Assembly (NCBI GenBank): GCA_024401645.1
Contig: JAKSKR010000001.1
Span: 1-64,000, forward strand
Direction: 5' to 3'
DNA length: 64,000 nucleotides
From: Paludibacteraceae bacterium
Lineage (GTDB): Bacteria; Bacteroidota; Bacteroidia; Bacteroidales; Paludibacteraceae
This document shows positions 1 through 64,000 of this stretch, one piece after another (position 1 is the first letter of the stretch; the number at the start of each line of letters is the position of its first letter). The notes under the pieces were generated by a model. It made no database searches. It had not been told where the DNA came from and saw only the letters and a list, made by a program, of their open reading frames with translations. A program made the position numbers and the translations under genes.

Positions 1-24
1 TTTACATTTATTTGCATACGAAAA

Positions 25-52
25 GAGGGCATATCAATTTTGATACACCCTC
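25..52 (-). terminator. Stem-loop terminator for the lipoprotein gene
   Basis: GAGGG (25-29) pairs with CCCTC (48-52) and TATCA (32-36) with TGATA (41-45) around an ATTT loop. Read on the minus strand the hairpin is followed by a short TTTTC run. It lies 24 bases past the stop of the minus-strand gene at 76-492. Confidence 0.5.
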
Positions 53-75
53 ATGCTTATTTGTTTGGTTGCTGA

Positions 76-492
76 TTACTTAACTGCATTAACAATCTGA
101 AGGAGTGCTTCTACAGATTCTGAACCTAACAATTTCTCAATCTGACCTTCGGCAAGGCCTGTTGCGCCTGATGCTGCTGCAAGATATGCTGCTTTGTAGG
201 CTTTGTCTTCGCTGTTTCTGTAGCTCTTTGCACTGTTAATCAAAGAAATGATGTTAGTGGTGTTATCTAAAGTGAAACCTTTTGCTTTTGTTTCTGTGTA
301 GAGTTCAGCAAAAGCCTTGCCATCTGCGGTTCCCTGCTTTACTGATGCTTCTTTTGCATTGTCGTTACCACCGTTGGTAGAGTCGTTAACAACTGGAGTG
401 TCGTCGTCATCGTCGTCGCCACATGCAGTAGTGTTGAAACCTACAGAAAGGAGCATAACTGCAGAAAGAAGAGTGATGAATTTCTTTTTCAT
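76..492 (-). CDS. Small acidic-tailed lipoprotein, function unknown
   Basis: 138 residues. The N-terminus is a lipoprotein signal: two lysines, a hydrophobic stretch, then a lipobox-like TTAC with Cys24 as the probable lipidated residue. The Cys is followed directly by Gly and six Asp. An acidic run just after the lipidated Cys is known in Bacteroidota as a signal that sends lipoproteins to the cell surface, so surface display is a reasonable inference. The rest is Asn/Asp/Gly-rich linker and then a mainly helical segment with no motif I recognise. It is the last gene before the window edge and is transcribed the same way as comF, with a 29-base gap. Homologue searches may only return similar short hypotheticals. 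Confidence 0.7.
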   Translation of the reverse strand: MKKKFITLLSAVMLLSVGFNTTACGDDDDDDTPVVNDSTNGGNDNAKEASVKQGTADGKAFAELYTETKAKGFTLDNTTNIISLINSAKSYRNSEDKAYKAAYLAAASGATGLAEGQIEKLLGSESVEALLQIVNAVK

Positions 493-521
493 TTTGTTTC
501 GTATTTAATGTTTTAGAATTG

Positions 522-1214
522 TTATTTTTCTGCCGATGCAAGCGCTAGCATGCTAATCGTTACGTCGCAGCCTTTAAAGGCATTGGCGCAAGATTCTAGG
601 GTTGCGCCTGTGGTAAGTACGTCGTCGACTATTGCTATGTGTTTGCCTTCGACTTTTTGCAGATTGTGGGCGGCGAAAAGGTCCTTAACGTTCTCGCGTC
701 TTTCGTCTGCGGTCATTTTTGTTTGGGTGGCGTTGGCAACCTTTCGGTATAGCACGTCGGTTACAACCGGTTTGCCAAGTTCAAGGGCAATGCCGTTGGC
801 TATCAGTTCCGCTTGGTTATAACCCCTGGCCTTAAACTTCGTAGGGTGGAGTGGTACGGGAATGAGGAGGTCTATGTCTTCCCATCTTCCGCCTTTCAAT
901 TCATAACCGAATTGTCGTCCCATCATAACCCCAAGGTCGGTGTAACCGCGGTACTTAATGCCGTGTAGTATTTTCTGACTAATGTTTCCTTTCTCGAAGT
1001 AGAGGTAGGTGCTAGCCATTTCAACCCTTACCCTGCCATAAAACCTTTGTTCAAACGTGTTGCCTCTGGTTTCGTGTTGGCGGGTGTGTGCCAACTTGCT
1101 TTGGCAGTCTAGGCAAATCATCTCTTCCCCTTCACTCAACTTTTCTTCGCAACAAACACAAAGTTTGGGATAGAACAGCTGGACAAAGTCGGAAAGGTAT
1201 GCCTTGACGTTCAT
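522..1214 (-). CDS. comF: ComF family phosphoribosyltransferase-like protein
   Basis: 230 residues, the usual ComF length. The N-terminal 40 residues hold a four-Cys zinc-finger-like unit (CVCC...CLDC). The C-terminal half carries a PRPP-binding loop, IAIVDDVLTTGAT near residue 195, typical of type I phosphoribosyltransferases. ComF proteins are tied to DNA uptake in competent bacteria, but in Bacteroidota the role is unproven and the substrate unknown. The start ATG directly follows the stop codon (TAA) of the DUF4197 gene with no gap, so the two are probably translationally coupled. Confidence 0.88.
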   Translation of the reverse strand: MNVKAYLSDFVQLFYPKLCVCCEEKLSEGEEMICLDCQSKLAHTRQHETRGNTFEQRFYGRVRVEMASTYLYFEKGNISQKILHGIKYRGYTDLGVMMGRQFGYELKGGRWEDIDLLIPVPLHPTKFKARGYNQAELIANGIALELGKPVVTDVLYRKVANATQTKMTADERRENVKDLFAAHNLQKVEGKHIAIVDDVLTTGATLESCANAFKGCDVTISMLALASAEK

Positions 1215-2084
1215 TTACGACTGCTTCTTGGCGTCTAAACGACCGAATACCTTTCTCAACACATCGTTAACACGAGCATTGACGTTGGTGCGGATTTGTA
1301 GTTCCTGGTCGGCTACCTTATAGAACAAGCCGTCAAGCGCTCTGCCTGTAATGTAGTCTGAAAGGTCGTCGGTAACAGGCTGTATTGCGTTGATGGAGTT
1401 TGCCTGTGCAGAGGTGATAACGCCTGTTAGTGATGCAATCTTTAAAGCACCTTCAATTACGTCAGAGTTCTTGGCTTTGAAGTCTGCAAGCTTGTTGTTA
1501 TAGGTGGCAAAAGACTTCCATGCTTTGGTTGTGGTGAAACCTGCAACCTGCACGCTGTTCAATGTTTCGGTAATTGGCTTGTGGAATGCGCCTTGAAGTC
1601 TTGTTGAAGTGTTGGTCTGAAGGTATGTTGTTGCCGCATTGTCTGCACCGAACAAGATGCCTTCTGCATCGTTTATGGTCATGCCGGTAATGGCATCCTT
1701 AAAGATACCTACAGACTGTGGTGCTGCTTCTTCTGCCGAAGTGTTGAACAAGTTGATGAAAGTGTTTTCGTCAGGAATACTTGAATTTGTTGCTTCTAGT
1801 ACCTTGCTGAATGTTTCGTTCTGCGAAAGTTTCTGAACTGCTGTGAATGCGGTTGCTGCTTCTTCTGGCATGCCAATCTTAACGGCAATGTCGTTCAGGT
1901 AGCCACCTCTCTTGCTCAAGCGGCTTGCAGCTGTGTCGATGCCTACAGAAAGTGCCGATTTCAAACCGGTAGCAACCTCGCTATCTTCTGTCAAACCGTC
2001 GAGAATTGAAGATGCTTCGTCGCAGCTGTATGAAGCCAATACTATAGCGCAAGCAACGGCGCTTTTAAGTGCAATGTGTTTCAT
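1215..2084 (-). CDS. DUF4197 lipoprotein
   Basis: 289 residues. The signal peptide ends in an ASYSC lipobox, so this is probably a lipoprotein anchored at Cys21. The mature part matches the DUF4197 pattern: a GLKSALSVGIDTA segment soon after the signal, a middle rich in Ala/Thr helices, and a conserved C-terminal block ending in a basic tail (VLRKVFGRL). DUF4197 proteins are periplasm-facing, helical and uncharacterised. The gene abuts comF downstream. The roughly 70 bases upstream separate it from lolD, and I see no clear hairpin there. Confidence 0.82.
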   Translation of the reverse strand: MKHIALKSAVACAIVLASYSCDEASSILDGLTEDSEVATGLKSALSVGIDTAASRLSKRGGYLNDIAVKIGMPEEAATAFTAVQKLSQNETFSKVLEATNSSIPDENTFINLFNTSAEEAAPQSVGIFKDAITGMTINDAEGILFGADNAATTYLQTNTSTRLQGAFHKPITETLNSVQVAGFTTTKAWKSFATYNNKLADFKAKNSDVIEGALKIASLTGVITSAQANSINAIQPVTDDLSDYITGRALDGLFYKVADQELQIRTNVNARVNDVLRKVFGRLDAKKQS

Positions 2085-2157
2085 GTTATATTCAGTTTTT
2101 AGTTGTTCTTATACAAAAATCGGTCCTAAAAGGTCCCCGAAATCTTAAAAAATCCTT

Positions 2158-2811
2158 TTAACCTACAATTTTACCGTCTTCCATGCTGATGACACGGTCC
2201 GAAATCTTTGCCAAATCGTGGTCGTGGGTGACGATGGCAATGGTTTGTCCCAAGTTGTCGCGCAGGTCGAAAAGCAGCTTGTAGAGCTCTGCCTTGTTCT
2301 TCGAGTCGAGGCTGCCCGAAGGCTCGTCGGCAAGAATGATGTCGGGCTTGTTGATGAGGGCTCTTGCTACGGCTACACGTTGTTTCTCGCCGCCCGACAG
2401 CTCGTTTGGCCGGTGGTCAGCACGTTCTGCCACTCCCAGGTATTCCAGCAACTTCTTGGCTTCAGCTTCCGCATCCTTCTGGCTCTTGTGGGCAATGAGG
2501 GCGGGAATGCAGACGTTCTCGAGCGCGCTGAATTCTGGTAGCAGTTGGTGAAACTGGAAAACGAAACCGATGTGCTTGTTGCGGAATGCCGACAAGTCGT
2601 TCTCGTTTAGCTTCAATACGTCTTCGCCATTAATGCAGATGCTTCCGCTGTCTGGCTTCGAAAGTGTCCCTATTATTTGTAGCAGTGTGGTCTTGCCAGC
2701 GCCGCTTGGCCCTATTATAGAAACGACCTCACCTTTCTTTATACTTAAGTCGATGCCCTTCAATACCTGAAGGTTTCCGAAACTCTTGCTGATGTCCTTT
2801 ATCTCAATCAT
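2158..2811 (-). CDS. lolD: LolD-type ABC transporter ATP-binding protein
   Basis: 217 residues, a full single ABC ATPase domain. Visible are Walker [10 protein letters not shown] (34-42), Q-loop [10 protein letters not shown] (about 85-94), signature LSGGEKQR (138-145), Walker [13 protein letters not shown] (158-169) and the H-loop THDHDL. This combination is typical of the LolD/MacB/FtsE class, which powers release of lipoproteins or substrate handling by a separate membrane subunit. No permease gene is adjacent, so the LolD name is a family call and not proof of lipoprotein transport. The ATG overlaps the cdaA stop codon (ATGA), which points to coupled translation in the folP-cdaA-lolD operon. 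Confidence 0.85.
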
Positions 2812-3590
2812 TGCTCTTTCATCATTTTAGAAAGGTATTGTCCTAACTTTTCTTGCGTGATGCCGGTTTCAATATTGCCAAATTCGGTCCACGATATTCT
2901 GCCGGTTTCTTCCGAGACGACGATAGCCCAAGCGTCCGATTTTTCGGTGATACCCAAGGCGGCTCTGTGGCGAAGGCCAAGGTCGGGATCGACGTCGGTC
3001 TTGTTGGTAACGGGAAGGATGCAGCTCGCAGCCTTTATCTTGCCGTTCGAAATGATCATGGCGCCGTCGTGGAGAGGCGAGTTCTTAAAGAAGATGTTCT
3101 CAATCAGTCGCTCGCTAATTTTCGCATCGATGCGTTCGCCAGTGTCTTCAATGTAACGGAGGTCGATGTTGTGCGGAATGACGATGAGGGCGCCCACCTT
3201 GTTGCGGGCCATGTTCTTGCAAGCCAACACAATCTGCATGATGTCGTTGTTCTCAATCTTCTGCTCGTTGAAGTTGAGGATGCGCTTCATGAAGCGTGAA
3301 ATGAAGTTCTGCCTTGACCCCAACCTTGTGAACAGCTGTCTGATTTCATCTTGGAACAGGACGATGAGGGCAATGACGCCCACGTTCACAATCTGATCCA
3401 TGATGGCTCCCAACAGTTTCATCTGGAAGACGAAGCTGACGAACAGCCAGCATACAATAAATATAAGGACACCCACAAACAGCCTGATGGCGGCTGTGCC
3501 CCTAAGGTCTTTGTAAAGCCTATAAAGGATGCACGCCACTATGACGATGTCTATGATGTCTATTGCTCGTATTCCAAAACGATCGGCCAT
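2808..3590 (-). CDS. cdaA: CdaA-type diadenylate cyclase (c-di-AMP synthase)
   Basis: 260 residues, the usual CdaA/DacA size. Three predicted membrane helices fill residues about 13-80. The DAC domain follows, with the catalytic DGA motif ([13 protein letters not shown] 175-177) and RHR motif ([10 protein letters not shown], 207-209). The enzyme condenses two ATP to c-di-AMP, a second messenger for osmolyte and cell-wall balance. There is no GlmM or CdaR gene here, unlike the Firmicutes arrangement. It sits 12 bases after folP and overlaps lolD by four bases, so all three are probably one transcript from the promoter at 4522-4551. Confidence 0.92.
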
Positions 3591-3602
3591 TTTTGTTTTA
3601 GT

Positions 3603-4469
3603 TTAGTTGTTTGCCAGCACGCTGGCATGCTTCTGTAACTCGCAGTAAAGTTTAACGGTCTCCACGGCTTCCTTCACGTCGTGAACCCTTAAAATGTCAG
3701 CACCCAGCTGCAACGAAACCATGTTTAGGGCAGTTACGCCGTTTAAGCATTCCTTGGCGCTCGATTCCAATACTTGCCATATCATGCGTTTGCGCGATAT
3801 GCCTACTAGTATGGGTAGGTCGAACTGTTTAAAGACACTCATCTTCGCCATTAGCTCGTAGTTCTGGTCAATGTCTTTTGCGAAACCAAAACCGGGGTCG
3901 AGGATGATGTCGTTCACGCCAAGTTCGTGTAGCTTGCTGATTTTCTCTGCAAAATAACGAAAAATATCTTTTGTTATATTATTATAGGTGAATTTTTGTT
4001 GCATCTCTTGCACCGTATGCCCTGCGGTGTGCATCAGAATGTAGGGCGCTTTCAGCGTTGCGGCAGCCTCGAAGATGCCGTCTTCCACCAATCCGCCCGA
4101 AATGTCGTTAATAATGTCGGCACCACATTTGCCTATGCTTTCAAGGGCGACCTTGCTGCGGAAAGTGTCTACCGAGATGGGGGTGGTGGCATCGACCGCG
4201 CGAATGGCTTCCACCGCCATGCAGACGCGGTCCAACTCTTCCTGCTCGCTAACGTCGGCAGCTCCGGGGCGGGTGCTGAAACCGCCCACGTCGATGATTT
4301 TTCCGCCTTGGGCTACAATTTCCTCGGCACGTTTCTTTATGGCGTCGGTTTCGCGGTAGCGGCTACCTTCAAAGAAGGAGTCGGGAGTGATGTTGACGAT
4401 TCCCATTACGATAGGGGCGTCTAGGTGCACGATTTTTCCTCGGCAGTTGATTGTTTTATAGTCAGCCAT
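3603..4469 (-). CDS. folP: Dihydropteroate synthase
   Basis: 288 residues. Both family signatures are intact: MGIVNITPDSFFEGSRY (about 22-38) and IIDVGGFSTRPGA (about 58-70). ILDPGFGFAKD and the C-terminal LRVHDV are also present. The enzyme joins p-aminobenzoate to dihydropterin pyrophosphate in folate synthesis and is the sulfonamide target. It is the first gene of the folP-cdaA-lolD transcript. The ATG at 4469 lies about 50 bases from a well-formed minus-strand promoter. Confidence 0.95.
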   Translation of the reverse strand: MADYKTINCRGKIVHLDAPIVMGIVNITPDSFFEGSRYRETDAIKKRAEEIVAQGGKIIDVGGFSTRPGAADVSEQEELDRVCMAVEAIRAVDATTPISVDTFRSKVALESIGKCGADIINDISGGLVEDGIFEAAATLKAPYILMHTAGHTVQEMQQKFTYNNITKDIFRYFAEKISKLHELGVNDIILDPGFGFAKDIDQNYELMAKMSVFKQFDLPILVGISRKRMIWQVLESSAKECLNGVTALNMVSLQLGADILRVHDVKEAVETVKLYCELQKHASVLANN

Positions 4470-4521
4470 TTATCCTTTTTTTTAGTTCGGAGAGTAAAAA
4501 AATATTCTCTTTTTATTTCTA

Positions 4522-4551
4522 CAAAGATAGAAAATCTATATCTTTGCCCAA
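4522..4551 (-). promoter_or_regulatory. Bacteroidota-type promoter for folP operon
   Basis: On the minus strand TTG (4551-4549) is followed after 19 bases by TATCTTTG (4529-4522), the -33/-7 form used by the Bacteroidota primary sigma factor. Predicted transcription start is near 4515, leaving a leader of about 45 bases before folP. A plus-strand TATCTTTG at 4539-4546 lies back to back with it and may fire towards gldJ. Confidence 0.7.
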
Positions 4552-4732
4552 TCACTTGATGGAGATACTATCTACTTATGGATGTATTTTCATGGGTGCT
4601 TGGGTAGAAAAATGCGATTTTTGTTAGAGAATATCGTTTTTTTTAGTTAGGTTTGCATTCGCTATCGGCTAAAACGACGATGCTCTCGTTCAATTTTGTT
4701 ATTTCTGCGCGAGAAAACGTAAAGCAATTTTT

Positions 4733-4740
4733 TATTTTTG
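4733..4740 (+). promoter_or_regulatory. Probable -7 element for gldJ
   Basis: TATTTTTG fits TAnnTTTG and sits 29 bases before the gldJ ATG. No good -33 TTG is found at the expected distance. A second plus-strand match, TATCTTTG at 4539-4546, would give a leader over 200 bases long. The 300-base gap 4470-4769 otherwise holds only AT-rich sequence. Confidence 0.4.
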
Positions 4741-4769
4741 TAAAACAATTATCTTATTCATAAAGTACT

Positions 4770-6323
4770 ATGAAACACTCAAAGCTTTTAAAGCTGGCGG
4801 CATTACTACTGGTGGTTGGTTCACTTCCATCTTGTGGTGGTAAAAAGTCTTTGAAAGACTCCCAGTCTTCAAATGTTACAGGCTGGAAATACAATGACAA
4901 GGAAAACGGTGGTTTCCAGGTTGTAACAGGTTATGAACAGGATACACCTCCAGGCATGACATTCATCCAGGGTGGTACCTTTACAATGGGTCGTGTAATT
5001 GAAGACGTTATTGGTGACTGGAATAACATTCCTCGCCGTGTAACTGTTGCTTCATTCTATATGGACCAATATGAAATCAGTAACGTAAACTGGCGTGAGT
5101 ATTTGCACTGGATGGGACAGATGTTCCACAATACTCCTGAATTGATCGAAAAGTGCTATCCAGATACATTGGTATGGCGTGAGGAAATGGCTTACAACGA
5201 GCCTTACCTCAACTACTACTTCTCTCACGTTGCTTATAACTACTATCCAGTTGTTGGTGTTAGCTGGGAACAGGCTTCTGACTACTGTATTTGGCGTAGC
5301 GACCGTGTTAACGAAAAGCGTATGGTTGACGCTGGCGTAATCCAGTATCCTGACTTCCAGGCTTTGAAGGGTAACACTGAAACCGACGATATCAGAAACA
5401 ACCAGGTCTTCAATACCGACAAGTATATTGCTAAGGCTGACTACAAGCCTACTGAAGGTAAGAAGGGTATGAAGGACGTTTATGGCAATGCTCGTAAGAC
5501 TAACATGTCTGACGGTATCCTACTTCCTAAATTCCGTCTCCCAACCGAAGCTGAATGGGAATATGCTGCTTATGGTACCAAGTCTGTTGAAGGCGAGGAA
5601 AACTACGAAGAAAAGAAGATTTATCCTTGGTATGGTCACCAGATGCGTAACCCTGATAAGAAGTTCCGTGGTGAAATGAATGCCAACTTCGTCCGTGGTC
5701 GAGGCGATATGATGGGTATGGGTGGTAAGTTGAACGATAAGGCCACCATCACTGCTCCAGTTGACGCTTTCTTCCCTAACGAATTCGGTCTTTACAACAT
5801 GGCTGGTAACGTTAACGAATGGGTGCTCGACGTTTATCGTCCACTCACCAGCGATGACGAACAGGAATACAACCCATTCCGTGGTAACGAATATGTGGTT
5901 ATGCAGACTGAATCTAGCACCGTTGACGGTGTAGATATGAAGCTCCCTGTTATCGACGAATACGGTCGCGTAATCTTCAAGATTGATGCTGACTCTACTA
6001 CTTCTCAAGCTGTAATCGCTAAACTCGATGTTCGTAACTTTAAGGATGGTGACGCTGCATCTAGCTTGAACGCTTGGAAGGATTTGGAATCTACTACTGA
6101 CGCTCTTACAAAGAAGATGTACGATCCAGATGAAAACCCTGTAGCTATGCTTGCTACTAAAATCTCTAACACAGTTCGTGTTTACAAGGGTGGTGGCTGG
6201 AAAGACCGTGCATACTGGTTGAACCCAGGACAGCGTCGTTACCTCGAACAGAGCGCTTGCCGTTCTGACCTTGGTTTCCGTTGCGCAATGAGTAAGGTAG
6301 GTCCTGAAGATGATGACAGATAA
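4770..6323 (+). CDS. gldJ: GldJ-like gliding/type IX secretion lipoprotein
   Basis: 517 residues with a lipoprotein signal (LPSC, Cys22 lipidated). The body is a formylglycine-generating-enzyme-like (SUMF1/FGE) fold: GMTFIQGGTFTMG near 65, RRVTVASFYMDQYEISN near 92, YPVVGVSWEQASDYC near 160, FRLPTEAEWEYAA near 255, AGNVNEWVLDVY near 348 and a C-terminal GGGWKDRAYWLNPGQR...SDLGFRC. GldJ and GldK share this fold. The segment with DTLVWREEMAYNEPY, and a murF gene immediately downstream instead of gldLMN, favour GldJ. GldJ acts at the outer membrane periplasmic face and is needed for T9SS and gliding in Flavobacterium. Codon use is strongly biased, suggesting high expression. Confidence 0.78.
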   Translation: MKHSKLLKLAALLLVVGSLPSCGGKKSLKDSQSSNVTGWKYNDKENGGFQVVTGYEQDTPPGMTFIQGGTFTMGRVIEDVIGDWNNIPRRVTVASFYMDQYEISNVNWREYLHWMGQMFHNTPELIEKCYPDTLVWREEMAYNEPYLNYYFSHVAYNYYPVVGVSWEQASDYCIWRSDRVNEKRMVDAGVIQYPDFQALKGNTETDDIRNNQVFNTDKYIAKADYKPTEGKKGMKDVYGNARKTNMSDGILLPKFRLPTEAEWEYAAYGTKSVEGEENYEEKKIYPWYGHQMRNPDKKFRGEMNANFVRGRGDMMGMGGKLNDKATITAPVDAFFPNEFGLYNMAGNVNEWVLDVYRPLTSDDEQEYNPFRGNEYVVMQTESSTVDGVDMKLPVIDEYGRVIFKIDADSTTSQAVIAKLDVRNFKDGDAASSLNAWKDLESTTDALTKKMYDPDENPVAMLATKISNTVRVYKGGGWKDRAYWLNPGQRRYLEQSACRSDLGFRCAMSKVGPEDDDR

Positions 6324-6347
6324 TTGTAACTATATTAAATAGTTTAT

Positions 6348-6378
6348 AAACCCCCAGTTTTTTAATTGGGGGTTTTTT
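6348..6378 (+). terminator. Rho-independent terminator after gldJ
   Basis: AAACCCCCA (6348-6356) pairs with TGGGGGTTT (6367-6375) and the T-run continues to 6378. It stands between gldJ and murF, so these two are not simply one transcript unless there is read-through. Confidence 0.8.
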
Positions 6379-6390
6379 ATTTGATGATTT

Positions 6391-7674
6391 ATGAAAAAAC
6401 TCAATACCGAAGAGGTTTATAAGCTCTTTTTAGAATCGACTTCTGTTACGACCGATTCTCGTAACTGCCCTAAAGATTCGCTGTTCATTGCCCTAAAGGG
6501 TGCATCGTTCAATGGTAATGCCTTTGCCAATGGTGCTGTTGAGGCTGGTTGCCGCTATGCCATTGTTGACGAGGAACAGTATGCCAACGACAAGAACGTC
6601 TTCTTGGTAGACGATTGCCTGAACATGTTGCAAAAACTTGCCAACCTTCATCGCAAGACACTTGGCACTACAGTTATTGGCATTACCGGTACAAACGGCA
6701 AGACAACTACAAAGGAACTGGTGGCTGCTGTGCTTCAAAAAAAGTACAACCTTTTGTTCACCCAAGGCAACTTGAACAACCAGATTGGCGTGCCTCTTAC
6801 TGTTTTGCGTTTAAAGAAGGAACACGAATTGGCGGTTGTGGAAATGGGTGCTAGCCATCCTGGCGATATTAAGGAGTTGGTTGATATTGCAGAACCTAAC
6901 TTCGGATTGATTACCAACGTTGGCCATGCCCACATTCTTGGCTTTGGCTCTTTCGAAGGTGTGGTTAAGACAAAAGGTGAGTTGTACGACTTTATTCGTG
7001 CAAACGGTGGTAAGGTTTTCCGCAATGCCGACAATCCTAACCTTGCTTCTATTGCCAATGGACTCGATTCTGTGCTTTATGGTAAGGCTTCTACCAACTA
7101 CGTTTATGGTAAGTCGTTGGGTGCTGTGCCTTTCCTTAAGGTAGAGTGGAATGGTAAGGCCATTCAGACAAATTTGGTCGGTGACTATAATTTCGAGAAT
7201 GTTTTGGCTGCCATTACGGTGGGAACTTACTTCAATGTGGCTGCCGACGATGTGGTAACTGCCCTAGAAGCTTATGTGCCTAGCAACAATCGCTCTCAAT
7301 TTAAAGATACGGGTAAGAATCACCTCATCATCGATGCCTATAATGCCAACCCTACTAGCATGGCTGCCTCGCTCAACAACTTCCTAGTAATGGATGTGCC
7401 TAACAAGATGCTCATTCTTGGCGACATGAAGGAACTGGGGCAAGATAGCGAAATGGAACACAATAAGGTGATAGAATGGATTACCGCTAACGGCTTCAAG
7501 TCAGTATGCTTGGTGGGCGACTGTTTCAAGGCTGCTGCCGGTGGTGCGTTTAACACTTTTAACGATGTTGACGAACTTTATGCCTGGTTGCAGGCTAACC
7601 CGGTAACTGGTGCCAACATCTTGGTAAAGGGTTCAAACAGTACCAAGCTCATTAAGGTGGTCGACATCCTTTAA
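6391..7674 (+). CDS. murF: UDP-MurNAc-tripeptide--D-Ala-D-Ala ligase
   Basis: 427 residues. The Mur-ligase ATP loop GITGTNGKTTTKEL is near residue 100. LNNQIGVPLTVLRL, VVEMGASHPGDI, ITNVGHAHILGFGS and the C-terminal domain IDAYNANPTSM follow in the order expected for MurF. It adds D-Ala-D-Ala to the UDP-MurNAc-tripeptide, the last cytoplasmic step of stem-peptide assembly. Slightly shorter than the E. coli enzyme but with all domains. The start lies 13 bases after the gldJ terminator T-run. A small membrane-protein gene follows 21 bases downstream. Confidence 0.95.
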   Translation: MKKLNTEEVYKLFLESTSVTTDSRNCPKDSLFIALKGASFNGNAFANGAVEAGCRYAIVDEEQYANDKNVFLVDDCLNMLQKLANLHRKTLGTTVIGITGTNGKTTTKELVAAVLQKKYNLLFTQGNLNNQIGVPLTVLRLKKEHELAVVEMGASHPGDIKELVDIAEPNFGLITNVGHAHILGFGSFEGVVKTKGELYDFIRANGGKVFRNADNPNLASIANGLDSVLYGKASTNYVYGKSLGAVPFLKVEWNGKAIQTNLVGDYNFENVLAAITVGTYFNVAADDVVTALEAYVPSNNRSQFKDTGKNHLIIDAYNANPTSMAASLNNFLVMDVPNKMLILGDMKELGQDSEMEHNKVIEWITANGFKSVCLVGDCFKAAAGGAFNTFNDVDELYAWLQANPVTGANILVKGSNSTKLIKVVDIL

Positions 7675-7695
7675 CTTTAAAACTTTTACATCGTT

Positions 7696-8130
7696 ATGTT
7701 TCCTAAAGAATACGTTCTTGCTGCTTTTATTGCAGTCATCGTCTTTTACTTTATAGCCAAGTTCATTACCGAACGCGCAATGCAGAAGAATGCAGAGCAG
7801 GTGGCAGAACCCACCGATAACAAAAAGGCAAGGCAAAGCCATACGGCTGAAGACTGTGCCGAGGGTGGTTGTGGCATGCGTGCAATCTGTAACGGTAAGG
7901 AAGAGGTGACTTTCGACTATTATGAAGACGAGGAACTTGACCGCTTTAAGGAGCGTGATGCTGAAGGGTACAGCGATGCAGAGGTGGCCGAGTTCCGCGA
8001 CATTCTGCTTACCCTGAAAGGTGAAGAGGTGGCTCCTTGGTTGAACAGCCTTTGTGCACGTGGCGTTACTTTGCCTAAACAGTTGCGCGACGAGGCTATT
8101 GCATTGGTTAAAAAGAATAGACATCAATGA
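7696..8130 (+). CDS. Small membrane-anchored protein of unknown function
   Basis: 144 residues. One N-terminal membrane helix (about 7-25), a short polar linker, a Cys cluster (EDCAEGGCGMRAIC), and an acidic C-terminal domain (YYEDEELDRF...EEVAPWLNSLCARGVTLPKQL). Similar short proteins are widespread in Bacteroidales; some carry the database label 'phospholipase', but I see no lipase motif here. It lies between murF and the sulfatase-fold enzyme and overlaps the latter by four bases (ATGA). A role at the envelope is possible from the context only. Confidence 0.75.
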   Translation: MFPKEYVLAAFIAVIVFYFIAKFITERAMQKNAEQVAEPTDNKKARQSHTAEDCAEGGCGMRAICNGKEEVTFDYYEDEELDRFKERDAEGYSDAEVAEFRDILLTLKGEEVAPWLNSLCARGVTLPKQLRDEAIALVKKNRHQ

Positions 8131-9935
8131 AGTCTAGGTTAAAATACTTCTTATCATACTATTTGTTCTGGTTTCTAGCCTTTTTGGTTCAGAAACCAGT
8201 CTTCATGTTGTACCAGTGGGAACATGCGAAAGATTATTCGTTCACCGACTGGCTGAATGTTATGTGGCACGGCATGCCTATGGACTTGTCTACCGCTGGC
8301 TATTTCTCGTTGCCAGTCTTCCTTATGGTGCTGGCTTCTTGTTTCGTGCCTGCAGGTAAGTGGCTAGGTAAGGGCATAAAGGTAGCTACGGCCCTCTTGC
8401 TGGCGGTTGTGGTTATAGGCTGTGTTGCCGACATGGTACTCTACACTTTCTGGGGGTACCGTCTCGACATTACACCGTTGTTCTACATGGAAACGCCAAA
8501 GAATGCGGCCGCCAGTGGCACCATGTCGCAAAACCTGTGTGCAGCCGTTTGCCTTATTGTTGAATACTTGGTTTATTGGCTTGCATTCAGATTTTTCCAC
8601 AAGAAGTGTTTTGCTATTGATGGCCATTGTGTTAAGGCTGTAATTCCTTTCTTGCTGATTTTGCCGTTACTCTTCGTCATTATTCGTGGTGGTGTTTCGG
8701 TTTCGGTTATGAATGCAGGTCGCGTTTATTTCAGTAACGAAATGTTCCTTAACCACTCGGCAATTAATCCTATTTGGAATTTCTTGGGCTCATTCTCGAA
8801 AGAGGACCTCTCAACCCAATACCGGTTTATGGACGATGCCGAGGCGCACAAGGCGATGGATTCATTAGTGAATCGTCAGGTCTTGCCGCCCGATACTTTC
8901 CTTTTGAAGACTAATCGCCCGAATGTGGTGGTGTTCATCCTTGAAAGCTTTGGCGCTAACGTGTGTGAAATGGCTGGCGGTGCAAAAGGTTTGACGCCAA
9001 ACTTGAACAGAATTGCCAGCGAAAGCATCTTCTTCAGTAACTTCTACGCCAACAGTTACCGTACCGACCGTGGTCTGGCGGCAATACTGTCGGCCTACCC
9101 TGGTCAACCTGTGACCTCGCTGATGAAGTACCCCGAAAAGTCGCAGAACGTGCCAACCCTAACCGGAACGTTAAGGGACAATGGTTACGACCTTTCTTTC
9201 TTCTATGGTGGTGACGAAAACTTTACCAATATGCGCTCGTTCTTGGTACATGCCGGTTTCGAGAAGCGCCTGTGCGATAAGGATTTTTCAGGAAACGAGC
9301 TTTCTACCAAGTGGGGTGCTTACGATCATTTGGTAATCAACAGACTGATTGACGATTTGAAGCAACCGCAGAAACAGCCTTTCTGCAAGGTGTTGCTCAC
9401 GCTTAACAGCCACGAACCTTTCGACGTTCCGTTCCATAAGTTCGACGACTTATACCCCAATTCCGTTGCCTATACCGACAGCTGCATTGGTGTGTTTTAC
9501 GACTACTTGAAGACGTCGCCTTATTGGGACAATACGTTGTTCATCCTTTTACCCGACCATGGTAAACCTTACCCCGAAGGTATGACTAACCAAGATGTTG
9601 CCAATTACAAGGCTCCGATGATTTGGACGGGGGGAGCCGTTAAGCAACCTATGTGCATTACACAAATGGGATCTCAAATAGATTTGGCGCGAACTTTACT
9701 TGCACAGTTGGGAATTGATGGCAGTGCATTTAATTTCAGCAAGAATATGTTGAGCGAACAATCGCCAAAATTTGCATTCTTTGCCTTTAATGACGGATTC
9801 GGATTCGTAACCCCTAATGGCGCATCGGTTTACGATTGTGGCGGATCGATGAACGTGAGGGAAGACGACCCTGCCCTCACTAAAAAAGGAAAGGCTTATT
9901 TGCAGTGCCTCATCGACGATTTGGCTTCTCGTTAA
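8127..9935 (+). CDS. LtaS-like sulfatase-fold membrane phosphotransferase
   Basis: 602 residues. Five predicted membrane helices occupy residues 1-200, then an alkaline-phosphatase/sulfatase domain. NVVVFILESFGAN (about 266) supplies the first metal-binding Glu; SYRTDRGLAAI (about 311) holds the likely Thr nucleophile; LLTLNSHEPFDVP and LLPDHGKPY supply further metal ligands. This is the architecture of LTA synthase and phosphoglycerol/phosphoethanolamine transferases. Bacteroidota lack lipoteichoic acid, so the likely job is decorating a periplasmic or outer-membrane glycan or lipid; the substrate is unknown. The start overlaps the upstream gene by four bases. Confidence 0.85.
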   Translation: MKSRLKYFLSYYLFWFLAFLVQKPVFMLYQWEHAKDYSFTDWLNVMWHGMPMDLSTAGYFSLPVFLMVLASCFVPAGKWLGKGIKVATALLLAVVVIGCVADMVLYTFWGYRLDITPLFYMETPKNAAASGTMSQNLCAAVCLIVEYLVYWLAFRFFHKKCFAIDGHCVKAVIPFLLILPLLFVIIRGGVSVSVMNAGRVYFSNEMFLNHSAINPIWNFLGSFSKEDLSTQYRFMDDAEAHKAMDSLVNRQVLPPDTFLLKTNRPNVVVFILESFGANVCEMAGGAKGLTPNLNRIASESIFFSNFYANSYRTDRGLAAILSAYPGQPVTSLMKYPEKSQNVPTLTGTLRDNGYDLSFFYGGDENFTNMRSFLVHAGFEKRLCDKDFSGNELSTKWGAYDHLVINRLIDDLKQPQKQPFCKVLLTLNSHEPFDVPFHKFDDLYPNSVAYTDSCIGVFYDYLKTSPYWDNTLFILLPDHGKPYPEGMTNQDVANYKAPMIWTGGAVKQPMCITQMGSQIDLARTLLAQLGIDGSAFNFSKNMLSEQSPKFAFFAFNDGFGFVTPNGASVYDCGGSMNVREDDPALTKKGKAYLQCLIDDLASR

Positions 9936-9992
9936 ATGATTGGCTGACATTTTGGGCGGTCTGTTTTTTGTTCCAAAAGACAGTAATTTCCG

Positions 9993-10019
9993 TTGATAGA
10001 ATAAATCCGATTATATTTG
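9993..10019 (+). promoter_or_regulatory. Putative promoter of the radical SAM gene
   Basis: TATATTTG at 10012-10019 fits the Bacteroidota -7 element. TTG at 9993-9995 lies 16 bases upstream, shorter than the ideal 19. The start codon is 20 bases after the -7 box, giving a leader of about 14 bases. Confidence 0.5.
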
Positions 10020-10039
10020 CTTTAGTAATTTAATTATCT

Positions 10040-10813
10040 ATGTCTACAATACTTTTTGACCAGATAGCATACGGCCCTATTAAAAGTCGCCGTTTAGGCA
10101 TGTCGCTAGGTGTTAACCTGCTGCCTACAAACCAGAAATTATGTTCTTTCGAGTGCATTTACTGCGAATGTGGATTCACAAAGAAGATTATGGGTTCGAA
10201 AATGCCAACACGCGAACAGGTGAAAATGGCGTTGGAGGCTAAACTTAAGGAGATGCAGGCACAGGGCTTGAAACTCGATGTGTTCACTTTTGCCGGTAAT
10301 GGCGAACCTACCATGCATCCTGAATTTCCGGGCGTTATCGACGATACCATTGCCTTGCGTAATCAGTACTTTCCCGAGGCGAAGATTAGCGTGTTGTCGA
10401 ATGCTACGATGATTGGACGCGAAGATGTGTTCAATGCATTACTGAAAGTAGATAACAACATCTTAAAACTCGATTCTGGCATCGATGCTACGGCTAAACT
10501 TATTGACCAACCAAACTCGCCAACTTATAGCGTGGAGAAGCAGATTGAGCTGTTGAAACGCTTTAATGGCAACTTCATTTTGCAAACCATCTTCTTGCGT
10601 GGCGAGTATAATGGCCAGGTGGTCGACAATACGACTCCCGAGGAAATTGCGGCTTGGACCGAGGCAGTCCGCCAAATCCGTCCTAAACAAGTTATGGTTT
10701 ACCAAGTAGACCGTGAAACCCCTGTGCCAGGTCTCGAGAAATTGACGAACGAGGAGTTGAGTCGCTTGGCTCAACCGGTTCGCGACTTGGGTATCTCGGT
10801 TTTAGTTGCTTAA
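10040..10813 (+). CDS. Radical SAM domain protein
   Basis: 257 residues. The iron-sulfur motif Cx3Cx2C is clear (CSFECIYC, about residues 34-41), followed by a further Cys two residues on. FTFAGNGEPTMHPEF is the GGE-like SAM-binding strand and LSNATMIG a second SAM contact. The N-terminal AYGPIKSRRLGMSLGVNLLP matches a subgroup of short cytosolic radical SAM proteins common in anaerobes, some annotated as wyosine-synthesis related. The substrate is unknown and there is no C-terminal auxiliary cluster. It appears to be a single-gene unit with its own promoter. Confidence 0.85.
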   Translation: MSTILFDQIAYGPIKSRRLGMSLGVNLLPTNQKLCSFECIYCECGFTKKIMGSKMPTREQVKMALEAKLKEMQAQGLKLDVFTFAGNGEPTMHPEFPGVIDDTIALRNQYFPEAKISVLSNATMIGREDVFNALLKVDNNILKLDSGIDATAKLIDQPNSPTYSVEKQIELLKRFNGNFILQTIFLRGEYNGQVVDNTTPEEIAAWTEAVRQIRPKQVMVYQVDRETPVPGLEKLTNEELSRLAQPVRDLGISVLVA

Positions 10814-10818
10814 CATTT

Positions 10819-10847
10819 TTGCACACTGAAACTTTTTAATATTTTTG
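10819..10847 (+). promoter_or_regulatory. Promoter of the outer-membrane barrel gene
   Basis: TTG (10819-10821), an 18-base spacer, then TATTTTTG (10840-10847). The start codon is 31 bases after the -7 box. Confidence 0.6.
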
Positions 10848-10878
10848 TGCAAAACACAATTCTTCAGTTTATTAGAAT

Positions 10879-11496
10879 ATGTTTAAAAGGTTATTTCTCA
10901 TACTTTCATTGCTGGCAACATCGGCAACCGTGGCATTCTCACAGTTCCATATAGGGGCTAACTTGGGCGCCGGCGTCTCTGCAACTAACTTGAATCCGGC
11001 AGGCCGTGAAGTGTCTTCGTTGGTAGGTGTTTACCCCGAGGTGTATGCTGGCTACGATTTCAATAAAAACTTGTCTGCAAATTTGGGCTTGGGCTATATG
11101 CAGGGTGGTTTTAAGGAACAGCCTTTTGGCGATGGGGAACGCACTGTTCGTCTGCGTTATTTCAGAATGCCGGTTTATGCCGACTTGCATTTCCCGTTCT
11201 GCCAGAAATGGAGTGCGGGCGCATTGGCAGGCTTGCAGTTCAACGTCTTCAATTCGTTAGACGCTCCAGCTCCCTTTAATATCGATTTTCAGCAGATGCA
11301 TCATCCCGTTTCTCTATTGTTGGGTGTGCAATGCGCCTATAATATTTGCCCTAATATGCAGCTACACCTGCAATACCGCTATGTGTCAGACTTTGCCTAT
11401 GCCGACGACAACGAAGTGCTAGGCCGTTTGCATGGTAACAACTTCTTGGTGGGTGTGTCGTATGTGTTAGGTAAGTCAAAGGCCGTAGGCGAATAA
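10879..11496 (+). CDS. Outer-membrane beta-barrel protein
   Basis: 205 residues. A signal peptide of about 22 residues (cleavage after FSQ) precedes alternating hydrophobic/polar strands, with tyrosine- and glycine-rich turns: LGLGYMQGGF, LRYFRMPVYADLHF, SVSYVLG-like ends. The pattern matches the PorT/OMP_b-brl family of eight-stranded barrels in Bacteroidota. Such proteins sit in the outer membrane; their function is often unknown, though PorT itself takes part in type IX secretion. I would not assign PorT from this alone. The next gene starts 59 bases downstream. Confidence 0.8.
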   Translation: MFKRLFLILSLLATSATVAFSQFHIGANLGAGVSATNLNPAGREVSSLVGVYPEVYAGYDFNKNLSANLGLGYMQGGFKEQPFGDGERTVRLRYFRMPVYADLHFPFCQKWSAGALAGLQFNVFNSLDAPAPFNIDFQQMHHPVSLLLGVQCAYNICPNMQLHLQYRYVSDFAYADDNEVLGRLHGNNFLVGVSYVLGKSKAVGE

Positions 11497-11555
11497 TAAG
11501 TCTGCATCCCCCTAGAAACTAATTGAACGATTATAACTACAATTCTATAAATTCC

Positions 11556-13421
11556 ATGAAAAAACACTTACTACAATTCCTCTTGCCAGCTCTTACCATA
11601 TCGGCTGGTAATGCACAGGTTTCTGTCATCGTTGATGCCGATGCCGACAACATGCCCATCTCGCCTTACATCTATGGCAAGAACGGAGCTGTTAGCGACA
11701 AGGATGCACCAACTAGCGAGGCCGACATGATTCGTAACCGCGAGTCTGGCTTGCGTTTCTCGCGTCAGAATAACGGTAATAATGCCACTAAATACAATTG
11801 GCGTAAGAAATTGACTTGTCACCCCGACTGGTACAACAACATTTATGGTTGCGATTGGGACAAGTCGGCTCAAACCTTACAAGACGAATTGCCAAATGTG
11901 CAAGGTATGTATGCCTTTCAGCTAATTGGCAAGGCTGCAAAGACCAATGCCTACAACTTCAACGATTGGGAATACAATCATAGCCAGTGGGGTAGTTGGT
12001 GTAGCCTAGACCTTTGTGGTGGTGGTAGCGCCGATGCCGATGGAAACCTAATAGCAAAGGGCGATCCGAACCTTTACCTTGAAGATTGGCCTGCCGACTC
12101 TACTGTCGCCATCTACAGCCATTGGCGCGACGATCTTGGCCTCGACATGGCTCAATTCAAGTATTGGAACATGGACAACGAGTTCGAAATGTGGCCATGG
12201 ACACACAGCGACTTGGTGGAAGAAAACACCGACGAGGTGTTCGAGACCATGATGCAGAATTACTTTGCAACCGCAAAGGCTATTCGTGCCATCGATCCAA
12301 GCGTGAAGCTGACCGGACCTGTTGCTGGCAGCGAGTGGACTTGGTATTATCCTGCTAGCACTCAACCAACTTACAAAGGCAAGAAATATTGCTGGCTCGA
12401 GTACTTCATTATGCGTTGTGCCGAAGAAGAAAAGAAAACCGGTGTGAATATGCTCGACGTGCTCGACATTCACTTCTATCCTGGTGACAAGTCAGTTGCC
12501 GATGTCCTTCAAACCCACCGTGTGCTTTGGGACCGCAACTTTGTCTATCCCCTTGCAAACGGTGTGAAAACTGTTAATGGCGGATGGGACGAAAGCCAGA
12601 AGAAGGAATACATTTTTGGCCGTTGCCAAGACTGGATTGACAAATATTTTGGTCCTAATCGTGGCATTACCTTCGCCATCTCTGAATACGACAATACCGA
12701 ATCGTTCAATCCTACCGTTACAGCTTTGAGCTATGCATCATTCTTGGGTGAGGGTGCTCGCCATGGCATGGAGTATTTTACACCTTGGACTTGGAACACC
12801 GGTATGTGGGAAACCCTGCACTTGTTTGGCCGTTATGCCAAGAACATTAACGTAGGCGCTGTATCTTCTAACGAAGAAATGCTTTCAGCCTATACCTCGG
12901 TTAATGCCAATCGCGACTCAATGACCATCATCCTTATCAACCGTTCAGAGAAGGATGCGCAGAAGGTAGACATTACTTTGGGTAACTTCGACGCCATCGA
13001 TGGTAGCCACGAAACATACCAATTGGCAAACTTGCCTAGTGGCGAAACCTTTAATTCGCACGAAGACAATGCCTTGGTAAAAGGAAAGGTAAATGTGTCG
13101 TCAAATGCCTTGACCCTATCCGTTCCGGCATTGTCTATGACGGCTGTTGTTGTGCCTGGCGTTGGCCTTGGTGTTGACCAGTTTACGGCTCAACCGGTTG
13201 CGGTTTATCCTAATCCAACAACCGACGTGCTCTATGTTTCTAACGATGGCAATGTAAACAAGGTTGAGATAGTCGATGTTAAGGGTGTTACGGTAAAGAC
13301 GGTCAGTGCAACCACTTCTGCCGATGTGGTTGTTCCTGTTGCCGATTTGGCAAAAGCCCTTTATGTGGTTAAGATTTTCAAGAACAATGGTGTGAAGACT
13401 AGCACCGTTGTTGTTAAGTGA
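11556..13421 (+). CDS. GH44-like glycoside hydrolase, T9SS cargo
   Basis: 621 residues from the ATG at 11556; an in-frame TTG at 11523 would add 11 residues ahead of a normal signal peptide (MKKHLLQFLLPALTISAGNAQ), so the later start is preferred. Residues with GLRFSRQNNGNNATKYNW, KYWNMDNEFEMWPWTH (acid/base Glu209) and FAISEYDNT (nucleophile Glu377) match the GH44 pattern of endo-beta-glucanases and xyloglucanases. A beta-sandwich and a C-terminal T9SS type A sorting domain (VAVYPNPTTDVLYV...) follow. The likely role is secretion through T9SS and attack on plant beta-glucan. The gene continues the plus-strand run and ends at a bidirectional terminator. Confidence 0.85.
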   Translation: MKKHLLQFLLPALTISAGNAQVSVIVDADADNMPISPYIYGKNGAVSDKDAPTSEADMIRNRESGLRFSRQNNGNNATKYNWRKKLTCHPDWYNNIYGCDWDKSAQTLQDELPNVQGMYAFQLIGKAAKTNAYNFNDWEYNHSQWGSWCSLDLCGGGSADADGNLIAKGDPNLYLEDWPADSTVAIYSHWRDDLGLDMAQFKYWNMDNEFEMWPWTHSDLVEENTDEVFETMMQNYFATAKAIRAIDPSVKLTGPVAGSEWTWYYPASTQPTYKGKKYCWLEYFIMRCAEEEKKTGVNMLDVLDIHFYPGDKSVADVLQTHRVLWDRNFVYPLANGVKTVNGGWDESQKKEYIFGRCQDWIDKYFGPNRGITFAISEYDNTESFNPTVTALSYASFLGEGARHGMEYFTPWTWNTGMWETLHLFGRYAKNINVGAVSSNEEMLSAYTSVNANRDSMTIILINRSEKDAQKVDITLGNFDAIDGSHETYQLANLPSGETFNSHEDNALVKGKVNVSSNALTLSVPALSMTAVVVPGVGLGVDQFTAQPVAVYPNPTTDVLYVSNDGNVNKVEIVDVKGVTVKTVSATTSADVVVPVADLAKALYVVKIFKNNGVKTSTVVVK

Positions 13422-13446
13422 TAGCTGTTTGAAAAAACAGGATACG

Positions 13447-13490
13447 AAAAAAGTCCTTCTTACTCGTAAATGAGTTTGAAGGACTTTTTT
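13447..13490. terminator. Bidirectional terminator between convergent genes
   Basis: AAAAAAGTCCTTC (13447-13459) pairs with GAAGGACTTTTTT (13478-13490), with an inner ACTC/GAGT stem. It serves the GH44-like gene on the plus strand and the FISUMP gene on the minus strand. Confidence 0.85.
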
Positions 13491-13517
13491 TGTCGAAACC
13501 GGTGGGCTAATGTACCT

Positions 13518-16271
13518 TTACTCTACATTGCTTTTATCAATAACAGCTCTTACATTGTAGCCCTCGTAGCGTCCTGTGTTGAATATTTCAAAAGAAATCC
13601 CTTTCATATAGTTCAAATTGAAAGATTCAAGCCAGTTTCTAGATGTATTTACTTCTGACGACCATAGTATGATTCTGTCTTGTTCGTTATAGAACTTATT
13701 CTCTTGTTTGAAACCTGCCGATGGTATGAATATGCTGTTGTCTGTATAACCTTCCACTTTGCTGGTAATTAGGCAACCGCCCACTCCATTAATGGTAGTC
13801 CAAGTCCATTTGCATTTTTGCATCAGCTCGTTCAACTCGTTTTTAGTTGGGGTTCGCCATGCACCGCCCATGTTAACGGTTGCAGCATCGTCTTCTGGCA
13901 ATAGTTTGCTAATGCCGTCATGTTCGCCATAATCTGCCGACGAATATTTAGTTAACATTGGGGTTTCTGGGGTGATGAATGGAATGGTTCTAGTTGTGTC
14001 GCTCCACTTGTAGTTTTTCGGGTAGTAGGTTTTCTTTTCCTCCGTTTCCCCCCAAGCGTAATAGCCGCCAAAATCGGTTGCCTTGTTAGGCTTTGCACCA
14101 ACATTCTGTGTCGCCCATAGCACCGAAAGGCCCAGGTCTACGTAAGAATATTCGCCCGCCTTACCTGTAATTGTAAGCCCTTCTTCTGTTGCAATCTTTT
14201 TATAGACAGCATAGGTGTTAATGTCTTTTTGAACTTCGGTGAACGAAGAATCGCTCCATCCCATAAAGTTGTAACCTGCAATTTCTTCTACCGCAGGAGC
14301 TGTAAGCTGCTCGTTGGCCTTTGCCTTATGTGTTTCAATAAGAGTGCTGTCGTTTAAGAAGAAGTTTACGGTAAAGATGATCTGCTTATACTTGGCATAG
14401 ATGTTCATGTCTTTCTGAACGTCAGAGAACGAAGTTGAACTCCAACCCACAAACACGTAATTCTCAATTTCAGGAGCCACAGGCTCGGTGGCAGACTTTC
14501 CCTTTTCAACTTGTTGGCTTTCAATGAGTATGCTGTCGGCCGTAAAGAAGTTTACAGTGAAGTGCTTTGCCTTAACGCCACGCACGTTGTAAATGTTGTG
14601 TCGTTCCTTGTCTGCCATTTCTATCGACTTGTCGTTGCCAAATGTCATAATGTAGGCGTTGTTTGACGTCTGTGCCGCAACATTAGACGACCAATAATAA
14701 CCGTAACAGGTAGAGGCGTCTAAAGAAGGTAGGAAGATGACGTTGCCGTTTGCAATAGAAGTTCCTATATATCCGGCTACGCCCGTACCATTAAAATCGT
14801 CTGTAAATTTCCAGTCACAGCCTTCTGCCAACTCTACTAGTTCGTCAGAAGCTGGCATGCGCCATGTGTTGCCCCAGTTGGCATTAACGGCATCGTCTTC
14901 AAGTTCCAAGGTTTTAAGGCCGTCAACTGTGCCGTTTGCCTTGTTGGTGCAGTACTTGGTTAGGCTGTTGTTGCTGCCTTCACACCATTTGTAATCAGAC
15001 CAACTAGAAGATTTCTCTCTTGTAGATGTTTCACCCCATTCAAATTTGTCGCCATATTCGTGTGGGGTAGTAGCGCCCACGTTGTTGGTTGCCCACCAAA
15101 TGCCGCTTTTTAATCCCAGGTCTACATAGGTATATCCGTCAGCCTCGCCCGAGATGGTTACACCATCTACTTTAGGGTTTTCTGCATATTGGGCATAAAT
15201 GTCTAGGTTGTCTTGCACATTGGTGAACGAAGAGTCGCTCCAACCAATAAACACATAGCCTTTAAGGTCTGGTGCCTCTGGTGTGGTGGCAAGGGCACCA
15301 TTTATCACATTCTTGCTCTCTAGTAGAGAACTATCTGCCGCGAAGAATCTTACTGTGTATTTCTCGACGCTGATTTTTGCAACAGCGCGGGCCGACAAGC
15401 CGTAGCAACGAGCTGTTGAGGTGCTCGTAGAGTGCTCGCCATTTTCAAGTCTGAAGAAAAGGGCATGGTCAGACCTTTTTGAACTGATGTTTGTTGCCCA
15501 GTAGCGACCGTAAGTGTTTTTAGCAACAATGTCTAAATTGTTCATCACGCCTGCGGCAGGGAAGAAAATGGTATTATGGTTGGTTTTCGATGTTGCAATA
15601 TATCCGGCAATGCCCGATTCTTTGTAGTCGTTCGTCCATTCCCATTCACATCCTTCGTTCAATTCTTTGAACTCATCTATGGTTGGCATGCGCCAAACGC
15701 TGCCCCAATTGGCGGCAATGGCATCGTCTTCAACAAAAAGAATGCCCAAACTGTCAACTGTACCGTAGCTGCTGTTCTTGCAATATTTGTTGATTTCTGT
15801 CGCTGAACCGTCGCACCAGTGGTATTTCGGCCATGTATAGAAAATTTTGGAAGATGTTTCTCCCCACGAAAAGTATTGCCCGTATTCTGTAGGCTTGGTT
15901 GCGCCCACATTGTAGGTAGCCCACAATAGGCCACTTTTTAACCCCAAGTCAACAAAAGTGTGACCTTCTATTTGTCCGTCTACCGTTACCCCCTGTGCTG
16001 CGGTTCCTGTCGTGTCGAGTATTAAATTTGCGTCCACATAATCTACGTTGGTAATTTCTCCCAAATCGTACTTGTATGTCTTACCGTCTGATGTCTTTGT
16101 TCGCATATAGCGCTTTGCTGTGGCGGCATCTTTTTCATAATCAACCTGCTCAACTTTTTTTGTGTTGTATTTGATGTCTTGGTCAGTAAACGTCTTTATG
16201 CGCATATAGGTCACGGCACTTGCCATAAAAGTCAGTAGGGTTGCCGCTACTAGAAGGATTATCTTTTTCAT
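13518..16271 (-). CDS. Secreted FISUMP / InlB B-repeat protein
   Basis: 917 residues with a signal peptide (cleavage near 19-20). After a short N-terminal domain come three FISUMP-type ('Fibrobacter succinogenes major paralogous') domains, each with VDLGLKSG/VLWAT.NVGA, a W-rich WGET motif and EDDA..NWG..WRMPT (near 115-290, 380-565 and 700-915). Between them lie InlB B-repeat-like modules with the pattern 'F..DS.L.E......A..P..P...GY.F.GWS' (near 300, 570 and 635). These domains are typical of surface or secreted Bacteroidota proteins with unknown ligand. No T9SS tail is visible. It shares a transcript with the upstream 154-residue gene (17-base gap). Confidence 0.82.
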   Translation of the reverse strand: MKKIILLVAATLLTFMASAVTYMRIKTFTDQDIKYNTKKVEQVDYEKDAATAKRYMRTKTSDGKTYKYDLGEITNVDYVDANLILDTTGTAAQGVTVDGQIEGHTFVDLGLKSGLLWATYNVGATKPTEYGQYFSWGETSSKIFYTWPKYHWCDGSATEINKYCKNSSYGTVDSLGILFVEDDAIAANWGSVWRMPTIDEFKELNEGCEWEWTNDYKESGIAGYIATSKTNHNTIFFPAAGVMNNLDIVAKNTYGRYWATNISSKRSDHALFFRLENGEHSTSTSTARCYGLSARAVAKISVEKYTVRFFAADSSLLESKNVINGALATTPEAPDLKGYVFIGWSDSSFTNVQDNLDIYAQYAENPKVDGVTISGEADGYTYVDLGLKSGIWWATNNVGATTPHEYGDKFEWGETSTREKSSSWSDYKWCEGSNNSLTKYCTNKANGTVDGLKTLELEDDAVNANWGNTWRMPASDELVELAEGCDWKFTDDFNGTGVAGYIGTSIANGNVIFLPSLDASTCYGYYWSSNVAAQTSNNAYIMTFGNDKSIEMADKERHNIYNVRGVKAKHFTVNFFTADSILIESQQVEKGKSATEPVAPEIENYVFVGWSSTSFSDVQKDMNIYAKYKQIIFTVNFFLNDSTLIETHKAKANEQLTAPAVEEIAGYNFMGWSDSSFTEVQKDINTYAVYKKIATEEGLTITGKAGEYSYVDLGLSVLWATQNVGAKPNKATDFGGYYAWGETEEKKTYYPKNYKWSDTTRTIPFITPETPMLTKYSSADYGEHDGISKLLPEDDAATVNMGGAWRTPTKNELNELMQKCKWTWTTINGVGGCLITSKVEGYTDNSIFIPSAGFKQENKFYNEQDRIILWSSEVNTSRNWLESFNLNYMKGISFEIFNTGRYEGYNVRAVIDKSNVE

Positions 16272-16288
16272 TTGTTCTGTTCAATCAA

Positions 16289-16753
16289 TTATTTGCGAAT
16301 GAGCTTGATGGATTGTTTACCAATGGTAAGGACATAAACACCCTGTTTGGGCAGAGAGACCGTAGCCTTCCCTTCCGCATTGGTGGTTGTTGTATAAGTT
16401 ATGGCGCCATTAACGGCATACAATGTGACAGGCTTATCTGAATCGGTACTTTTGATTAGGATTGTCGATTCGTCGATGTTTTCTATTTGGATAGATTCTG
16501 CCAATTGTTTGTCAACCCCAGTTTCTGATGTCTCGGTAAAGTGATAGTTTTTCACATCGCCAATGGCATAGGTGGTAGAAGCATTTCCGTTTACCACCAA
16601 GTTCCCATCCTCATAAGTAACTATAGGATTTTCATCTAGAAGAAAATTGAATTTTTCACCGGTTTTCTGTTCAATAACCATGTACTGCATTTCAGCATTC
16701 GCACATAAAGCCCCAAACACGAAGATGCCCAGGCTTAAAAGTTTTTTTCGCAT
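16289..16753 (-). CDS. Secreted protein with T9SS-like C-terminal tail
   Basis: 154 residues from the ATG at 16753. An upstream in-frame ATG at 16948 would add a 65-residue charged extension before an obvious signal peptide (MRKKLLSLGIFVFGALCANA), so it is rejected. The mature protein has a short beta-rich domain (MQYMVIEQKTGEKFNFLL) and a C-terminus (VTLYAVNGAIT...GVYVLTIGKQSIKLIRK) that reads like a T9SS type A sorting domain. With only about 60 residues between signal and sorting tail, it may be a small surface protein or a remnant. First gene of the two-gene minus unit. Confidence 0.72.
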   Translation of the reverse strand: MRKKLLSLGIFVFGALCANAEMQYMVIEQKTGEKFNFLLDENPIVTYEDGNLVVNGNASTTYAIGDVKNYHFTETSETGVDKQLAESIQIENIDESTILIKSTDSDKPVTLYAVNGAITYTTTTNAEGKATVSLPKQGVYVLTIGKQSIKLIRK

Positions 16754-16836
16754 TATATTGTATTTAATAGGTCTTAAAAAGAGCCAAGTGTGTTCCAGAG
16801 AAATTTTTTTCTTGTGGGTACAGACTTTTTCGTCCG

Positions 16837-16844
16837 CAAATTTA
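16837..16844 (-). promoter_or_regulatory. Putative -7 element for the FISUMP unit
   Basis: TAAATTTG on the minus strand (16844-16837) fits TAnnTTTG, 83 bases upstream of the ATG at 16753. The -33 box is weak. The 212-base region 16754-16965 is the divergent intergenic space shared with the giant repeat protein; I found no convincing plus-strand promoter in it. Confidence 0.35.
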
Positions 16845-16965
16845 GTGAAATAATAGTATGAGACTTTGTGAAATGGTAGTTGTATCGTTAATTTTTTTTC
16901 ATTTATGTTTAATGATTGATTTTTTTTTTGTAATTTTCTCAATTGCATTTAAACTACATTTTTGC

Positions 16966-19900
16966 ATGAAAACAAAGGGTATTATTATAACTGTAATTCT
17001 GTTCCTTTTAACCATCCTTAATGTTAACGCAGAGGTCTTAGAAGGAAAGTGCGGAGAAAACCTTACATTCTCGTTCGACGACGACACCGACATCCTTACC
17101 ATTATGGGTGTTGGCGACATGACCGATTACAAGGCTGCCGACGTTGTGCCATGGAACAAGGTGGTGGGACAGATTAAAAAGGTGGAAATGAAAGAGGGTG
17201 TTACCAGTGTCGGTAACTATGCCTTCTATGGTTGCGAACTCCTTTGGAACGTGAAGATGCCGTCTACGGTTACCCGAATTGGCGACTATGCTTTTGGGGC
17301 TTGCCTTTATCTGTTCAACATCGATTTGCCTGAAGACCTTACCTCTGTTGGCGCATATGCGTTCCTTGGTTGCTCAAACTTTAAGGAATTTACATTCCCT
17401 AAAAAAGTACAAGAGATTGGTGCTGGCGTGTTGTATGGTTGTAGCTCCATTGAAACAGTAGACATTAAGTGCGAACTGACTACAATTCCGGCTTATGCTT
17501 TCGACTATTGCAGTTCGTTGAAATCTATCAACATACCATCAACCGTTACCGCTATTGGGGGCTACGCCTTCCACAGTTGCGAGGCCTTGCCTACTTTGAA
17601 GTTGCCTGGCGAATTGCTGACTATTGGCGAATACGCATTCTATAACTGTAAGGCGTTAGATAAGGTTGTCTTGCCCGAGAAACTGACTACGATTGGTACT
17701 TATGGTTTCGGCTATTGCTCAAACCTAGGCGCCATAAACATACCTTCGGGTGTTAAGTCGCTCCCTAACTATACCTTCTACTCATGTTCTTCTTTGAAGA
17801 ATGTGGAAATGAATATTGGCTTGACCACCATCGGTCACCAGGCCTTCATTAATTGTACCTCGCTCGACAATGTGGTTATTCCGCGTAGTGTGACGTCTAT
17901 GAGCACCTATGTTTTCTATGGCTGTACCTCATTGTCGGAAATCGTCATTCCCGATGGCTTGACGACCTTGCCAGACTATACGTTCTATGGTTGTACTTCG
18001 TTGAGTAAGGTGCATTTGCCAAATACGTTGACGAGTGTTGAAGCGGGTGCCTTTATTAACTGTACTTCGTTGACCGAAATTGATCTTCCGGCTAGTATCT
18101 GTACCATTGGCGGCAGTGCCTTCCAAGGTGCAACAGCGTTGTCTGTAATGAAGATAAACCGTGTAAAGGATCCGTTGCCAACTTTGGGAAACAATGCCTT
18201 GCAAAAGGTGCCCGATTCGCTGGTTATTATTGTCCCTTGCGGACTTCTTCATGAATACCAAGAGACGAGAGACTGGGCCCCTTATGCCAGCAACTTCAGA
18301 GCCGATGACTTGAAGTTTAAAGTGACCGTTTCTACGAATAACAAGGCTTACGGTACGGTTGCACATGCTGGCGTGTCTTGCGGACGTTACTCGGCTGTAG
18401 ATACACTTTATGCAAAACCACTTGACGGTTACGAGTTCCTGAATTGGAACGATGGAAACACCATGAATCCACGCCCAATTGAAGTGACTAAAGATGTCAC
18501 CTATAAGGCTAACTTCGGTAAACTTACTGCCGAAGGCAAGTGTGGCGATAACCTTTATTGGAAGTTGAACGGTAGCGGTGTCCTCACCATCTACGGCTCT
18601 GGACCTATGTACGATTTTAAGACACATGGCTCTGTTTGGTACGAACATATAGGTGCCATTAAGTCGGTGGTGGTTGAACCGGGTGCTGCTAGCATTGGTA
18701 AGAATGCCTTCGAGAACTGTAAGCTGATAACCTCCCTGTCGTTACCAACTTCGGTTAAGGAGTTGGCCGATAGTGCCTTTTACGGTTGCACGTCTTTGAA
18801 GTCTATAGGCCTACCTTCTGAAACCGAGGCCAAGATTGGGGCTTCGGGTTTCCCTACCGTACCATCAACCTTTGTGCTTTACGTGCCTTGCAACTTGACC
18901 GAAGCCTACAAGGCTAGCGCTGGTACCAATACCTACGCAAAACAGATAAAGGCACTCGATACCTTCTATAAGGTGACCTTGAAGACCAACGATGCCACCT
19001 TGGGTTCGGTGAAGCTTGTTGGTAGGGTGTGCGAAGATGGTGTCATTTACGACACGATTGTTGCAACACCTTCGGCTGGTAACTATTTCTCGCATTGGGC
19101 CGACGATGCTTCAAACGCCCACACCACACGCGTGGTGAAGGTGACCGGCAATGTGACCTATACGGCCATCTTTGCCAATAAGATTGATGGCGGACAGTGT
19201 GGCGACGACTTGTATTGGGAATATACGAGCGATGGCTACCTTATTATTAAGGGTAATGGCGACATGAACAGCTTTACCGATGTTGCCGATGTGCCTTGGG
19301 CTAAACACTTGGGCGACATTAAGCACATTGCAATTAACGAGGGTGTTACTATGGTTGGTAACTATTCGTTCTTCGGATGCTCAAATGCAACCGACGTCTC
19401 GTTCCCTTCTACTTTGAAGACCATTGGTTCTTACGCATTCTATTCTTGTATGGAGTTGCAGGAAGTGCAGTTCCCCGAAAGCCTTAAGACCCTAGGTGCC
19501 TATTCGTTTAACGGATGCGCTTCCTTGCGTTCAATTGTCATCCCTTCATCCGTAACATCTATGGGTAATTACGTGTTCCAGGGTTGTACGTTGATGGAGA
19601 AGGCCGTTGTGAACGCCAGCATAAAGAGCTTGCCGGCTTACACCTTCTGCCACAACAATGCGCTTACCGAGGTGGTTTTGCCTGCTGACCTGACCTCTAT
19701 CGGCAATTATGCGTTCTACCGTTGCTTCAACTTGCCAGAAATCAACATTCCGCAAACCGTCACTTCAATTGGCGTGTATGCATTCTATTCTTGCCGTTCG
19801 CTGAAGGAAATCAACTTGCCGGAAAAACTGGGTAGCTTGGGCTACTATTCGTTGGCCAATTGCGTCAAGTTGAAAAAGGTAGTCATCCCGGCTAACGTCA

Positions 19901-22900
19901 TGTCGGTTCAAGATGGCTTGTGCTACGGCGACAGCCTGTTGACCGAAGTGGTTATTCCAGAAGTCGCAACTTCTATCAACGCCAGCGCCTTCTATGGTTG
20001 TGTGGCTTTAACGAAGATAAACTTCCCGGTTGCACTTGCTACCATTTCTTCTAGTGCATTCCGTGGCTGTAAGTCGCTAAATAATTTAAGCTTGCCTGCC
20101 AATATACAGACCTTGGGCGAGGCTGCCTTCTACGATTGTACGGGCTTGACCAACATCAATCTGCCTAGTGGCTTGGTATCGATTGGCAAGAATACATTCT
20201 ATGGTTGTACGGGTTTGACCAACATGGTCATTCCTACCCGTGTGCTAACCTTGGGCGAAACTGCATTTGGCAACTGCTCAAGTCTTGAGACCTTGTTGTT
20301 GCAGCGCCGCGAAGATGCCCTAACCGCAATGGGTTTAAACACCTTCAGAAATACACCACAGACGCTTACCATATACGTGCCTTGTTCTCGTGTCGACGAC
20401 TATAAGGCTTTGAGCTCGTGGAGTACGCAGGTAGACCGCATGGTTTCTGACGTAGATTTCTACAAGGTAACATTAAAGTCTTCTGACGAAAAATTGGGTA
20501 CGGTTTCGCATTCTGGCTCGTTCTGCGACTTGACATCGGTTCGCGACTCCTTGTATGCAACAGTCAATGCCAACAGTACCTTCTTGAAATGGAGCGACGG
20601 CGTAACCGAGAACCCACGTTTGGTAACCCTTGACCGCGATACGACATTCCTTGCCGAGTTTATCGGCATTTTGGGCCGTGGCAAGTGTGGCGACAATTTG
20701 ACTTGGGAACTCGACTCTCGTGGCATCCTTACCATATCGGGTACTGGCAAGATGTACGACTTCGTGGCAGGACTCTCGTCATGGGCATCGTTTGCCGATG
20801 AAGTGAAGACTGTCGTTATAAACAAAGGTGCTGTGTCGGTTGGCGACAATGCGTTTAACGGATGCACCAACCTGAAGACTGTAACCCTTGCTTCTACTGT
20901 GAATAGCATTGGTAAGGGCACGTTCGCCAACTGCAAGGGTGTTGAATCCATTTACTGCAATGGCAATAAGGTGGTGACAATAGATAAGACCACCTTTGTG
21001 GGCGCTTCTGCTGCTATGGTGGTTTACGTGCCTTGTGGCTTGTTGGAAACTTACCAGAAGAACAGCGTGTGGAGTGCCTACGCAAAGAACTTGAAATCGT
21101 ATGGCGACTTGTATGAACTTACCGTGTTGACTAACGACGAAAAGTTGGGCGTGGCGCAACTAGAAGGCGTTGAGTGTGCCGACAACCAGTTGGTGGGCTC
21201 AATGAAGGCTATGCCTATTGAACCTAACCACTTCTCGTTCTGGAGCGATGACGAAGACCTTGAAGACACCCTTCGTGTGATGCCGTTCAATAGCGACACC
21301 ACCGTTACGGCTGTCTTCGCTAGCGTAATTGCTGAAGGACAGTGCGGTGCCAAGTTGTTCTGGACGTTCGATACACAAGGTAAGCTCGAAATTACCGGTA
21401 CGGGTAACATGTACAACTTCTCGTCAAGCTCACCTGCCGGTTGGAGCTCTTACGTTGGTCAGATTAAGCGTGTTTATATTGAAGAAGGTGCAACTTCGGT
21501 TGGTAACAATGCATTCTACGCTTGTACAAACTTGAAGAAGGTGCGCTTGCCAGAATCGTTGACGTCTATTGGTCAGTACAGCTTCAACGGCTGTTCGGGC
21601 TTGAAGGCTGTTAACTTGCCGACTGCATTAAAGACGTTGTCGCACTATGCGTTCTATGGTTGCTCGTCGCTCACTTCGGTTTATGTGCCGGGCTCGGTTA
21701 CAACCATGGGCAACTACTCGTTTGCAATGTGTCCTAACCTTGAAAAGGTGACCATCGACACTGGCTTGGTTACATTGCCTGAATATGTGTTCAATGGCTG
21801 TACGTCGTTGAAGTATGTCAGCTTGCCTAACACTTTGACCACTATTGCCCGTAATGCTTTCTCGGGTTGCCGTGCGTTAGATTCTATCCGCATTCCAGAA
21901 AATGTGGCTACTATAGCTACTTATGCCTTCAATGGTTGTGTGGCCTTGAAGTCTATTGAAATACCTTATGGTTTGGCAACCATTTCCGACTATACGTTCT
22001 ATAACTGTACGGCTCTCGAAAAGGTGGTGCTTCCACCAACCGTACGCAATTTGGGCGTGAGCGCGTTCAATGGCTGTTCTGCCCTTAACGACATCAGTTT
22101 GCCATTCAGCATTTCTACCATCGGTAACTCATGTTTCCGTTATTGCTCTTCGTTGCAGCACGTGTCGGTTCCAAACGGTGTGTCGATGCTTGGCGACTAT
22201 GTCTTTGCCGATTGCCCTAAATTGAGTTACGTCTTCATTCCGAACACGGTTACAGCATTGGGTTCTTATTCGTTCTACAACTGCTCGTCGTTGACGCGTG
22301 TTGCCGTGCCTAGTACCATTACCAAGATTGGCTCTTATGCGTTTGGCTATTGCTCGAAGCTCGATACGTTGCTTATCCGTCGTTACCAGGATCCTTTAAC
22401 GGCACTGAATACGAACGGATTGGTTCGAACCTCACCAAACCTTAACGTTTACTTGCCATGTAGCCGTTACGAAGACTATATGGTCGATGAGTCGTGGAAG
22501 GCTTTCCAGAACCGCATGTACATGGAGTCGTTCCTTTACCGCATTGCCTTATATCCGAACTACAAGTCGCGTGGCTCGGCAGCCGTGGTTGGTACAGGTT
22601 GCTCCGACAGTGTGTCGGTCGACACCATTATGGCATTTCCACGCAGTTGTGGACAATTCTCTCATTGGTCAGACGGCGTTACCGAAAATCCGCGCGTCTT
22701 GCGTGTGACTAGCGACTCTTTGCTCGAAGCCATTTTCATTGCCGATACCGTTATTCACGGAACGGTTGGCGACCTGAAGTGGACACTTTATTGCGACAGC
22801 TTGTTGGTGATTGACGGTGAAGGTAATATGCCTGACTTTAAATCGCCTAAAGACGTACCTTGGTACCCTTACCGCAACATGATTGTTTATGGCGACGTGC

Positions 22901-25900
22901 AGAATGGTGTGCGCAACATTGGTAACTATGCCTTCTACAACGATACGCTGTTGTTGGGCATTACGTTGCCACAAAGCTTGACCAAGATTGGCGACAAAGC
23001 CTTTGCGCAGTGTGTGGCTATGGATACCATCACCATACCGTCGTCGGTTAAGTCAATCGGTAAGTATGCATTTGCAGAGTCGGGTTTGAACTTCGTCAAT
23101 ATTCCTGAAGGCGTGAAGTTGGGCACCGCCATGTTGGCAAACTGTAAGGACTTGGGCTATGTTTACATGCCGAACACCTACACGGCGTTGGCCGATAGCA
23201 TGTTTGCTGGTTGTTCTGCGTTGAAGCAGGCGCCTATGCCAACATCTTTGAACTACATCAACCGCTTTGCGTTCATGGGTTGCTCGTCTTTGGAAAGCTT
23301 GACTTTGCCAGACAGTTTGCTCGAAATTCGCAACAGCGCGTTTGTCAACTGCTCATCTTTGCATAAGGTGACATTCCCAGACAATTTGGAAGTCATTGGT
23401 CAGAGCGCGTTCTACGCTTGCCCTGCTATCGATACGGTTGAGTGCTTGCGTGTTGAAGGCTCAATTCCTTCGCTTGGCTCTCGTGCCTTCGACGGTGAGG
23501 CTGAAGAACGCACCATATTTGTTGACTGTAACAAGCTGATGGATTACCGCAACGATGCAAATTGGGGTAAGTACAAATCTAACATCAGCACTTATGGCTT
23601 GATGTACACGGCTAACTTGACCGTGAGCGCCGACACTGCTGGTACGGTAGAATTGGTTTCTACCTGGTGCGACGAATCGGGCACACGCGACAGCATTGTG
23701 GCTACACCAATAGACTGTCACCGCTTCTTGCGTTGGAGCGATGGCGTTATTGAAAATCCGCGTGTCATTACCTTGAATAAGGACACCAACTTGGTGGCAA
23801 TTTTCCGCATCGGTTACATCGATATGGGACTTTGTGGCGAAAATGTAGAATGGGAATTAAGCTGCGACAGTACCCTTAAGATTATGGGTACGGGTGCTAT
23901 GGCAAACTACAGTGCCGAAAACCCTGCTCCTTGGGCGGGTTACAACGAAATAATTAAGGGCGTGCAGATTGCAGACGGCATTACCGCCATTGGTAATTCT
24001 GCATTTGCCGATGCTGGTGCCGTAGAAAAGGTTACATTGCCTTCTTCGGTTGTCTTTGTGGGTAGCAATGCCTTTGCGGGTTGCCACAACCTTAATACTA
24101 TTCGTGTTGAGGCCGATAAGGTTCCGGTTGCCGATTCTTCTTCGTTTGCCGATATTCGTAAGGACTTCACCATTTATGTGCCTTGTGTGTTGCAAGACGA
24201 CTACGAACAGGCTAATGGATGGAATGCTTACGCTGGCTCGTTTGCTCCTTTGAAGACACCGTTTGTCGTAAAGGTTGAGTTTGACGAAACCCTTGGTACT
24301 GTAACTTCGGGTCCGTTGACCTGTATCGATACGCTTACTGCGGTTAATTTCGTGGCTAAACCAATTGCCGGTGCACTGCTTGCCGGATGGGAAAGTGGTG
24401 AAAAGGTAACCGAACGAGTTGCAAACATTGTTTCCGATACCGTAATTAAAGCCATCTTCGTGCCAGATACCTTTAAGGTCGATGGTCTTGCCGATGGCTC
24501 GGGTAAGGTGCTTGGCGCTGGTCGCTATCCATTCCGCCAAAAGGCTACACTTACTGCCGAGCCTGCAAAGGGTTACCACTTCGTTAAGTGGAATACGGGT
24601 AACACTAATGCGGTAATCGATACGGTGGTTCTTGGCAATGTTAGCTTGACGGCAACTTTTGCCATCGACACTTGCCGATTGACAGTGATTGCCGACGGTA
24701 GGGGCGAGGCTTACGAATCTGGTAAATACCTTTATGGCGAAACTGCAACCCTTCGTGCAAAGGCCGACGAGTTGCACCACTTGGTTATGTGGAGCAACGG
24801 CTCAAAGGATACGCTGTTGACCATGAAGGTGACTTCTGACACCGTTATGACGGCTTATTTCGCAATCGACTCGTTCCGTGTGGCTGTTAAGGCTGAAAAC
24901 GGTACCGTAAGTGGCGCTGACTTGTATCCATACGGTGCAACTGCAAGTCTCGAAGCCGTTCCTGACTTTGGCTACCATTTCACAAAGTGGGCGAACGGCA
25001 GAACTGCTGCGGCCTTCGATACCGTTGTAGGTGGCGACATACTTGTTGAACCACTCTTCGAAATCAATACTTATACTTTGAACGTTCTTGCCGATGGCAA
25101 TGGTCAAGTCGCGGGAGGCGGTAAGTTCCTTCACGGCGAAAAGGCGGCTATTTCTGCGGTTCCAGATTATGGATTCCGCTTCGTTAAGTGGAGCAATGGC
25201 CGAAAGGTGGCAAACGATACCATCACCATGGTTTCCGACAGCACTTTGACCGGTATCTTCTCGGTAGACACTGTCTTGGTTGAAACCGTAGCTGAAAATG
25301 GTAAGATTCTTGGCGGTGGCGAATACCTCTTTGGCGATGAGGTTACCTTGAACGCTGTTGCCGACTCTGGCTACCACTTCTTGGCTTGGGCCGATGGCTC
25401 AACCATACCTACTACAACCTTTAAGGTGCTCGACGATACGGTGGTGACTGCCCAATTTGCAATAGACACGTTTGTAGTTGAATTGGCTGCAACCAATGGT
25501 AGCACAACCGGTGCCGGCAAGTACCTGTTTGGCGAAACGGCTCACTTGACTGCAATAGCCGACGCCAACTACCACTTTATGGCATGGAGCAACGGCGCAA
25601 CAACCGTAGGTATAGATTTGCTGATTAACAGCAACGTTAGCATGGAGGCTTTCTTTGCTCCTGATACTTTCACTGTACACATCAGCATGGGCGACAGCAT
25701 CGTTTCAGAGCCACATGTTTATGGCGACACTGTTCACTTGAGTTTCGTGCCAGTTCCGGGCCACCATTTCTTGGGTTGGAACAACGGCGCAACTACTCCT
25801 GAAACCGACATTAGGGTAGAGGGTGACACCACACTCTTCCCAATTCTCGAAAAAGATACGTTCTATATTGGCGGATTGGCAGTTAATGGCGTTGTTGAGG

Positions 25901-27213
25901 GTACCGGCTACTATGCATACAAGGATACAGCAAGATTGACGGCGGTTGCAAATGCGGGCTACCACTTCTTGAATTGGGAAAACGGGGTGACCGATTCTGT
26001 TCTGGCTTATGAGGTGCTTGGCAGCGATACATTGACCGCTTATTTCGCAGTAGATAGCGTTTACGTTACTATTGCCGATAGCGCTAACGTTACGGGGGCA
26101 ACCTCTGGCTACTACTTGTATGGCGACTCTATTCACTTGGCTGCGGTCCCAACCTATGGCTACCGCTTCAAGGAATGGAATAACGGATTGACCACCGAGA
26201 AGATTGGCATCCGTTTGACAGGCGATACCACACTGTTCCCAATCTTCGAACTCGACTCGTTCTACATCGATGCCATTGCCACTAGTGGTGGCGTGACCGA
26301 AGGCTCGGGCTATTATGCCTTCCTCGATGTGGCACACCTTTCTGCTAAAGCCGATTCTGGCTACCACTTCATGGGTTGGAACACCGGAAACAGCAATTCA
26401 GAACTTACCCTTCCTGTTGTTGGCAACTACAGCTTTGTTGCCATCTTTGGCGTAGACAGTTTCTTGGTCGACATTCCTACTGCAGACTGTGTGGGCGATA
26501 CCGGTAAGGCTTACCGCGCATTGGGCGACAGCCTTCATGTAACCGCACTCGAGAAGGAAGGCCACCGTTTCATTGGCTGGAACACAGGCGACACTGCACA
26601 CACCATAGGCTTGCGTGTTGAGGGTGATACTGTTATTTACCCAATTTACGAACGTAACCTATACAGGATAGACGTTGTTTCGCCTTATGGTTACGAGGGC
26701 GACACTTGTGGTTATTACGCTTATGGCGATACTTTATATGTTGAGGCTGGCGAAACCGTAGGCCGACACTTCGTTAAGTGGACCAACGGTGCAACAACCA
26801 TGGCTGCGACTTATGTGGTGCCTGCGCACGACGATACTCTGATGGCTGTTTACGAACGCGACGCCATCTTGGTTAAGACCTTGCCAACCGAAAACGGTAA
26901 GGTGTTCGGTGGCGGTTGGTACATGTATGGCGACACCGTTCGCTTGCGTGTGGTGGGTAACGAAGGCTACAAGTTCAGCAAATGGACCGACGAGTCGTTG
27001 GGTAACGATGCCGAACTCGTGTTTGTGCTGACCGAACCAATTGAAGTCACTGCCGAGTTTGTTGTAGACGAAGACTATATGTTCGACGTGTTCGATGTTA
27101 CCGGTCGACTCTATAAGCAGAAGGTGCTTCGTTCTAATGCGCTCGACGGTCTGCCAAACGGCACTTACATCCTCAATAACGGACATAAGTGCTACAAGGT
27201 AATGAAACGTTAA
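16966..27213 (+). CDS. Giant BspA-like leucine-rich repeat protein
   Basis: 3415 residues from the ATG at 16966, which begins a normal signal peptide (ending VNA). An upstream ATG in frame at 16858 would add 36 hydrophobic residues and is rejected. The protein contains seven 'CG..L.W.L...G.L.I.G.G.M' modules. Most of these open an array of BspA-type LRR_5 repeats ('L.S.V.IP.SVT.IG.YAF.GC'). The arrays close with IYVPCGLL..Y motifs and a 'W.DG.TENPR.V....DT...A.F' domain. From about residue 2500 there are 13 repeats of the Flg_new/InlB-type fold. The last 45 residues (VFDVTGRLYKQ...LPNGTYIL...VMKR) resemble a T9SS tail. Likely a surface adhesin; ligand unknown. Confidence 0.85.
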   Translation: MKTKGIIITVILFLLTILNVNAEVLEGKCGENLTFSFDDDTDILTIMGVGDMTDYKAADVVPWNKVVGQIKKVEMKEGVTSVGNYAFYGCELLWNVKMPSTVTRIGDYAFGACLYLFNIDLPEDLTSVGAYAFLGCSNFKEFTFPKKVQEIGAGVLYGCSSIETVDIKCELTTIPAYAFDYCSSLKSINIPSTVTAIGGYAFHSCEALPTLKLPGELLTIGEYAFYNCKALDKVVLPEKLTTIGTYGFGYCSNLGAINIPSGVKSLPNYTFYSCSSLKNVEMNIGLTTIGHQAFINCTSLDNVVIPRSVTSMSTYVFYGCTSLSEIVIPDGLTTLPDYTFYGCTSLSKVHLPNTLTSVEAGAFINCTSLTEIDLPASICTIGGSAFQGATALSVMKINRVKDPLPTLGNNALQKVPDSLVIIVPCGLLHEYQETRDWAPYASNFRADDLKFKVTVSTNNKAYGTVAHAGVSCGRYSAVDTLYAKPLDGYEFLNWNDGNTMNPRPIEVTKDVTYKANFGKLTAEGKCGDNLYWKLNGSGVLTIYGSGPMYDFKTHGSVWYEHIGAIKSVVVEPGAASIGKNAFENCKLITSLSLPTSVKELADSAFYGCTSLKSIGLPSETEAKIGASGFPTVPSTFVLYVPCNLTEAYKASAGTNTYAKQIKALDTFYKVTLKTNDATLGSVKLVGRVCEDGVIYDTIVATPSAGNYFSHWADDASNAHTTRVVKVTGNVTYTAIFANKIDGGQCGDDLYWEYTSDGYLIIKGNGDMNSFTDVADVPWAKHLGDIKHIAINEGVTMVGNYSFFGCSNATDVSFPSTLKTIGSYAFYSCMELQEVQFPESLKTLGAYSFNGCASLRSIVIPSSVTSMGNYVFQGCTLMEKAVVNASIKSLPAYTFCHNNALTEVVLPADLTSIGNYAFYRCFNLPEINIPQTVTSIGVYAFYSCRSLKEINLPEKLGSLGYYSLANCVKLKKVVIPANVMSVQDGLCYGDSLLTEVVIPEVATSINASAFYGCVALTKINFPVALATISSSAFRGCKSLNNLSLPANIQTLGEAAFYDCTGLTNINLPSGLVSIGKNTFYGCTGLTNMVIPTRVLTLGETAFGNCSSLETLLLQRREDALTAMGLNTFRNTPQTLTIYVPCSRVDDYKALSSWSTQVDRMVSDVDFYKVTLKSSDEKLGTVSHSGSFCDLTSVRDSLYATVNANSTFLKWSDGVTENPRLVTLDRDTTFLAEFIGILGRGKCGDNLTWELDSRGILTISGTGKMYDFVAGLSSWASFADEVKTVVINKGAVSVGDNAFNGCTNLKTVTLASTVNSIGKGTFANCKGVESIYCNGNKVVTIDKTTFVGASAAMVVYVPCGLLETYQKNSVWSAYAKNLKSYGDLYELTVLTNDEKLGVAQLEGVECADNQLVGSMKAMPIEPNHFSFWSDDEDLEDTLRVMPFNSDTTVTAVFASVIAEGQCGAKLFWTFDTQGKLEITGTGNMYNFSSSSPAGWSSYVGQIKRVYIEEGATSVGNNAFYACTNLKKVRLPESLTSIGQYSFNGCSGLKAVNLPTALKTLSHYAFYGCSSLTSVYVPGSVTTMGNYSFAMCPNLEKVTIDTGLVTLPEYVFNGCTSLKYVSLPNTLTTIARNAFSGCRALDSIRIPENVATIATYAFNGCVALKSIEIPYGLATISDYTFYNCTALEKVVLPPTVRNLGVSAFNGCSALNDISLPFSISTIGNSCFRYCSSLQHVSVPNGVSMLGDYVFADCPKLSYVFIPNTVTALGSYSFYNCSSLTRVAVPSTITKIGSYAFGYCSKLDTLLIRRYQDPLTALNTNGLVRTSPNLNVYLPCSRYEDYMVDESWKAFQNRMYMESFLYRIALYPNYKSRGSAAVVGTGCSDSVSVDTIMAFPRSCGQFSHWSDGVTENPRVLRVTSDSLLEAIFIADTVIHGTVGDLKWTLYCDSLLVIDGEGNMPDFKSPKDVPWYPYRNMIVYGDVQNGVRNIGNYAFYNDTLLLGITLPQSLTKIGDKAFAQCVAMDTITIPSSVKSIGKYAFAESGLNFVNIPEGVKLGTAMLANCKDLGYVYMPNTYTALADSMFAGCSALKQAPMPTSLNYINRFAFMGCSSLESLTLPDSLLEIRNSAFVNCSSLHKVTFPDNLEVIGQSAFYACPAIDTVECLRVEGSIPSLGSRAFDGEAEERTIFVDCNKLMDYRNDANWGKYKSNISTYGLMYTANLTVSADTAGTVELVSTWCDESGTRDSIVATPIDCHRFLRWSDGVIENPRVITLNKDTNLVAIFRIGYIDMGLCGENVEWELSCDSTLKIMGTGAMANYSAENPAPWAGYNEIIKGVQIADGITAIGNSAFADAGAVEKVTLPSSVVFVGSNAFAGCHNLNTIRVEADKVPVADSSSFADIRKDFTIYVPCVLQDDYEQANGWNAYAGSFAPLKTPFVVKVEFDETLGTVTSGPLTCIDTLTAVNFVAKPIAGALLAGWESGEKVTERVANIVSDTVIKAIFVPDTFKVDGLADGSGKVLGAGRYPFRQKATLTAEPAKGYHFVKWNTGNTNAVIDTVVLGNVSLTATFAIDTCRLTVIADGRGEAYESGKYLYGETATLRAKADELHHLVMWSNGSKDTLLTMKVTSDTVMTAYFAIDSFRVAVKAENGTVSGADLYPYGATASLEAVPDFGYHFTKWANGRTAAAFDTVVGGDILVEPLFEINTYTLNVLADGNGQVAGGGKFLHGEKAAISAVPDYGFRFVKWSNGRKVANDTITMVSDSTLTGIFSVDTVLVETVAENGKILGGGEYLFGDEVTLNAVADSGYHFLAWADGSTIPTTTFKVLDDTVVTAQFAIDTFVVELAATNGSTTGAGKYLFGETAHLTAIADANYHFMAWSNGATTVGIDLLINSNVSMEAFFAPDTFTVHISMGDSIVSEPHVYGDTVHLSFVPVPGHHFLGWNNGATTPETDIRVEGDTTLFPILEKDTFYIGGLAVNGVVEGTGYYAYKDTARLTAVANAGYHFLNWENGVTDSVLAYEVLGSDTLTAYFAVDSVYVTIADSANVTGATSGYYLYGDSIHLAAVPTYGYRFKEWNNGLTTEKIGIRLTGDTTLFPIFELDSFYIDAIATSGGVTEGSGYYAFLDVAHLSAKADSGYHFMGWNTGNSNSELTLPVVGNYSFVAIFGVDSFLVDIPTADCVGDTGKAYRALGDSLHVTALEKEGHRFIGWNTGDTAHTIGLRVEGDTVIYPIYERNLYRIDVVSPYGYEGDTCGYYAYGDTLYVEAGETVGRHFVKWTNGATTMAATYVVPAHDDTLMAVYERDAILVKTLPTENGKVFGGGWYMYGDTVRLRVVGNEGYKFSKWTDESLGNDAELVFVLTEPIEVTAEFVVDEDYMFDVFDVTGRLYKQKVLRSNALDGLPNGTYILNNGHKCYKVMKR
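24465..27070 (+). repeat. 13 tandem bacterial-repeat modules in the giant protein
   Basis: Units of about 65-70 residues recur 13 times, each with the scheme 'hydrophobic strand - ADG.G.V.G.G.Y..GE.A.L.A.A..GYHF..W.NG.T......V..D..L.A.F.ID'. They are diverged at the DNA level, so this is an old expansion and not a recent duplication. Confidence 0.75.
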
Positions 27214-27281
27214 GCGAGATAAGGCAAGGTCTGGAGCTTTTCGGAATATAAGTCTGGTTGACATATTGGCACTTTGTGCAC

Positions 27282-27320
27282 ATTAAAGTGGGCTCTGTTT
27301 CGTACAAAGTCCGCTTTAAT
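27282..27320 (+). terminator. Stem-loop after the giant gene
   Basis: ATTAAAGTGG (27282-27291) pairs with CCGCTTTAAT (27311-27320) with one G-U pair. There is no T-run after it, so it may act with Rho or only protect the 3' end. Confidence 0.4.
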
Positions 27321-27354
27321 TGTACCTAAAACCAATACACTCCCGAAAAAATGT

Positions 27355-27362
27355 TAACTTTG
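27355..27362 (+). promoter_or_regulatory. -7 element for ftsY
   Basis: TAACTTTG fits TAnnTTTG, 67 bases before the ftsY ATG. The preceding 17 bases CCCGAAAAAATGTTAAC (27343-27359) recur exactly at the end of the 33-bp repeat array near 34083-34099. Confidence 0.5.
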
Positions 27363-27429
27363 CATCAGGAAGATGTCCTGTTCTTCATAGGGACGTCTAT
27401 ATACACACTTTAAATTCAAAAAGACAATT

Positions 27430-28389
27430 ATGGGTTTATTCGATTTTTTCTCATCGAAAAAGAAGGAAGATCTCGACAAGGGGTTGGAGAAAACGAAACA
27501 GGGTTTCTTCGACAAACTGAAGCGTGCCGTTGCAGGTAAGTCGAAAGTCGACGATGAGGTCCTTGACAATTTGGAAGATGTACTCATATCTTCCGACGTT
27601 GGTACGGATACAACCCTTCAAATTATTGAACGCATTCAGAGCCGTGTGGCACGCGACAAGTACATGAGTACCGACGAGCTGAATGCCATCTTAAAGGAAG
27701 AAATTGCTTCCCTGTTGGAAGAAAACAATACCATCGATGGCGCAGCTTTCGACGTTCCTAAAACCGATGCTCCTTACGTAATTATGGTTGTTGGCGTGAA
27801 CGGTGTGGGCAAGACTACCACCATTGGTAAGTTGGCTTACCAGTTCAAGAAGGCCGGCAAGACCGTTTACCTTGGCGCTGCCGACACTTTCCGTGCTGCG
27901 GCTGTAGACCAGTTGGTCATTTGGGGCGAACGTGTGGGTTGCCCAGTCATTAAGCAGAACATGGGTTCAGACCCTGCTTCTGTGGCTTTCGACACCTTGT
28001 CTTCGGCAAAGGCTAACAATGCCGACGTTGTCATCATCGACACCGCTGGTCGCTTGCACAACAAGATTAACTTGATGAACGAGTTGACCAAGATTAAGCA
28101 GGTTATGAAGAAGGTGTTGCCCGATGCTCCTAACGAAGTGCTTTTGGTGCTTGACGGCTCAACCGGACAGAATGCCTTTGAACAGGCCAAGCAATTCTCT
28201 AAGGCTACCGACGTTAATTCGTTGGCCATCACTAAACTCGACGGTACCGCGAAGGGTGGCGTTGTAATTGGCATTTCAAGCCAGTTTAAGATTCCTGTTA
28301 AGTATATTGGCGTTGGCGAAGGCATTGAACATTTGCAGATATTCAACAAGAAAGACTTTGTTGATTCTTTGTTCAATGTTAAGGCCTAA
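27430..28389 (+). CDS. ftsY: Signal recognition particle receptor FtsY
   Basis: 319 residues, a short FtsY: a basic/acidic N-terminal helix and then the NG domain. GTPase motifs are G1 GVNGVGKTT (122-130), DTFRAAAVDQL (about 152-162), G3 DTAGRL (204-209) and G4 TKLD (268-271), with the closing GVGEGIEHLQIF. It receives ribosome-SRP complexes at the inner membrane. The long acidic A domain of the E. coli protein is missing, as is usual in Bacteroidota. It is followed 15 bases later by rimO, probably on the same transcript. Confidence 0.95.
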   Translation: MGLFDFFSSKKKEDLDKGLEKTKQGFFDKLKRAVAGKSKVDDEVLDNLEDVLISSDVGTDTTLQIIERIQSRVARDKYMSTDELNAILKEEIASLLEENNTIDGAAFDVPKTDAPYVIMVVGVNGVGKTTTIGKLAYQFKKAGKTVYLGAADTFRAAAVDQLVIWGERVGCPVIKQNMGSDPASVAFDTLSSAKANNADVVIIDTAGRLHNKINLMNELTKIKQVMKKVLPDAPNEVLLVLDGSTGQNAFEQAKQFSKATDVNSLAITKLDGTAKGGVVIGISSQFKIPVKYIGVGEGIEHLQIFNKKDFVDSLFNVKA

Positions 28390-28404
28390 AACGCAGTTGT
28401 TTTT

Positions 28405-29703
28405 ATGAAGAACAGTAATATTGTAGATATTATTACGCTCGGCTGCTCAAAGAATTTGGTGGATAGCGAAATGTTGAGCCGCCAACTTTCGGCCAATGGA
28501 TACCAGGTGGTTTACGACGACGAAAACCCTAAAGGGGGCATTGTTATTGTGAACACTTGCGGCTTTATTGGCGATGCAAAGGAAGAGAGCATCAATACAA
28601 TACTAGAATTAGGCGAACTGAAAAAACGCAGAAAGATTAGCAAACTCTTTGTCATGGGTTGCCTTTCTGAACGTTACCTTGCCGACCTAGAGGCAGAACT
28701 GCCCGAAGTAGATAAGTTCTACGGCAAGTTCAACTGGAAGGAAATACTTGCCGAACTTGGCAAGAGCTACAACCAGCAGCTGGCCATTGAACGCGACCTT
28801 ACCACTCCTAACCACTACGCCTATTTAAAGATTGCAGAAGGTTGTAACCGTTTCTGCTCTTATTGCGCCATTCCTATCATCACCGGCCGTTACCAGTCTC
28901 GTCCAATTGAAGAAATTGTCGACGAGGTTAAGTACTTGGTGTCAAAGGGTGTTAAGGAATTTCAGGTCATTGCGCAAGACTTGTCTTACTATGGCGTGGA
29001 CCTTTACAAGGAAATGCGTCTGGCTGAACTTATTGAACGTATTTCCGACGTTCCGGGCGTTGAGTGGATTCGCTTGCACTACGCTTACCCTGCACAATTC
29101 CCTTACGATGTGTTGAAGGTGATGCGCGAACGCGATAACGTATGCAAATATCTCGACATTGCGTTGCAGCACATTTCCGACAACATGCTTACCAAGATGC
29201 GTCGCCACGTTAGTAAGCAAGATACCTACGACTTGGTTACACGCTTGCGCGAAGAGGTGCCTGGCATACACTTGCGCACCACTTTGCTGACTGGGCACCC
29301 TGGCGAGACAGAAGAAGATTTTGAAGAACTGATTGAATTCGTGCGTTGGGCGAAGTTCGAACGTATGGGGGCATTCCCTTATTCGGAAGAAGACGGAACC
29401 TATTCTTGCGAAAACTACGAAGACGATATTCCGTTCGAAGTGAAGCAGCAGAGGGTGGATGACCTGATGGCCGTTCAACAGAAAATTTCGAGAAAGATTA
29501 ACGATGACAAGGTGGGCCAAACCCTAAAGGTCATCATCGACCGTGAAGAAGCTGATTTCTATATTGGCAGAACCGAATTTGATTCGCCAGAGGTCGATCC
29601 GGAAGTCTTGGTCGCAAAAGACAAGGAATTAACCATTGGCGAGTTCTATATGGTTAACATTACCGGTGCCGAAGAATTTGAATTGTACGGCAAGGTAGAC
29701 TGA
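28405..29703 (+). CDS. rimO: Ribosomal protein S12 methylthiotransferase
   Basis: 432 residues in three parts. UPF0004 domain: TLGCSKNLVDSE, NTCGFIGDAKEESI and MGCLSERY supply three Cys for the auxiliary cluster. Radical SAM core: CNRFCSYCAIP (Cx3Cx2C). C-terminal TRAM domain, about 365-432. The LGCSKN start and the EGCNRFCSYCAIP wording identify RimO over MiaB. It adds a methylthio group to the conserved Asp of S12. Co-transcription with ftsY is inferred from the 15-base gap. Confidence 0.93.
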   Translation: MKNSNIVDIITLGCSKNLVDSEMLSRQLSANGYQVVYDDENPKGGIVIVNTCGFIGDAKEESINTILELGELKKRRKISKLFVMGCLSERYLADLEAELPEVDKFYGKFNWKEILAELGKSYNQQLAIERDLTTPNHYAYLKIAEGCNRFCSYCAIPIITGRYQSRPIEEIVDEVKYLVSKGVKEFQVIAQDLSYYGVDLYKEMRLAELIERISDVPGVEWIRLHYAYPAQFPYDVLKVMRERDNVCKYLDIALQHISDNMLTKMRRHVSKQDTYDLVTRLREEVPGIHLRTTLLTGHPGETEEDFEELIEFVRWAKFERMGAFPYSEEDGTYSCENYEDDIPFEVKQQRVDDLMAVQQKISRKINDDKVGQTLKVIIDREEADFYIGRTEFDSPEVDPEVLVAKDKELTIGEFYMVNITGAEEFELYGKVD

Positions 29704-29873
29704 AGCGCCTCTCTTAAAGAACACATTCTGCAAGAATATCGTATGTTGGGAAATTATGTTATTTAATTTCTTAATAAATTGATAGACAGATGTGTGTTGT
29801 GCGAATGAGTATCTGTAAGCTAGATATTTTGCTATTCGCTAATTTTACTGACATTTTTGAATTTAATTAAGAT

Positions 29874-30482
29874 ATGTTTTCTGGAATCGTAGAAACTACC
29901 GCAAAAGTCCTTAACCTCGAGAAGGAAGGCAGCAATTTGAACATCACCATGTCTTGTCCGTTTGCTGGCGAGTTGGGTGTTGACCAGAGTGTGGCACACA
30001 ATGGCGTTTGCCTAACCGTTACTAGTCACACCGACAGTAGCTATACGGTTACAGCCATTAAGGAGACCCTCGACCGTAGCAACCTTGGACTTTTGAAGGT
30101 TGGCGACGAGGTGAACATTGAACGTTGCATGATTATGAACGGCCGCCTCGACGGTCACATTGTTCAAGGCCACGTCGACACTACTGGCGAATGTATTTCG
30201 AAGAAATGGGCCGATGGCAGTTGGGAGTTCACCTTCAAGTATGCGGTAACCCCAGAGTTGGCGTTGAAGGGCTATGTAACGGTTGAGAAAGGTTCGGTTT
30301 CGGTCAACGGCACCAGCCTTACGGTTTGCAATTCGCAGAAAGACCAATTCTCGGTTTGCATCATACCTTACACCTACGACCACACCAATTTCCACAACAT
30401 AGAGGTGGGTACTAAAGTGAATTTGGAGTTCGACATCATTGGCAAATACTTAAGCCGAATGATGGAGTTCAAAAACGACTAA
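29874..30482 (+). CDS. ribE: Riboflavin synthase, alpha chain
   Basis: 202 residues made of two lumazine-binding repeats. It begins with the hallmark MFSGIVETTAKV. The first barrel contains SVAHNGVCLTVT and GHIVQGHVDTTGE, the second VEKGSVSVNGTSLTV and IPYTYDHTNF. The enzyme dismutates two 6,7-dimethyl-8-ribityllumazine to riboflavin. The 170 bases upstream (29704-29873) are AT-rich, and I see neither a FMN riboswitch core nor a clear -7 box. A strong terminator follows. Confidence 0.95.
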   Translation: MFSGIVETTAKVLNLEKEGSNLNITMSCPFAGELGVDQSVAHNGVCLTVTSHTDSSYTVTAIKETLDRSNLGLLKVGDEVNIERCMIMNGRLDGHIVQGHVDTTGECISKKWADGSWEFTFKYAVTPELALKGYVTVEKGSVSVNGTSLTVCNSQKDQFSVCIIPYTYDHTNFHNIEVGTKVNLEFDIIGKYLSRMMEFKND

Positions 30483-30497
30483 ACAATCATAAAACAG

Positions 30498-30532
30498 ACG
30501 GACACACTTCAAAATGTGTCCGTTTTCTTTTT
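30498..30532 (+). terminator. Terminator after ribE
   Basis: ACGGACACA (30498-30506) pairs perfectly with TGTGTCCGT (30515-30523), followed by a T-rich run to about 30534. The next gene begins at once, at 30540. Confidence 0.85.
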
Positions 30533-30539
30533 TTGAAGA

Positions 30540-31022
30540 ATGATACGTCCTGCAACAATTAACGATGCGGCTGCCATCGTTGCCATCTATAACGAGTACG
30601 TGCTAAACACGACAATCACCTTCGAGGTCGATGCCGTTTCTGTCGATGAAATGGCACAGCGCATTGCCGAGTTCTCTGCCAACCATCCTTATCTCGTTTA
30701 CGAGGACGGTGGCATAGTACTTGGGTACGCCTATGCCCACCAATGGAAAGCGCGTGCGGCCTATGCCCATACGTGGGAAACGACGGTTTATGTGAAGAGC
30801 GATGCTCGCCATAGGGGCATTGGCTCGCTACTGATGAACGAACTGATAGGGGCGTCGCGCCAGGCTGGTGTGCGTGTGCTGATTGCTTGCATTACCGAGG
30901 AGAATGCACCCAGTGTTGCCTTGCACAAGATGTTGGGCTTCCAACAAGTTTCTTGCTTTAAGCAAGTCGGCTACAAATTTAACCGTTGGCTTGGGGTTAG
31001 CGATTTTGAACTGATTCTGTAA
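30540..31022 (+). CDS. GNAT N-acetyltransferase, phosphinothricin-type
   Basis: 160 residues. MIRPATINDAAAIVAIYNEYV at the N-terminus and VYVKSDARHRGIGSLLMNELI (acetyl-CoA loop R-x2-G-I-G, about 95) define the fold; WKARAAYAHTWETTVYV and LHKMLGFQQVSCFKQVGYKF are typical of the phosphinothricin/methionine-sulfone acetyltransferase group. It probably acetylates a small amino-acid-like molecule with acetyl-CoA; the true substrate is unknown. It starts six bases after the ribE terminator T-run, so it relies on read-through or a promoter hidden in the ribE end. Confidence 0.87.
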   Translation: MIRPATINDAAAIVAIYNEYVLNTTITFEVDAVSVDEMAQRIAEFSANHPYLVYEDGGIVLGYAYAHQWKARAAYAHTWETTVYVKSDARHRGIGSLLMNELIGASRQAGVRVLIACITEENAPSVALHKMLGFQQVSCFKQVGYKFNRWLGVSDFELIL

Positions 31023-31089
31023 ATGCCTTTTGCCGTTTATTTCTACGAATTTGAGAAAATTTTGGGCTTATGTGAAATAAAAGTCCTAA

Positions 31090-31117
31090 TTGAGGTGCCC
31101 TAAAACATCTATTTTTG
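31090..31117 (+). promoter_or_regulatory. Promoter of the PL11 lyase gene
   Basis: TTG (31090-31092), 17-base spacer, TATTTTTG (31110-31117). The leader before the ATG at 31179 is about 55 bases. Confidence 0.5.
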
Positions 31118-31178
31118 TAATGGTAAATACCTTAAATGTAAGTACTTTTAAAACACAGACTACTAAACTGCATTAGTT

Positions 31179-33908
31179 ATGATGAATTTTCGGAACATAT
31201 TGTTGGGGACGTTGACAACTCTCCTCCCTGTGTCTTCTGCTTTAGCCGATGGCTCGCGTGGCCTTTGGGCTTGCAAGAATGGCAATAATGTCTATGCCAG
31301 TTGGCGAATGCGCAACAGCGATTCTCCAAAGGGGACAACCTATAAGCTCTATGCCGACGGCCAGTTGGTGAGCACACAAACCGGAAAGACAAACGTGAAC
31401 ATTGCTGGCTCTTACGCATCTTCTACCTTGTCGCTTGAGGTGCTCGATGCCAATGGCAACATCATAGGCAAGCAAGAGGGTGTTAAGGTCGACGATGCAT
31501 TCTACCGTCACCTGACGCTGAAGCACCCTGGTTCTTACAATTTGCCTTCGGGTACTACCGTTACCTACGAACCATACGACTGCTCGGCTTACGATATGGA
31601 TGGCGATGGCGAACAGGAAATAATCATGTGCTGGGCGGGTGGTACTGGCGCGACCGCTGCTCCTACTGCACCGCCTATCCTCGACTGCCTAAAGCTCGAC
31701 GGCACTCTCTTGTGGCGTGTTAACCTTGGTCCGAATGTGTTGGCGGGCTGCCGCTTCACCTTCCTTTGCTACGACTTCGATGGCGATGGCTATGGCGAAC
31801 TGATTGCTAAAACCGCACAGGGCTCTAAAGACGCAACCGGCAACTTCCTTTCAAAAGGTGCTGCTGCAGGTGCCAACCACTACGCTTCTTCTATAAATGG
31901 TTCGAATGTCATTACCGATGGTGGTAAGGAATGGATTACCTGTTTCGGTGGCCGCGATGGTAAGGAACTTGCCACCATCGACTACTGGCCTTACTTCAAT
32001 ATTCAGAAAGACTGGGACGACCGTTCAAATGCTACCGATGGCAACACCTATGGCCACCGTGGTAACTGGATGAAGGGGTGCGTGGCTGTTCTTCCGGTAA
32101 ACGGTAGTGCTAAACCTTGCGCCGTAACCACACGAGGCATTTATACCTACACCTATGCCGCAGCCTACAGCTGGGACGGCAAGACATTGTCGAACTTGTG
32201 GAAACACACTTCCGACAGGGCTGGCCAGGGCATTTATGGCGAAGGCGCTCACAGCATAACTTGTGGCGATGTTGACGGAGATGGCTTCGACGAGGTTATT
32301 GTTGGTGCCGCTTGCCTCGACCACGATGGTAAAGTGTTGTGGCGTACGGGATTGGGACATGGCGATGCTACCCACTTGGGTGAATTTGACCCAACGAATC
32401 CGGGACTTGAATACTTTATGATTACCGAGGAAACCAGCTCGAAGTACGACTGCGCTATGCTCGACGCAAAGACCGGTAAGGTGCTCATGTACAAGGCACA
32501 AACCGGTGGCGATACTGGCCGTGGCTTGGTTATGGACTGCGACAGCACTTACGACGGCGCTGAATGCTTCGAATGGAGTAATGCGAATATGTTCTCTTGC
32601 AAGGGCGTTGAGTTTGCACCTTGGCATGTGGGCACAACCAATTCCAGCTCAATCAATTCCCGCATTTTCTGGGATGGCGACTTGTTGGAAGAATATTTCG
32701 ACCGCGGACACGTCGACAAGTGGGACAATGTAAACAAGACTTGGGGACGTCTTCACACCTTCGGAAACAACATCATGGTCGATGGCCAGAAGGTGCAGTG
32801 GGGTGCTAACTTGAATAACGCAACCAAATATAACCCTTGCTTACAAGCAGACATCTTGGGCGACTGGCGTGAGGAGGTTGTTTGCTGGACATCGTTGAAT
32901 GGCAAGTATTTCCTGACCATTTATTCTACCACAACCGAAAGCCCTTACAAGTTGCCTTGGTTGCGCGACGACCATGTTTACGACATGGCTGTGGCTTGGC
33001 AAAACTGCGGTTACAACCAACCGCCTCATTTGGGCTATAACCCTAGGGAATATTACAAGAGTTTGCAGAATGCTGGTCCGGCTACCATTGGCCGCTGGGG
33101 TTCGGGCGGTGCCCGTAACCAGACGGTTGCTGTTGGCACTGCCATGACGACTACCGTCTACAACTTCACCAATGCAACTAGTGTTAAGGTGGTTGGCACC
33201 TTGCCTCCGGGCGTAACGGCTACGGTTGCGAACGGCCAAATTCAGATTGGTGGAACTCCTACCAAGGCAGGCGTTTTCCAATATTCGTTAATCACTGTTG
33301 GTGCATTAGATGGCAATGAGGTGACCGACACTGGTGGTACCATTACTGTTCCGTTCGAAAATGCGGCTTCGCTGACTAAACACGGTGCTGGCAGCTCTTC
33401 ACAAAGCATCGAGAAAGGCAGTGCTATAGCAGACTTCTCGTTCACTTGGGGCGATGCAACTACGGTAGAGGTTAGTGGACTTCCCGAAGGTATAACCTAT
33501 GTAATTAACACCGAAAATAGTACCGTTTCGTTCTCGGGCGTGGCTAATGACGAACCTGGCGAATACAACTACGTGGTGCGTACGGTTGGCGGTAATCCCG
33601 ACGCTGAAAAAACTGGTACCATCACCATTTTAGGCGAGAAGACTTGCGCCGACCTGAATGCATCAGAAGGTGTCAGCTTGTTGGTTGCTCCTAATCCGGT
33701 TAGTGGCAAGGCCAATGTGGTATTGAAGGGTGTTAGTGTAACCTCTTTAACATGGAGCATCACCTCTCTTACAGGCGGTGTTTGTATGCATGGCTCTGCC
33801 ACTTCAAACGAATTCACCATTTCAACCTCTGCCCTCAATTCGGGTGTCTACATCTTGAATGTTCAAGCTAACGATGCTGTTGCTTACCTTAAGTTGGTAG
33901 TAAGATAA
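31179..33908 (+). CDS. Rhamnogalacturonan lyase (PL11), T9SS cargo
   Basis: 909 residues. The signal peptide ends near ALA (about 24). The catalytic part (25 to about 640) is the PL11 eight-bladed propeller: N-terminal GSRGLWACKNGNNVYASWRM, calcium-loop repeats DMDGDGEQEI, DFDGDGYGELIAKTAQGS and DVDGDGFDEVIVG, and CLQADILGDWREEVV...YDMAVAWQNCGYNQPPH. PL11 enzymes cut the rhamnose-galacturonate backbone of pectin by beta-elimination. Two Ig/putative cadherin-like modules follow (about 660-820), then a T9SS type A tail (LLVAPNPVSGKANV...). With the GH44-like enzyme this suggests a plant-cell-wall diet. Confidence 0.9.
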   Translation: MMNFRNILLGTLTTLLPVSSALADGSRGLWACKNGNNVYASWRMRNSDSPKGTTYKLYADGQLVSTQTGKTNVNIAGSYASSTLSLEVLDANGNIIGKQEGVKVDDAFYRHLTLKHPGSYNLPSGTTVTYEPYDCSAYDMDGDGEQEIIMCWAGGTGATAAPTAPPILDCLKLDGTLLWRVNLGPNVLAGCRFTFLCYDFDGDGYGELIAKTAQGSKDATGNFLSKGAAAGANHYASSINGSNVITDGGKEWITCFGGRDGKELATIDYWPYFNIQKDWDDRSNATDGNTYGHRGNWMKGCVAVLPVNGSAKPCAVTTRGIYTYTYAAAYSWDGKTLSNLWKHTSDRAGQGIYGEGAHSITCGDVDGDGFDEVIVGAACLDHDGKVLWRTGLGHGDATHLGEFDPTNPGLEYFMITEETSSKYDCAMLDAKTGKVLMYKAQTGGDTGRGLVMDCDSTYDGAECFEWSNANMFSCKGVEFAPWHVGTTNSSSINSRIFWDGDLLEEYFDRGHVDKWDNVNKTWGRLHTFGNNIMVDGQKVQWGANLNNATKYNPCLQADILGDWREEVVCWTSLNGKYFLTIYSTTTESPYKLPWLRDDHVYDMAVAWQNCGYNQPPHLGYNPREYYKSLQNAGPATIGRWGSGGARNQTVAVGTAMTTTVYNFTNATSVKVVGTLPPGVTATVANGQIQIGGTPTKAGVFQYSLITVGALDGNEVTDTGGTITVPFENAASLTKHGAGSSSQSIEKGSAIADFSFTWGDATTVEVSGLPEGITYVINTENSTVSFSGVANDEPGEYNYVVRTVGGNPDAEKTGTITILGEKTCADLNASEGVSLLVAPNPVSGKANVVLKGVSVTSLTWSITSLTGGVCMHGSATSNEFTISTSALNSGVYILNVQANDAVAYLKLVVR

Positions 33909-33931
33909 TTGAAAGAGGCTTCAAAACGAAT

Positions 33932-33963
33932 AAGCACCGGGTTTTAAAACTCGGTGCTTTTTT
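33932..33963 (+). terminator. Terminator after the PL11 gene
   Basis: AAGCACCG (33932-33939) pairs with CGGTGCTT (33952-33959), the stem being extended inwards by GTTTT/AAAAC, then a T-run to 33963. Confidence 0.85.
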
Positions 33964-33975
33964 GTTCGGAAAATG

Positions 33976-34107
33976 AAAAGTCGCCCGAAAAAGTGTGATG
34001 TTTGGTGAAAAAGTCGCCCGAAAAAGTGTATATTTGCGATGAAAAGTCGCCCGAAAAAGTGTGATGTTTGGCGGAAAAGTCGCCCGAAAAAATGTTAACA
34101 TGCTGAT
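33976..34107 (+). repeat. Tandem repeat, four units of exactly 33 bp
   Basis: Units begin at 33976, 34009, 34042 and 34075. Each opens with AAAAGTCGCCCGAAAAA, followed by GTGTGATGTTTGG (units 1 and 3), GTGTATATTTGCG (unit 2) or ATGTTAACATGCTG (unit 4). Unit 2 contains a perfect -7 box. The array stops 12 bases before the ATPase start codon. A different-sequence array with the same period lies at 39983-40126. Confidence 0.9.
34029..34036 (+). promoter_or_regulatory. -7 box inside the 33-bp repeat array
   Basis: TATATTTG in repeat unit 2; units 1 and 3 have the degenerate TGATGTTTG at the same place. TTTG at 34001-34004 is 24 bases upstream, longer than ideal. Likely start for the ATPase transcript. 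Confidence 0.4.
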
Positions 34108-34118
34108 TTATATATTAT

Positions 34119-35438
34119 ATGTTTAAACGAAAAATTGAGAGCGTTTTATTGGCTTGGAAGGCAAATCAGAATCGAAAGCCAATTGTTATAAAAGGTTGCC
34201 GCCAATGTGGGAAAACCAGTTCGGTGAAGGCTTTTGCTTCAAGAAATTATAAGCATGTTGTTTATATTGATTTCCATGAGCAGGAAAGTTTGCGAGATTT
34301 GTTTCGTGAAGATCTTACAGTCGATTATTTGACAGTCTCAATTTCTGCAGCTTTGCCTTCTGCAAAGTTTGTTCCAGGGCAGACGTGCTTGATTTTTGAT
34401 GAGATTCAAGATTGTCCTCGAGCTAGGGCGTCTTTGAAATTTTTCAAGCTCGATGGAAGGTACGATGTTATCTGCACAGGTTCTTTGTTGGGTGTAAATG
34501 GCTATAAAACTAATGGAGAGGGATCGGTCCCTGTTGGCTTTGAAACAATTGTTGATATGTGCCCAATGGATTTTGAAGAATGGTTGTGGGCGAATGGAAT
34601 AAATCAACAGGTGTTTGAACTGTTAACTTCATGCTTCAATGAGGAAAAACCAGTGCCGGTTGCCATTCATGAAAGGATGAAACGGTTACTGCTAGAATAT
34701 ATAATCGTGGGTGGTATGCCCGAGGCTGTAAGTGTATTCCTAGAAACACACGATGTGAATCAGATGGTTGAAGTCCAAAGGTCTATTGTCGAGGAGTATA
34801 AAGCCGATATGGTGAAGTATGCATCTGCTGCCGATAGACCGCGTATTAGAGAATGCTTTGAATCAATACCGAGACAGTTGAGCCGAGAAAATAAAAAATT
34901 TACTTATTCTGTAGTCCGTAAAGGAGGCAGAAGCAATGAATATGTTAGTTCTTTACAGTGGATTGAAGATGCTGGTATTATTAAACGTTGCTTTAACTTG
35001 TCAATGACAGAACTCCCTTTAAGCGGAAATGCGATTCAGGATTGTTTTAAAGTCTATATGGCTGACACTGGATTGTTTATTAGTATGCTCGATGATGGCA
35101 CTCAACTAGACATCTTGCAAGGCAACATGAAAGGCTTTAAAGGTGCTATTTATGAAAATGTTATGGCTGATTTCCTTGGTAAAATGGGAAGGAAACTTTA
35201 TTATTATCATAAGAGCGATAGCATAGAATTGGACTTCATTATTCGTTATAAGGGAGAATGTGTTCCTGTCGAATGTAAGGCAACGACGGGCAATGCAAAA
35301 TCGTTACAAACAGTTTTGAAACACCCTGAAAAGTATAGTGTGACTCATGCTGTGAAATTTGGAGATTATAATATTGGCAGAAATGGACCGCTACTTACAT
35401 TGCCTTTTTATATGGCATTCATGTTGACAGATTTGTAA
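34119..35438 (+). CDS. AAA ATPase with C-terminal DUF4143 domain
   Basis: 439 residues. Walker A is VIKGCRQCGKTSSVKAF (about 22-38) and Walker B CLIFDEIQD (about 92-100); sensor-like DVICTGSLLG follows. The C-terminal domain (about 205-439) has VKYASAADRPRIRECFESIP and a PD-(D/E)XK-like core: ENVMADFL...LYYYHKSDSIELDFIIRYKGECVPVECKAT. This is the common DUF4143 ATPase of bacteria and archaea, of unproven function, often expanded in Bacteroidota and linked by some to DNA or toxin-antitoxin roles. Base composition is more AT-rich than the flanks, which hints at a separate origin. It is a single-gene unit between the 33-bp repeats and a strong terminator. Confidence 0.87.
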   Translation: MFKRKIESVLLAWKANQNRKPIVIKGCRQCGKTSSVKAFASRNYKHVVYIDFHEQESLRDLFREDLTVDYLTVSISAALPSAKFVPGQTCLIFDEIQDCPRARASLKFFKLDGRYDVICTGSLLGVNGYKTNGEGSVPVGFETIVDMCPMDFEEWLWANGINQQVFELLTSCFNEEKPVPVAIHERMKRLLLEYIIVGGMPEAVSVFLETHDVNQMVEVQRSIVEEYKADMVKYASAADRPRIRECFESIPRQLSRENKKFTYSVVRKGGRSNEYVSSLQWIEDAGIIKRCFNLSMTELPLSGNAIQDCFKVYMADTGLFISMLDDGTQLDILQGNMKGFKGAIYENVMADFLGKMGRKLYYYHKSDSIELDFIIRYKGECVPVECKATTGNAKSLQTVLKHPEKYSVTHAVKFGDYNIGRNGPLLTLPFYMAFMLTDL

Positions 35439-35460
35439 TTGGTAACCCGTTCTAATATGT

Positions 35461-35505
35461 AAGAAAACGAAAGGCGCCGAGCAACTCGGCGCCTTTCGTT
35501 TTCTT
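35461..35505. terminator. Perfect 20-bp bidirectional terminator
   Basis: A 20-base arm at 35461-35480 pairs perfectly with 35486-35505 around the loop GCAAC; the core is GGCGCCGA/TCGGCGCC with AAGAAAACG/CGTTTTCTT ends. It separates the convergent ATPase gene and metA. Confidence 0.9.
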
Positions 35506-35530
35506 ATTCTTGAATGTTAGTTTTTAGCTT

Positions 35531-36451
35531 TTACTGGTGAACCTGTTCAATGTCGTATGGGGTCAGCTGGTAAACAAAGTAGTTGATCCAGTTGTTGTAG
35601 AACAGGTTGGCATGGCTACGCCAATGGACGATAGGGCCTTTCGAAGGGTCGTCGTCCTTGTAGTAATGTTCTGGCATAAGAATGTGCAAGCCCTTGCTTA
35701 AGTCGCGCTTGTATTCGGCATCGAGGGTGTTAGGTGCATATTCAGGGTGGCCCGTAAGGTAGAACTCGCGTCCGCCTCTCGAGGTCATCATATACACGCC
35801 TGCTTCCTTCGATTCGCTTAAGATGGTCAATTCCTTTTCGGCAAGAATGTCGTTCTTGTCAAGGCCAATGTGGCGGCTATGCGGAACGTAGAACGTGTCG
35901 TCGAAACCGCGGAATATTGGGTGCAGAGGGTCGTTCACCTTGTGCTCGAAAATGCCGAAGCACTTTTCGTCGAGGCGTTTCTTCTGAATGCCGTAGTGGT
36001 AGTAAAGGCCGGCAAAGGCTCCCCAACAAACATAAAGGGTAGAGAATACGTTGGTGCGTGCCCAGTCGAAGATGGTTTTCATCTCTTCCCAGTAGGTCAC
36101 CTCTTCGTACTCGTAGTTTTCCAAAGGTGCGCCGGTAATAATCATACCGTCGTATTTGTGGCTCTTCAGTTCGCTGAATTTCTTGTAGAAAGCCATCATG
36201 TGCTCGACCGGAGTGTGGGTCGATTGGTGACTTTCAAGTTGCATGAGGTCAATCTCAATCTGCAATGGGGTGTTTGACAACAAGCGGATGAGGTCCGTCT
36301 CGGTAGTGATCTTAATTGGCATCAAATTGAGGATGACTATTTTAAGCGGACGGATTTCTTGTGCAGATGCTTCGTCGGTCGTCTTTACGAAAATGTTTTC
36401 GTCTTGCAACAGCTTTACGGCTGGCAGTTCTTTCGGAATGTTTAATGGCAT
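35531..36451 (-). CDS. metA: Homoserine O-acyltransferase MetA
   Basis: 306 residues, the usual MetA length. LPAVKLLQDENIFVKTTDEASAQEIRPLKIVILNLMPIKI is the standard N-terminal layout (seen in parts). Catalytic Cys lies in LYVCWGAFAGLYYHYG (about 142) and His in VPHSRH and GHPEY. MetA activates homoserine with an acetyl or succinyl group for methionine synthesis; which acyl donor cannot be fixed by eye. The gene is alone on the minus strand, with its own promoter and an unusually strong ribosome binding site. Confidence 0.95.
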   Translation of the reverse strand: MPLNIPKELPAVKLLQDENIFVKTTDEASAQEIRPLKIVILNLMPIKITTETDLIRLLSNTPLQIEIDLMQLESHQSTHTPVEHMMAFYKKFSELKSHKYDGMIITGAPLENYEYEEVTYWEEMKTIFDWARTNVFSTLYVCWGAFAGLYYHYGIQKKRLDEKCFGIFEHKVNDPLHPIFRGFDDTFYVPHSRHIGLDKNDILAEKELTILSESKEAGVYMMTSRGGREFYLTGHPEYAPNTLDAEYKRDLSKGLHILMPEHYYKDDDPSKGPIVHWRSHANLFYNNWINYFVYQLTPYDIEQVHQ

Positions 36452-36455
36452 CGTT

Positions 36456-36465
36456 ACCTCCTTTT
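36456..36465 (-). promoter_or_regulatory. Strong Shine-Dalgarno of metA
   Basis: AAAAGGAGGT on the minus strand ends five bases before the metA ATG. Most genes in this window lack such a sequence. The leader from about 36515 to 36452 is purine-rich; I could not recognise a known SAM riboswitch in it. Confidence 0.6.
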
Positions 36466-36521
36466 CTAAATAGTAAGGGCCAAAGTCTGGTCGCTTTCCC
36501 CTCTTGTTTCATTTGGAAATG

Positions 36522-36552
36522 CAAAGATACAAGTTATTGACGTTTATTCCAA
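36522..36552 (-). promoter_or_regulatory. metA promoter
   Basis: TTG (36552-36550), 20-base spacer, TATCTTTG (36529-36522) on the minus strand. Predicted start near 36515, giving a leader of about 64 bases. Confidence 0.65.
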
Positions 36553-36588
36553 CTAATTGGCAATGCGCCGATAATTCCTCTTTTTTGG

Positions 36589-36596
36589 TATCTTTG
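36589..36596 (+). promoter_or_regulatory. -7 element for cinA/pncC
   Basis: TATCTTTG, 21 bases before the ATG. No -33 TTG at the usual distance. It is divergent from the metA promoter. Confidence 0.5.
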
Positions 36597-36617
36597 TATA
36601 GAAGTTAAAATAGTGTT

Positions 36618-37139
36618 ATGTTGATAGATTTTGAAGAAGAGGCGCTGCAGGCGTGGCCTAGTGAGGCTTCAGTTGCAGCAAGGCGCATTTTTGACCTGAT
36701 GTCGGAACGTCAGCTCACCCTGGCTACGGCCGAGAGTTGCACCGGTGGCAACATTGCCCACCACATTACCGCATTGGCTGGTAGCTCAAGTTTCTTCTTG
36801 GGTGGGGTGGTTAGTTATGCCAATTCGGTAAAGAACGGCGTGCTGGGCGTGCGCATGGAAGATATTGAAAGACATGGTGCAGTCAGCCAACCAGTGGTCG
36901 AACAGATGGCAGAGGGCGCGGTGCGTGTCACCAATGCCAATGTGGCTGTCGCAACCTCGGGCATAGCAGGTCCTGGCGGAGGCTCGCCCGAAAAACCGGT
37001 AGGCACCGTTTGGATGGCAGCCAGCAACGGAAAACAGACCATTTCGCACTGTTTTCATTTCGGAAACGACCGTTCGCAAAACATAGAAATTGCAACCGCA
37101 ATGGCATTTTTTATGATAAAAGCACTTGTTGATAACTAA
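36618..37139 (+). CDS. pncC: CinA C-terminal domain protein (NMN deamidase)
   Basis: 173 residues, a stand-alone CinA-C domain with no molybdopterin-binding N-domain. The motifs LATAESCTGGNIAHHIT, SSSFFLGGVVSYANSVK, GAVSQPVVEQMAEG and ATSGIAGPGGGSPEKPVGTVW are complete. PncC hydrolyses nicotinamide mononucleotide to nicotinate mononucleotide, salvaging pyridine nucleotides. About 25 extra N-terminal residues precede the conserved MSERQLT. The rpmB promoter overlaps the last codons of this gene. Confidence 0.92.
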   Translation: MLIDFEEEALQAWPSEASVAARRIFDLMSERQLTLATAESCTGGNIAHHITALAGSSSFFLGGVVSYANSVKNGVLGVRMEDIERHGAVSQPVVEQMAEGAVRVTNANVAVATSGIAGPGGGSPEKPVGTVWMAASNGKQTISHCFHFGNDRSQNIEIATAMAFFMIKALVDN

Positions 37140-37155
37140 TTTTTGTCTATCTTTG
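37126..37155 (+). promoter_or_regulatory. Promoter of the rpmB-rpmG operon
   Basis: TTG (37126-37128), a perfect 19-base spacer, TATCTTTG (37148-37155). Predicted start near 37162, giving a leader of about 170 bases before rpmB. Confidence 0.75.
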
Positions 37156-37231
37156 CGCACGATTACTGCGAAAGGGAGTTGTGCCCCTCTAGTGGTGTCT
37201 CTAACATAATCTGAATTGCAAGTTTCTCCAC

Positions 37232-37291
37232 GAAATGGTGCTCTGATGGTTACGCTGCCCACCTTAAAATAGGTTGGGAATCAGAGATTTC
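37232..37291 (+). ncRNA. Structured leader of the rpmB operon
   Basis: Three stacked helices: GAAAT (37232-37236) with ATTTC (37287-37291); CTCTGAT (37241-37247) with ATCAGAG (37280-37286); CCCACCT (37258-37264) with AGG-T-TGGG (37271-37278). The asymmetric internal loop 37248-37257 (GGTTACGCTG) is the kind of site a ribosomal protein or ligand could use. It lies in the leader, 43 bases before the L28 start codon. I infer cis-regulation; no known family was recognised. Confidence 0.5.
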
Positions 37292-37334
37292 CAGCGATTC
37301 TTATTGAGATAATAACAATTAAAGGATAAATAAA

Positions 37335-37568
37335 ATGTCAAGAATTTGTCAGCTTACCGGTAAGAAAGCTCAGAACGGTAACAACGTTTCTCACTCAAAG
37401 AGAAGAACAAAGAGACTATTCAACGTAAATCTTCAGAAGAAGAAGTTCTATTGGCCAGAACAGCAGTGCTTCATCGAAATGAAAGTTTCTGCAAAGGCTA
37501 TCCGTACTATCAATAAGAAGGGCCTTAATGCTGTCCTTATGGATGCAGACAAGAAGGGCTTGATCTAA
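37335..37568 (+). CDS. rpmB: 50S ribosomal protein L28
   Basis: 77 residues. [29 protein letters not shown] is the classic L28 N-terminus, followed by [13 protein letters not shown] and [15 protein letters not shown]. Only one of the zinc Cys positions is present, so this is the zinc-independent type. First gene of the L28-L33-DUF4295 operon, the standard Bacteroidota order. Its transcript has a long structured leader. Confidence 0.97.
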
Positions 37569-37589
37569 TCTTTTAAAAGTTTTACAACA

Positions 37590-37778
37590 ATGGCAAAGAA
37601 AAATAAAGAAGCAAGAGTTCAGGTTATTCTTGAATGTACTGAAATGAAGGAAAGCGGTCTTCCTGGCACTTCTCGTTATATCACCACTAAGAACCGTAAG
37701 AACTCTCCAGAACGTCTTGAGTTGAAGAAGTACAACCCAATTCTTCGCAAGTACACTATCCACAAGGAAATTAAGTAA
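37590..37778 (+). CDS. rpmG: 50S ribosomal protein L33
   Basis: 62 residues: [19 protein letters not shown] followed by [25 protein letters not shown]. Typical Bacteroidota L33, with a single Cys in place of the zinc-ribbon pairs. It lies 21 bases after rpmB and 20 before the DUF4295 gene. Confidence 0.97.
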
Positions 37779-37798
37779 TTTTAAATAAGTATTAAGTC

Positions 37799-37954
37799 AT
37801 GGCAAAGAAAGTAGTTGCTTCCCTCCAGAAGGGTGAAGGCCGTACCTTTTCTAAGGTAATCAAGATGGTTAAGTCTCCAAAGACTGGTGCTTACTATTTC
37901 GACGAAAAGATCATCCACAACGATGACGTTAAGGACTATTTGGCTAAGAAGTAA
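37799..37954 (+). CDS. DUF4295 small basic protein
   Basis: 51 residues, read directly from the ATG at 37799 to the TAA at 37952-37954. It starts MAKKVVASLQKGEGRTFSKV and ends DDVKDYLAKK. This lysine-rich protein is found in Bacteroidota next to L28 and L33 and is classed as DUF4295. It is probably ribosome-associated, judging from the operon and its charge; no direct function is known to me. A terminator follows 32 bases later. Confidence 0.9.
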   Translation: MAKKVVASLQKGEGRTFSKVIKMVKSPKTGAYYFDEKIIHNDDVKDYLAKK

Positions 37955-37985
37955 TTCTTAGGGAATTAGACCTATAAAATAATAG

Positions 37986-38020
37986 ACAGTTGTAACGCTT
38001 GCGTTGCAACTGTTTTTTTT
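37986..38020 (+). terminator. Terminator of the rpmB operon
   Basis: ACAGTTGTAACG (37986-37997) pairs with CGTTGCAACTGT (38002-38013), one U-G pair, loop CTTG, then eight T. Confidence 0.9.
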
Positions 38021-38060
38021 ATGCCCGTAACCCTACGCACCGTTGTGTGGGACTGGTGTG

Positions 38061-38093
38061 GTCGTCGCGGTGGGGCTCCCGTCCCGCCGCAAT
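38061..38093. repeat. REP-like GC-rich palindromic element, copy 1
   Basis: CGTCGCGGTGGGGCTC followed by CCGTCCCGCCGCAAT forms an imperfect dyad (GCGG/CCGC, GGG/CCC). A close match lies at 56905-56935. Both copies are intergenic and much more GC-rich than their surroundings. Confidence 0.55.
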
Positions 38094-38096
38094 GAA

Positions 38097-38133
38097 AAAG
38101 CGGTTTGGATTCCATCGGAATCCAAACCGCTTT
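38097..38133 (-). terminator. Terminator of the DUF5606 gene
   Basis: AAAGCGGTTTGGATTC (38097-38112) pairs perfectly with GAATCCAAACCGCTTT (38118-38133). Read on the minus strand it ends in TTTTTC. Confidence 0.85.
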
Positions 38134-38154
38134 GCCTTATGTTAATCGTTCGAA

Positions 38155-38652
38155 TTAAGCTTCTTCAGCGTTGTCAGAAGCCTTCTTGCGAGTGCGCTTC
38201 TTTTTAGGAAGGCCAGCTTCTTCAGCTGGAGTTTCAGCAGCAGGAGCAGCAGCGCTCTTTGCACCGTCTTCAACGAAGTTGTTCTTACCAGCTGCGGTAA
38301 GGATGTTGTACCAACGGATCACCTTGCGGATGTCGTTGTCGTATACGCGGTTCTGGTCGAAGTTAGACAATACGCTACCGAAGAAATCGCGAAGTTCCTT
38401 CTTTGACTTCATGTCAATTTCAACCAACTTGCCGCCCTGCTTTGCCTTAATGTTTTCGAAAACCTGGCTAAGTGCAACCTCTTCATCTTCAGTGAAGATA
38501 GCGATATCTGCCAAGCTGATAACCTTATCGTTTGAATATGCAGGCACACGCTGCTGGGTTTCAAGGTTTTCTACGATGAGCATGTTGTTGCCTTGTGAAA
38601 CCAATTCAAAAAGACCTGGCTTGCCGGCAATAGATAAAACGCGTTTAAGCAT
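38155..38652 (-). CDS. DUF5606 protein
   Basis: 165 residues from the ATG at 38652; an in-frame ATG at 38724 would add a poorly formed 24-residue leader and lies closer to the promoter, so the later start, MLKRVLSIAGKPGLFELVSQG, is preferred. That N-terminus and the VIRWYNILTAAG block match the Bacteroidota DUF5606 family. The C-terminal 35 residues are Ala/Glu then Lys/Arg-rich (KKKRTRKKA), suggesting a flexible, perhaps nucleic-acid-binding tail. It has its own promoter and terminator. Function unknown. Confidence 0.85.
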   Translation of the reverse strand: MLKRVLSIAGKPGLFELVSQGNNMLIVENLETQQRVPAYSNDKVISLADIAIFTEDEEVALSQVFENIKAKQGGKLVEIDMKSKKELRDFFGSVLSNFDQNRVYDNDIRKVIRWYNILTAAGKNNFVEDGAKSAAAPAAETPAEEAGLPKKKRTRKKASDNAEEA

Positions 38653-38741
38653 AGTTGTTTTAAATATGATATTAGTTTTTTCTGACTTTTTTAAAGCGAA
38701 ATGATTTAGGGAACTATCTAGCACTAATTCATTTCATTTTG

Positions 38742-38772
38742 CAAAGGTAACAAATAGCCCATACCTAGCCAA
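38742..38772 (-). promoter_or_regulatory. Promoter of the DUF5606 gene
   Basis: TTG (38772-38770), 20-base spacer, TACCTTTG (38749-38742) on the minus strand; leader of about 85 bases. Confidence 0.6.
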
Positions 38773-38792
38773 TTTTATGTTCTTAAAATTTA

Positions 38793-39737
38793 CTATTTGC
38801 AGGCTTGCCCGTCATCTTTTGCCTTCGACTTGTTCACCAGGTACACGCCACTAAATACAAGAACGATAGCCACCAGCTGGTTCCAACCGAAGATGCCGAC
38901 GCCAATTAGCACCGACACCAAGCAAGCTATAATGGGTTGCATGTAGTTGTACATGGCCACCACCGTGGGCCGCAGCACTTTCTGCGCGTTGGTGCTGAGT
39001 AGGAAGCTGAAGAAGGTGCCGCCAACGACCACGAACGCCGTTTCAGCCCAAGTCTTGTTGCCGATGCTTGCCCAATCTAGTTCCATGAATTGCGGAATGC
39101 CGAACGGTACCACCACCAGGGCGGCAAAGGTCATCATCCACTTCATGCAGGTAATGGCCGGAAATTTCTGAATGACGCTTTTGAAAGCCGTCAGGTAGAT
39201 GGAGTAGCTGAACTGGGCGGCAACGCACATAAGGTCGCCCTTTAGCACGCCACCGCTAGCCACGCCGTTAGCCGAAGCCAGGATGAGGGTGGCAGCACCG
39301 CAAGCGCCAAGGACGACACCGAGGAACTTCTTGCTGGTCAGCGGTTCTTTCAGCACGATGGTCGCCAGAATCATGGTGAAGATAGGCATGATGGTCGTCA
39401 TAATGCTTGCGTTCAGCGGCGAGGTGATGCTCAACCCTATGATGTAGTTGCATTGGTTGAAGACGATGGCGAACAGTGCGGCACCGAATAGCATGGCATA
39501 GTCTTTCGGGGTGATGCGTTCTTTTGTTTGTTCCGCACCCTTGTCTCTGTTAAGAAGTAGAACGACGAAGCTTGTCAACCAGAAGCAGATGGAGCCACCG
39601 GTCACGCGGAAGCAGATCATCTCCAATCCCGAAATGCCGTTAGCCATAGCATCCTTCCCCAGTGGTGCCATTAGTCCCCACATGGTGCTGGCGCCCATCA
39701 TGCACAGGTGCCCTGTCAATAGACTGCGTTGTTTCAT
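38793..39737 (-). CDS. EamA/DMT family transporter
   Basis: 314 residues with about ten hydrophobic helices in two EamA halves. The first half begins GHLCMMGASTMWGLMAPLGKDAM with the usual GLxxP-like kink; the second starts at GDLMCVAAQFSYSIYLTAFK. NQCNYIIGLSITSPLNASIMTTIMPIFTMILA is the conserved helix 3-4 region (quoted as parts of the family pattern). DMT carriers export or import small metabolites such as amino acids; the substrate cannot be told. Single-gene unit, promoter-like TATCTTTG just upstream. Confidence 0.88.
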   Translation of the reverse strand: MKQRSLLTGHLCMMGASTMWGLMAPLGKDAMANGISGLEMICFRVTGGSICFWLTSFVVLLLNRDKGAEQTKERITPKDYAMLFGAALFAIVFNQCNYIIGLSITSPLNASIMTTIMPIFTMILATIVLKEPLTSKKFLGVVLGACGAATLILASANGVASGGVLKGDLMCVAAQFSYSIYLTAFKSVIQKFPAITCMKWMMTFAALVVVPFGIPQFMELDWASIGNKTWAETAFVVVGGTFFSFLLSTNAQKVLRPTVVAMYNYMQPIIACLVSVLIGVGIFGWNQLVAIVLVFSGVYLVNKSKAKDDGQACK

Positions 39738-39755
39738 CTCTTTTCAAATTCCTTA

Positions 39756-39763
39756 CAAAGATA
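39756..39763 (-). promoter_or_regulatory. -7 element for the EamA gene
   Basis: TATCTTTG on the minus strand, 18 bases from the ATG; the -33 box is not clear. Confidence 0.45.
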
Positions 39764-39839
39764 GCCATTTGCCGACTTAAAAGCCACATCTAATGCCATA
39801 ATGCAGCCTTTCCTTATGTTGGTTGCTGCTGGAAAAATG

Positions 39840-39903
39840 TGCGATAAGGGGTCGGTAAGTCGTTTTTTTTAGGACTTACCGACCCCTTATCGCATGTTTT
39901 TTT
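39840..39903 (+). terminator. Orphan 22-bp hairpin with T-run
   Basis: Bases 39840-39861 pair perfectly with 39873-39894 (ends TGCGATAAGGGG / CCCCTTATCGCA), 11-base loop, then seven T. It has the form of a plus-strand terminator, but no plus-strand gene precedes it within 1.8 kb; the EamA gene runs the other way. Confidence 0.6.
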
Positions 39904-39982
39904 GTTGAAGGAGTCGTTTTGGGGGGCTGTGAAAGGGTGGAACTGTTCTTCTTCCTTTTTACCGGTTATTTTGGTGTGAAAT

Positions 39983-40126
39983 CTTGGAAAAATGTACGAA
40001 ATGGGGTGAAAATACCTTGGAAAAGTGTCGAAAAATGCCCCAAAATACCTTGGAAAAATGTACAAAATAGGGCTAAAATACCTTGGAAAAGTGTCAAAAA
40101 ACACCCCAAAATACCTTGGAAAAGTG
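39983..40126 (+). repeat. Second 33-bp-period tandem array
   Basis: CTTGGAAAA recurs at 39983, 40016, 40049, 40082 and 40115, each exactly 33 bases apart. Units alternate: 1 and 3 continue ATGTAC(G/A)AAAT, 2 and 4 continue GTGTC(G/A)AAAAA, so there is a 66-bp higher order. The shared GGAAAA(A)(G/A)TGT core resembles the GAAAAAGTGT of the array at 33976. Confidence 0.9.
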
Positions 40127-40219
40127 AAAAAATTATTCTAAACGATAGAATATTAGTCTGTTAAATGGTGCGGACTGTTTTGCTGTTTTTTGTCATTATT
40201 TGACACATATTCTGTTAAG

Positions 40220-40251
40220 GACGTTTTTGCCGTGAAAAGGCGTCTTTTTTT
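40220..40251 (+). terminator. Terminator-like hairpin
   Basis: GACG (40220-40223) pairs with CGTC (40241-40244), with an inner TTTT/AAAA, followed by seven T. No gene upstream on this strand uses it. Confidence 0.4.
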
Positions 40252-40318
40252 GCTTGTTGTCGATAACAATCTAACGAAAAAAGTTGGGTATATATAACCC
40301 ATAAATAACAAAAAACTC

Positions 40319-40371
40319 TATATTTGTAGAACCAAACCCACGCCGAAACTACGAAAGTAGTGTAGGGTGGG
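40319..40371 (+). promoter_or_regulatory. Promoter-like box and GNRA hairpin
   Basis: TATATTTG (40319-40326) is a perfect -7 box. Just after the predicted start, CCCAC (40337-40341) pairs with GTGGG (40367-40371) and ACTAC (40348-40352) with GTAGT (40357-40361) around a GAAA tetraloop. It could be the start of a long leader for the operon at 40745, or a small RNA. Confidence 0.35.
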
Positions 40372-40744
40372 CGGGGTAGTAGGACGAGTTTGTTTTCATA
40401 CAACCTATCCTATGTTAAATATTAGAAAGGCGTTTACTATGCGCTTTTGTTTGACGCTCTGAAACTTGGAACACTTCAGCCTCTTGTCAAAACTTAAGCA
40501 ACGGTCAACGTCCCTGTGGTATGTCATGTCGGCATGCCAACTGTTGGCGTATGCGCTTTACGTGTGTATGCTTCTGTTGGTTTCGATTTTCATATCGGCG
40601 TGGGACTTGGACGTTGCTCGTTTCGACAAGATGGGCAGTTCCAAGGCCTCAGAGCGTGAAGCGGGCAATAGTCTGGCTCCACGCTTTTCTGTTTGTAGTG
40701 GTATGTTATGATGGTATGGAGCCAGGCTGTCGAATTGTGTTGTA

Positions 40745-41533
40745 ATGGTCTTGCCTGAATGGTTAGATAAATTAATATTTGAAGAGTTGGGAGCAAAATA
40801 TTCTCCTTCTTACTCCGATATGACTAATATACATGACGATAGAGAGAAAACCCTTAATTATTTAGGAACTTATTTCCCTCGTAGTTATGCTGAATCTTAT
40901 TATATATTTACTTCATACTTTCAAAAATATAGACTGGAATGGGAAAAACGAGAATCCCTTTCGATTTTTGATTTCGGAAGTGGAACTGGAGGCGAAATAA
41001 TAGGACTTTTGACTGTGCTGAACGAAACTTTCCCCCTATTGAAAAAAGTAAGAGTAGTTGCGTTAGATGGTAATCAAATAGCGTTAAGGCTATTTGAAAA
41101 AGTTATTAGAGAACAAAGAGACTATCTCGATTTCGAATTGGACGTTAAAATATCTCCTATCCATGTGGAGGATTTTTATGATATAGAAACCCTTAATGTT
41201 GTTCTCAACGAACAATTTGATTTGGTAATGACCTTCAAAGCCATTTGTGAATTTGTTACAGAACAAGAATTTTTAGAGAGAAATCCATATCAACATCTAT
41301 TGAGTTTCTTTTCTGGAAAGTTGAATGAAGGTGGTATTGTTCTTTTAGAAGATATTACAACGTATAATAAATGTAAAAATGAATGGCTCCCTGTAATGAT
41401 GGATAATGGTATTTCTCAAGTTAAGTGTGAGGTCGTTCATAAAAATCAAGGTTATAATAAGGAATTACATATAAGTCATTCTCGTAAGGTATCTGATTAT
41501 AGCAAGATTGCTTGGAGAGTATTAAAACTGTAA
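40745..41533 (+). CDS. SAM-dependent methyltransferase-like protein
   Basis: 262 residues. Motif I is LSIFDFGSGTGGEIIGLL (about 70-87), the SAM-binding loop of class I methyltransferases, followed by VRVVALDGNQIALRLF (motif II acidic residue). There is no NPPY or similar DNA-amine motif, so the target may be protein, RNA or a small molecule. First gene of a five-gene AT-rich operon; four bases separate it from the helicase. Codon use (AGA, ATA, TTA rich) differs from the flanking genes, suggesting horizontal gain. Function inside the operon is unknown. Confidence 0.7.
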   Translation: MVLPEWLDKLIFEELGAKYSPSYSDMTNIHDDREKTLNYLGTYFPRSYAESYYIFTSYFQKYRLEWEKRESLSIFDFGSGTGGEIIGLLTVLNETFPLLKKVRVVALDGNQIALRLFEKVIREQRDYLDFELDVKISPIHVEDFYDIETLNVVLNEQFDLVMTFKAICEFVTEQEFLERNPYQHLLSFFSGKLNEGGIVLLEDITTYNKCKNEWLPVMMDNGISQVKCEVVHKNQGYNKELHISHSRKVSDYSKIAWRVLKL

Positions 41534-41537
41534 AACT

Positions 41538-42584
41538 ATGGCGAAAAAAGATTGGATGGTTATTGAGTCTGAATTGGATGAAGATCAGATTCGTGTCCTA
41601 ATGGCAACTAATGACAAATCGTTAATAGTATCCGGATGTGCAGGAAGTGGAAAGTCGGTTCTTGCCTTGATAAAAGCTCAAAGAATTCAAAAGGAAAAGG
41701 GCAATAATTATAAGGTTATTGTTTTTACGAAAGCGTTATGTCGATACATGAATTCAGGCAGAGAATCATTGGGATTACGAAATGATTTTTATTATCATTA
41801 TGAATGGAAAAAATGTAATAGACCTTCTGCTGATTATATTATTGTAGATGAAATTCAAGATTTTGATAGAAACGAAATACAAGAGTTTATCTCTGCAACG
41901 AATAGAAATTTTTTCTTTTTTGGAGATACGGCTCAATCAATTTACGAAGGTCTAAAAAGAACTCTACCTGTAGAAGAGATTAATTACATGTTGACTAATA
42001 GAGCTAAGGTCTTTAATTTATATCGGAATTATAGACTTCCAAGACCTGTTGCTAAGGTTGTGCAATATGTTGGCGTCGATTTAGAAGGTTTTGATATCGA
42101 CACGTATAAGTCAAGAGAAAATGCGATTCCTCGTTTCTTGAAGATACAAGGTCTTGAAAGCCAAATATCATCTATAGCTAGGATGATAAAGAATGGTTCT
42201 GTTTCTGACGTTGGTATCTTAGTACAAAGAAATGAAGACGTAAGAAAAGTTCATGAATTATTAAATAGTTTTGGTGTGAATCATGAATTGAAGTATGATG
42301 ATAAAACAAATTGGCATAATAATATAAATAACCTGGATTTTTCAACAGAAAATCCAAAGGTGATGACATATCATAGTGCAAAGGGGTTACAGTTTGGAAC
42401 TGTATTTTTACCCAATGTCGTTTCGCAACAAGATGATTCGGGAAGAAAGGCTTTGTATGTGGCAATGACGCGTACTTACCGAAATTTGATTATAATGTAT
42501 AGTGACGATTTGCCTTATCCATTGTCTAAAATACCGCAAGATTTGTACAAAAAAACAGAAAGAGATCAGGTGGAGGATATTTAA
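41538..42584 (+). CDS. Compact UvrD-like superfamily 1 helicase
   Basis: 348 residues with a full SF1 core: Walker A GCAGSGKS (33-40), Walker B/motif II IIVDEIQD (101-108), motif III FFGDTAQSIY (127-136), motif IV-like YRNYRLPRPV (162-171), motif V MTYHSAKGLQF (276-286) and motif VI LYVAMTRT (306-313). The 1B and 2B insertions of UvrD/Rep are missing, so this is a minimal form like those in GajB-type and other defence helicases. It lies between the methyltransferase and the 726-residue unknown. Probably ATP-driven nucleic-acid translocation; substrate unknown. Confidence 0.85.
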   Translation: MAKKDWMVIESELDEDQIRVLMATNDKSLIVSGCAGSGKSVLALIKAQRIQKEKGNNYKVIVFTKALCRYMNSGRESLGLRNDFYYHYEWKKCNRPSADYIIVDEIQDFDRNEIQEFISATNRNFFFFGDTAQSIYEGLKRTLPVEEINYMLTNRAKVFNLYRNYRLPRPVAKVVQYVGVDLEGFDIDTYKSRENAIPRFLKIQGLESQISSIARMIKNGSVSDVGILVQRNEDVRKVHELLNSFGVNHELKYDDKTNWHNNINNLDFSTENPKVMTYHSAKGLQFGTVFLPNVVSQQDDSGRKALYVAMTRTYRNLIIMYSDDLPYPLSKIPQDLYKKTERDQVEDI

Positions 42585-42585
42585 T

Positions 42586-44766
42586 ATGAAAAAATTATAT
42601 ATACCGACAACTACGTTGAATTTTAATAATGTGTTGTCAAGTGAAAGTATTTCACCAAAATCCTTTTATGAGAAACGTGGGTTTGGCTATTCTCGTTGGA
42701 TGACGATACCCGAAAATCCATTTGATAATTGTATAGTTCTATATGATTATATCGGAAATGTTGTAAGGCCCAAAAGTGAATTGGAAGATCATCCACTTCT
42801 GATAGAAGTAGAGTTGGATGAAAATATGGTAAAGTCAGTTGGTGACGGTATGTATATGTGTGATCACACTATTTATTTGACACCAACCAGTACTCGTTTC
42901 TTGTTCTTTTCTGATCTGAATCTGAAAATTACGTATTCAATGTCAGAAAGTAGTCTTGAAACAAAGTTGTGGGGAATTTATCATAAGAAAATTGAAATAC
43001 TCCAAAATGTCGGTGAACCTTATAAAATAATAAATGTTGATGATTTGTCTTTAAATACAGATGCAATAAAATCTGATATTAAGATAAATAAACTTAAAGG
43101 TTTGTTATATGGATATTTTATAGGTAAACTATTGTCGATGAGTATTGATGATGTTAAATGTCTCAATGCCTATAAGGAAATTCATAATATATTTGCTGCT
43201 ATTCTTTCAAGTTTTTCAAAACAGCCTACTGTTGCTCAAGATGAACGCTTAGAAGAATTGTTCTCTTATATCAATGGACAAACTCCTTTTTATCAAAAAT
43301 TATCTGTAATTGTTGATAATGAAAATGTCCGGAAACAAGTTTTGAACCTTATACGTGAAACGTATGGAGAAGTAAGGGATGAAGTTAATAAAACTCATTA
43401 TTTGTCTTATCTTCGCTCCAATAATGAGGAAAATGAAAATACCGCGATTAGTTGGATAAAATCTAAGATTCTAGATTCTGAAAAGGGAAAAGGAAAGTAT
43501 GGGTTGTCAACTATTGGATTGGATGACTTGATCGTTGTTGATGGATTATTGCACTCTGTAAAGGGTGATTTCTTATCAGCAGAGGTTGAAGATACTATAT
43601 TGAAAACATGGATTAATAGTACTTTGCTTAAGAACGAATATAATGGTAGAATCAGCACTTATCGGGAGGTTCTTGCTACTGATATTACGAAAGAAACAAA
43701 AAGCGTTTGTGGTGATGAGCTGTGGGGAAAAAGTACGTATAAGACAAGGTTGAACAATCTTCGCCATTTTATTGCCGGTGATAATGTTGAATTAGAATGG
43801 GGAAAAGATTTTATTTCGGCATTATCTGCAGTTGTGTTGTATGGCGAAAATTGGGAAAAATTGTTGTCGTTTATGCAGTCAAAGGAAATAACTGATTATG
43901 GGTTGGCCTTTGCTCTTTATGGTGAGTTGCATGGTTTCTCAAATTTAACGAGAGACTTTACGGATGTGTTATATTCACAGCCTGATAGAGGCTCTTTGTG
44001 GAATGTTTATAGGGAAATATATGGACAGTTGTTGGGTGAAAAATTACCTGATTTAATTAATATAGAAAAGGAAGGTGATACAGAATCCTTGCTACAAAAG
44101 GATTCTGAAACGGTAAAAATGGAAACCATTAAGGAAAAAGTTGACCCTATAATGAACGAATTTTTTGGAAGTGACGAATTCACGGGTTTGGGTGTTGCCG
44201 CAAACTGGTATAAGAAAGAACTGATGTCTCTATCTTATATTGATGCTGACGATTTCTTAAGCCAAATGAAAAAGTTAGGTAAAAAAAAAGATGCACCAAA
44301 GTCAACAAAAAGGAAATGGGATAAATGCGTAAAATTCTTTGGAAAAGCAATTTCTGAGAGCTCAAAAAATCAAGCAAAAGAAGAACCTTTGTTATTTGAT
44401 GTCTATAAAGAATTTCCTATAGGTGATTCTTTTTATTGTGATGTTAACATAATGATTCATATTGAAAAATTTTTGCCGGAAGATAGCTCCATAAGGAACC
44501 AATTTAAAGAAGATCTTGAATGGTTTCAAAATAATTATAAGGAATCTTATTATGATAAAAAAAAAGGTAAACAAGAGATAGGTCTCTATAAAAGTAGAAA
44601 TAAGGAGAATGCTGCGGTTATAGATAATTTTGGAAATTACTGTTCAAATAAGGTCAATTTAGATGTTGAAAACCCAAAAATGAAGTATTTGTCAGATCGT
44701 TATCGAAAGATTGATATTCAGAAAATTATTGATTTTTTAAAGAAGGAATATAAAGTAAATGTCTGA
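42586..44766 (+). CDS. Large protein of unknown function, operon core
   Basis: 726 residues from ATG 42586, one base after the helicase stop and preceded by GGAGG, which fixes the start. I recognise no domain. The first 200 residues are beta-rich (FYEKRGFGYSRWMTIPENPFDNCIVLYDYIG...DHTIYLTPTSTRFLF). The middle is helical with a Glu/Lys-rich stretch, and the end (FYCDVNIMIHIEKFLPEDSSI, KYLSDRYRKIDIQKIIDFLKKEY) is mixed. No signal peptide or membrane helix. Being the largest and unmatched member, it may carry the specific function of the system. It overlaps the DUF1848 gene by eight bases. Confidence 0.75.
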   Translation: MKKLYIPTTTLNFNNVLSSESISPKSFYEKRGFGYSRWMTIPENPFDNCIVLYDYIGNVVRPKSELEDHPLLIEVELDENMVKSVGDGMYMCDHTIYLTPTSTRFLFFSDLNLKITYSMSESSLETKLWGIYHKKIEILQNVGEPYKIINVDDLSLNTDAIKSDIKINKLKGLLYGYFIGKLLSMSIDDVKCLNAYKEIHNIFAAILSSFSKQPTVAQDERLEELFSYINGQTPFYQKLSVIVDNENVRKQVLNLIRETYGEVRDEVNKTHYLSYLRSNNEENENTAISWIKSKILDSEKGKGKYGLSTIGLDDLIVVDGLLHSVKGDFLSAEVEDTILKTWINSTLLKNEYNGRISTYREVLATDITKETKSVCGDELWGKSTYKTRLNNLRHFIAGDNVELEWGKDFISALSAVVLYGENWEKLLSFMQSKEITDYGLAFALYGELHGFSNLTRDFTDVLYSQPDRGSLWNVYREIYGQLLGEKLPDLINIEKEGDTESLLQKDSETVKMETIKEKVDPIMNEFFGSDEFTGLGVAANWYKKELMSLSYIDADDFLSQMKKLGKKKDAPKSTKRKWDKCVKFFGKAISESSKNQAKEEPLLFDVYKEFPIGDSFYCDVNIMIHIEKFLPEDSSIRNQFKEDLEWFQNNYKESYYDKKKGKQEIGLYKSRNKENAAVIDNFGNYCSNKVNLDVENPKMKYLSDRYRKIDIQKIIDFLKKEYKVNV

Positions 44767-45808
44767 AAAGAGCAAACTTAGGACTGAAAATGGATGTCTG
44801 GTCGATTCAATAGCTCCTGTTATAATATCTGCTAGCCGGTCGACTGATATACCTGCATTCTATGCCAAATGGTTTTTTAATCGTTTGGAGAAAGGGTATT
44901 GTACTTGGTACAATCCTTTCAATCAGCAGAAAATGTATATTTCTTTCAAGAATTGTAAAGTCATTGTGTTTTGGACAAAAAATCCGAAACCCATAATGCC
45001 TTATTTGCATATTTTGGATGAACTTGGAATTCATTACTATTTTCAAGTGACTCTAAATGATTATATGAGAGAGGGCTTTGAACCTAATGTACCCTCAGTT
45101 GAAGAACGAGTTGAAACATTTAAAGAATTATCTTCAAAAATCGGGAAGGATAGAATTATATGGCGTTTTGACCCTCTTATAGTCACAAAACAGATTTCAC
45201 CTCGAGAATTGTTAACAAGAATATGGCATGTTGGCAATAAATTAAAAGGTTATACTGACAAACTTGTTTTCAGTTTTGTTGATGTCAAGGCGTACCGAAA
45301 GGTTCAGAACAATTTGGTAAAGGAAACAGGTTACTTCGTTAAGGAAGATGTTGAGTCTGCAGAAATGACAGAGACGCAGCGACAGGAAGTTGTGGATGGG
45401 TTAGTGAAGATTCGCGAAGCATGGAAAAAAGAAGGGTGGAATGTGACCATGGCAACTTGTGCAGAGGATTTTGACTATGCCCAATATCAAATAGAGCATA
45501 ATCGTTGTATTGATGGAGAATTGATGAAACAAATATTTGCTGATGATGAAGAACTAGTTTATTATTTACATACTTTAAAATGGCCAGAACGAGATATATT
45601 TGGTGAACTTCCTCCATTGCCAACAAAACAGAAAAACGTAAAGGATTCAGGCCAACGAAAAGTGTGTGGTTGTATGGTTAGTAAAGACATTGGCATGTAT
45701 AACACATGTCGTCATTTTTGTGTTTATTGCTATGCAAACACAAGTAAGGAATGTGTTCAAAAGAATGCAGAAAAACATAACGATCAAAGTGAGAGTATAA
45801 TTGAATGA
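44759..45808 (+). CDS. DUF1848 family protein
   Basis: 349 residues. PVIISASRSTDIPAFYAKWFFNRL, VIVFWTKNPKPIMPYL, YYFQVTLNDY and DRIIWRFDPL match DUF1848. A C-terminal CRHFCVYCYAN (Cx3Cx2C, about 327-334) plus an upstream CGC suggests an iron-sulfur cluster, similar to the radical SAM motif but placed at the end of the protein. DUF1848 members are uncharacterised; a link to photolyase-like spore photoproduct chemistry has been suggested only by fold. The start overlaps the preceding gene by eight bases and the end overlaps the next by four. AT-rich like the rest of the operon. Confidence 0.82.
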   Translation: MSEKSKLRTENGCLVDSIAPVIISASRSTDIPAFYAKWFFNRLEKGYCTWYNPFNQQKMYISFKNCKVIVFWTKNPKPIMPYLHILDELGIHYYFQVTLNDYMREGFEPNVPSVEERVETFKELSSKIGKDRIIWRFDPLIVTKQISPRELLTRIWHVGNKLKGYTDKLVFSFVDVKAYRKVQNNLVKETGYFVKEDVESAEMTETQRQEVVDGLVKIREAWKKEGWNVTMATCAEDFDYAQYQIEHNRCIDGELMKQIFADDEELVYYLHTLKWPERDIFGELPPLPTKQKNVKDSGQRKVCGCMVSKDIGMYNTCRHFCVYCYANTSKECVQKNAEKHNDQSESIIE

Positions 45809-46311
45809 TAACTCCCTTTAGTGACAAATTATTAAACTTTGAGTATTTAAAATTTATGAGTACATATGGACTTTTAGACAGAATCCCTTTTGGAAAACAT
45901 TCTGGAGATACGGTGAAGTATATAATAGATAATGACAAAAACTATTATCGTTGGATGGTTGAAAATTGTTATGATGTAGATTTTACTGATGATGTCTATG
46001 ATTATGCCAATGGCGCTGATTATTCAAAAAAACGTGGAGATCCTAAAGAAGATGAGTATCAACGATTGTTAGATATTTGCAGAAATATGGATTTTGAAGC
46101 CCCATATGAATTGAGCGAATATATTACTGACAATAATATTGGTCGATATTTCCCCCATCTCGCAGGAGATGTGAAATTTGATGATGGCAGTACCCTTGAA
46201 AATGGTATAGCTCCAGAATCTTATGGAAGACTATGTAGAGATTTAGGTTTTGAAGGACCTAAATCATACAAATATGTAACTAATTTCACTCCTAATAAAG
46301 ATCTTTATTAA
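45805..46311 (+). CDS. Small protein with an IPFGKHSG motif
   Basis: 168 residues. DRIPFGKHSGDTVKYIIDNDKNYYRWMVENC (in parts: residues about 25-55) resembles the small C-terminal module of exonuclease X-like proteins and DUF3820, pattern 'PFGK..G......D..Y..W'. The rest (FEAPYELSEYI...RYFPHLAGDVKF...GRLCRDLGF) is unrecognised. The ATG overlaps the DUF1848 stop (ATGATAA), which supports this start; an inner ATG at 45856 is possible. Last gene of the operon, followed by a terminator. It may bind nucleic acid, but this is inference from the weak motif. Confidence 0.65.
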   Translation: MITPFSDKLLNFEYLKFMSTYGLLDRIPFGKHSGDTVKYIIDNDKNYYRWMVENCYDVDFTDDVYDYANGADYSKKRGDPKEDEYQRLLDICRNMDFEAPYELSEYITDNNIGRYFPHLAGDVKFDDGSTLENGIAPESYGRLCRDLGFEGPKSYKYVTNFTPNKDLY

Positions 46312-46404
46312 AGCAAAATCTTTATGTCTGAGTTTATACTGCCTATTGTGATTTTGATTTCTCAAGATATTTGTTAATCTTTTAGTATTCTTTTTAGATA
46401 AGTT

Positions 46405-46440
46405 AAGCCGTTTTAGCACAGATCCTAAAACGGCTTGTTT
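46405..46440 (+). terminator. Terminator of the five-gene operon
   Basis: AAGCCGTTTTAG (46405-46416) pairs with CTAAAACGGCTT (46425-46436), followed by GTTT. It lies 93 bases after the last stop. Confidence 0.75.
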
Positions 46441-46461
46441 ATAAATGGTTACCTTTATAGA

Positions 46462-46488
46462 TAAGTGTCTAAATAGAAAGGACACTTA
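46462..46488. repeat. 8-bp dyad before the Sel1 gene
   Basis: TAAGTGTC (46462-46469) and GACACTTA (46481-46488) are perfect inverted copies 11 bases apart. It sits 43 bases upstream of the Sel1 gene, so it could be an operator or a leader hairpin. Confidence 0.4.
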
Positions 46489-46530
46489 CTAATGAAGAAA
46501 TGTCATATTATATTTTATAATATTTAGTTT

Positions 46531-47616
46531 ATGATTTTTGATAGATATACCCTTGTTTGGGACAACCTTAAATGGAATGCTGAGGTCGTATTGGAAGCGA
46601 ATACATTGATACGTGACGGTAAGATAATAGACGGTTTTTCTACCCTTATAGAACTTGTGGACGATGGAAATCCAATCGCCATGTTTTACATGGCGATGCA
46701 CTATTACAGTCATATTGGCATTGTGCATAATTCGGGAATGGTGGCGGAATATATGACAGCGGCAGCCGAAAATGGCTTGGGTATTGCTCAATACCAGTTG
46801 GGAGAGATGTATGAAAGCGGTTGCTATGTCAATTTTGACAGGGAATTGTCGAACCAATGGTATATAAGGGCGAAAACTACGTTAGGTGAGGAATCTAAAG
46901 CAGGAAACCCTATTAGCATGTTGTTGTTAGGAAATATCTTTGGAGAAGGGAAAGCAACCAAGACTGACCCTCTGCGTTCTTACATATGCTGTTGCAAGGC
47001 AACAAAGGCGTGTAACGTGGATGGACATATTAACGTGGCAATATGCTATATACGTGGTGTAGGCGTAGAGAAAGACGAATGTAAGGGATTGCAGATGCTA
47101 TCAAAAATTGCTAAGGTTGGCAATGCAAGAGCCCAACGTAATTTGGGTGTATGCTATAATTATGGCTATGGTGTAGTGAAGGACGAGTCAAAGGCTGTTG
47201 AATGGTATGAAAAATCAGCAGAACAGGGCAATGCGGATGCCCAACGTGCATTGGGGAATTGCTATTATAACGGCAGTGGCGTGGTGAAGGACGAGTCAAA
47301 GGCTGTTGAATGGTATGAAAAATCAGCAGAACAGGGCAATGCGGATGCTCAGTATAATTTGGTGAATTACTATTTCAACGTGCAAATGGGTGGTATTGAT
47401 AGTTTGGCAGTTCATTGGCTTCAGAAATTAGCAGCACAAGGGGATCCTGATGCCCAGTGTGATTTGGGCGCATGCTATGAAAATGGCAGAGGCCTAGCGA
47501 GGAACGAGTCAAAGGCTATTGAATGGTATGAGAAATCAGCCGAACTGGGCAATCCTGAAGCCCAGCATCGTTTGGATTTGCTAATACAAAGGAGTAGGCG
47601 TAGCAATGGATTCTAA
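46531..47616 (+). CDS. Sel1-repeat (TPR-like) protein
   Basis: 361 residues, no signal peptide. About seven Sel1-like repeats of 36 residues with the form 'A...LG..Y..G.GV.KD..KA.EWY.KSAE.GN..AQ'. The middle repeats are recent: 47176-47240 and 47284-47348 are identical at the DNA level, 108 bases apart. Sel1 repeats form helical scaffolds for protein binding. In bacteria such proteins serve signalling, toxin-immunity or envelope roles; nothing here decides which. The C-terminus is basic (QRSRRSNGF). It stands alone between the AT-rich operon and a broken regulator. Confidence 0.85.
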   Translation: MIFDRYTLVWDNLKWNAEVVLEANTLIRDGKIIDGFSTLIELVDDGNPIAMFYMAMHYYSHIGIVHNSGMVAEYMTAAAENGLGIAQYQLGEMYESGCYVNFDRELSNQWYIRAKTTLGEESKAGNPISMLLLGNIFGEGKATKTDPLRSYICCCKATKACNVDGHINVAICYIRGVGVEKDECKGLQMLSKIAKVGNARAQRNLGVCYNYGYGVVKDESKAVEWYEKSAEQGNADAQRALGNCYYNGSGVVKDESKAVEWYEKSAEQGNADAQYNLVNYYFNVQMGGIDSLAVHWLQKLAAQGDPDAQCDLGACYENGRGLARNESKAIEWYEKSAELGNPEAQHRLDLLIQRSRRSNGF

Positions 47617-47783
47617 ATATTGTGTTAAAAGTCAGGGGTCAATCGATGATTTTAGTGTTTTTGAATAATCATCACATATCAAGGAACTAAAAGCATTAAC
47701 AATATATTACAATATGGTTAAGACTAATAATCTCTTTACTGAACCAAATAAATAGAAAAGATCGTATACAAAAGATTGATCGT

Positions 47784-48164
47784 TTGATTAACAGGGCGTA
47801 TAATGAAGAGATGCAGAAGGTGATGGACGGCTATTTCGACCACATCATCGGCGTTACAAACTATTCGAATAATCCCGTTCTTAACATCACCTTTTGGGCA
47901 AGCAGACACGAAACGCTATATATAAGGTCAAAACCAATTCATTCAACGCAGGAAGAAGTCGGCAAGGTTGAAGAAAGGCATTTGAGACAACAATATCCAA
48001 AGTTGGAAGACGGGGCATTCTTCCATATAAAATGTAAGGACAACTACGAACTGCAACGCGAATTTGTTAGCCACTTTGATGGACTTGTTCTATTAGAACC
48101 GACAGAACTTAAAGAAACAATCAAAGAAAAAATTAGGAAAATGAAGGATGTATATAATGGTTAG
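47784..48164 (+). pseudogene. C-terminal remnant of a WYL-domain regulator
   Basis: About 126 residues. YFDHIIGVTN, ITFWASRHETLYIRSKPIHSTQEEV and CKDNYELQREFVSHFDGLVLLEPTELKETI follow the C-terminal half of WYL/DeoR-like regulators (WYL end plus WCX extension). The helix-turn-helix and the WYL motif itself are missing. The reading frame stays open upstream to at least 47700 without an ATG, and the best start is a TTG. This looks like a truncated gene. An intact partner that recruits this fragment is a less likely alternative. It lies between the Sel1 gene and a small membrane protein. Confidence 0.6.
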
Positions 48165-48310
48165 GTTGCGCGAGTGCTTGCAATTCAACGAAGATGACGA
48201 ATATTGTTTTTTTCTGCAAGCCTTGCAGAAATTTCTGTTCTTGCGCCCATTTTGCTTATTTTGAGACCTAAATAATAAGAGAAAACAGTTAAAAACTTAA
48301 TTTTTAGAGT

Positions 48311-48505
48311 ATGTCAAAATGGGTAATTGCCTTCCTTATTGTAATTGGAGGGGCTTTATTGATGAGTGTTATTGGTGGCGCAACTGGAACACAACGTGGC
48401 GGACCCTTTGCAACTATTATTGTGGTTGCTGTTGGTGGCGCTTTGTATTCATTGTTCCATCAAGATAATAAAGATGATGACAACGATTCGACCTTGCAAA
48501 AATAA
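48311..48505 (+). CDS. Small two-helix membrane protein
   Basis: 64 residues with two hydrophobic helices (about 4-22 and 33-49) and an acidic tail (DNKDDDNDSTLQK). No family recognised. Its stop shares one base with the J-domain gene start (TAATG), so the two are translationally coupled. It may form a membrane partner for the J-domain protein. Confidence 0.65.
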   Translation: MSKWVIAFLIVIGGALLMSVIGGATGTQRGGPFATIIVVAVGGALYSLFHQDNKDDDNDSTLQK

Positions 48506-49053
48506 TGTTCAGAGACTATTATGCCATTCTAGAGGTCGATAGAAACTGTAGTGCTGAAGATATAAGAAGCGCTTACCGTTCTTTGTCGAAAAAATGGCAC
48601 CCAGATAGAAATCCGGGAAAGGATACGTCGAAAGAGATGATTGACATAAACGATGCCTATTCAATCTTAAAGGATCCTGCGAGCAGACGACTTTACGATG
48701 TTGCATATGACAAGTATGTCCTTTACTTGCAAGAACAGAAGAAAAGGCGTCAAGTTGTTGTTTATGAATCTAATATAGGCTCTGACGACGCAACGAAGAA
48801 ACAAAATGAAGGGACATCGCAAAAATATGAAGAGGTGTTCGATGAACCTTTCTATTCTGGTGACGATGATCTTGAAAGGAAGATGCAAGCTTCGCGAAAG
48901 AATGCGGAGTCGCTTGTTGCCAATTTCATGAAGAACTTGAAGAAAGATTCGAAGGTTGCTGCTAAAGGTGCTGCTGAAAACTGCTTGATATATTTTGTGA
49001 TGATTATTATTGTCAACGTGATAGTGGCTATTGTGGTGGCGGCATCTAAATGA
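48505..49053 (+). CDS. Membrane-anchored J-domain protein
   Basis: 182 residues. A J domain fills residues 3-70: YYAILEVDRNCSAEDIRSAYRSLSKKWHPDRNPG with the HPD motif intact. A charged linker follows, then one C-terminal membrane helix (about 158-178). The glycine-rich and zinc domains of DnaJ are missing, so this is a class III J protein that would recruit DnaK to the membrane. It is coupled to the small membrane protein upstream and closed by a terminator. Confidence 0.88.
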   Translation: MFRDYYAILEVDRNCSAEDIRSAYRSLSKKWHPDRNPGKDTSKEMIDINDAYSILKDPASRRLYDVAYDKYVLYLQEQKKRRQVVVYESNIGSDDATKKQNEGTSQKYEEVFDEPFYSGDDDLERKMQASRKNAESLVANFMKNLKKDSKVAAKGAAENCLIYFVMIIIVNVIVAIVVAASK

Positions 49054-49056
49054 TGA

Positions 49057-49083
49057 AAAGGGCGCACAGTCATTGCGCCCTTT
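49057..49083 (+). terminator. Terminator after the J-domain gene
   Basis: AAAGGGCGCA (49057-49066) pairs with TGCGCCCTTT (49074-49083), loop CAGTCAT. Confidence 0.75.
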
Positions 49084-49106
49084 CCTTATACTCAAATTGA
49101 ACTGAT

Positions 49107-50315
49107 ATGAAAAAAAGACTTACACTTGTTATAATGCTTACAGCCTTGTGCTGTTCCCATCTGTCTGTTGCAAGCGACAGGCAGGATGTTGACGTGTGGA
49201 AACGTGCGGACGCTAAGCAAGGAAAGAAAACGGTTGGCACAAAGGCAAACAGCGGCATGCAGTCAATAAACAATAGTACGCTGATTAGAACTGAAGAAAA
49301 GGCAACGGTGACGGCTGACTGCGATTGGACCGGACTGACACCAATGGCACAAAGGCAAATGGTGAGAGCATATGCTGCTGTTTTCGATTTGTTTGCTAAA
49401 GAATCTGTGCCGTATGGTGGCGATACGGAGTCGCTATGGGTTGCCGATACTGTACACACGTTGGCTCAACAGATTCAAACCGAATACTTGAGCTATGAGG
49501 ATTGCCTGGCAAAAATTAATGTTATGCAGTCGTGTGTTGGCTATGGCTTGGCTTATATGCCTGCTCTTATGGCTACTTCGGCCCAAACTTCTATGGGTAT
49601 AAAAGGCTCAACATTCCTTGATGTTGTGCAAGGTAATGTTGACGAAACCAATAGTATGTACAAAAAGGTTGCGAGACAGGCTTACCCTGATGTGAAACGT
49701 CTTTCGGCAATGTCGTTTTCGTCGTGGAAGAACTTCATAACGTCCTACTTGTGCTGGAATGTTTTAGGTAAAGAAGAGGTCTATTCTTCGGAACTAACAG
49801 ATGCGTCTAATAAAGTAGTGCGAACCATGACAGCTTGTGCCGACAGTATTATGGCATTGCCTTATTCAAAGAAAACTAAATTTAGGGCTATGTTCCTGCT
49901 CGAGGCTAATGCTAGCATGTCGGCGCTGTCGCCGCTTTGTTTTGCCTTGATTGGTACGGAAAAGGAATATAGCGTAGACGTGAGGCTTCTTAAAGATTTT
50001 TATGATGTTTATCTGCCTTTAGAAGTGAAAGCGAAAGATGGTTCTATTCAGGAATTTACCGATGAAGAGTTTGAAGAAGTTGCACTGTACTTCTCGAATC
50101 TTAAGGTCTTATTTCTGAAGCGCCTAACTTCTAAACTGGAACGGTATAATGAATTGGATGAATTGGATGCCGAACGGACGGATGAAGAAATGTGGGAAGA
50201 AACCGTGCAGGAAAATACCCTAGAAGCTTACGACAAATACATTAAATTCACACAACGGCAAACGCATTTGAAGGAGGCTTTCGCTGCGAGAAAACGTCTG
50301 AACAACGTCAAGTGA
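49107..50315 (+). CDS. Secreted protein of unknown function
   Basis: 402 residues. A signal peptide of about 22 residues (MKKRLTLVIMLTALCCSHLSVA) is present without a lipobox position in the standard place. The mature part is mostly helical with a Lys/Thr-rich start and a Glu-rich end (LDELDAERTDEEMWEETVQE). I recognise no domain or catalytic motif and no T9SS tail. It starts 24 bases after the preceding terminator and converges on the ATPase-nuclease array, with only 40 bases between stop codons. Confidence 0.7.
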   Translation: MKKRLTLVIMLTALCCSHLSVASDRQDVDVWKRADAKQGKKTVGTKANSGMQSINNSTLIRTEEKATVTADCDWTGLTPMAQRQMVRAYAAVFDLFAKESVPYGGDTESLWVADTVHTLAQQIQTEYLSYEDCLAKINVMQSCVGYGLAYMPALMATSAQTSMGIKGSTFLDVVQGNVDETNSMYKKVARQAYPDVKRLSAMSFSSWKNFITSYLCWNVLGKEEVYSSELTDASNKVVRTMTACADSIMALPYSKKTKFRAMFLLEANASMSALSPLCFALIGTEKEYSVDVRLLKDFYDVYLPLEVKAKDGSIQEFTDEEFEEVALYFSNLKVLFLKRLTSKLERYNELDELDAERTDEEMWEETVQENTLEAYDKYIKFTQRQTHLKEAFAARKRLNNVK

Positions 50316-50355
50316 TGGCTCTCTTGCCTTTATATGAACGTAGCTAACTGCCTCA

Positions 50356-51939
50356 CTAATTCACCTTCTCAATCTTGCAAGTGTGTTCCTTGGTCTTCTC
50401 GTCGTAGTTGATGCCCACGAAAAGCACGTCGCCTTGGTATTGGGTTAGGGCCTGGCAGTAGTTCTTGTCCTTTATCTGTTGCAATGCGCTTTCAGCACTC
50501 TTGTTGTGCTTTAACTCAATTACTAATGCCGGAATGTTGGGTAGGTACGGAATCAGCACCAGGTCGGCATAGCCTTTGCCGGTTGGCAATTCCTTCACCA
50601 ACGTGTAGCGGGTGTTGGCATAGAAATAGGCAAGGCAGATGGCACTCTGAAAGCAGTGCTCGTCGTTATAGGTGAGCGGGCTGGTCACCTCGGTGTGTGC
50701 AGCGTCGAGTGCTTTTGCCACAGCATCCTCGTTGCCGTTAACGGTGGCGTCGAGCAACTTCTTCGAGGCGTTGACGATGGCCATAAGTTGCTTATAGTCG
50801 GGACTAATTTCAACAGACAATATCCATTGCTTGCGCACTTCCTCGTTCGGAATTTTACAAGTCATGCTCTCCCAATCGTAAGAAAGGTAACCCAAGTGAA
50901 TAAGGTAGGTGAACACATCGTCTTTTGTCCTGAAACTGTTCATGGTGTTTTGGTAGCCGCAAATTTCCACTTCTACCGATTCGCCTGCAATCATGTTCAC
51001 TACATCTTGACGGATACCCTCGAAGTCCATCAAGATGTACTCTTGAAGTGCCTCGAAGGAGCCAGTGGCCGACCAATAGCTGCTCATTCTTTTGCGGATG
51101 ATGGCTGTTGTTACCGATTTTGGGTTGAACAAACTGACCTGGTCGCTGAGCTTGTAACCATCGTACCAACGCTCAAACTCTGAGAAGTCGCATCCGTACT
51201 GTGCGCAGAGTTGCTTTGTCTCTTCTCTGGTAAAGCCGATGTGAGGCGCGAAGACGCCCGCATCGAGCATAGTGTATTCGTCGAACTCGTTCAGTTTTGA
51301 CTGAATCTTGTCCCTGACAATAGGAATGATGCCGGTTATGTAGGCAAGGGCGATGGCAGGGCGAAGGGTGGTGTCTTTGAACAAGCCATTCAAGAAACTC
51401 AAATAGCTTTGGAAAAGCGATTCGGACACTTGCTCACGCACCAACACGTCGTATTCGTCGATGATGATGACGAATTTTTCGCCGGTCTGTGCATAAACAT
51501 TGAGAATATTTTTAGCTATCGAGGAACCGTCTTCAAATTCAATTTCTGGAAATTCTCTTCTGAATTCCTTCAACAATATGTTGTTGATCTCTTTCATCAA
51601 AACATCCACTTTCTCCTCAATAATAGCATTCTGGTACAAGCCGTTCAAATCCAGCTTGATTACATTGAACTTGTTAAGGTTCTTGTCGTAGTCGGCTATC
51701 TGCCCAATTTTCATGTTGGCAAAAATCTCTCGGGTGTCGCAACCCTTTGAGTAGTAGGCAGAAATCATGTTGCCGGCCATACTCTTACCGAAGCGGCGCG
51801 GACGTGACATGCAGACGAAGTTAGATCTAGAACTGACCAATTTGTTCAGCTCTTCTATAACCAACGATTTGTCTACATAAATCTCGGTGTTTTTATCCAT
51901 GAGAAACGCATCAGCGTTCGGATTCAAATATATGCCCAT
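50356..51939 (-). CDS. AAA-ATPase/PD-(D/E)XK protein, copy 1 (A1-B1)
   Basis: 527 residues. The N-terminal AAA-ATPase-like domain (PF09820 type) has Walker A SRPRRFGKSM (45-54), Walker B FVIIIDEYDVL (156-166) and the family motif RWYDGYKL. The C-terminal DUF1703 nuclease-like domain has GYADLVLIP (Asp near 459) and ALVIELK (Glu475, Lys477) with QQIKDKNY after it. Variable cassette A (51487-51669, residues 91-151) is type 1 (LYQNAIIEEK); cassette B (50773-51325, residues 205-389) is type 1 (DEYTMLDAGV). Everything else is nearly identical to copies 2-4. It is the 3'-most copy and alone ends in KVN. Function is unproven; such ATPases are much expanded in Bacteroidota. Confidence 0.9.
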   Translation of the reverse strand: MGIYLNPNADAFLMDKNTEIYVDKSLVIEELNKLVSSRSNFVCMSRPRRFGKSMAGNMISAYYSKGCDTREIFANMKIGQIADYDKNLNKFNVIKLDLNGLYQNAIIEEKVDVLMKEINNILLKEFRREFPEIEFEDGSSIAKNILNVYAQTGEKFVIIIDEYDVLVREQVSESLFQSYLSFLNGLFKDTTLRPAIALAYITGIIPIVRDKIQSKLNEFDEYTMLDAGVFAPHIGFTREETKQLCAQYGCDFSEFERWYDGYKLSDQVSLFNPKSVTTAIIRKRMSSYWSATGSFEALQEYILMDFEGIRQDVVNMIAGESVEVEICGYQNTMNSFRTKDDVFTYLIHLGYLSYDWESMTCKIPNEEVRKQWILSVEISPDYKQLMAIVNASKKLLDATVNGNEDAVAKALDAAHTEVTSPLTYNDEHCFQSAICLAYFYANTRYTLVKELPTGKGYADLVLIPYLPNIPALVIELKHNKSAESALQQIKDKNYCQALTQYQGDVLFVGINYDEKTKEHTCKIEKVN

Positions 51940-51963
51940 ACTCTAGCCGATTTTATTGATATA

Positions 51964-51971
51964 CAAAGATA
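51964..51971 (-). promoter_or_regulatory. -7 box before copy 1
   Basis: TATCTTTG in the 43-base spacer, 24 bases from the ATG. A TTG inside the end of copy 2 (51996-51994) is 22 bases away, looser than normal. Confidence 0.45.
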
Positions 51972-51982
51972 AACAGAATATC

Positions 51983-53563
51983 TCACACCTTCTCAATCTT
52001 GCAAGTGTGTTCCTTGGTCTTCTCGTCGTAGTTGATGCCCACGAAAAGCACGTCGCCTTGGTATTGGGTTAGGGCCTGGCAGTAGTTCTTGTCCTTTATC
52101 TGTTGCAATGCGCTTTCAGCACTCTTGTTGTGCTTTAACTCAATTACTAATGCCGGAATGTTGGGTAGGTACGGAATCAGCACCAGGTCGGCATAGCCTT
52201 TGCCGGTTGGCAATTCCTTCACCAACGTGTAGCGGGTGTTGGCATAGAAATAGGCAAGGCAGATGGCACTCTGAAAGCAGTGCTCGTCGTTATAGGTGAG
52301 CGGGCTGGTCACCTCGGTGTGTGCAGCGTCGAGTGCTTTTGCCACAGCATCCTCGTTGCCGTTAACGGTGGCGTCGAGCAACTTCTTCGAGGCGTTTATA
52401 AGCGACATGATGGAGCTGTAGTTCTCTTCGTCATCTATTGAGTTGACCCATTCCCTACGCACTTCCTCGTTAGGGATGTGGCAGGTTTGGTCTTTGGCAT
52501 TGTAGCACAAGTAGCCCAAATGAATCAGATAGGTGAATGCGTTGTCTTTATTGGTGATGGACTGTAACGTATTCTGAAACTTGGTCACATTTACAGGTAC
52601 ACTCTCACCAGCTATCATGCTGATAACATCTTGCTTTATGCCCGCAAAATCCATCATAATGTAGTCTTTGAGCGCTTCAAATGAGCCTGTGGCAGACCAG
52701 TGACTGTCGAACTCGTTATACATAACCGCCTGAACAATAGACAGCGGGTTGCAGATGCTGACGGTGTCGTTCATCTTATAACCGTCGTACCAACGTAGGC
52801 ACTCGTCATAGTCTACATTATGCTTGTCGCAAAGCTCCTTGACCTCCTCTTCTGTAAAACCGATGTGGCCCGCGAACTGACGGGGGGTGAGCATGGTGTA
52901 TTCCCAAAACTCGTTCAGTTTTGACTGAATCTTGTCCCTGACAATAGGTATGATGCCGGTTATGTAGGCAAGGGCGATGGCAGGGCGAAGGGTGGTGTCT
53001 TTGAACAAGCCATTCAAGAAACTCAAATAGCTTTGGAAAAGCGATTCGGACACTTGCTCACGCACCAACACGTCGTATTCGTCGATGATGATGACGAATT
53101 TTTCGCCGGTCTGTGCATAAACATTGAGAATATTTTTAGCTATCGAGGAACCGTCTTCAAATTCAATTTCTGGAAATTCTCTTCTGAATTCCTTCAACAA
53201 TATGTTGTTGATCTCTTTCATCAAAACATCCACTTTCTCCTCAATAATAGCATTCTGGTACAAGCCGTTCAAATCCAGCTTGATTACATTGAACTTGTTA
53301 AGGTTCTTGTCGTAGTCGGCTATCTGCCCAATTTTCATGTTGGCAAAAATCTCTCGGGTGTCGCAACCCTTTGAGTAGTAGGCAGAAATCATGTTGCCGG
53401 CCATACTCTTACCGAAGCGGCGCGGACGTGACATGCAGACGAAGTTAGATCTAGAACTGACCAATTTGTTCAGCTCTTCTATAACCAACGATTTGTCTAC
53501 ATAAATCTCGGTGTTTTTATCCATGAGAAACGCATCAGCGTTCGGATTCAAATATATGCCCAT
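51983..53563 (-). CDS. AAA-ATPase/PD-(D/E)XK protein, copy 2 (A1-B2)
   Basis: 526 residues, same domains and catalytic residues as copy 1. Cassette A (53111-53293) is type 1, identical to copy 1. Cassette B (52397-52949) is type 2 (WEYTMLTPRQFAGHIGFTEE, RWYDGYKMNDTVSICNP). The join points fall inside coding sequence without changing the frame, so this reads as an intact gene and not a scar. The stop overlaps nothing; a 43-base spacer links it to copy 1. It has its own -7 box at 53588-53595. Confidence 0.9.
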   Translation of the reverse strand: MGIYLNPNADAFLMDKNTEIYVDKSLVIEELNKLVSSRSNFVCMSRPRRFGKSMAGNMISAYYSKGCDTREIFANMKIGQIADYDKNLNKFNVIKLDLNGLYQNAIIEEKVDVLMKEINNILLKEFRREFPEIEFEDGSSIAKNILNVYAQTGEKFVIIIDEYDVLVREQVSESLFQSYLSFLNGLFKDTTLRPAIALAYITGIIPIVRDKIQSKLNEFWEYTMLTPRQFAGHIGFTEEEVKELCDKHNVDYDECLRWYDGYKMNDTVSICNPLSIVQAVMYNEFDSHWSATGSFEALKDYIMMDFAGIKQDVISMIAGESVPVNVTKFQNTLQSITNKDNAFTYLIHLGYLCYNAKDQTCHIPNEEVRREWVNSIDDEENYSSIMSLINASKKLLDATVNGNEDAVAKALDAAHTEVTSPLTYNDEHCFQSAICLAYFYANTRYTLVKELPTGKGYADLVLIPYLPNIPALVIELKHNKSAESALQQIKDKNYCQALTQYQGDVLFVGINYDEKTKEHTCKIEKV

Positions 53564-53587
53564 ACTCTAGCCGATTTTATTGATATA

Positions 53588-53595
53588 CAAAGATA
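53588..53595 (-). promoter_or_regulatory. -7 box before copy 2
   Basis: TATCTTTG in the spacer between copies 2 and 3, in the same position relative to the ATG as in the other copies. Confidence 0.45.
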
Positions 53596-53606
53596 AACAG
53601 AATATC

Positions 53607-55190
53607 TCACACCTTCTCAATCTTGCAAGTGTGTTCCTTGGTCTTCTCGTCGTAGTTGATGCCCACGAAAAGCACGTCGCCTTGGTATTGGGTTAGGGCC
53701 TGGCAGTAGTTCTTGTCCTTTATCTGTTGCAATGCGCTTTCAGCACTCTTGTTGTGCTTTAACTCAATTACTAATGCCGGAATGTTGGGTAGGTACGGAA
53801 TCAGCACCAGGTCGGCATAGCCTTTGCCGGTTGGCAATTCCTTCACCAACGTGTAGCGGGTGTTGGCATAGAAATAGGCAAGGCAGATGGCACTCTGAAA
53901 GCAGTGCTCGTCGTTATAGGTGAGCGGGCTGGTCACCTCGGTGTGTGCAGCGTCGAGTGCTTTTGCCACAGCATCCTCGTTGCCGTTAACGGTGGCGTCG
54001 AGCAACTTCTTCGAGGCGTTGACGATGGCCATAAGTTGCTTATAGTCGGGACTAATTTCAACAGACAATATCCATTGCTTGCGCACTTCCTCGTTCGGAA
54101 TTTTACAAGTCATGCTCTCCCAATCGTAAGAAAGGTAACCCAAGTGAATAAGGTAGGTGAACACATCGTCTTTTGTCCTGAAACTGTTCATGGTGTTTTG
54201 GTAGCCGCAAATTTCCACTTCTACCGATTCGCCTGCAATCATGTTCACTACATCTTGACGGATACCCTCGAAGTCCATCAAGATGTACTCTTGAAGTGCC
54301 TCGAAGGAGCCAGTGGCCGACCAATAGCTGCTCATTCTTTTGCGGATGATGGCTGTTGTTACCGATTTTGGGTTGAACAAACTGACCTGGTCGCTGAGCT
54401 TGTAACCATCGTACCAACGCTCAAACTCTGAGAAGTCGCATCCGTACTGTGCGCAGAGTTGCTTTGTCTCTTCTCTGGTAAAGCCGATGTGAGGCGCGAA
54501 GACGCCCGCATCGAGCATAGTGTATTCGTCGAACTCGTTCAGTTTTGACTGAATCTTGTCCCTGACAATAGGAATGATGCCGGTTATGTAGGCAAGGGCG
54601 ATGGCAGGGCGAAGGGTGGTGTCTTTGAACAAGCCATTCAAGAAACTCAAATAGCTTTGGAAAAGCGATTCGGACACTTGCTCACGCACCAACACGTCGT
54701 ATTCGTCGATGATGATGACGAATTTTTCGCCGGTTTTACCATATACCTTGAGTATGCATTGGTCTATCGTATTATCGTTTTCCGTCAATCCAACGGAAGG
54801 AAATTGTTCCTTTATTTCTTCTGCAACGGCAGTGTCGATAGCAGAAATCAAATTGACTTCTTTGTTTCTTTTTTTTGCATTCTGGTACCAACCGTTTAAG
54901 TCCAACTTGATGACGTTGAGCTTGTTAAGGCTCTTATCGTAGTCGGCTATCTGCCCAATTTTCATGTTGGCAAAAATCTCTCGGGTGTCGCAACCCTTTG
55001 AGTAGTAGGCAGAAATCATGTTGCCGGCCATACTCTTACCGAAGCGGCGCGGACGTGACATGCAGACGAAGTTAGATCTAGAACTGACCAATTTGTTCAG
55101 CTCTTCTATAACCAACGATTTGTCTACATAAATCTCGGTGTTTTTATCCATGAGAAACGCATCAGCGTTCGGATTCAAATATATGCCCAT
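53607..55190 (-). CDS. AAA-ATPase/PD-(D/E)XK protein, copy 3 (A2-B1)
   Basis: 527 residues. Cassette A (54735-54920, 186 bases, one codon longer than type 1) is type 2 (GWYQNAKKRNKEV...SVGLTENDN). Cassette B (54021-54573) is type 1, matching copy 1. The invariant block between the cassettes holds Walker B. A private change DKSLNK is seen just before cassette A, where the others have DKNLNK. All motifs for ATP binding and the nuclease core remain. Confidence 0.9.
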   Translation of the reverse strand: MGIYLNPNADAFLMDKNTEIYVDKSLVIEELNKLVSSRSNFVCMSRPRRFGKSMAGNMISAYYSKGCDTREIFANMKIGQIADYDKSLNKLNVIKLDLNGWYQNAKKRNKEVNLISAIDTAVAEEIKEQFPSVGLTENDNTIDQCILKVYGKTGEKFVIIIDEYDVLVREQVSESLFQSYLSFLNGLFKDTTLRPAIALAYITGIIPIVRDKIQSKLNEFDEYTMLDAGVFAPHIGFTREETKQLCAQYGCDFSEFERWYDGYKLSDQVSLFNPKSVTTAIIRKRMSSYWSATGSFEALQEYILMDFEGIRQDVVNMIAGESVEVEICGYQNTMNSFRTKDDVFTYLIHLGYLSYDWESMTCKIPNEEVRKQWILSVEISPDYKQLMAIVNASKKLLDATVNGNEDAVAKALDAAHTEVTSPLTYNDEHCFQSAICLAYFYANTRYTLVKELPTGKGYADLVLIPYLPNIPALVIELKHNKSAESALQQIKDKNYCQALTQYQGDVLFVGINYDEKTKEHTCKIEKV

Positions 55191-55214
55191 ACTCTAGCCG
55201 ATTTTATTGATATA

Positions 55215-55222
55215 CAAAGATA
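55215..55222 (-). promoter_or_regulatory. -7 box before copy 3
   Basis: TATCTTTG in the spacer between copies 3 and 4, with the same spacing as in the other copies. Confidence 0.45.
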
Positions 55223-55233
55223 AACAGAATATC

Positions 55234-56817
55234 TCACACCTTCTCAATCTTGCAAGTGTGTTCCTTGGTCTTCTCGTCGTAGTTGATGCCCACGAAAAGC
55301 ACGTCGCCTTGGTATTGGGTTAGGGCCTGGCAGTAGTTCTTGTCCTTTATCTGTTGCAATGCGCTTTCAGCACTCTTGTTGTGCTTTAACTCAATTACTA
55401 ATGCCGGAATGTTGGGTAGGTACGGAATCAGCACCAGGTCGGCATAGCCTTTGCCGGTTGGCAATTCCTTCACCAACGTGTAGCGGGTGTTGGCATAGAA
55501 ATAGGCAAGGCAGATGGCACTCTGAAAGCAGTGCTCGTCGTTATAGGTGAGCGGGCTGGTCACCTCGGTGTGTGCAGCGTCGAGTGCTTTTGCCACAGCA
55601 TCCTCGTTGCCGTTAACGGTGGCGTCGAGCAACTTCTTCGAGGCGTTTATAAGCGACATGATGGAGCTGTAGTTCTCTTCGTCATCTATTGAGTTGACCC
55701 ATTCCCTACGCACTTCCTCGTTAGGGATGTGGCAGGTTTGGTCTTTGGCATTGTAGCACAAGTAGCCCAAATGAATCAGATAGGTGAATGCGTTGTCTTT
55801 ATTGGTGATGGACTGTAACGTATTCTGAAACTTGGTCACATTTACAGGTACACTCTCACCAGCTATCATGCTGATAACATCTTGCTTTATGCCCGCAAAA
55901 TCCATCATAATGTAGTCTTTGAGCGCTTCAAATGAGCCTGTGGCAGACCAGTGACTGTCGAACTCGTTATACATAACCGCCTGAACAATAGACAGCGGGT
56001 TGCAGATGCTGACGGTGTCGTTCATCTTATAACCGTCGTACCAACGTAGGCACTCGTCATAGTCTACATTATGCTTGTCGCAAAGCTCCTTGACCTCCTC
56101 TTCTGTAAAACCGATGTGGCCCGCGAACTGACGGGGGGTGAGCATGGTGTATTCCCAAAACTCGTTCAGTTTTGACTGAATCTTGTCCCTGACAATAGGT
56201 ATGATGCCGGTTATGTAGGCAAGGGCGATGGCAGGGCGAAGGGTGGTGTCTTTGAACAAGCCATTCAAGAAACTCAAATAGCTTTGGAAAAGCGATTCGG
56301 ACACTTGCTCACGCACCAACACGTCGTATTCGTCGATGATGATGACGAATTTTTCGCCGGTTTTACCATATACCTTGAGTATGCATTGGTCTATCGTATT
56401 ATCGTTTTCCGTCAATCCAACGGAAGGAAATTGTTCCTTTATTTCTTCTGCAACGGCAGTGTCGATAGCAGAAATCAAATTGACTTCTTTGTTTCTTTTT
56501 TTTGCATTCTGGTACCAGCCGTTTAAGTCCAACTTGATGACGTTGAGCTTGTTAAGGTTCTTGTCGTAGTCGGCTATCTGCCCGATTTTCATGTTGGCAA
56601 AAATCTCTCGGGTGTCGCACCCCTTTGAGTAGAAGGCAGAAATCATGTTACCGGCCATGCTCTTGCCGAAGCGGCGTGGGCGTGACATGCAGACGAAGTT
56701 AGATCTAGAACTGACCAATTTGTTCAGCTCTTCTATAACCAACGATTTGTCTACATAAATCTCGGTGTTTTTATCCATGAGAAACGCATCAGCGTTCGGA
56801 TTCAAATATATGCCCAT
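55234..56817 (-). CDS. AAA-ATPase/PD-(D/E)XK protein, copy 4 (A2-B2)
   Basis: 527 residues, the promoter-proximal (5'-most) copy. Cassette A (56362-56547) is type 2 and cassette B (55648-56200) is type 2. Its N-terminal region carries several silent changes and one replacement (AFYSKGC for AYYSKGC) not found in the other three, so it may be the older template or have been touched by conversion from elsewhere. It has the best promoter of the four. Motifs as in copy 1. Confidence 0.9.
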   Translation of the reverse strand: MGIYLNPNADAFLMDKNTEIYVDKSLVIEELNKLVSSRSNFVCMSRPRRFGKSMAGNMISAFYSKGCDTREIFANMKIGQIADYDKNLNKLNVIKLDLNGWYQNAKKRNKEVNLISAIDTAVAEEIKEQFPSVGLTENDNTIDQCILKVYGKTGEKFVIIIDEYDVLVREQVSESLFQSYLSFLNGLFKDTTLRPAIALAYITGIIPIVRDKIQSKLNEFWEYTMLTPRQFAGHIGFTEEEVKELCDKHNVDYDECLRWYDGYKMNDTVSICNPLSIVQAVMYNEFDSHWSATGSFEALKDYIMMDFAGIKQDVISMIAGESVPVNVTKFQNTLQSITNKDNAFTYLIHLGYLCYNAKDQTCHIPNEEVRREWVNSIDDEENYSSIMSLINASKKLLDATVNGNEDAVAKALDAAHTEVTSPLTYNDEHCFQSAICLAYFYANTRYTLVKELPTGKGYADLVLIPYLPNIPALVIELKHNKSAESALQQIKDKNYCQALTQYQGDVLFVGINYDEKTKEHTCKIEKV

Positions 56818-56841
56818 ACTCTAGCCGATTTTATTGATATA

Positions 56842-56870
56842 CAAAGATAAACAGAATAAACTATACCCAA
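56842..56870 (-). promoter_or_regulatory. Main promoter of the ATPase-nuclease array
   Basis: TTG (56870-56868), 18-base spacer, TATCTTTG (56849-56842) on the minus strand. Only copy 4 has this good spacing, since its upstream sequence is unique. Confidence 0.6.
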
Positions 56871-56902
56871 ATGCGCCTAGCGCATAAATTTCGTGAACAT
56901 TA

Positions 56903-56962
56903 TTCGTCGCGGTGTGGGCTCTGTCCCTCCGCAATTCTCACAGCGGGGCTCTGTCCCACACC
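56903..56962. repeat. REP-like GC-rich element, copy 2
   Basis: CGTCGCGGTGTGGGCTC followed by TGTCCCTCCGCAAT (56905-56935) matches the element at 38063-38093. A half-copy GCGGGGCTCTGTCCCACACC follows at 56943-56962. It lies between the ATPase-nuclease array and the MFS gene. Confidence 0.55.
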
Positions 56963-57101
56963 TTTTACCCTGAAACTCCCCGGTATTCCTTCAGCAAGGC
57001 TTGCAAAAATTTCCGCTTGTACCAAGCTATCAATTCTTTTTTTGGTTTTACCGCCCCATAAACAATTCAACGTTTGACAACCGTTTACCAAATATTCTTG
57101 T

Positions 57102-57109
57102 TAACTTTG
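57102..57109 (+). promoter_or_regulatory. -7 element for the MFS gene
   Basis: TAACTTTG fits TAnnTTTG, 48 bases before the ATG. TTTG at 57073-57076 is 25 bases away, too far for a standard -33 box. Confidence 0.4.
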
Positions 57110-57157
57110 CACTCGTTTTATTAAGGTGACTTTACACAAGGTTTTATTTATTGTTTT

Positions 57158-58339
57158 ATGGATTACAATTCAATTGTTAATGCCAGGCATTATGCGCGCT
57201 ATGCGCTTATGACATTGTATTTTTTCTCTGGATTCGTCTTCGCAACCATGTTCTCGCGCTTGCCGGCCATTCAGCAGATTTACCAGTTCGACGATGCCCA
57301 CCTGGGATTGTTTCAACTTTTCATGTCGGTCGGCTCGCTTTGCTGCATGCCCGTTTGCGCCAACCTTGCCAACAAGTATGGCAGTAAGCGCCTTACCATG
57401 ATGGGCTACATGGTGGCTTTCCTTTTCGTGCTGTTGCCCATCATGCCGTCGCAATACATGCTCTTCCCGGTCTGCATGGTCTATGGTGCCGTGGTCTCGT
57501 TGTTCGACATTGCCATTAACGGCAATTCCATTCTGGTTGAAAAGGCCTACAAGCGAAGCATTCTTGCCAAGTTCCATGCCATTTACTACGTGGGCACCTG
57601 TGTGGGAGCTTTGGCAGCCATCTTGTTCATTTCGTTTGGGGCTAGTGTGGAAATACACTTTAGCGTGGCGGCCGTGTTGGTGGTTTGCGAACTGTCTATG
57701 CTACGCCCATTCCTCTTGCGCGAAAGACCAAAGAAGGAAGTGAAGGGCGAGGGATTCAAACTCATGTTCCCGAAGGGACTCTTGCTGTTCATTGCCTTCA
57801 TTGCCCTGTTCAGCCGTGTAATTGAAGGTGTGGTTTCGAGCTGGAGTTCGAAGTTCATGAACGACGTGGTGGAACTCGACGAAAACTTTGCACCTATTGC
57901 CTTGGCGGTGTTTGCTGCCTTTATGGCCATTGGCCGTTTTGGGGGCGACTTTGTGCGTGCACGCTATCACGAACCTTTCATCTTGCTGGGCTGTAGCGTC
58001 ATTGCCTTGGTGGGACTTGGCCTAATGGTGCTTACCACCAGCTTCTACCTCTCAATAACCGGATTCCTTATTACTGGCATTGGCATGTCGTGCCTTGTGC
58101 CTGTCATTTACAGCCTGTCGGGTTCGCAGCCCGACGTTTCGCCCGGTACGGGCATTGCCATGGTCAACACCATTAGTGGCACCGGTTTCCTTTTCGGCCC
58201 GTTCCTTGTGGGCATTATTGCCAACTCGTTCGGTTTGCGCACCTCGTTTGTCTACATCATGGGTTTGGGTGTTGGTATGCTCTGCCTGTCTTCCATTTTC
58301 TGGAAATTGAAGGGCAAACCCACTGCAAAGGACCTTTAA
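57158..58339 (+). CDS. Major facilitator superfamily transporter
   Basis: 393 residues with 12 predicted helices. The loop between helices 2 and 3 reads ANLANKYGSKRLTMMGY, the MFS G-x3-D-R-x-G/R-like motif in a relaxed form. Helix 5 has the FDIAINGNSILVEKAY segment often seen in sugar or fucose-permease-like MFS of Bacteroidota; the substrate is not clear. The central loop (about 187-205) is basic. Not in an operon: tRNA-Thr follows on the same strand with its own promoter-like box. Confidence 0.88.
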   Translation: MDYNSIVNARHYARYALMTLYFFSGFVFATMFSRLPAIQQIYQFDDAHLGLFQLFMSVGSLCCMPVCANLANKYGSKRLTMMGYMVAFLFVLLPIMPSQYMLFPVCMVYGAVVSLFDIAINGNSILVEKAYKRSILAKFHAIYYVGTCVGALAAILFISFGASVEIHFSVAAVLVVCELSMLRPFLLRERPKKEVKGEGFKLMFPKGLLLFIAFIALFSRVIEGVVSSWSSKFMNDVVELDENFAPIALAVFAAFMAIGRFGGDFVRARYHEPFILLGCSVIALVGLGLMVLTTSFYLSITGFLITGIGMSCLVPVIYSLSGSQPDVSPGTGIAMVNTISGTGFLFGPFLVGIIANSFGLRTSFVYIMGLGVGMLCLSSIFWKLKGKPTAKDL

Positions 58340-58418
58340 AGAGGCTTGATACTGAACAAGTAACAATTTTTATTGACAAATTCCGTCTGTTTTATTCGGT
58401 TTTAGTCGATAAAAATCC

Positions 58419-58426
58419 TAATTTTG
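58419..58426 (+). promoter_or_regulatory. -7 element for tRNA-Thr
   Basis: TAATTTTG, 42 bases before the tRNA. A small GGGGA/TCCCC hairpin lies in the leader between them. Confidence 0.45.
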
Positions 58427-58468
58427 CACTCGCAAACGGGGAGGAGGGTTCCCCAATGCGAATGTATT

Positions 58469-58540
58469 GCCAATGTAGCTCAGTGGTAGAGCGCTTCCTT
58501 GGTAAGGAAGAGGTCACGGGTCCGACTCCCGTCATCGGCT
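58469..58540 (+). tRNA. tRNA-Thr (anticodon GGT)
   Basis: 72 bases forming a cloverleaf: D stem GCTC/GAGC, anticodon stem CTTCC/GGAAG with loop TTGGTAA (anticodon GGT, reads ACC and ACU), T stem ACGGG/CCCGT with loop TCCGACT. The acceptor GCCAATG/CATCGGC has one A-C mismatch at the fourth pair. CCA is not encoded. The T-loop begins TCCGACT where TTCGANT is usual. Confidence 0.9.
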
Positions 58541-58548
58541 CAAAGAAA

Positions 58549-58583
58549 AAAGGATGCATTTTTGAAGTGCATCCTTTCTTTTT
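58549..58583. terminator. Bidirectional terminator after tRNA-Thr
   Basis: AAAGGATGCA (58549-58558) pairs with TGCATCCTTT (58568-58577), then CTTTTT. The minus side also has a T-run, so it serves the PurA-like operon as well. Confidence 0.85.
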
Positions 58584-58604
58584 GTTGTTTAATTTATCTG
58601 CTAG

Positions 58605-59705
58605 CTACACAATCAGAGCCCTGTCGTAGGTCTTAATGTCATTGAAAAGCTGTTGGAAGTCGCGTAGGCGATCCATCTCGTCGCAGTGTGTCAGTTCAAT
58701 GCGGTAGTTGTGTGCTGTGGCAATGTTTGCCTCCTCCCCTTGAATGCGTTTTGCCAAATCGCTAACGTCTAGCAATCCGAAACGGAAGTTGTCTTGGAAG
58801 ATGTTATAGGTGTTCGTGCGGTCTTCCATGACACCGTTGGCAATGTAGGCGCGGTTTGTCTCGTCGGTAAGGAAACCCTTGCCGTGGCGGGTTAGGTAGG
58901 GGCGGGTAACGTAGTGCAGGGTAATGTCGTCGCAACCCAGTTCCCTGGCAATCTGCAATGCATATTCGGCAGTTGTTTTAGAAGGGGTGGTGCCAGCCAC
59001 GTCTTTGCCTGTGTCGTTCAGCAGTAGTCCCTGTCCATTCTCGAAGATGACTTCGTCGTAGACCGTTGGGTTCAGCACCGTGCTCACCTTTTGGCAAAGG
59101 AAAGCGCAGTCGGCAATAAAGTGGTCGACCATGTTTGCGTTGTACCACATATCCCTGAAGTTGGCAGGAATCTCACCCAAGCGTTTCTCGAAGTAGTTTC
59201 TTACCATGGTCAGGTATTTCTTCTGTTCTGCCGTTTCAAGCGCGCAGAAGGCGTCTAAACCCATGGTAATGGTGTTCTCGTAGCGAAGCACGGTTTCCCA
59301 AATGCCCATGCCGCAGCTGCCATGCTTGTCTTTCTGGCGTAGTTGCTCAACAATCTGGTTTGCCAGCATGTCGTAAGGGGTGCTCCAGCGGCAGTTCCGG
59401 TCGCGGAACAGCTTTACCCTCGTTGCCACGTTGCGGTTGGTAAGCTCGCCATATTCGTACGCAAACTGCATGGGGTTGAGAATGAAGAAAGCGCAATAGT
59501 AATTATCGGCACCATGGTAGGTGCCGGCACCGAAGTGCTGGAACGTGAAGCTGCCATCTTCGGTTAAGATTGAGTGCCCACGTTGTGCACCACCGTTGGT
59601 GAGTACGTTAAGCACCTTGCCTGTGGCATGCTTGGTGTAGGTGGCAACCACCGTACCCTTGCCCTCGTCGCCATAGTTTGCACCAATAATTACCCTTGCT
59701 TTCAT
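58605..59705 (-). CDS. Divergent adenylosuccinate synthetase-like protein
   Basis: 366 residues, about 60 shorter than housekeeping PurA. The GTPase P-loop-like GANYGDEGKGTVV keeps the catalytic Asp (Asp13), and NGGAQRGHS keeps the His (His44). SCGMGIWETVLRYENT, IFENGQGLLLNDTGKD and FRFGLLDVSDL correspond to other PurA blocks. The usual QWGDEGKGK and TTTGRxRRCGW signatures are altered. PurZ, the phage enzyme for 2-aminoadenine, normally loses the catalytic Asp, so this is not PurZ by that test. Third and last gene of an operon behind a vWA protein and an acidic-tailed protein. A condensation on a purine-like nucleotide is plausible; the product is unknown. Confidence 0.75.
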   Translation of the reverse strand: MKARVIIGANYGDEGKGTVVATYTKHATGKVLNVLTNGGAQRGHSILTEDGSFTFQHFGAGTYHGADNYYCAFFILNPMQFAYEYGELTNRNVATRVKLFRDRNCRWSTPYDMLANQIVEQLRQKDKHGSCGMGIWETVLRYENTITMGLDAFCALETAEQKKYLTMVRNYFEKRLGEIPANFRDMWYNANMVDHFIADCAFLCQKVSTVLNPTVYDEVIFENGQGLLLNDTGKDVAGTTPSKTTAEYALQIARELGCDDITLHYVTRPYLTRHGKGFLTDETNRAYIANGVMEDRTNTYNIFQDNFRFGLLDVSDLAKRIQGEEANIATAHNYRIELTHCDEMDRLRDFQQLFNDIKTYDRALIV

Positions 59706-59723
59706 AATCAGCCTCCTTCACTA

Positions 59724-60581
59724 TTACCAGCTAATGCCGAAGTTGTTGTCATTTTTCGGTTCTTGCGGATTCTTTTCAATGCTGTCGGCAATGCATTCGC
59801 AAATGGTTGCGCTCAAGCCATTGATGGTAGCCTCCTTGTAGTTGTTGCCAAGAAGTTTGCCAAAGGTTGCTTCAATTCTATCCTTGTAGTCGTCGAAACA
59901 GTCTTTCCTGTCGTTGACTGCAATGTGGTAGATGTCGAACTTCTCGCAAGCCTTCTTGTAAAGAGCGTTGGTTTCGATATCGGCCTGATTGGTGTCGCCA
60001 GTAACAGCGTTCAGCTCACGCACAGGCAAGTACGGATTCAACGGCTCGTCGCCCATGGTGATGATGATGCCCTTGCGGCCTTGGTCGTTAAAGGCGTCGA
60101 GCTTGGTGTGGTGCAAACCGAAGTACCAGGCTGCAGTGTAGCTCTCGTAGCCGTTGCCACCGCCACCGTGCTCCATGTAAATCTTGTCTAGCGCCTCGGC
60201 AATGCGAATGTCGCTTTCGAATTGGCTAGCCTGAATTGGAGCGTTGTCGTAGGCAAGGTCGCCAATGCCCATCACCATAAACTCAATGTCGGTATATTTG
60301 TTGTAAAGGTTGGTCATAATGGTGCCAAGCGCCTCTGCGGTTTCGCGGCACGCCTCACCCATACTTCCGGTAACGTCTAGTGCCAGAATCACCGGTATGG
60401 TGTTGGGGTGCTCGGTGTTGTTGGCACATTCGCGAATTACGCCTTTAGGGTCTAAACTTGGATCCAAGTGCCTAGCGCGGTAGGTTTGGCCCGTTACTCT
60501 GTTTGTGTCTCTGTCGTAGGTTTTGCCAGCGTTAGTGCTGTAACGTGCAAATTCCTCCATGTCCCATCTTCCGTATCCCAT
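59724..60581 (-). CDS. von Willebrand factor A domain protein
   Basis: 285 residues, cytosolic. The MIDAS metal site is intact: DVTGSMGE (Asp69-Ser73), a Thr-containing middle loop and IIITMGDEP with the later Asp. The N-terminal 60 residues (MGYGRWDMEEFARYSTNAGKT with TYRARHLDP) form a conserved lead-in. HGGGGNGYESYTAAWYFGLHHT is a striking glycine-rich loop. vWA domains mediate metal-dependent protein assembly and are often paired with TerB, TerD or chaperone genes in stress systems. Its start is two bases after the upstream stop and the PurA-like gene follows in 18 bases. Confidence 0.85.
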   Translation of the reverse strand: MGYGRWDMEEFARYSTNAGKTYDRDTNRVTGQTYRARHLDPSLDPKGVIRECANNTEHPNTIPVILALDVTGSMGEACRETAEALGTIMTNLYNKYTDIEFMVMGIGDLAYDNAPIQASQFESDIRIAEALDKIYMEHGGGGNGYESYTAAWYFGLHHTKLDAFNDQGRKGIIITMGDEPLNPYLPVRELNAVTGDTNQADIETNALYKKACEKFDIYHIAVNDRKDCFDDYKDRIEATFGKLLGNNYKEATINGLSATICECIADSIEKNPQEPKNDNNFGISW

Positions 60582-60583
60582 AA

Positions 60584-61213
60584 TTAGTCCTCCTCATTTA
60601 AAGTTTCATCATTATCATCATTATCGTTGTCGTCAATGTCGAAGTTTTCGAACATTTCGTCAAACATGCCATCTTTTCCGTTGTTCATCAACATGCTCAT
60701 AGCCATCATTTGGCCAAGGTTGCCGTTCATGAATCCGTTGTTGCCGTTGGCGGCTGCGTTGTTGTTACCGCCCATCATTTGGTTAATGACCATCATTTTC
60801 ATGATCTTGCCGAAGCCCTTTGCACCCTTGAAGTTGTTGCCAAGCATGCTTACAATCTTGCCGTAGAAGAAGACGTTGCCCATTAGCACTTGTCGTTCAG
60901 GAACAATCTGCTTAACTTCAGCCGTTTCGTAGTCAATGGCGGTTATCATCTTCTTGGTGGCGTCAATCACGCATTTTGGCTTGCCGTCTACCAGAATGAT
61001 GTCGCCAGCCTTTACCTTCATGGTTGGCATTACGAAGAAGAAGTCGCAACCAAGGTCGAAACAGAAGTTGTTCACGTTGGTTAGTGTGCCGTTCTTCACG
61101 TCGTAGGTCTTGTAACCGTTAGTGGTCTTAATAGCAATGTTGCCATTAATTGTAATTCGGCACATGCCATTGGCAATCTTGCCGAACATTCCGTTAAATG
61201 TGTTCATATCCAT
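60584..61213 (-). CDS. Unknown protein with Met/Asn-rich region and acidic tail
   Basis: 209 residues. The first 120 residues are a beta-rich domain (ITINGNIAIKTTNGYKTYDV, VKAGDIILVDGKPKCVID) like a small barrel. Then comes a stretch rich in Met, Asn and Gly (MMVINQMMGGNNNAAANGNNG...QMMAMSMLMNN), and the last 25 residues are almost all Asp/Asn/Glu. No enzyme motif. First gene of the operon, with the best promoter in the region. The low-complexity part suggests self-association or a flexible tether. Confidence 0.7.
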   Translation of the reverse strand: MDMNTFNGMFGKIANGMCRITINGNIAIKTTNGYKTYDVKNGTLTNVNNFCFDLGCDFFFVMPTMKVKAGDIILVDGKPKCVIDATKKMITAIDYETAEVKQIVPERQVLMGNVFFYGKIVSMLGNNFKGAKGFGKIMKMMVINQMMGGNNNAAANGNNGFMNGNLGQMMAMSMLMNNGKDGMFDEMFENFDIDDNDNDDNDETLNEED

Positions 61214-61248
61214 AAGCTTTAATTTTTAATCGTGTATTATTTACACCG

Positions 61249-61278
61249 CAAAAATAGGAAATATTTTTAATACTGCAA
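61249..61278 (-). promoter_or_regulatory. Promoter of the PurA-like/vWA operon
   Basis: TTG (61278-61276), perfect 19-base spacer, TATTTTTG (61256-61249) on the minus strand; leader of about 30 bases before the ATG at 61213. Confidence 0.7.
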
Positions 61279-61316
61279 ACATTTTAGTGTAAAAATTACG
61301 CCAAAATATCAATTTC

Positions 61317-62063
61317 TTATTTTTTCATCAACCTTCCGAATGCCAAATTGATGGCTGCCATACGGCGTACGCACTCTTCGTGGCGGTTCGTGTTTTTTGG
61401 AAGGTCGGGGTGTAGTTCCATTGCCAGTTTGTGATAGGCCTTCTGCACTTCTTCGTTTGTTGCGCCAGGAACGAGACCTAATTCGGCGTAGTCTGAAGCA
61501 TTGGCGTATACTGTGTTAGAGGAGCTGCTGCTAGAAGAACTCTTGCTACTTGAAGAGTAGTATTTCGAATAGTCGTCATATTCAGTACGGAGTGGACTGT
61601 AGCGGCGCTTAATAGACTCGATGCTGCGAGTGTTCACGCCCATTCTGTCCATAATCAGCAAAAGCAGATTCCATTCGTCATTCTTAATACCATCGTCTTC
61701 TGCTGATAGTTTGAACAACAGGTGTATGAGGTTGCGGCTCTGGGTATAATCCAGACTTTTAAATAAAGAGTAGTCGATGTGCTCTACAGCATTATTTTCC
61801 TCAACCATTTTCCTGATTGTAGTTAAGCCGTCTATCGACAGTTGATTTTCGTTTAAGTAATTTTTTATCAGTCTGTTTTGTTTAGAGGTAAATGCTGGGT
61901 TCAGGCGCAAAACACTGGCTATAAGTTTGAAAAGTTCTGTCTTCATTTTTTTTTGTCTAAACCTGTCGATCCATGCACCGCATATCATTAATATAATAAA
62001 AATTAATGCATAAATCATAAGTGCTATTGTAGCACTTGAATTAAAAGGGTGAACATCCATCAT
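61317..62063 (-). CDS. TerB-like and J-domain membrane protein
   Basis: 248 residues. One membrane helix (about 13-33), then a helical TerB-like domain (MKTELFKLIASVLRLNPAFTSKQ...AEDDGIKNDEWNLLLLIMDRMGV), a serine-run linker (about 173-184) and a C-terminal J domain with HPD (AYHKLAMELHPDLPKN). This is the DjlA-type order. It would present a DnaK partner at the membrane. It lies directly upstream of the vWA/PurA-like operon, same strand, but has its own promoter; a functional link is an inference. Confidence 0.83.
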   Translation of the reverse strand: MMDVHPFNSSATIALMIYALIFIILMICGAWIDRFRQKKMKTELFKLIASVLRLNPAFTSKQNRLIKNYLNENQLSIDGLTTIRKMVEENNAVEHIDYSLFKSLDYTQSRNLIHLLFKLSAEDDGIKNDEWNLLLLIMDRMGVNTRSIESIKRRYSPLRTEYDDYSKYYSSSSKSSSSSSSSNTVYANASDYAELGLVPGATNEEVQKAYHKLAMELHPDLPKNTNRHEECVRRMAAINLAFGRLMKK

Positions 62064-62099
62064 TAATTACGTAAACGTCTAACTTATTAAGTTTATCTG

Positions 62100-62128
62100 C
62101 AAATATAGCCTAATACGCTATAAAACAA
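62100..62128 (-). promoter_or_regulatory. Promoter of the TerB-J gene
   Basis: TTG (62128-62126), 18-base spacer, TATATTTG (62107-62100) on the minus strand; leader of about 30 bases. Confidence 0.6.
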
Positions 62129-62201
62129 TAAAATGGAATTATATCCCCAACGAATTGCACTAATTACTCTAATTTACATAGTAGGCAATTATACTAATTT
62201 T

Positions 62202-62897
62202 TCACTTCTTGAATATTAGCCAATTAGAACCATTAACCAGTGGGTGCTGCACTGTGGTGCTACCGTTGGCATTTCGCCACCAGGTGTAGTCCCAGTCTTT
62301 GCCCATTTCCATGTAGAGGGCATTGCTGACGTGCATTTGTTCCAATTCGAGCAAGAAGCGCCATAGCGGCATGGCAATGGTCGACTCGAAGAAGAAAAGG
62401 GTGTCATCTTTCTCGCAAAGAACGCGGTAGTAGGCAATGTGTTCGGGGCCCTTGGGATATTTCTCTTGCGTTTGGCCCTTATAGACCACCAGGCACTGCC
62501 CATAGGCACAGGCAATGTTGTCGGCTTGCAAGGCCGTGGCATACTCGTCGTTGTTGCAGAACTTCCAGCTGCCGTCGGTATAATAGATGAAGCCGCCGCT
62601 GTTGTTGCCGCACTTGAAACCCTTGTAGTAGGTGCCGCCGGCAATGTGGTTGCCCCCAATGTTAATGTGGTCGAACCCAGGTTTAATGAGTCCCGTAAAG
62701 GCAGCTGCCGTGCAGAAAACTACGTTGGCGTCGGTGGTGTCGGGTGCGGTGCCGCAAGCCAAGTCTATTTGGCTAAACTTGGGCATGCGCAAGGCAAAGC
62801 TGTCTGTTTGGGTGCAAATGGTGTGCTGGGCACTTGCGGTTGCAGTGAAAAAGAAATAGCCCCAGCATAGTAGGGCTATTCGTTTATAGAGCTTCAT
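62202..62897 (-). CDS. Secreted protein, perhaps phosphodiester-glycosidase-like
   Basis: 231 residues. A signal peptide ends near ASA (about 22). The body has VVFCTAAAFTG, HINIGGNHIAGGTYYKG, NSGGFIYYTDGSWKF and ACAYGQCLVVYKG, a pattern of glycine-rich turns and strands. It loosely recalls the NAGPA/phosphodiester glycosidase fold, but I cannot see enough to assert it. It starts one base after the acyltransferase stop, so it is co-expressed with lipid-type genes and may act on their product in the periplasm. Confidence 0.65.
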   Translation of the reverse strand: MKLYKRIALLCWGYFFFTATASAQHTICTQTDSFALRMPKFSQIDLACGTAPDTTDANVVFCTAAAFTGLIKPGFDHINIGGNHIAGGTYYKGFKCGNNSGGFIYYTDGSWKFCNNDEYATALQADNIACAYGQCLVVYKGQTQEKYPKGPEHIAYYRVLCEKDDTLFFFESTIAMPLWRFLLELEQMHVSNALYMEMGKDWDYTWWRNANGSTTVQHPLVNGSNWLIFKK

Positions 62898-62898
62898 C

Positions 62899-63780
62899 TT
62901 AATTCCAGAATTTGTAGAAGTTAAACCATTGTTCGGGGTGAACTTTCATGCGTTCTTCCAATACGGCAACGTACTGGTCGAGCAACTGCATTTCCTGTTT
63001 CTTCTCGGCGCTTCGTTTTGGCGGGTCGGCAAAGAAGAAGTTGAAACTGTAGCGGTGGGTGTCTTCCTTCTCTGAAAAATAGAAGACTACCGGAAGGTGC
63101 ATGCGCGATGCAATGAGGAACGGTCCTGCCGGAAATTTGGCCTCGTGGCCCATGAAGGTGTGGGTGAGTACCTTGTTCTCGTTAATGTAGCGGTCGCCCT
63201 GGAAGCAGACGTACTCGTTGTTGTCGAGTGCCTTCTTAATGTTGAAGATGGTTGCCATCTCGTCGTCGTTCACCGGAATGACCTTGTAGTTGCGTCCGCC
63301 AACGGCAGCCTCGACCTGCTCCTTAATCTTCTGGTATTCGGCATCGTACATCACAATGTTAATCTTCTTGCTGTAGTCGCCGAAGAACTGTCCGCCCAGT
63401 TCCCAGTGGCCGAAGTGTGCGCCAATCATCACCACGCCCTGTCCGCTGTTCAGCACGTTAAGGAAACGTTCGTAGTCGTTGAAGTCGTACTTGAAGTTCT
63501 TGTCGTAGCCCGAAGGCGCCGAAATCTTGTCGATGATGATCTGTCCGAAACGGTAGTAGTGCTTGAACAGAAGGCAAAAACTGGCAAACCGTCCCTTGTG
63601 GTGAATGTTTCGCCAGTACCACCAACTTGCCCTGGTTGCCTTGGGGGCAAACGGAACGAAGTAGGGCACCACCAGCAACAGCAAGGCATAGGCAGCCTTA
63701 AGCCCACAGTGCTTGAGTAGGCCTATAAAAATGCGGTAGCCCAACGAGCCACCGCGTGTTTTACCTTTCCATTCTGGCAT
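62899..63780 (-). CDS. LpxL/HtrB-like lysophospholipid acyltransferase
   Basis: 293 residues. One N-terminal membrane segment, then the acyltransferase core with GAHFGHWELGGQFF (H-x4-E catalytic motif, about 120-125) and YVCFQGDRYINEN...FPAGPFLIA. These are marks of the lipid A late-acyltransferase family. In Bacteroidota this gene type next to an acyl carrier protein is also usual in aryl polyene/flexirubin clusters, where it attaches an acyl chain to the lipid product. The neighbours beyond the window would decide. It is 14 bases downstream of the ACP gene. Confidence 0.85.
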   Translation of the reverse strand: MPEWKGKTRGGSLGYRIFIGLLKHCGLKAAYALLLLVVPYFVPFAPKATRASWWYWRNIHHKGRFASFCLLFKHYYRFGQIIIDKISAPSGYDKNFKYDFNDYERFLNVLNSGQGVVMIGAHFGHWELGGQFFGDYSKKINIVMYDAEYQKIKEQVEAAVGGRNYKVIPVNDDEMATIFNIKKALDNNEYVCFQGDRYINENKVLTHTFMGHEAKFPAGPFLIASRMHLPVVFYFSEKEDTHRYSFNFFFADPPKRSAEKKQEMQLLDQYVAVLEERMKVHPEQWFNFYKFWN

Positions 63781-63794
63781 AGGTTCCTGTTCCT

Positions 63795-64000
63795 TTATTT
63801 GTTGTTAATACGGCTATCTAGTAGGTCGTAGAGGTCGTTAAACGTCTTAACATTGGCAAAGTCTTCCTTCGACGTCTTAATGGCGAAAAGTCTTTCAACC
63901 ATAACAATGACGTCGACAATGTCTAGACTGTCAATTTCCAATGTTTCGCGTAGGTCGCCGTCGAGGGCGAAGTCTGCGCTGTCTTTCTCAAACTCTTCAG
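63795..64000 (-). CDS. Acyl carrier protein (partial, runs off the window)
   Basis: The C-terminal 67 codons, read from the minus strand to the TAA at 63797-63795; the start lies beyond 64000. LEIDSLDIVDVIVMVER contains the Asp-Ser-Leu motif whose Ser takes 4'-phosphopantetheine. The end (FNDLYDLLDSRINNK) matches the last helix of ACPs. Its place before an LpxL-like acyltransferase suggests a dedicated carrier for a secondary lipid or polyene pathway, separate from the fatty-acid ACP. Confidence 0.85.
   Translation of the reverse strand, partial: EEFEKDSADFALDGDLRETLEIDSLDIVDVIVMVERLFAIKTSKEDFANVKTFNDLYDLLDSRINNK

What the first reader, a model, noticed from the sequence alone, without database searches (positions are those of the whole stretch)
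50356..56850. Four tandem ATPase-nuclease genes carry all four combinations of two cassettes
Sequence shows: four 1.63-kb units, constant blocks and spacers almost identical in DNA, and variation confined to cassette A (about 185 bp, residues 91-151, between Walker A and Walker B) and cassette B (553 bp, residues 205-389). Each cassette has exactly two strongly different versions, and the four genes are A1B1, A1B2, A2B1 and A2B2, a full 2x2 set. Random duplication would not be expected to give this; it suggests shuffling by recombination or conversion and selection to keep every pairing. Cassettes like these could be specificity surfaces, as in HsdS or other diversified defence or surface systems. 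The function is inference.
Basis: partly seen in the sequence, partly recalled or inferred. Interest (0 to 1): 0.88.

Follow-up and report, generated by a model that had tools for sequence, protein, structure and literature searches.

The report
Cassette-swapping ATPase-nuclease gene array
Four neighbouring bacterial genes for predicted ATPase-nuclease proteins carry every pairing of two interchangeable segments, and related genes in other genomes swap the same segments, which likely lets the cells re-pair ready-made recognition surfaces much as restriction enzymes swap their target-reading parts.

Summary
Four tandem DUF1703-family genes (PF09820 ATPase plus PF08011 nuclease) are identical in DNA except for cassette A (78 sites), cassette B (219 sites), 11 other substitutions and the 3' end; the pairings are A2B2, A2B1, A1B2, A1B1. 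Synonymous divergence is high in A (1.9) and beyond estimate in B but 0 behind B, so recombination made the mosaic. The pattern is wider: 7 of 7 other close pairs in the set show it; dispersed paralogs share one cassette only; one locus in two species is 98.9% identical over 3.4 kb except 175 bp of cassette A at 52%; a distant subfamily does the same. A and B pair almost independently, same-version cassettes are under purifying selection, and each array gene has its own promoter-like box. The full 2x2 set alone is weak evidence for selection: given two copies of each version, 4 of 6 pairings give it. Best reading: a repertoire of STAND-like sensor nucleases with exchangeable recognition modules. 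The shuffling is shown; the function is inferred.

The parts
55234..56817 (-). g4, first gene of the array, A2B2; AAA-ATPase_like plus PDDEXK_9
53607..55190 (-). g3, A2B1
51983..53563 (-). g2, A1B2
50356..51939 (-). g1, A1B1
56362..56547 (-). cassette A version 2 in g4
   Evidence: CDS 271-456; inner edge agrees with the exact repeats
54735..54920 (-). cassette A version 2 in g3
53111..53293 (-). cassette A version 1 in g2 (one codon shorter)
51487..51669 (-). cassette A version 1 in g1
55648..56200 (-). cassette B version 2 in g4
   Evidence: CDS 618-1170
54021..54573 (-). cassette B version 1 in g3
52397..52949 (-). cassette B version 2 in g2
50773..51325 (-). cassette B version 1 in g1
55191..55233 (-). 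spacer g4>g3 with TATCTTTG, a TAnnTTTG promoter-like box (that this is the Bacteroidota -7 type is recalled)
53564..53606 (-). spacer g3>g2, identical, same box
51940..51982 (-). spacer g2>g1, identical, same box
56818..56861 (-). leader of g4 with the same TATCTTTG box

Best explanation
This is a tandem set of four DUF1703-family ATPase-nuclease genes in which two long-diverged versions of each of two cassettes have been re-paired by recombination, and the cassettes are likely the parts that recognise a trigger. Shown by sequence: constant blocks are identical or nearly so while A and B (and often B's two halves) move as separate units between tandem, dispersed and orthologous copies; each array gene keeps its own promoter-like box; the residues named for both active sites are conserved in the aligned relatives. 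Inferred: the exchange is ordinary homologous recombination or gene conversion between conserved blocks (codons 40-100, 153-218 and the nuclease end). Inferred: the proteins are STAND-like switches in which A and B contact a ligand, most likely a protein of a phage or other invader; ATP then drives a change of state, and the PD-(D/E)XK domain cuts nucleic acid. A genome with many such genes would hold a repertoire whose specificities are renewed by re-pairing cassettes rather than by new mutation.
For: Cassettes and the 2x2 set. dS 1.9 in A and beyond estimate in B with dS 0 in the nuclease block. Same block structure in 7 of 7 pairs outside the window whose starts lie within 6.5 kb in the 72-gene set (best segment at least 96% DNA identity, worst at most 58%). 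Dispersed sharing of one cassette: C13/C34 with B 100% and A 50%; C13/C45 with A 96% and B 68%; G003 C24/C26 with A 99% and B 65%. Orthologous swap: L042 versus L068 98.9% over 3,376 aligned columns and 52% over the 175 of cassette A (profile). A second subfamily (22-25% identity) shuffles A, B-left and B-right among contigs C3, C5 and C45; a tandem triple in another genus does too. A-B pairing near-independent. Same-version dN/dS 0.083 (A, 34 pairs), 0.050 (B-left, 52) and 0.053 (B-right, 52), against 0.073-0.082 in constant blocks. Active-site residues invariant in 78 of 78 aligned rows. TAnnTTTG box in 64 of 79 upstream regions (64 of the 67 not from Lachnospiraceae-type loci, 0 of 12 from those), against 3.6% of shuffled upstreams. 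ATPase part resembles archaeal STAND-like ATPases, NLRs, CED-4, Avs5 and Avs3. A1B1 and A2B2 share nearly the same predicted layout.
Against: No PADLOC model hits the four genes. Of 124 neighbouring ORFs from 39 loci, no PADLOC family hit more than 2 members and the commonest Pfam families are transporters, LRR_5 and GidA; only the top 25 of 256 and 122 families were shown, and no background was run, so a defence-island signal is neither shown nor excluded. No separate sensor or repeat domain. NLR and Avs matches are by fold only and lie close in Z to ORC and other AAA+ ATPases. No coordinates were available, so a joint A-B surface was not tested. The A-B coupling is small (r 0.06) but above permutation (p 0.002). 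Purifying selection within versions does not look like a fast arms race. Family-wide the versions form a continuum rather than sharp classes.
Confidence: 0.5

Rival explanations
1. The cassettes read DNA: A sits in the helices between Walker A and Walker B and B covers the lid and winged-helix-like region, the two places where Orc1/Cdc6 ATPases are recalled to touch DNA, so each pairing would read a two-part DNA site, like HsdS, before cutting.
Against: Whole A and both B halves are acidic on average (-2.0, -6.5, -5.1), but the nuclease block is -2.1 too, so this is weak. No methyltransferase among the 10 window neighbours scanned. The Orc contact sites are recalled, not checked.
Confidence: 0.15
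2. Neutral mosaic: paralogs recombine freely and the variable blocks are tolerant stretches without recognition function, so the 2x2 set is a by-product of tandem conversion.
For: Given two copies of each version the full 2x2 set appears in 4 of 6 pairings. Intragenic recombination among DUF1703 paralogs is already described in Cardinium (PMC6387759, section 14). Identities between A versions form a continuum.
Against: Same-version cassettes are under purifying selection as strong as the constant blocks. A1-like and B2-like cassettes are kept in a congener (88% and 96%) and A2-like and B1-like in another genus (80% and 81%). In helix 111-129 of A the variable positions tend to one side (p 0.03, uncorrected; 3 of 15 helices tested were below 0.05).
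Confidence: 0.2
3. Partner specificity: the cassettes are subunit interfaces, so each version assembles only with matching protomers and the array makes several non-mixing or mixed oligomers.
For: STAND and AAA+ relatives oligomerise (NLR and CED-4 assemblies).
Against: An A-to-B interface in a homo-oligomer would make A and B co-vary; they are nearly independent (partial r 0.06). An A-to-A or B-to-B interface is not excluded.
Confidence: 0.1
4. Assembly artefact: the 2x2 set was made by an assembler walking through collapsed repeats or strain variants.
For: The array holds exact repeats of 1,425, 1,125 and 1,071 bp in a draft genome of 58 contigs, 71% complete, with no 16S found. Reads and assembly method are unknown.
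Against: Three other loci of this genome keep exact repeats of 951-991 bp inside one contig. A1B2-like and A2B1-like genes exist in two other species. Cassette swaps occur at loci with a single copy and in MAGs from several projects.
Confidence: 0.1

Closest known systems
DUF1703 paralogs of Cardinium cCpun (PMC6387759; section 14 read, other passages seen)
   Same: Same two-domain architecture, a large paralog family (25 there), intragenic recombination reported, function unknown
   Different: In what I read no cassette boundaries, tandem factorial array or orthologous cassette swap is described; the paralogs average 39% identity and 'no apparent homogenization' was seen
Type I restriction specificity subunits (HsdS) with exchangeable target recognition domains (search listing; details recalled)
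   Same: Two variable modules between conserved blocks, re-paired by recombination
   Different: No HsdS domain in the genes; the variable modules sit inside an ATPase that carries its own nuclease; the array copies are direct repeats, each with its own promoter-like box, with no inverted repeats of 40 bp or more
Archaeal STAND-like ATPases (PDB 2qen, 2fna) and PF01637 ATPase_2
   Different: Only 13-15% identity; cassette exchange was not examined in them
Avs anti-phage STAND proteins (Avs5 9jap, Avs3 8dgc) and plant NLRs
   Same: Similar ATPase-module layout by fold
   Different: Here no large C-terminal sensor domain was found; the nuclease is C-terminal; diversity lies inside the ATPase module

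Membership tests
DUF1703 (PF09820 + PF08011) | N-terminal AAA-ATPase_like and C-terminal PDDEXK_9 domains | tested here: met
   4 of 4 proteins above both gathering scores
DUF1703 (PF09820 + PF08011) | Walker A RPRRFGKS, Walker B DEYD, PD-(D/E)XK residues and motif IV glutamine (Knizewski 2007, passages seen) | tested here: met
   R46, R48, R49, G51, K52, D162, E163, D165, E451, D460, E476, K478 and Q489 invariant in 78 of 78 rows; P47 and S53 at 90% or more
STAND NTPases | Nucleotide-binding, helical and winged-helix domains in STAND order | tested here: inconclusive
   Fold match over residues 1-390 to 2qen, 2fna, NLRs and CED-4, but also to ORC and other AAA+
STAND NTPases | Separate C-terminal repeat or sensor domain (recalled) | tested here: not met
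   Pfam shows only the ATPase and nuclease domains
Type I R-M specificity subunit (HsdS) | HsdS target-recognition domain family | tested here: not met
   No such Pfam hit in 4 of 4 proteins
Type I R-M specificity subunit (HsdS) | HsdM and HsdR partners nearby | tested here: not met
   10 neighbouring window ORFs scanned by Pfam and PADLOC; none is HsdM or HsdR; the rest of the window was not scanned
Inverting shufflon or phase-variable locus | Inverted copies that can flip | tested here: not met
   0 inverted-repeat pairs of 40 bp or more in 48-60 kb
Inverting shufflon or phase-variable locus | Adjacent site-specific recombinase | tested here: not met
   None among the 10 neighbouring ORFs scanned; the rest of the window was not scanned
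Known anti-phage defence systems (PADLOC-DB 2023) | Match to a system component model | tested here: not met
   0 hits for 4 of 4 genes

The most novel reading that the evidence does not exclude
A bacterial, NLR-like combinatorial immune repertoire: stand-alone ATPase-nuclease receptors, up to 27 per genome, each with its own promoter, whose specificity is built from a species-crossing library of A, B-left and B-right cassettes (plus an N-terminal segment) that recombination re-pairs in tandem arrays, dispersed paralogs and orthologous loci.
Probability: 0.3. Interest if true: 0.9.

Novelty: new variant of a known kind. Interest (0 to 1): 0.68.

Why it matters
DUF1703 proteins are widespread, sometimes strongly expanded, and have no known function (PMC6387759). 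The pattern here says where to look: within a gene that is otherwise constant, evolution keeps long-diverged, constrained versions of two or three modules and keeps changing their combination. That is how systems that recognise many different partners behave. The 2x2 array gives four natural proteins differing almost only by cassette, a ready-made factorial experiment to learn what A and B each do. If they are immune sensors, this would be a combinatorial receptor repertoire in bacteria.

Tried and rejected
Selection for all four pairings: rejected as an argument. Two copies of each version give the full set in 4 of 6 pairings; with versions drawn freely it is 24 of 256. Fast evolution without recombination: rejected, because synonymous divergence is 1.9 in A and beyond estimate in B but 0 in the nuclease block. 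Positive selection: the first dN/dS run gave a median of 0.53 for A with 12 of 104 pairs above 1, but that mixed different A versions; restricted to pairs at least 75% identical in protein it is 0.083. Mobile element: plasmid matches were 51 records, all under 60% identity; the 30 phage-collection records are all named 'Bacteriophage', and the 20 listed are unannotated faecal contigs; transposon-like ends were not sought. Defence-island test: inconclusive, no background run. PDB sequence search: nothing up to E 1. Charge as a test of DNA against protein ligand: weak, since the nuclease block is as acidic as A and the variable sites alone are near neutral. Helix-face test: 3 of 15 helices had p below 0.05, uncorrected. 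Empty site: in the fetched stretches of congeners G002 and G003 the right flank (about 57.1-64.0 kb) aligns, but nothing of window 40-57 kb aligns in the 9.4-9.7 kb held to the left, so the insertion point could not be read. One search gave '100%' flanks for some pairs because the look-up could take one locus for both genes; searches are used instead. The Lachnospiraceae mosaic is weaker and counted only as a hint. Rows dropped: one search left out rows with over 60 gaps and merged identical rows (262 to 185, which include truncated copies of the window genes); one search thinned these to 131; searches took 124 of 148 neighbour ORFs (4 family members and 20 others left out; ORFs over 900 aa were not taken).
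Full report
What is there. Four minus-strand genes, g4 to g1 in transcription order, lie at 55234-56817, 53607-55190, 51983-53563 and 50356-51939, with a period of 1624-1627 bp. Each encodes an AAA-ATPase_like domain (PF09820) and a PD-(D/E)XK nuclease domain (PF08011), the DUF1703 architecture described by Knizewski et al. 2007 (PMC1913061, passages seen). In the coding alignment, 78 sites separate g4,g3 from g2,g1 (cassette A, CDS 271-456) and 219 separate g4,g2 from g3,g1 (cassette B, CDS 618-1170); the only other substitutions are 8 unique to g4 and 3 unique to g3, plus the last codons of g1. The three spacers are identical. So the set is A2B2, A2B1, A1B2, A1B1.

It is recombination. Between g4 and g1, dS is 0 in the nuclease block and 0.02 in the middle block, but 1.9 in A and beyond estimate in both halves of B. 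Two histories therefore lie side by side in one gene, and the sharing of the same A and B sequences in crossed pairs needs exchange. Which genes are parental cannot be proven, but the two middle genes have look-alikes elsewhere: congener G004 (L028, a horse-faeces MAG) carries an A1-like (88%) B2-like (96%) gene, and L042 (another horse-faeces MAG, other genus) an A2-like (80%) B1-like (81%) gene.

It is general. Over 185 unique aligned rows, diversity per 10-residue block is highest at residues 101-140 (0.52-0.68) and raised over much of 221-390, and low around the Walker motifs and in the nuclease; residues 11-40 and 171-180 are raised as well. Median pairwise identity is 0.41 for A and 0.65 for B, against 0.76, 0.86 and 0.87 for the N, middle and C blocks; A forms 46 clusters and B 11 at 70% identity, but the identities form a continuum. 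In 72 genes there are 171 within-genome pairs; in 7 of 7 pairs outside the window with starts within 6.5 kb the best segment is at least 96% and the worst at most 58% identical in DNA. Dispersed genes share single cassettes: C13 and C34 share B at 100% with A at 50%; C13 and C45 share A at 96% with B at 68%. In the 14 pairs profiled, breakpoints recur near codons 100, 150-200, 221, 300 and 390, and residues 11-40 are one more switching segment.

Orthologous swaps. L042 and L068 are one locus in MAGs of two species (Horse_feces87 and 86). A tract of about 3.5 kb, gene included, is 98.9% identical except for 175 columns at cassette A, which are 52% identical; beyond the tract the aligned pieces are 73-87% identical. 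L031 and L032 (Horse_feces88 and rumen MAG RUI231) show the same A-only difference in a gene otherwise mostly 92-100% identical, with no alignable immediate flank. For g3 against its L042 relative (G082 C48), dS in A is 0.36 while N, M and C are 3.1, 1.4 and 2.5, as if the cassette alone had moved between species more recently.

Parallel in other branches. A second subfamily of this genome (22-25% identity to g4 for these genes; 28-30% locally) has A, B-left and B-right as separate units: C3 and C45 share A, M and B-left at 100% but differ in B-right (0.59); C3 and C5 share B-right at 100% and differ in A and B-left. A tandem triple in another genus (G018) and a tandem set in G003 also differ at A while sharing other blocks (4 of 78 and 2 of 15 pairs met the mosaic threshold). 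In Lachnospiraceae the pattern is visible but weaker.

Pairing and selection. After thinning to 131 proteins, A and B distances correlate with partial r 0.06 (permutation p 0.002: small but not zero); of 246 pairs with B at least 90% identical, 161 have A under 50% identical, and of 172 pairs with A at least 80% identical, 72 have B under 70%. Same-version pairs between species (at least 75% protein identity) have median dN/dS 0.083 in A (34 pairs), 0.050 in B-left (52) and 0.053 in B-right (52), like the constant blocks (0.073-0.082). The versions are thus constrained and nearly freely paired. The full 2x2 set alone is not evidence for selection (4 of 6 pairings given two copies of each version).

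Expression. 64 of 79 upstream regions have TAnnTTTG within 60 bp of the start, 0 of the 12 from Lachnospiraceae-type loci among them, against 3.6% of shuffled upstreams and 2.8% of random 60-bp stretches; that this is the Bacteroidota -7 box is recalled. All three array spacers and the leader of g4 carry it, so all four genes are likely expressed at once.

Context. The genome is a 58-contig draft with 27 PF08011 matches, the most of 31 genomes searched; 20 of the 31 have none and 0 of 14 control genomes has one. For 124 neighbouring ORFs of 39 loci the commonest Pfam families are transporters, LRR_5 and GidA, and no PADLOC family hit more than 2 (top 25 families seen).

Mechanism. I commit to homologous exchange in the constant blocks feeding a repertoire of sensor nucleases. 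The exchange is shown by sequence; that A and B recognise a ligand, that the ligand is a protein of an invader, and that the nuclease cuts nucleic acid are inferred. The DNA-reading version and the neutral version remain open.

Novelty. Recombination among DUF1703 paralogs is in print (PMC6387759, section 14). In my searches (for HsdS-like shuffling) I saw no listing that reports cassette boundaries, independent A/B pairing, orthologous cassette swaps or a factorial array in this family; I opened only three papers (PMC6387759, PMC1913061, PMC10952713), and the library lacks most subscription papers. PF09820 is also named for RADAR, PARIS1 and Old-tin ATPases in a defence review (PMC10952713, one passage).

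Changes on checking.

Noticed in passing
58605-59705 (-), with 59724-60581 and 60584-61213: A short adenylosuccinate-synthetase-like protein (366 aa, PF00709) beside a conserved 285-aa ORF without a Pfam hit; both are kept in congeners G002 and G003. Role unclear.
   Followed up: partly
42502-46311 (+): A run of a 754-aa protein without Pfam hits, a DUF1848 protein (PADLOC RTasDUF1848, E 1.4e-41) and a small ExoX-C-like protein, overlapping by a few bases: a possible operon of its own.
   Followed up: no
L179 1-9001 (G018:C16): A tandem triple of more distant DUF1703 genes in another genus, with three different A cassettes.
   Followed up: partly
   Followed up: partly
L031 and L032, about 3-17 kb (e.g. 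L031 6224-6823, 8212-8767, 14713-15297): A stretch of roughly 300-600 bp recurs several times within and between these two loci around the ATPase-nuclease gene; nature unknown.
   Followed up: no
window left of 57130: Alignment with congeners G002 and G003 stops just right of the array: the MFS gene side aligns, nothing of 40-57 kb does in the 9.4-9.7 kb held.
   Followed up: partly
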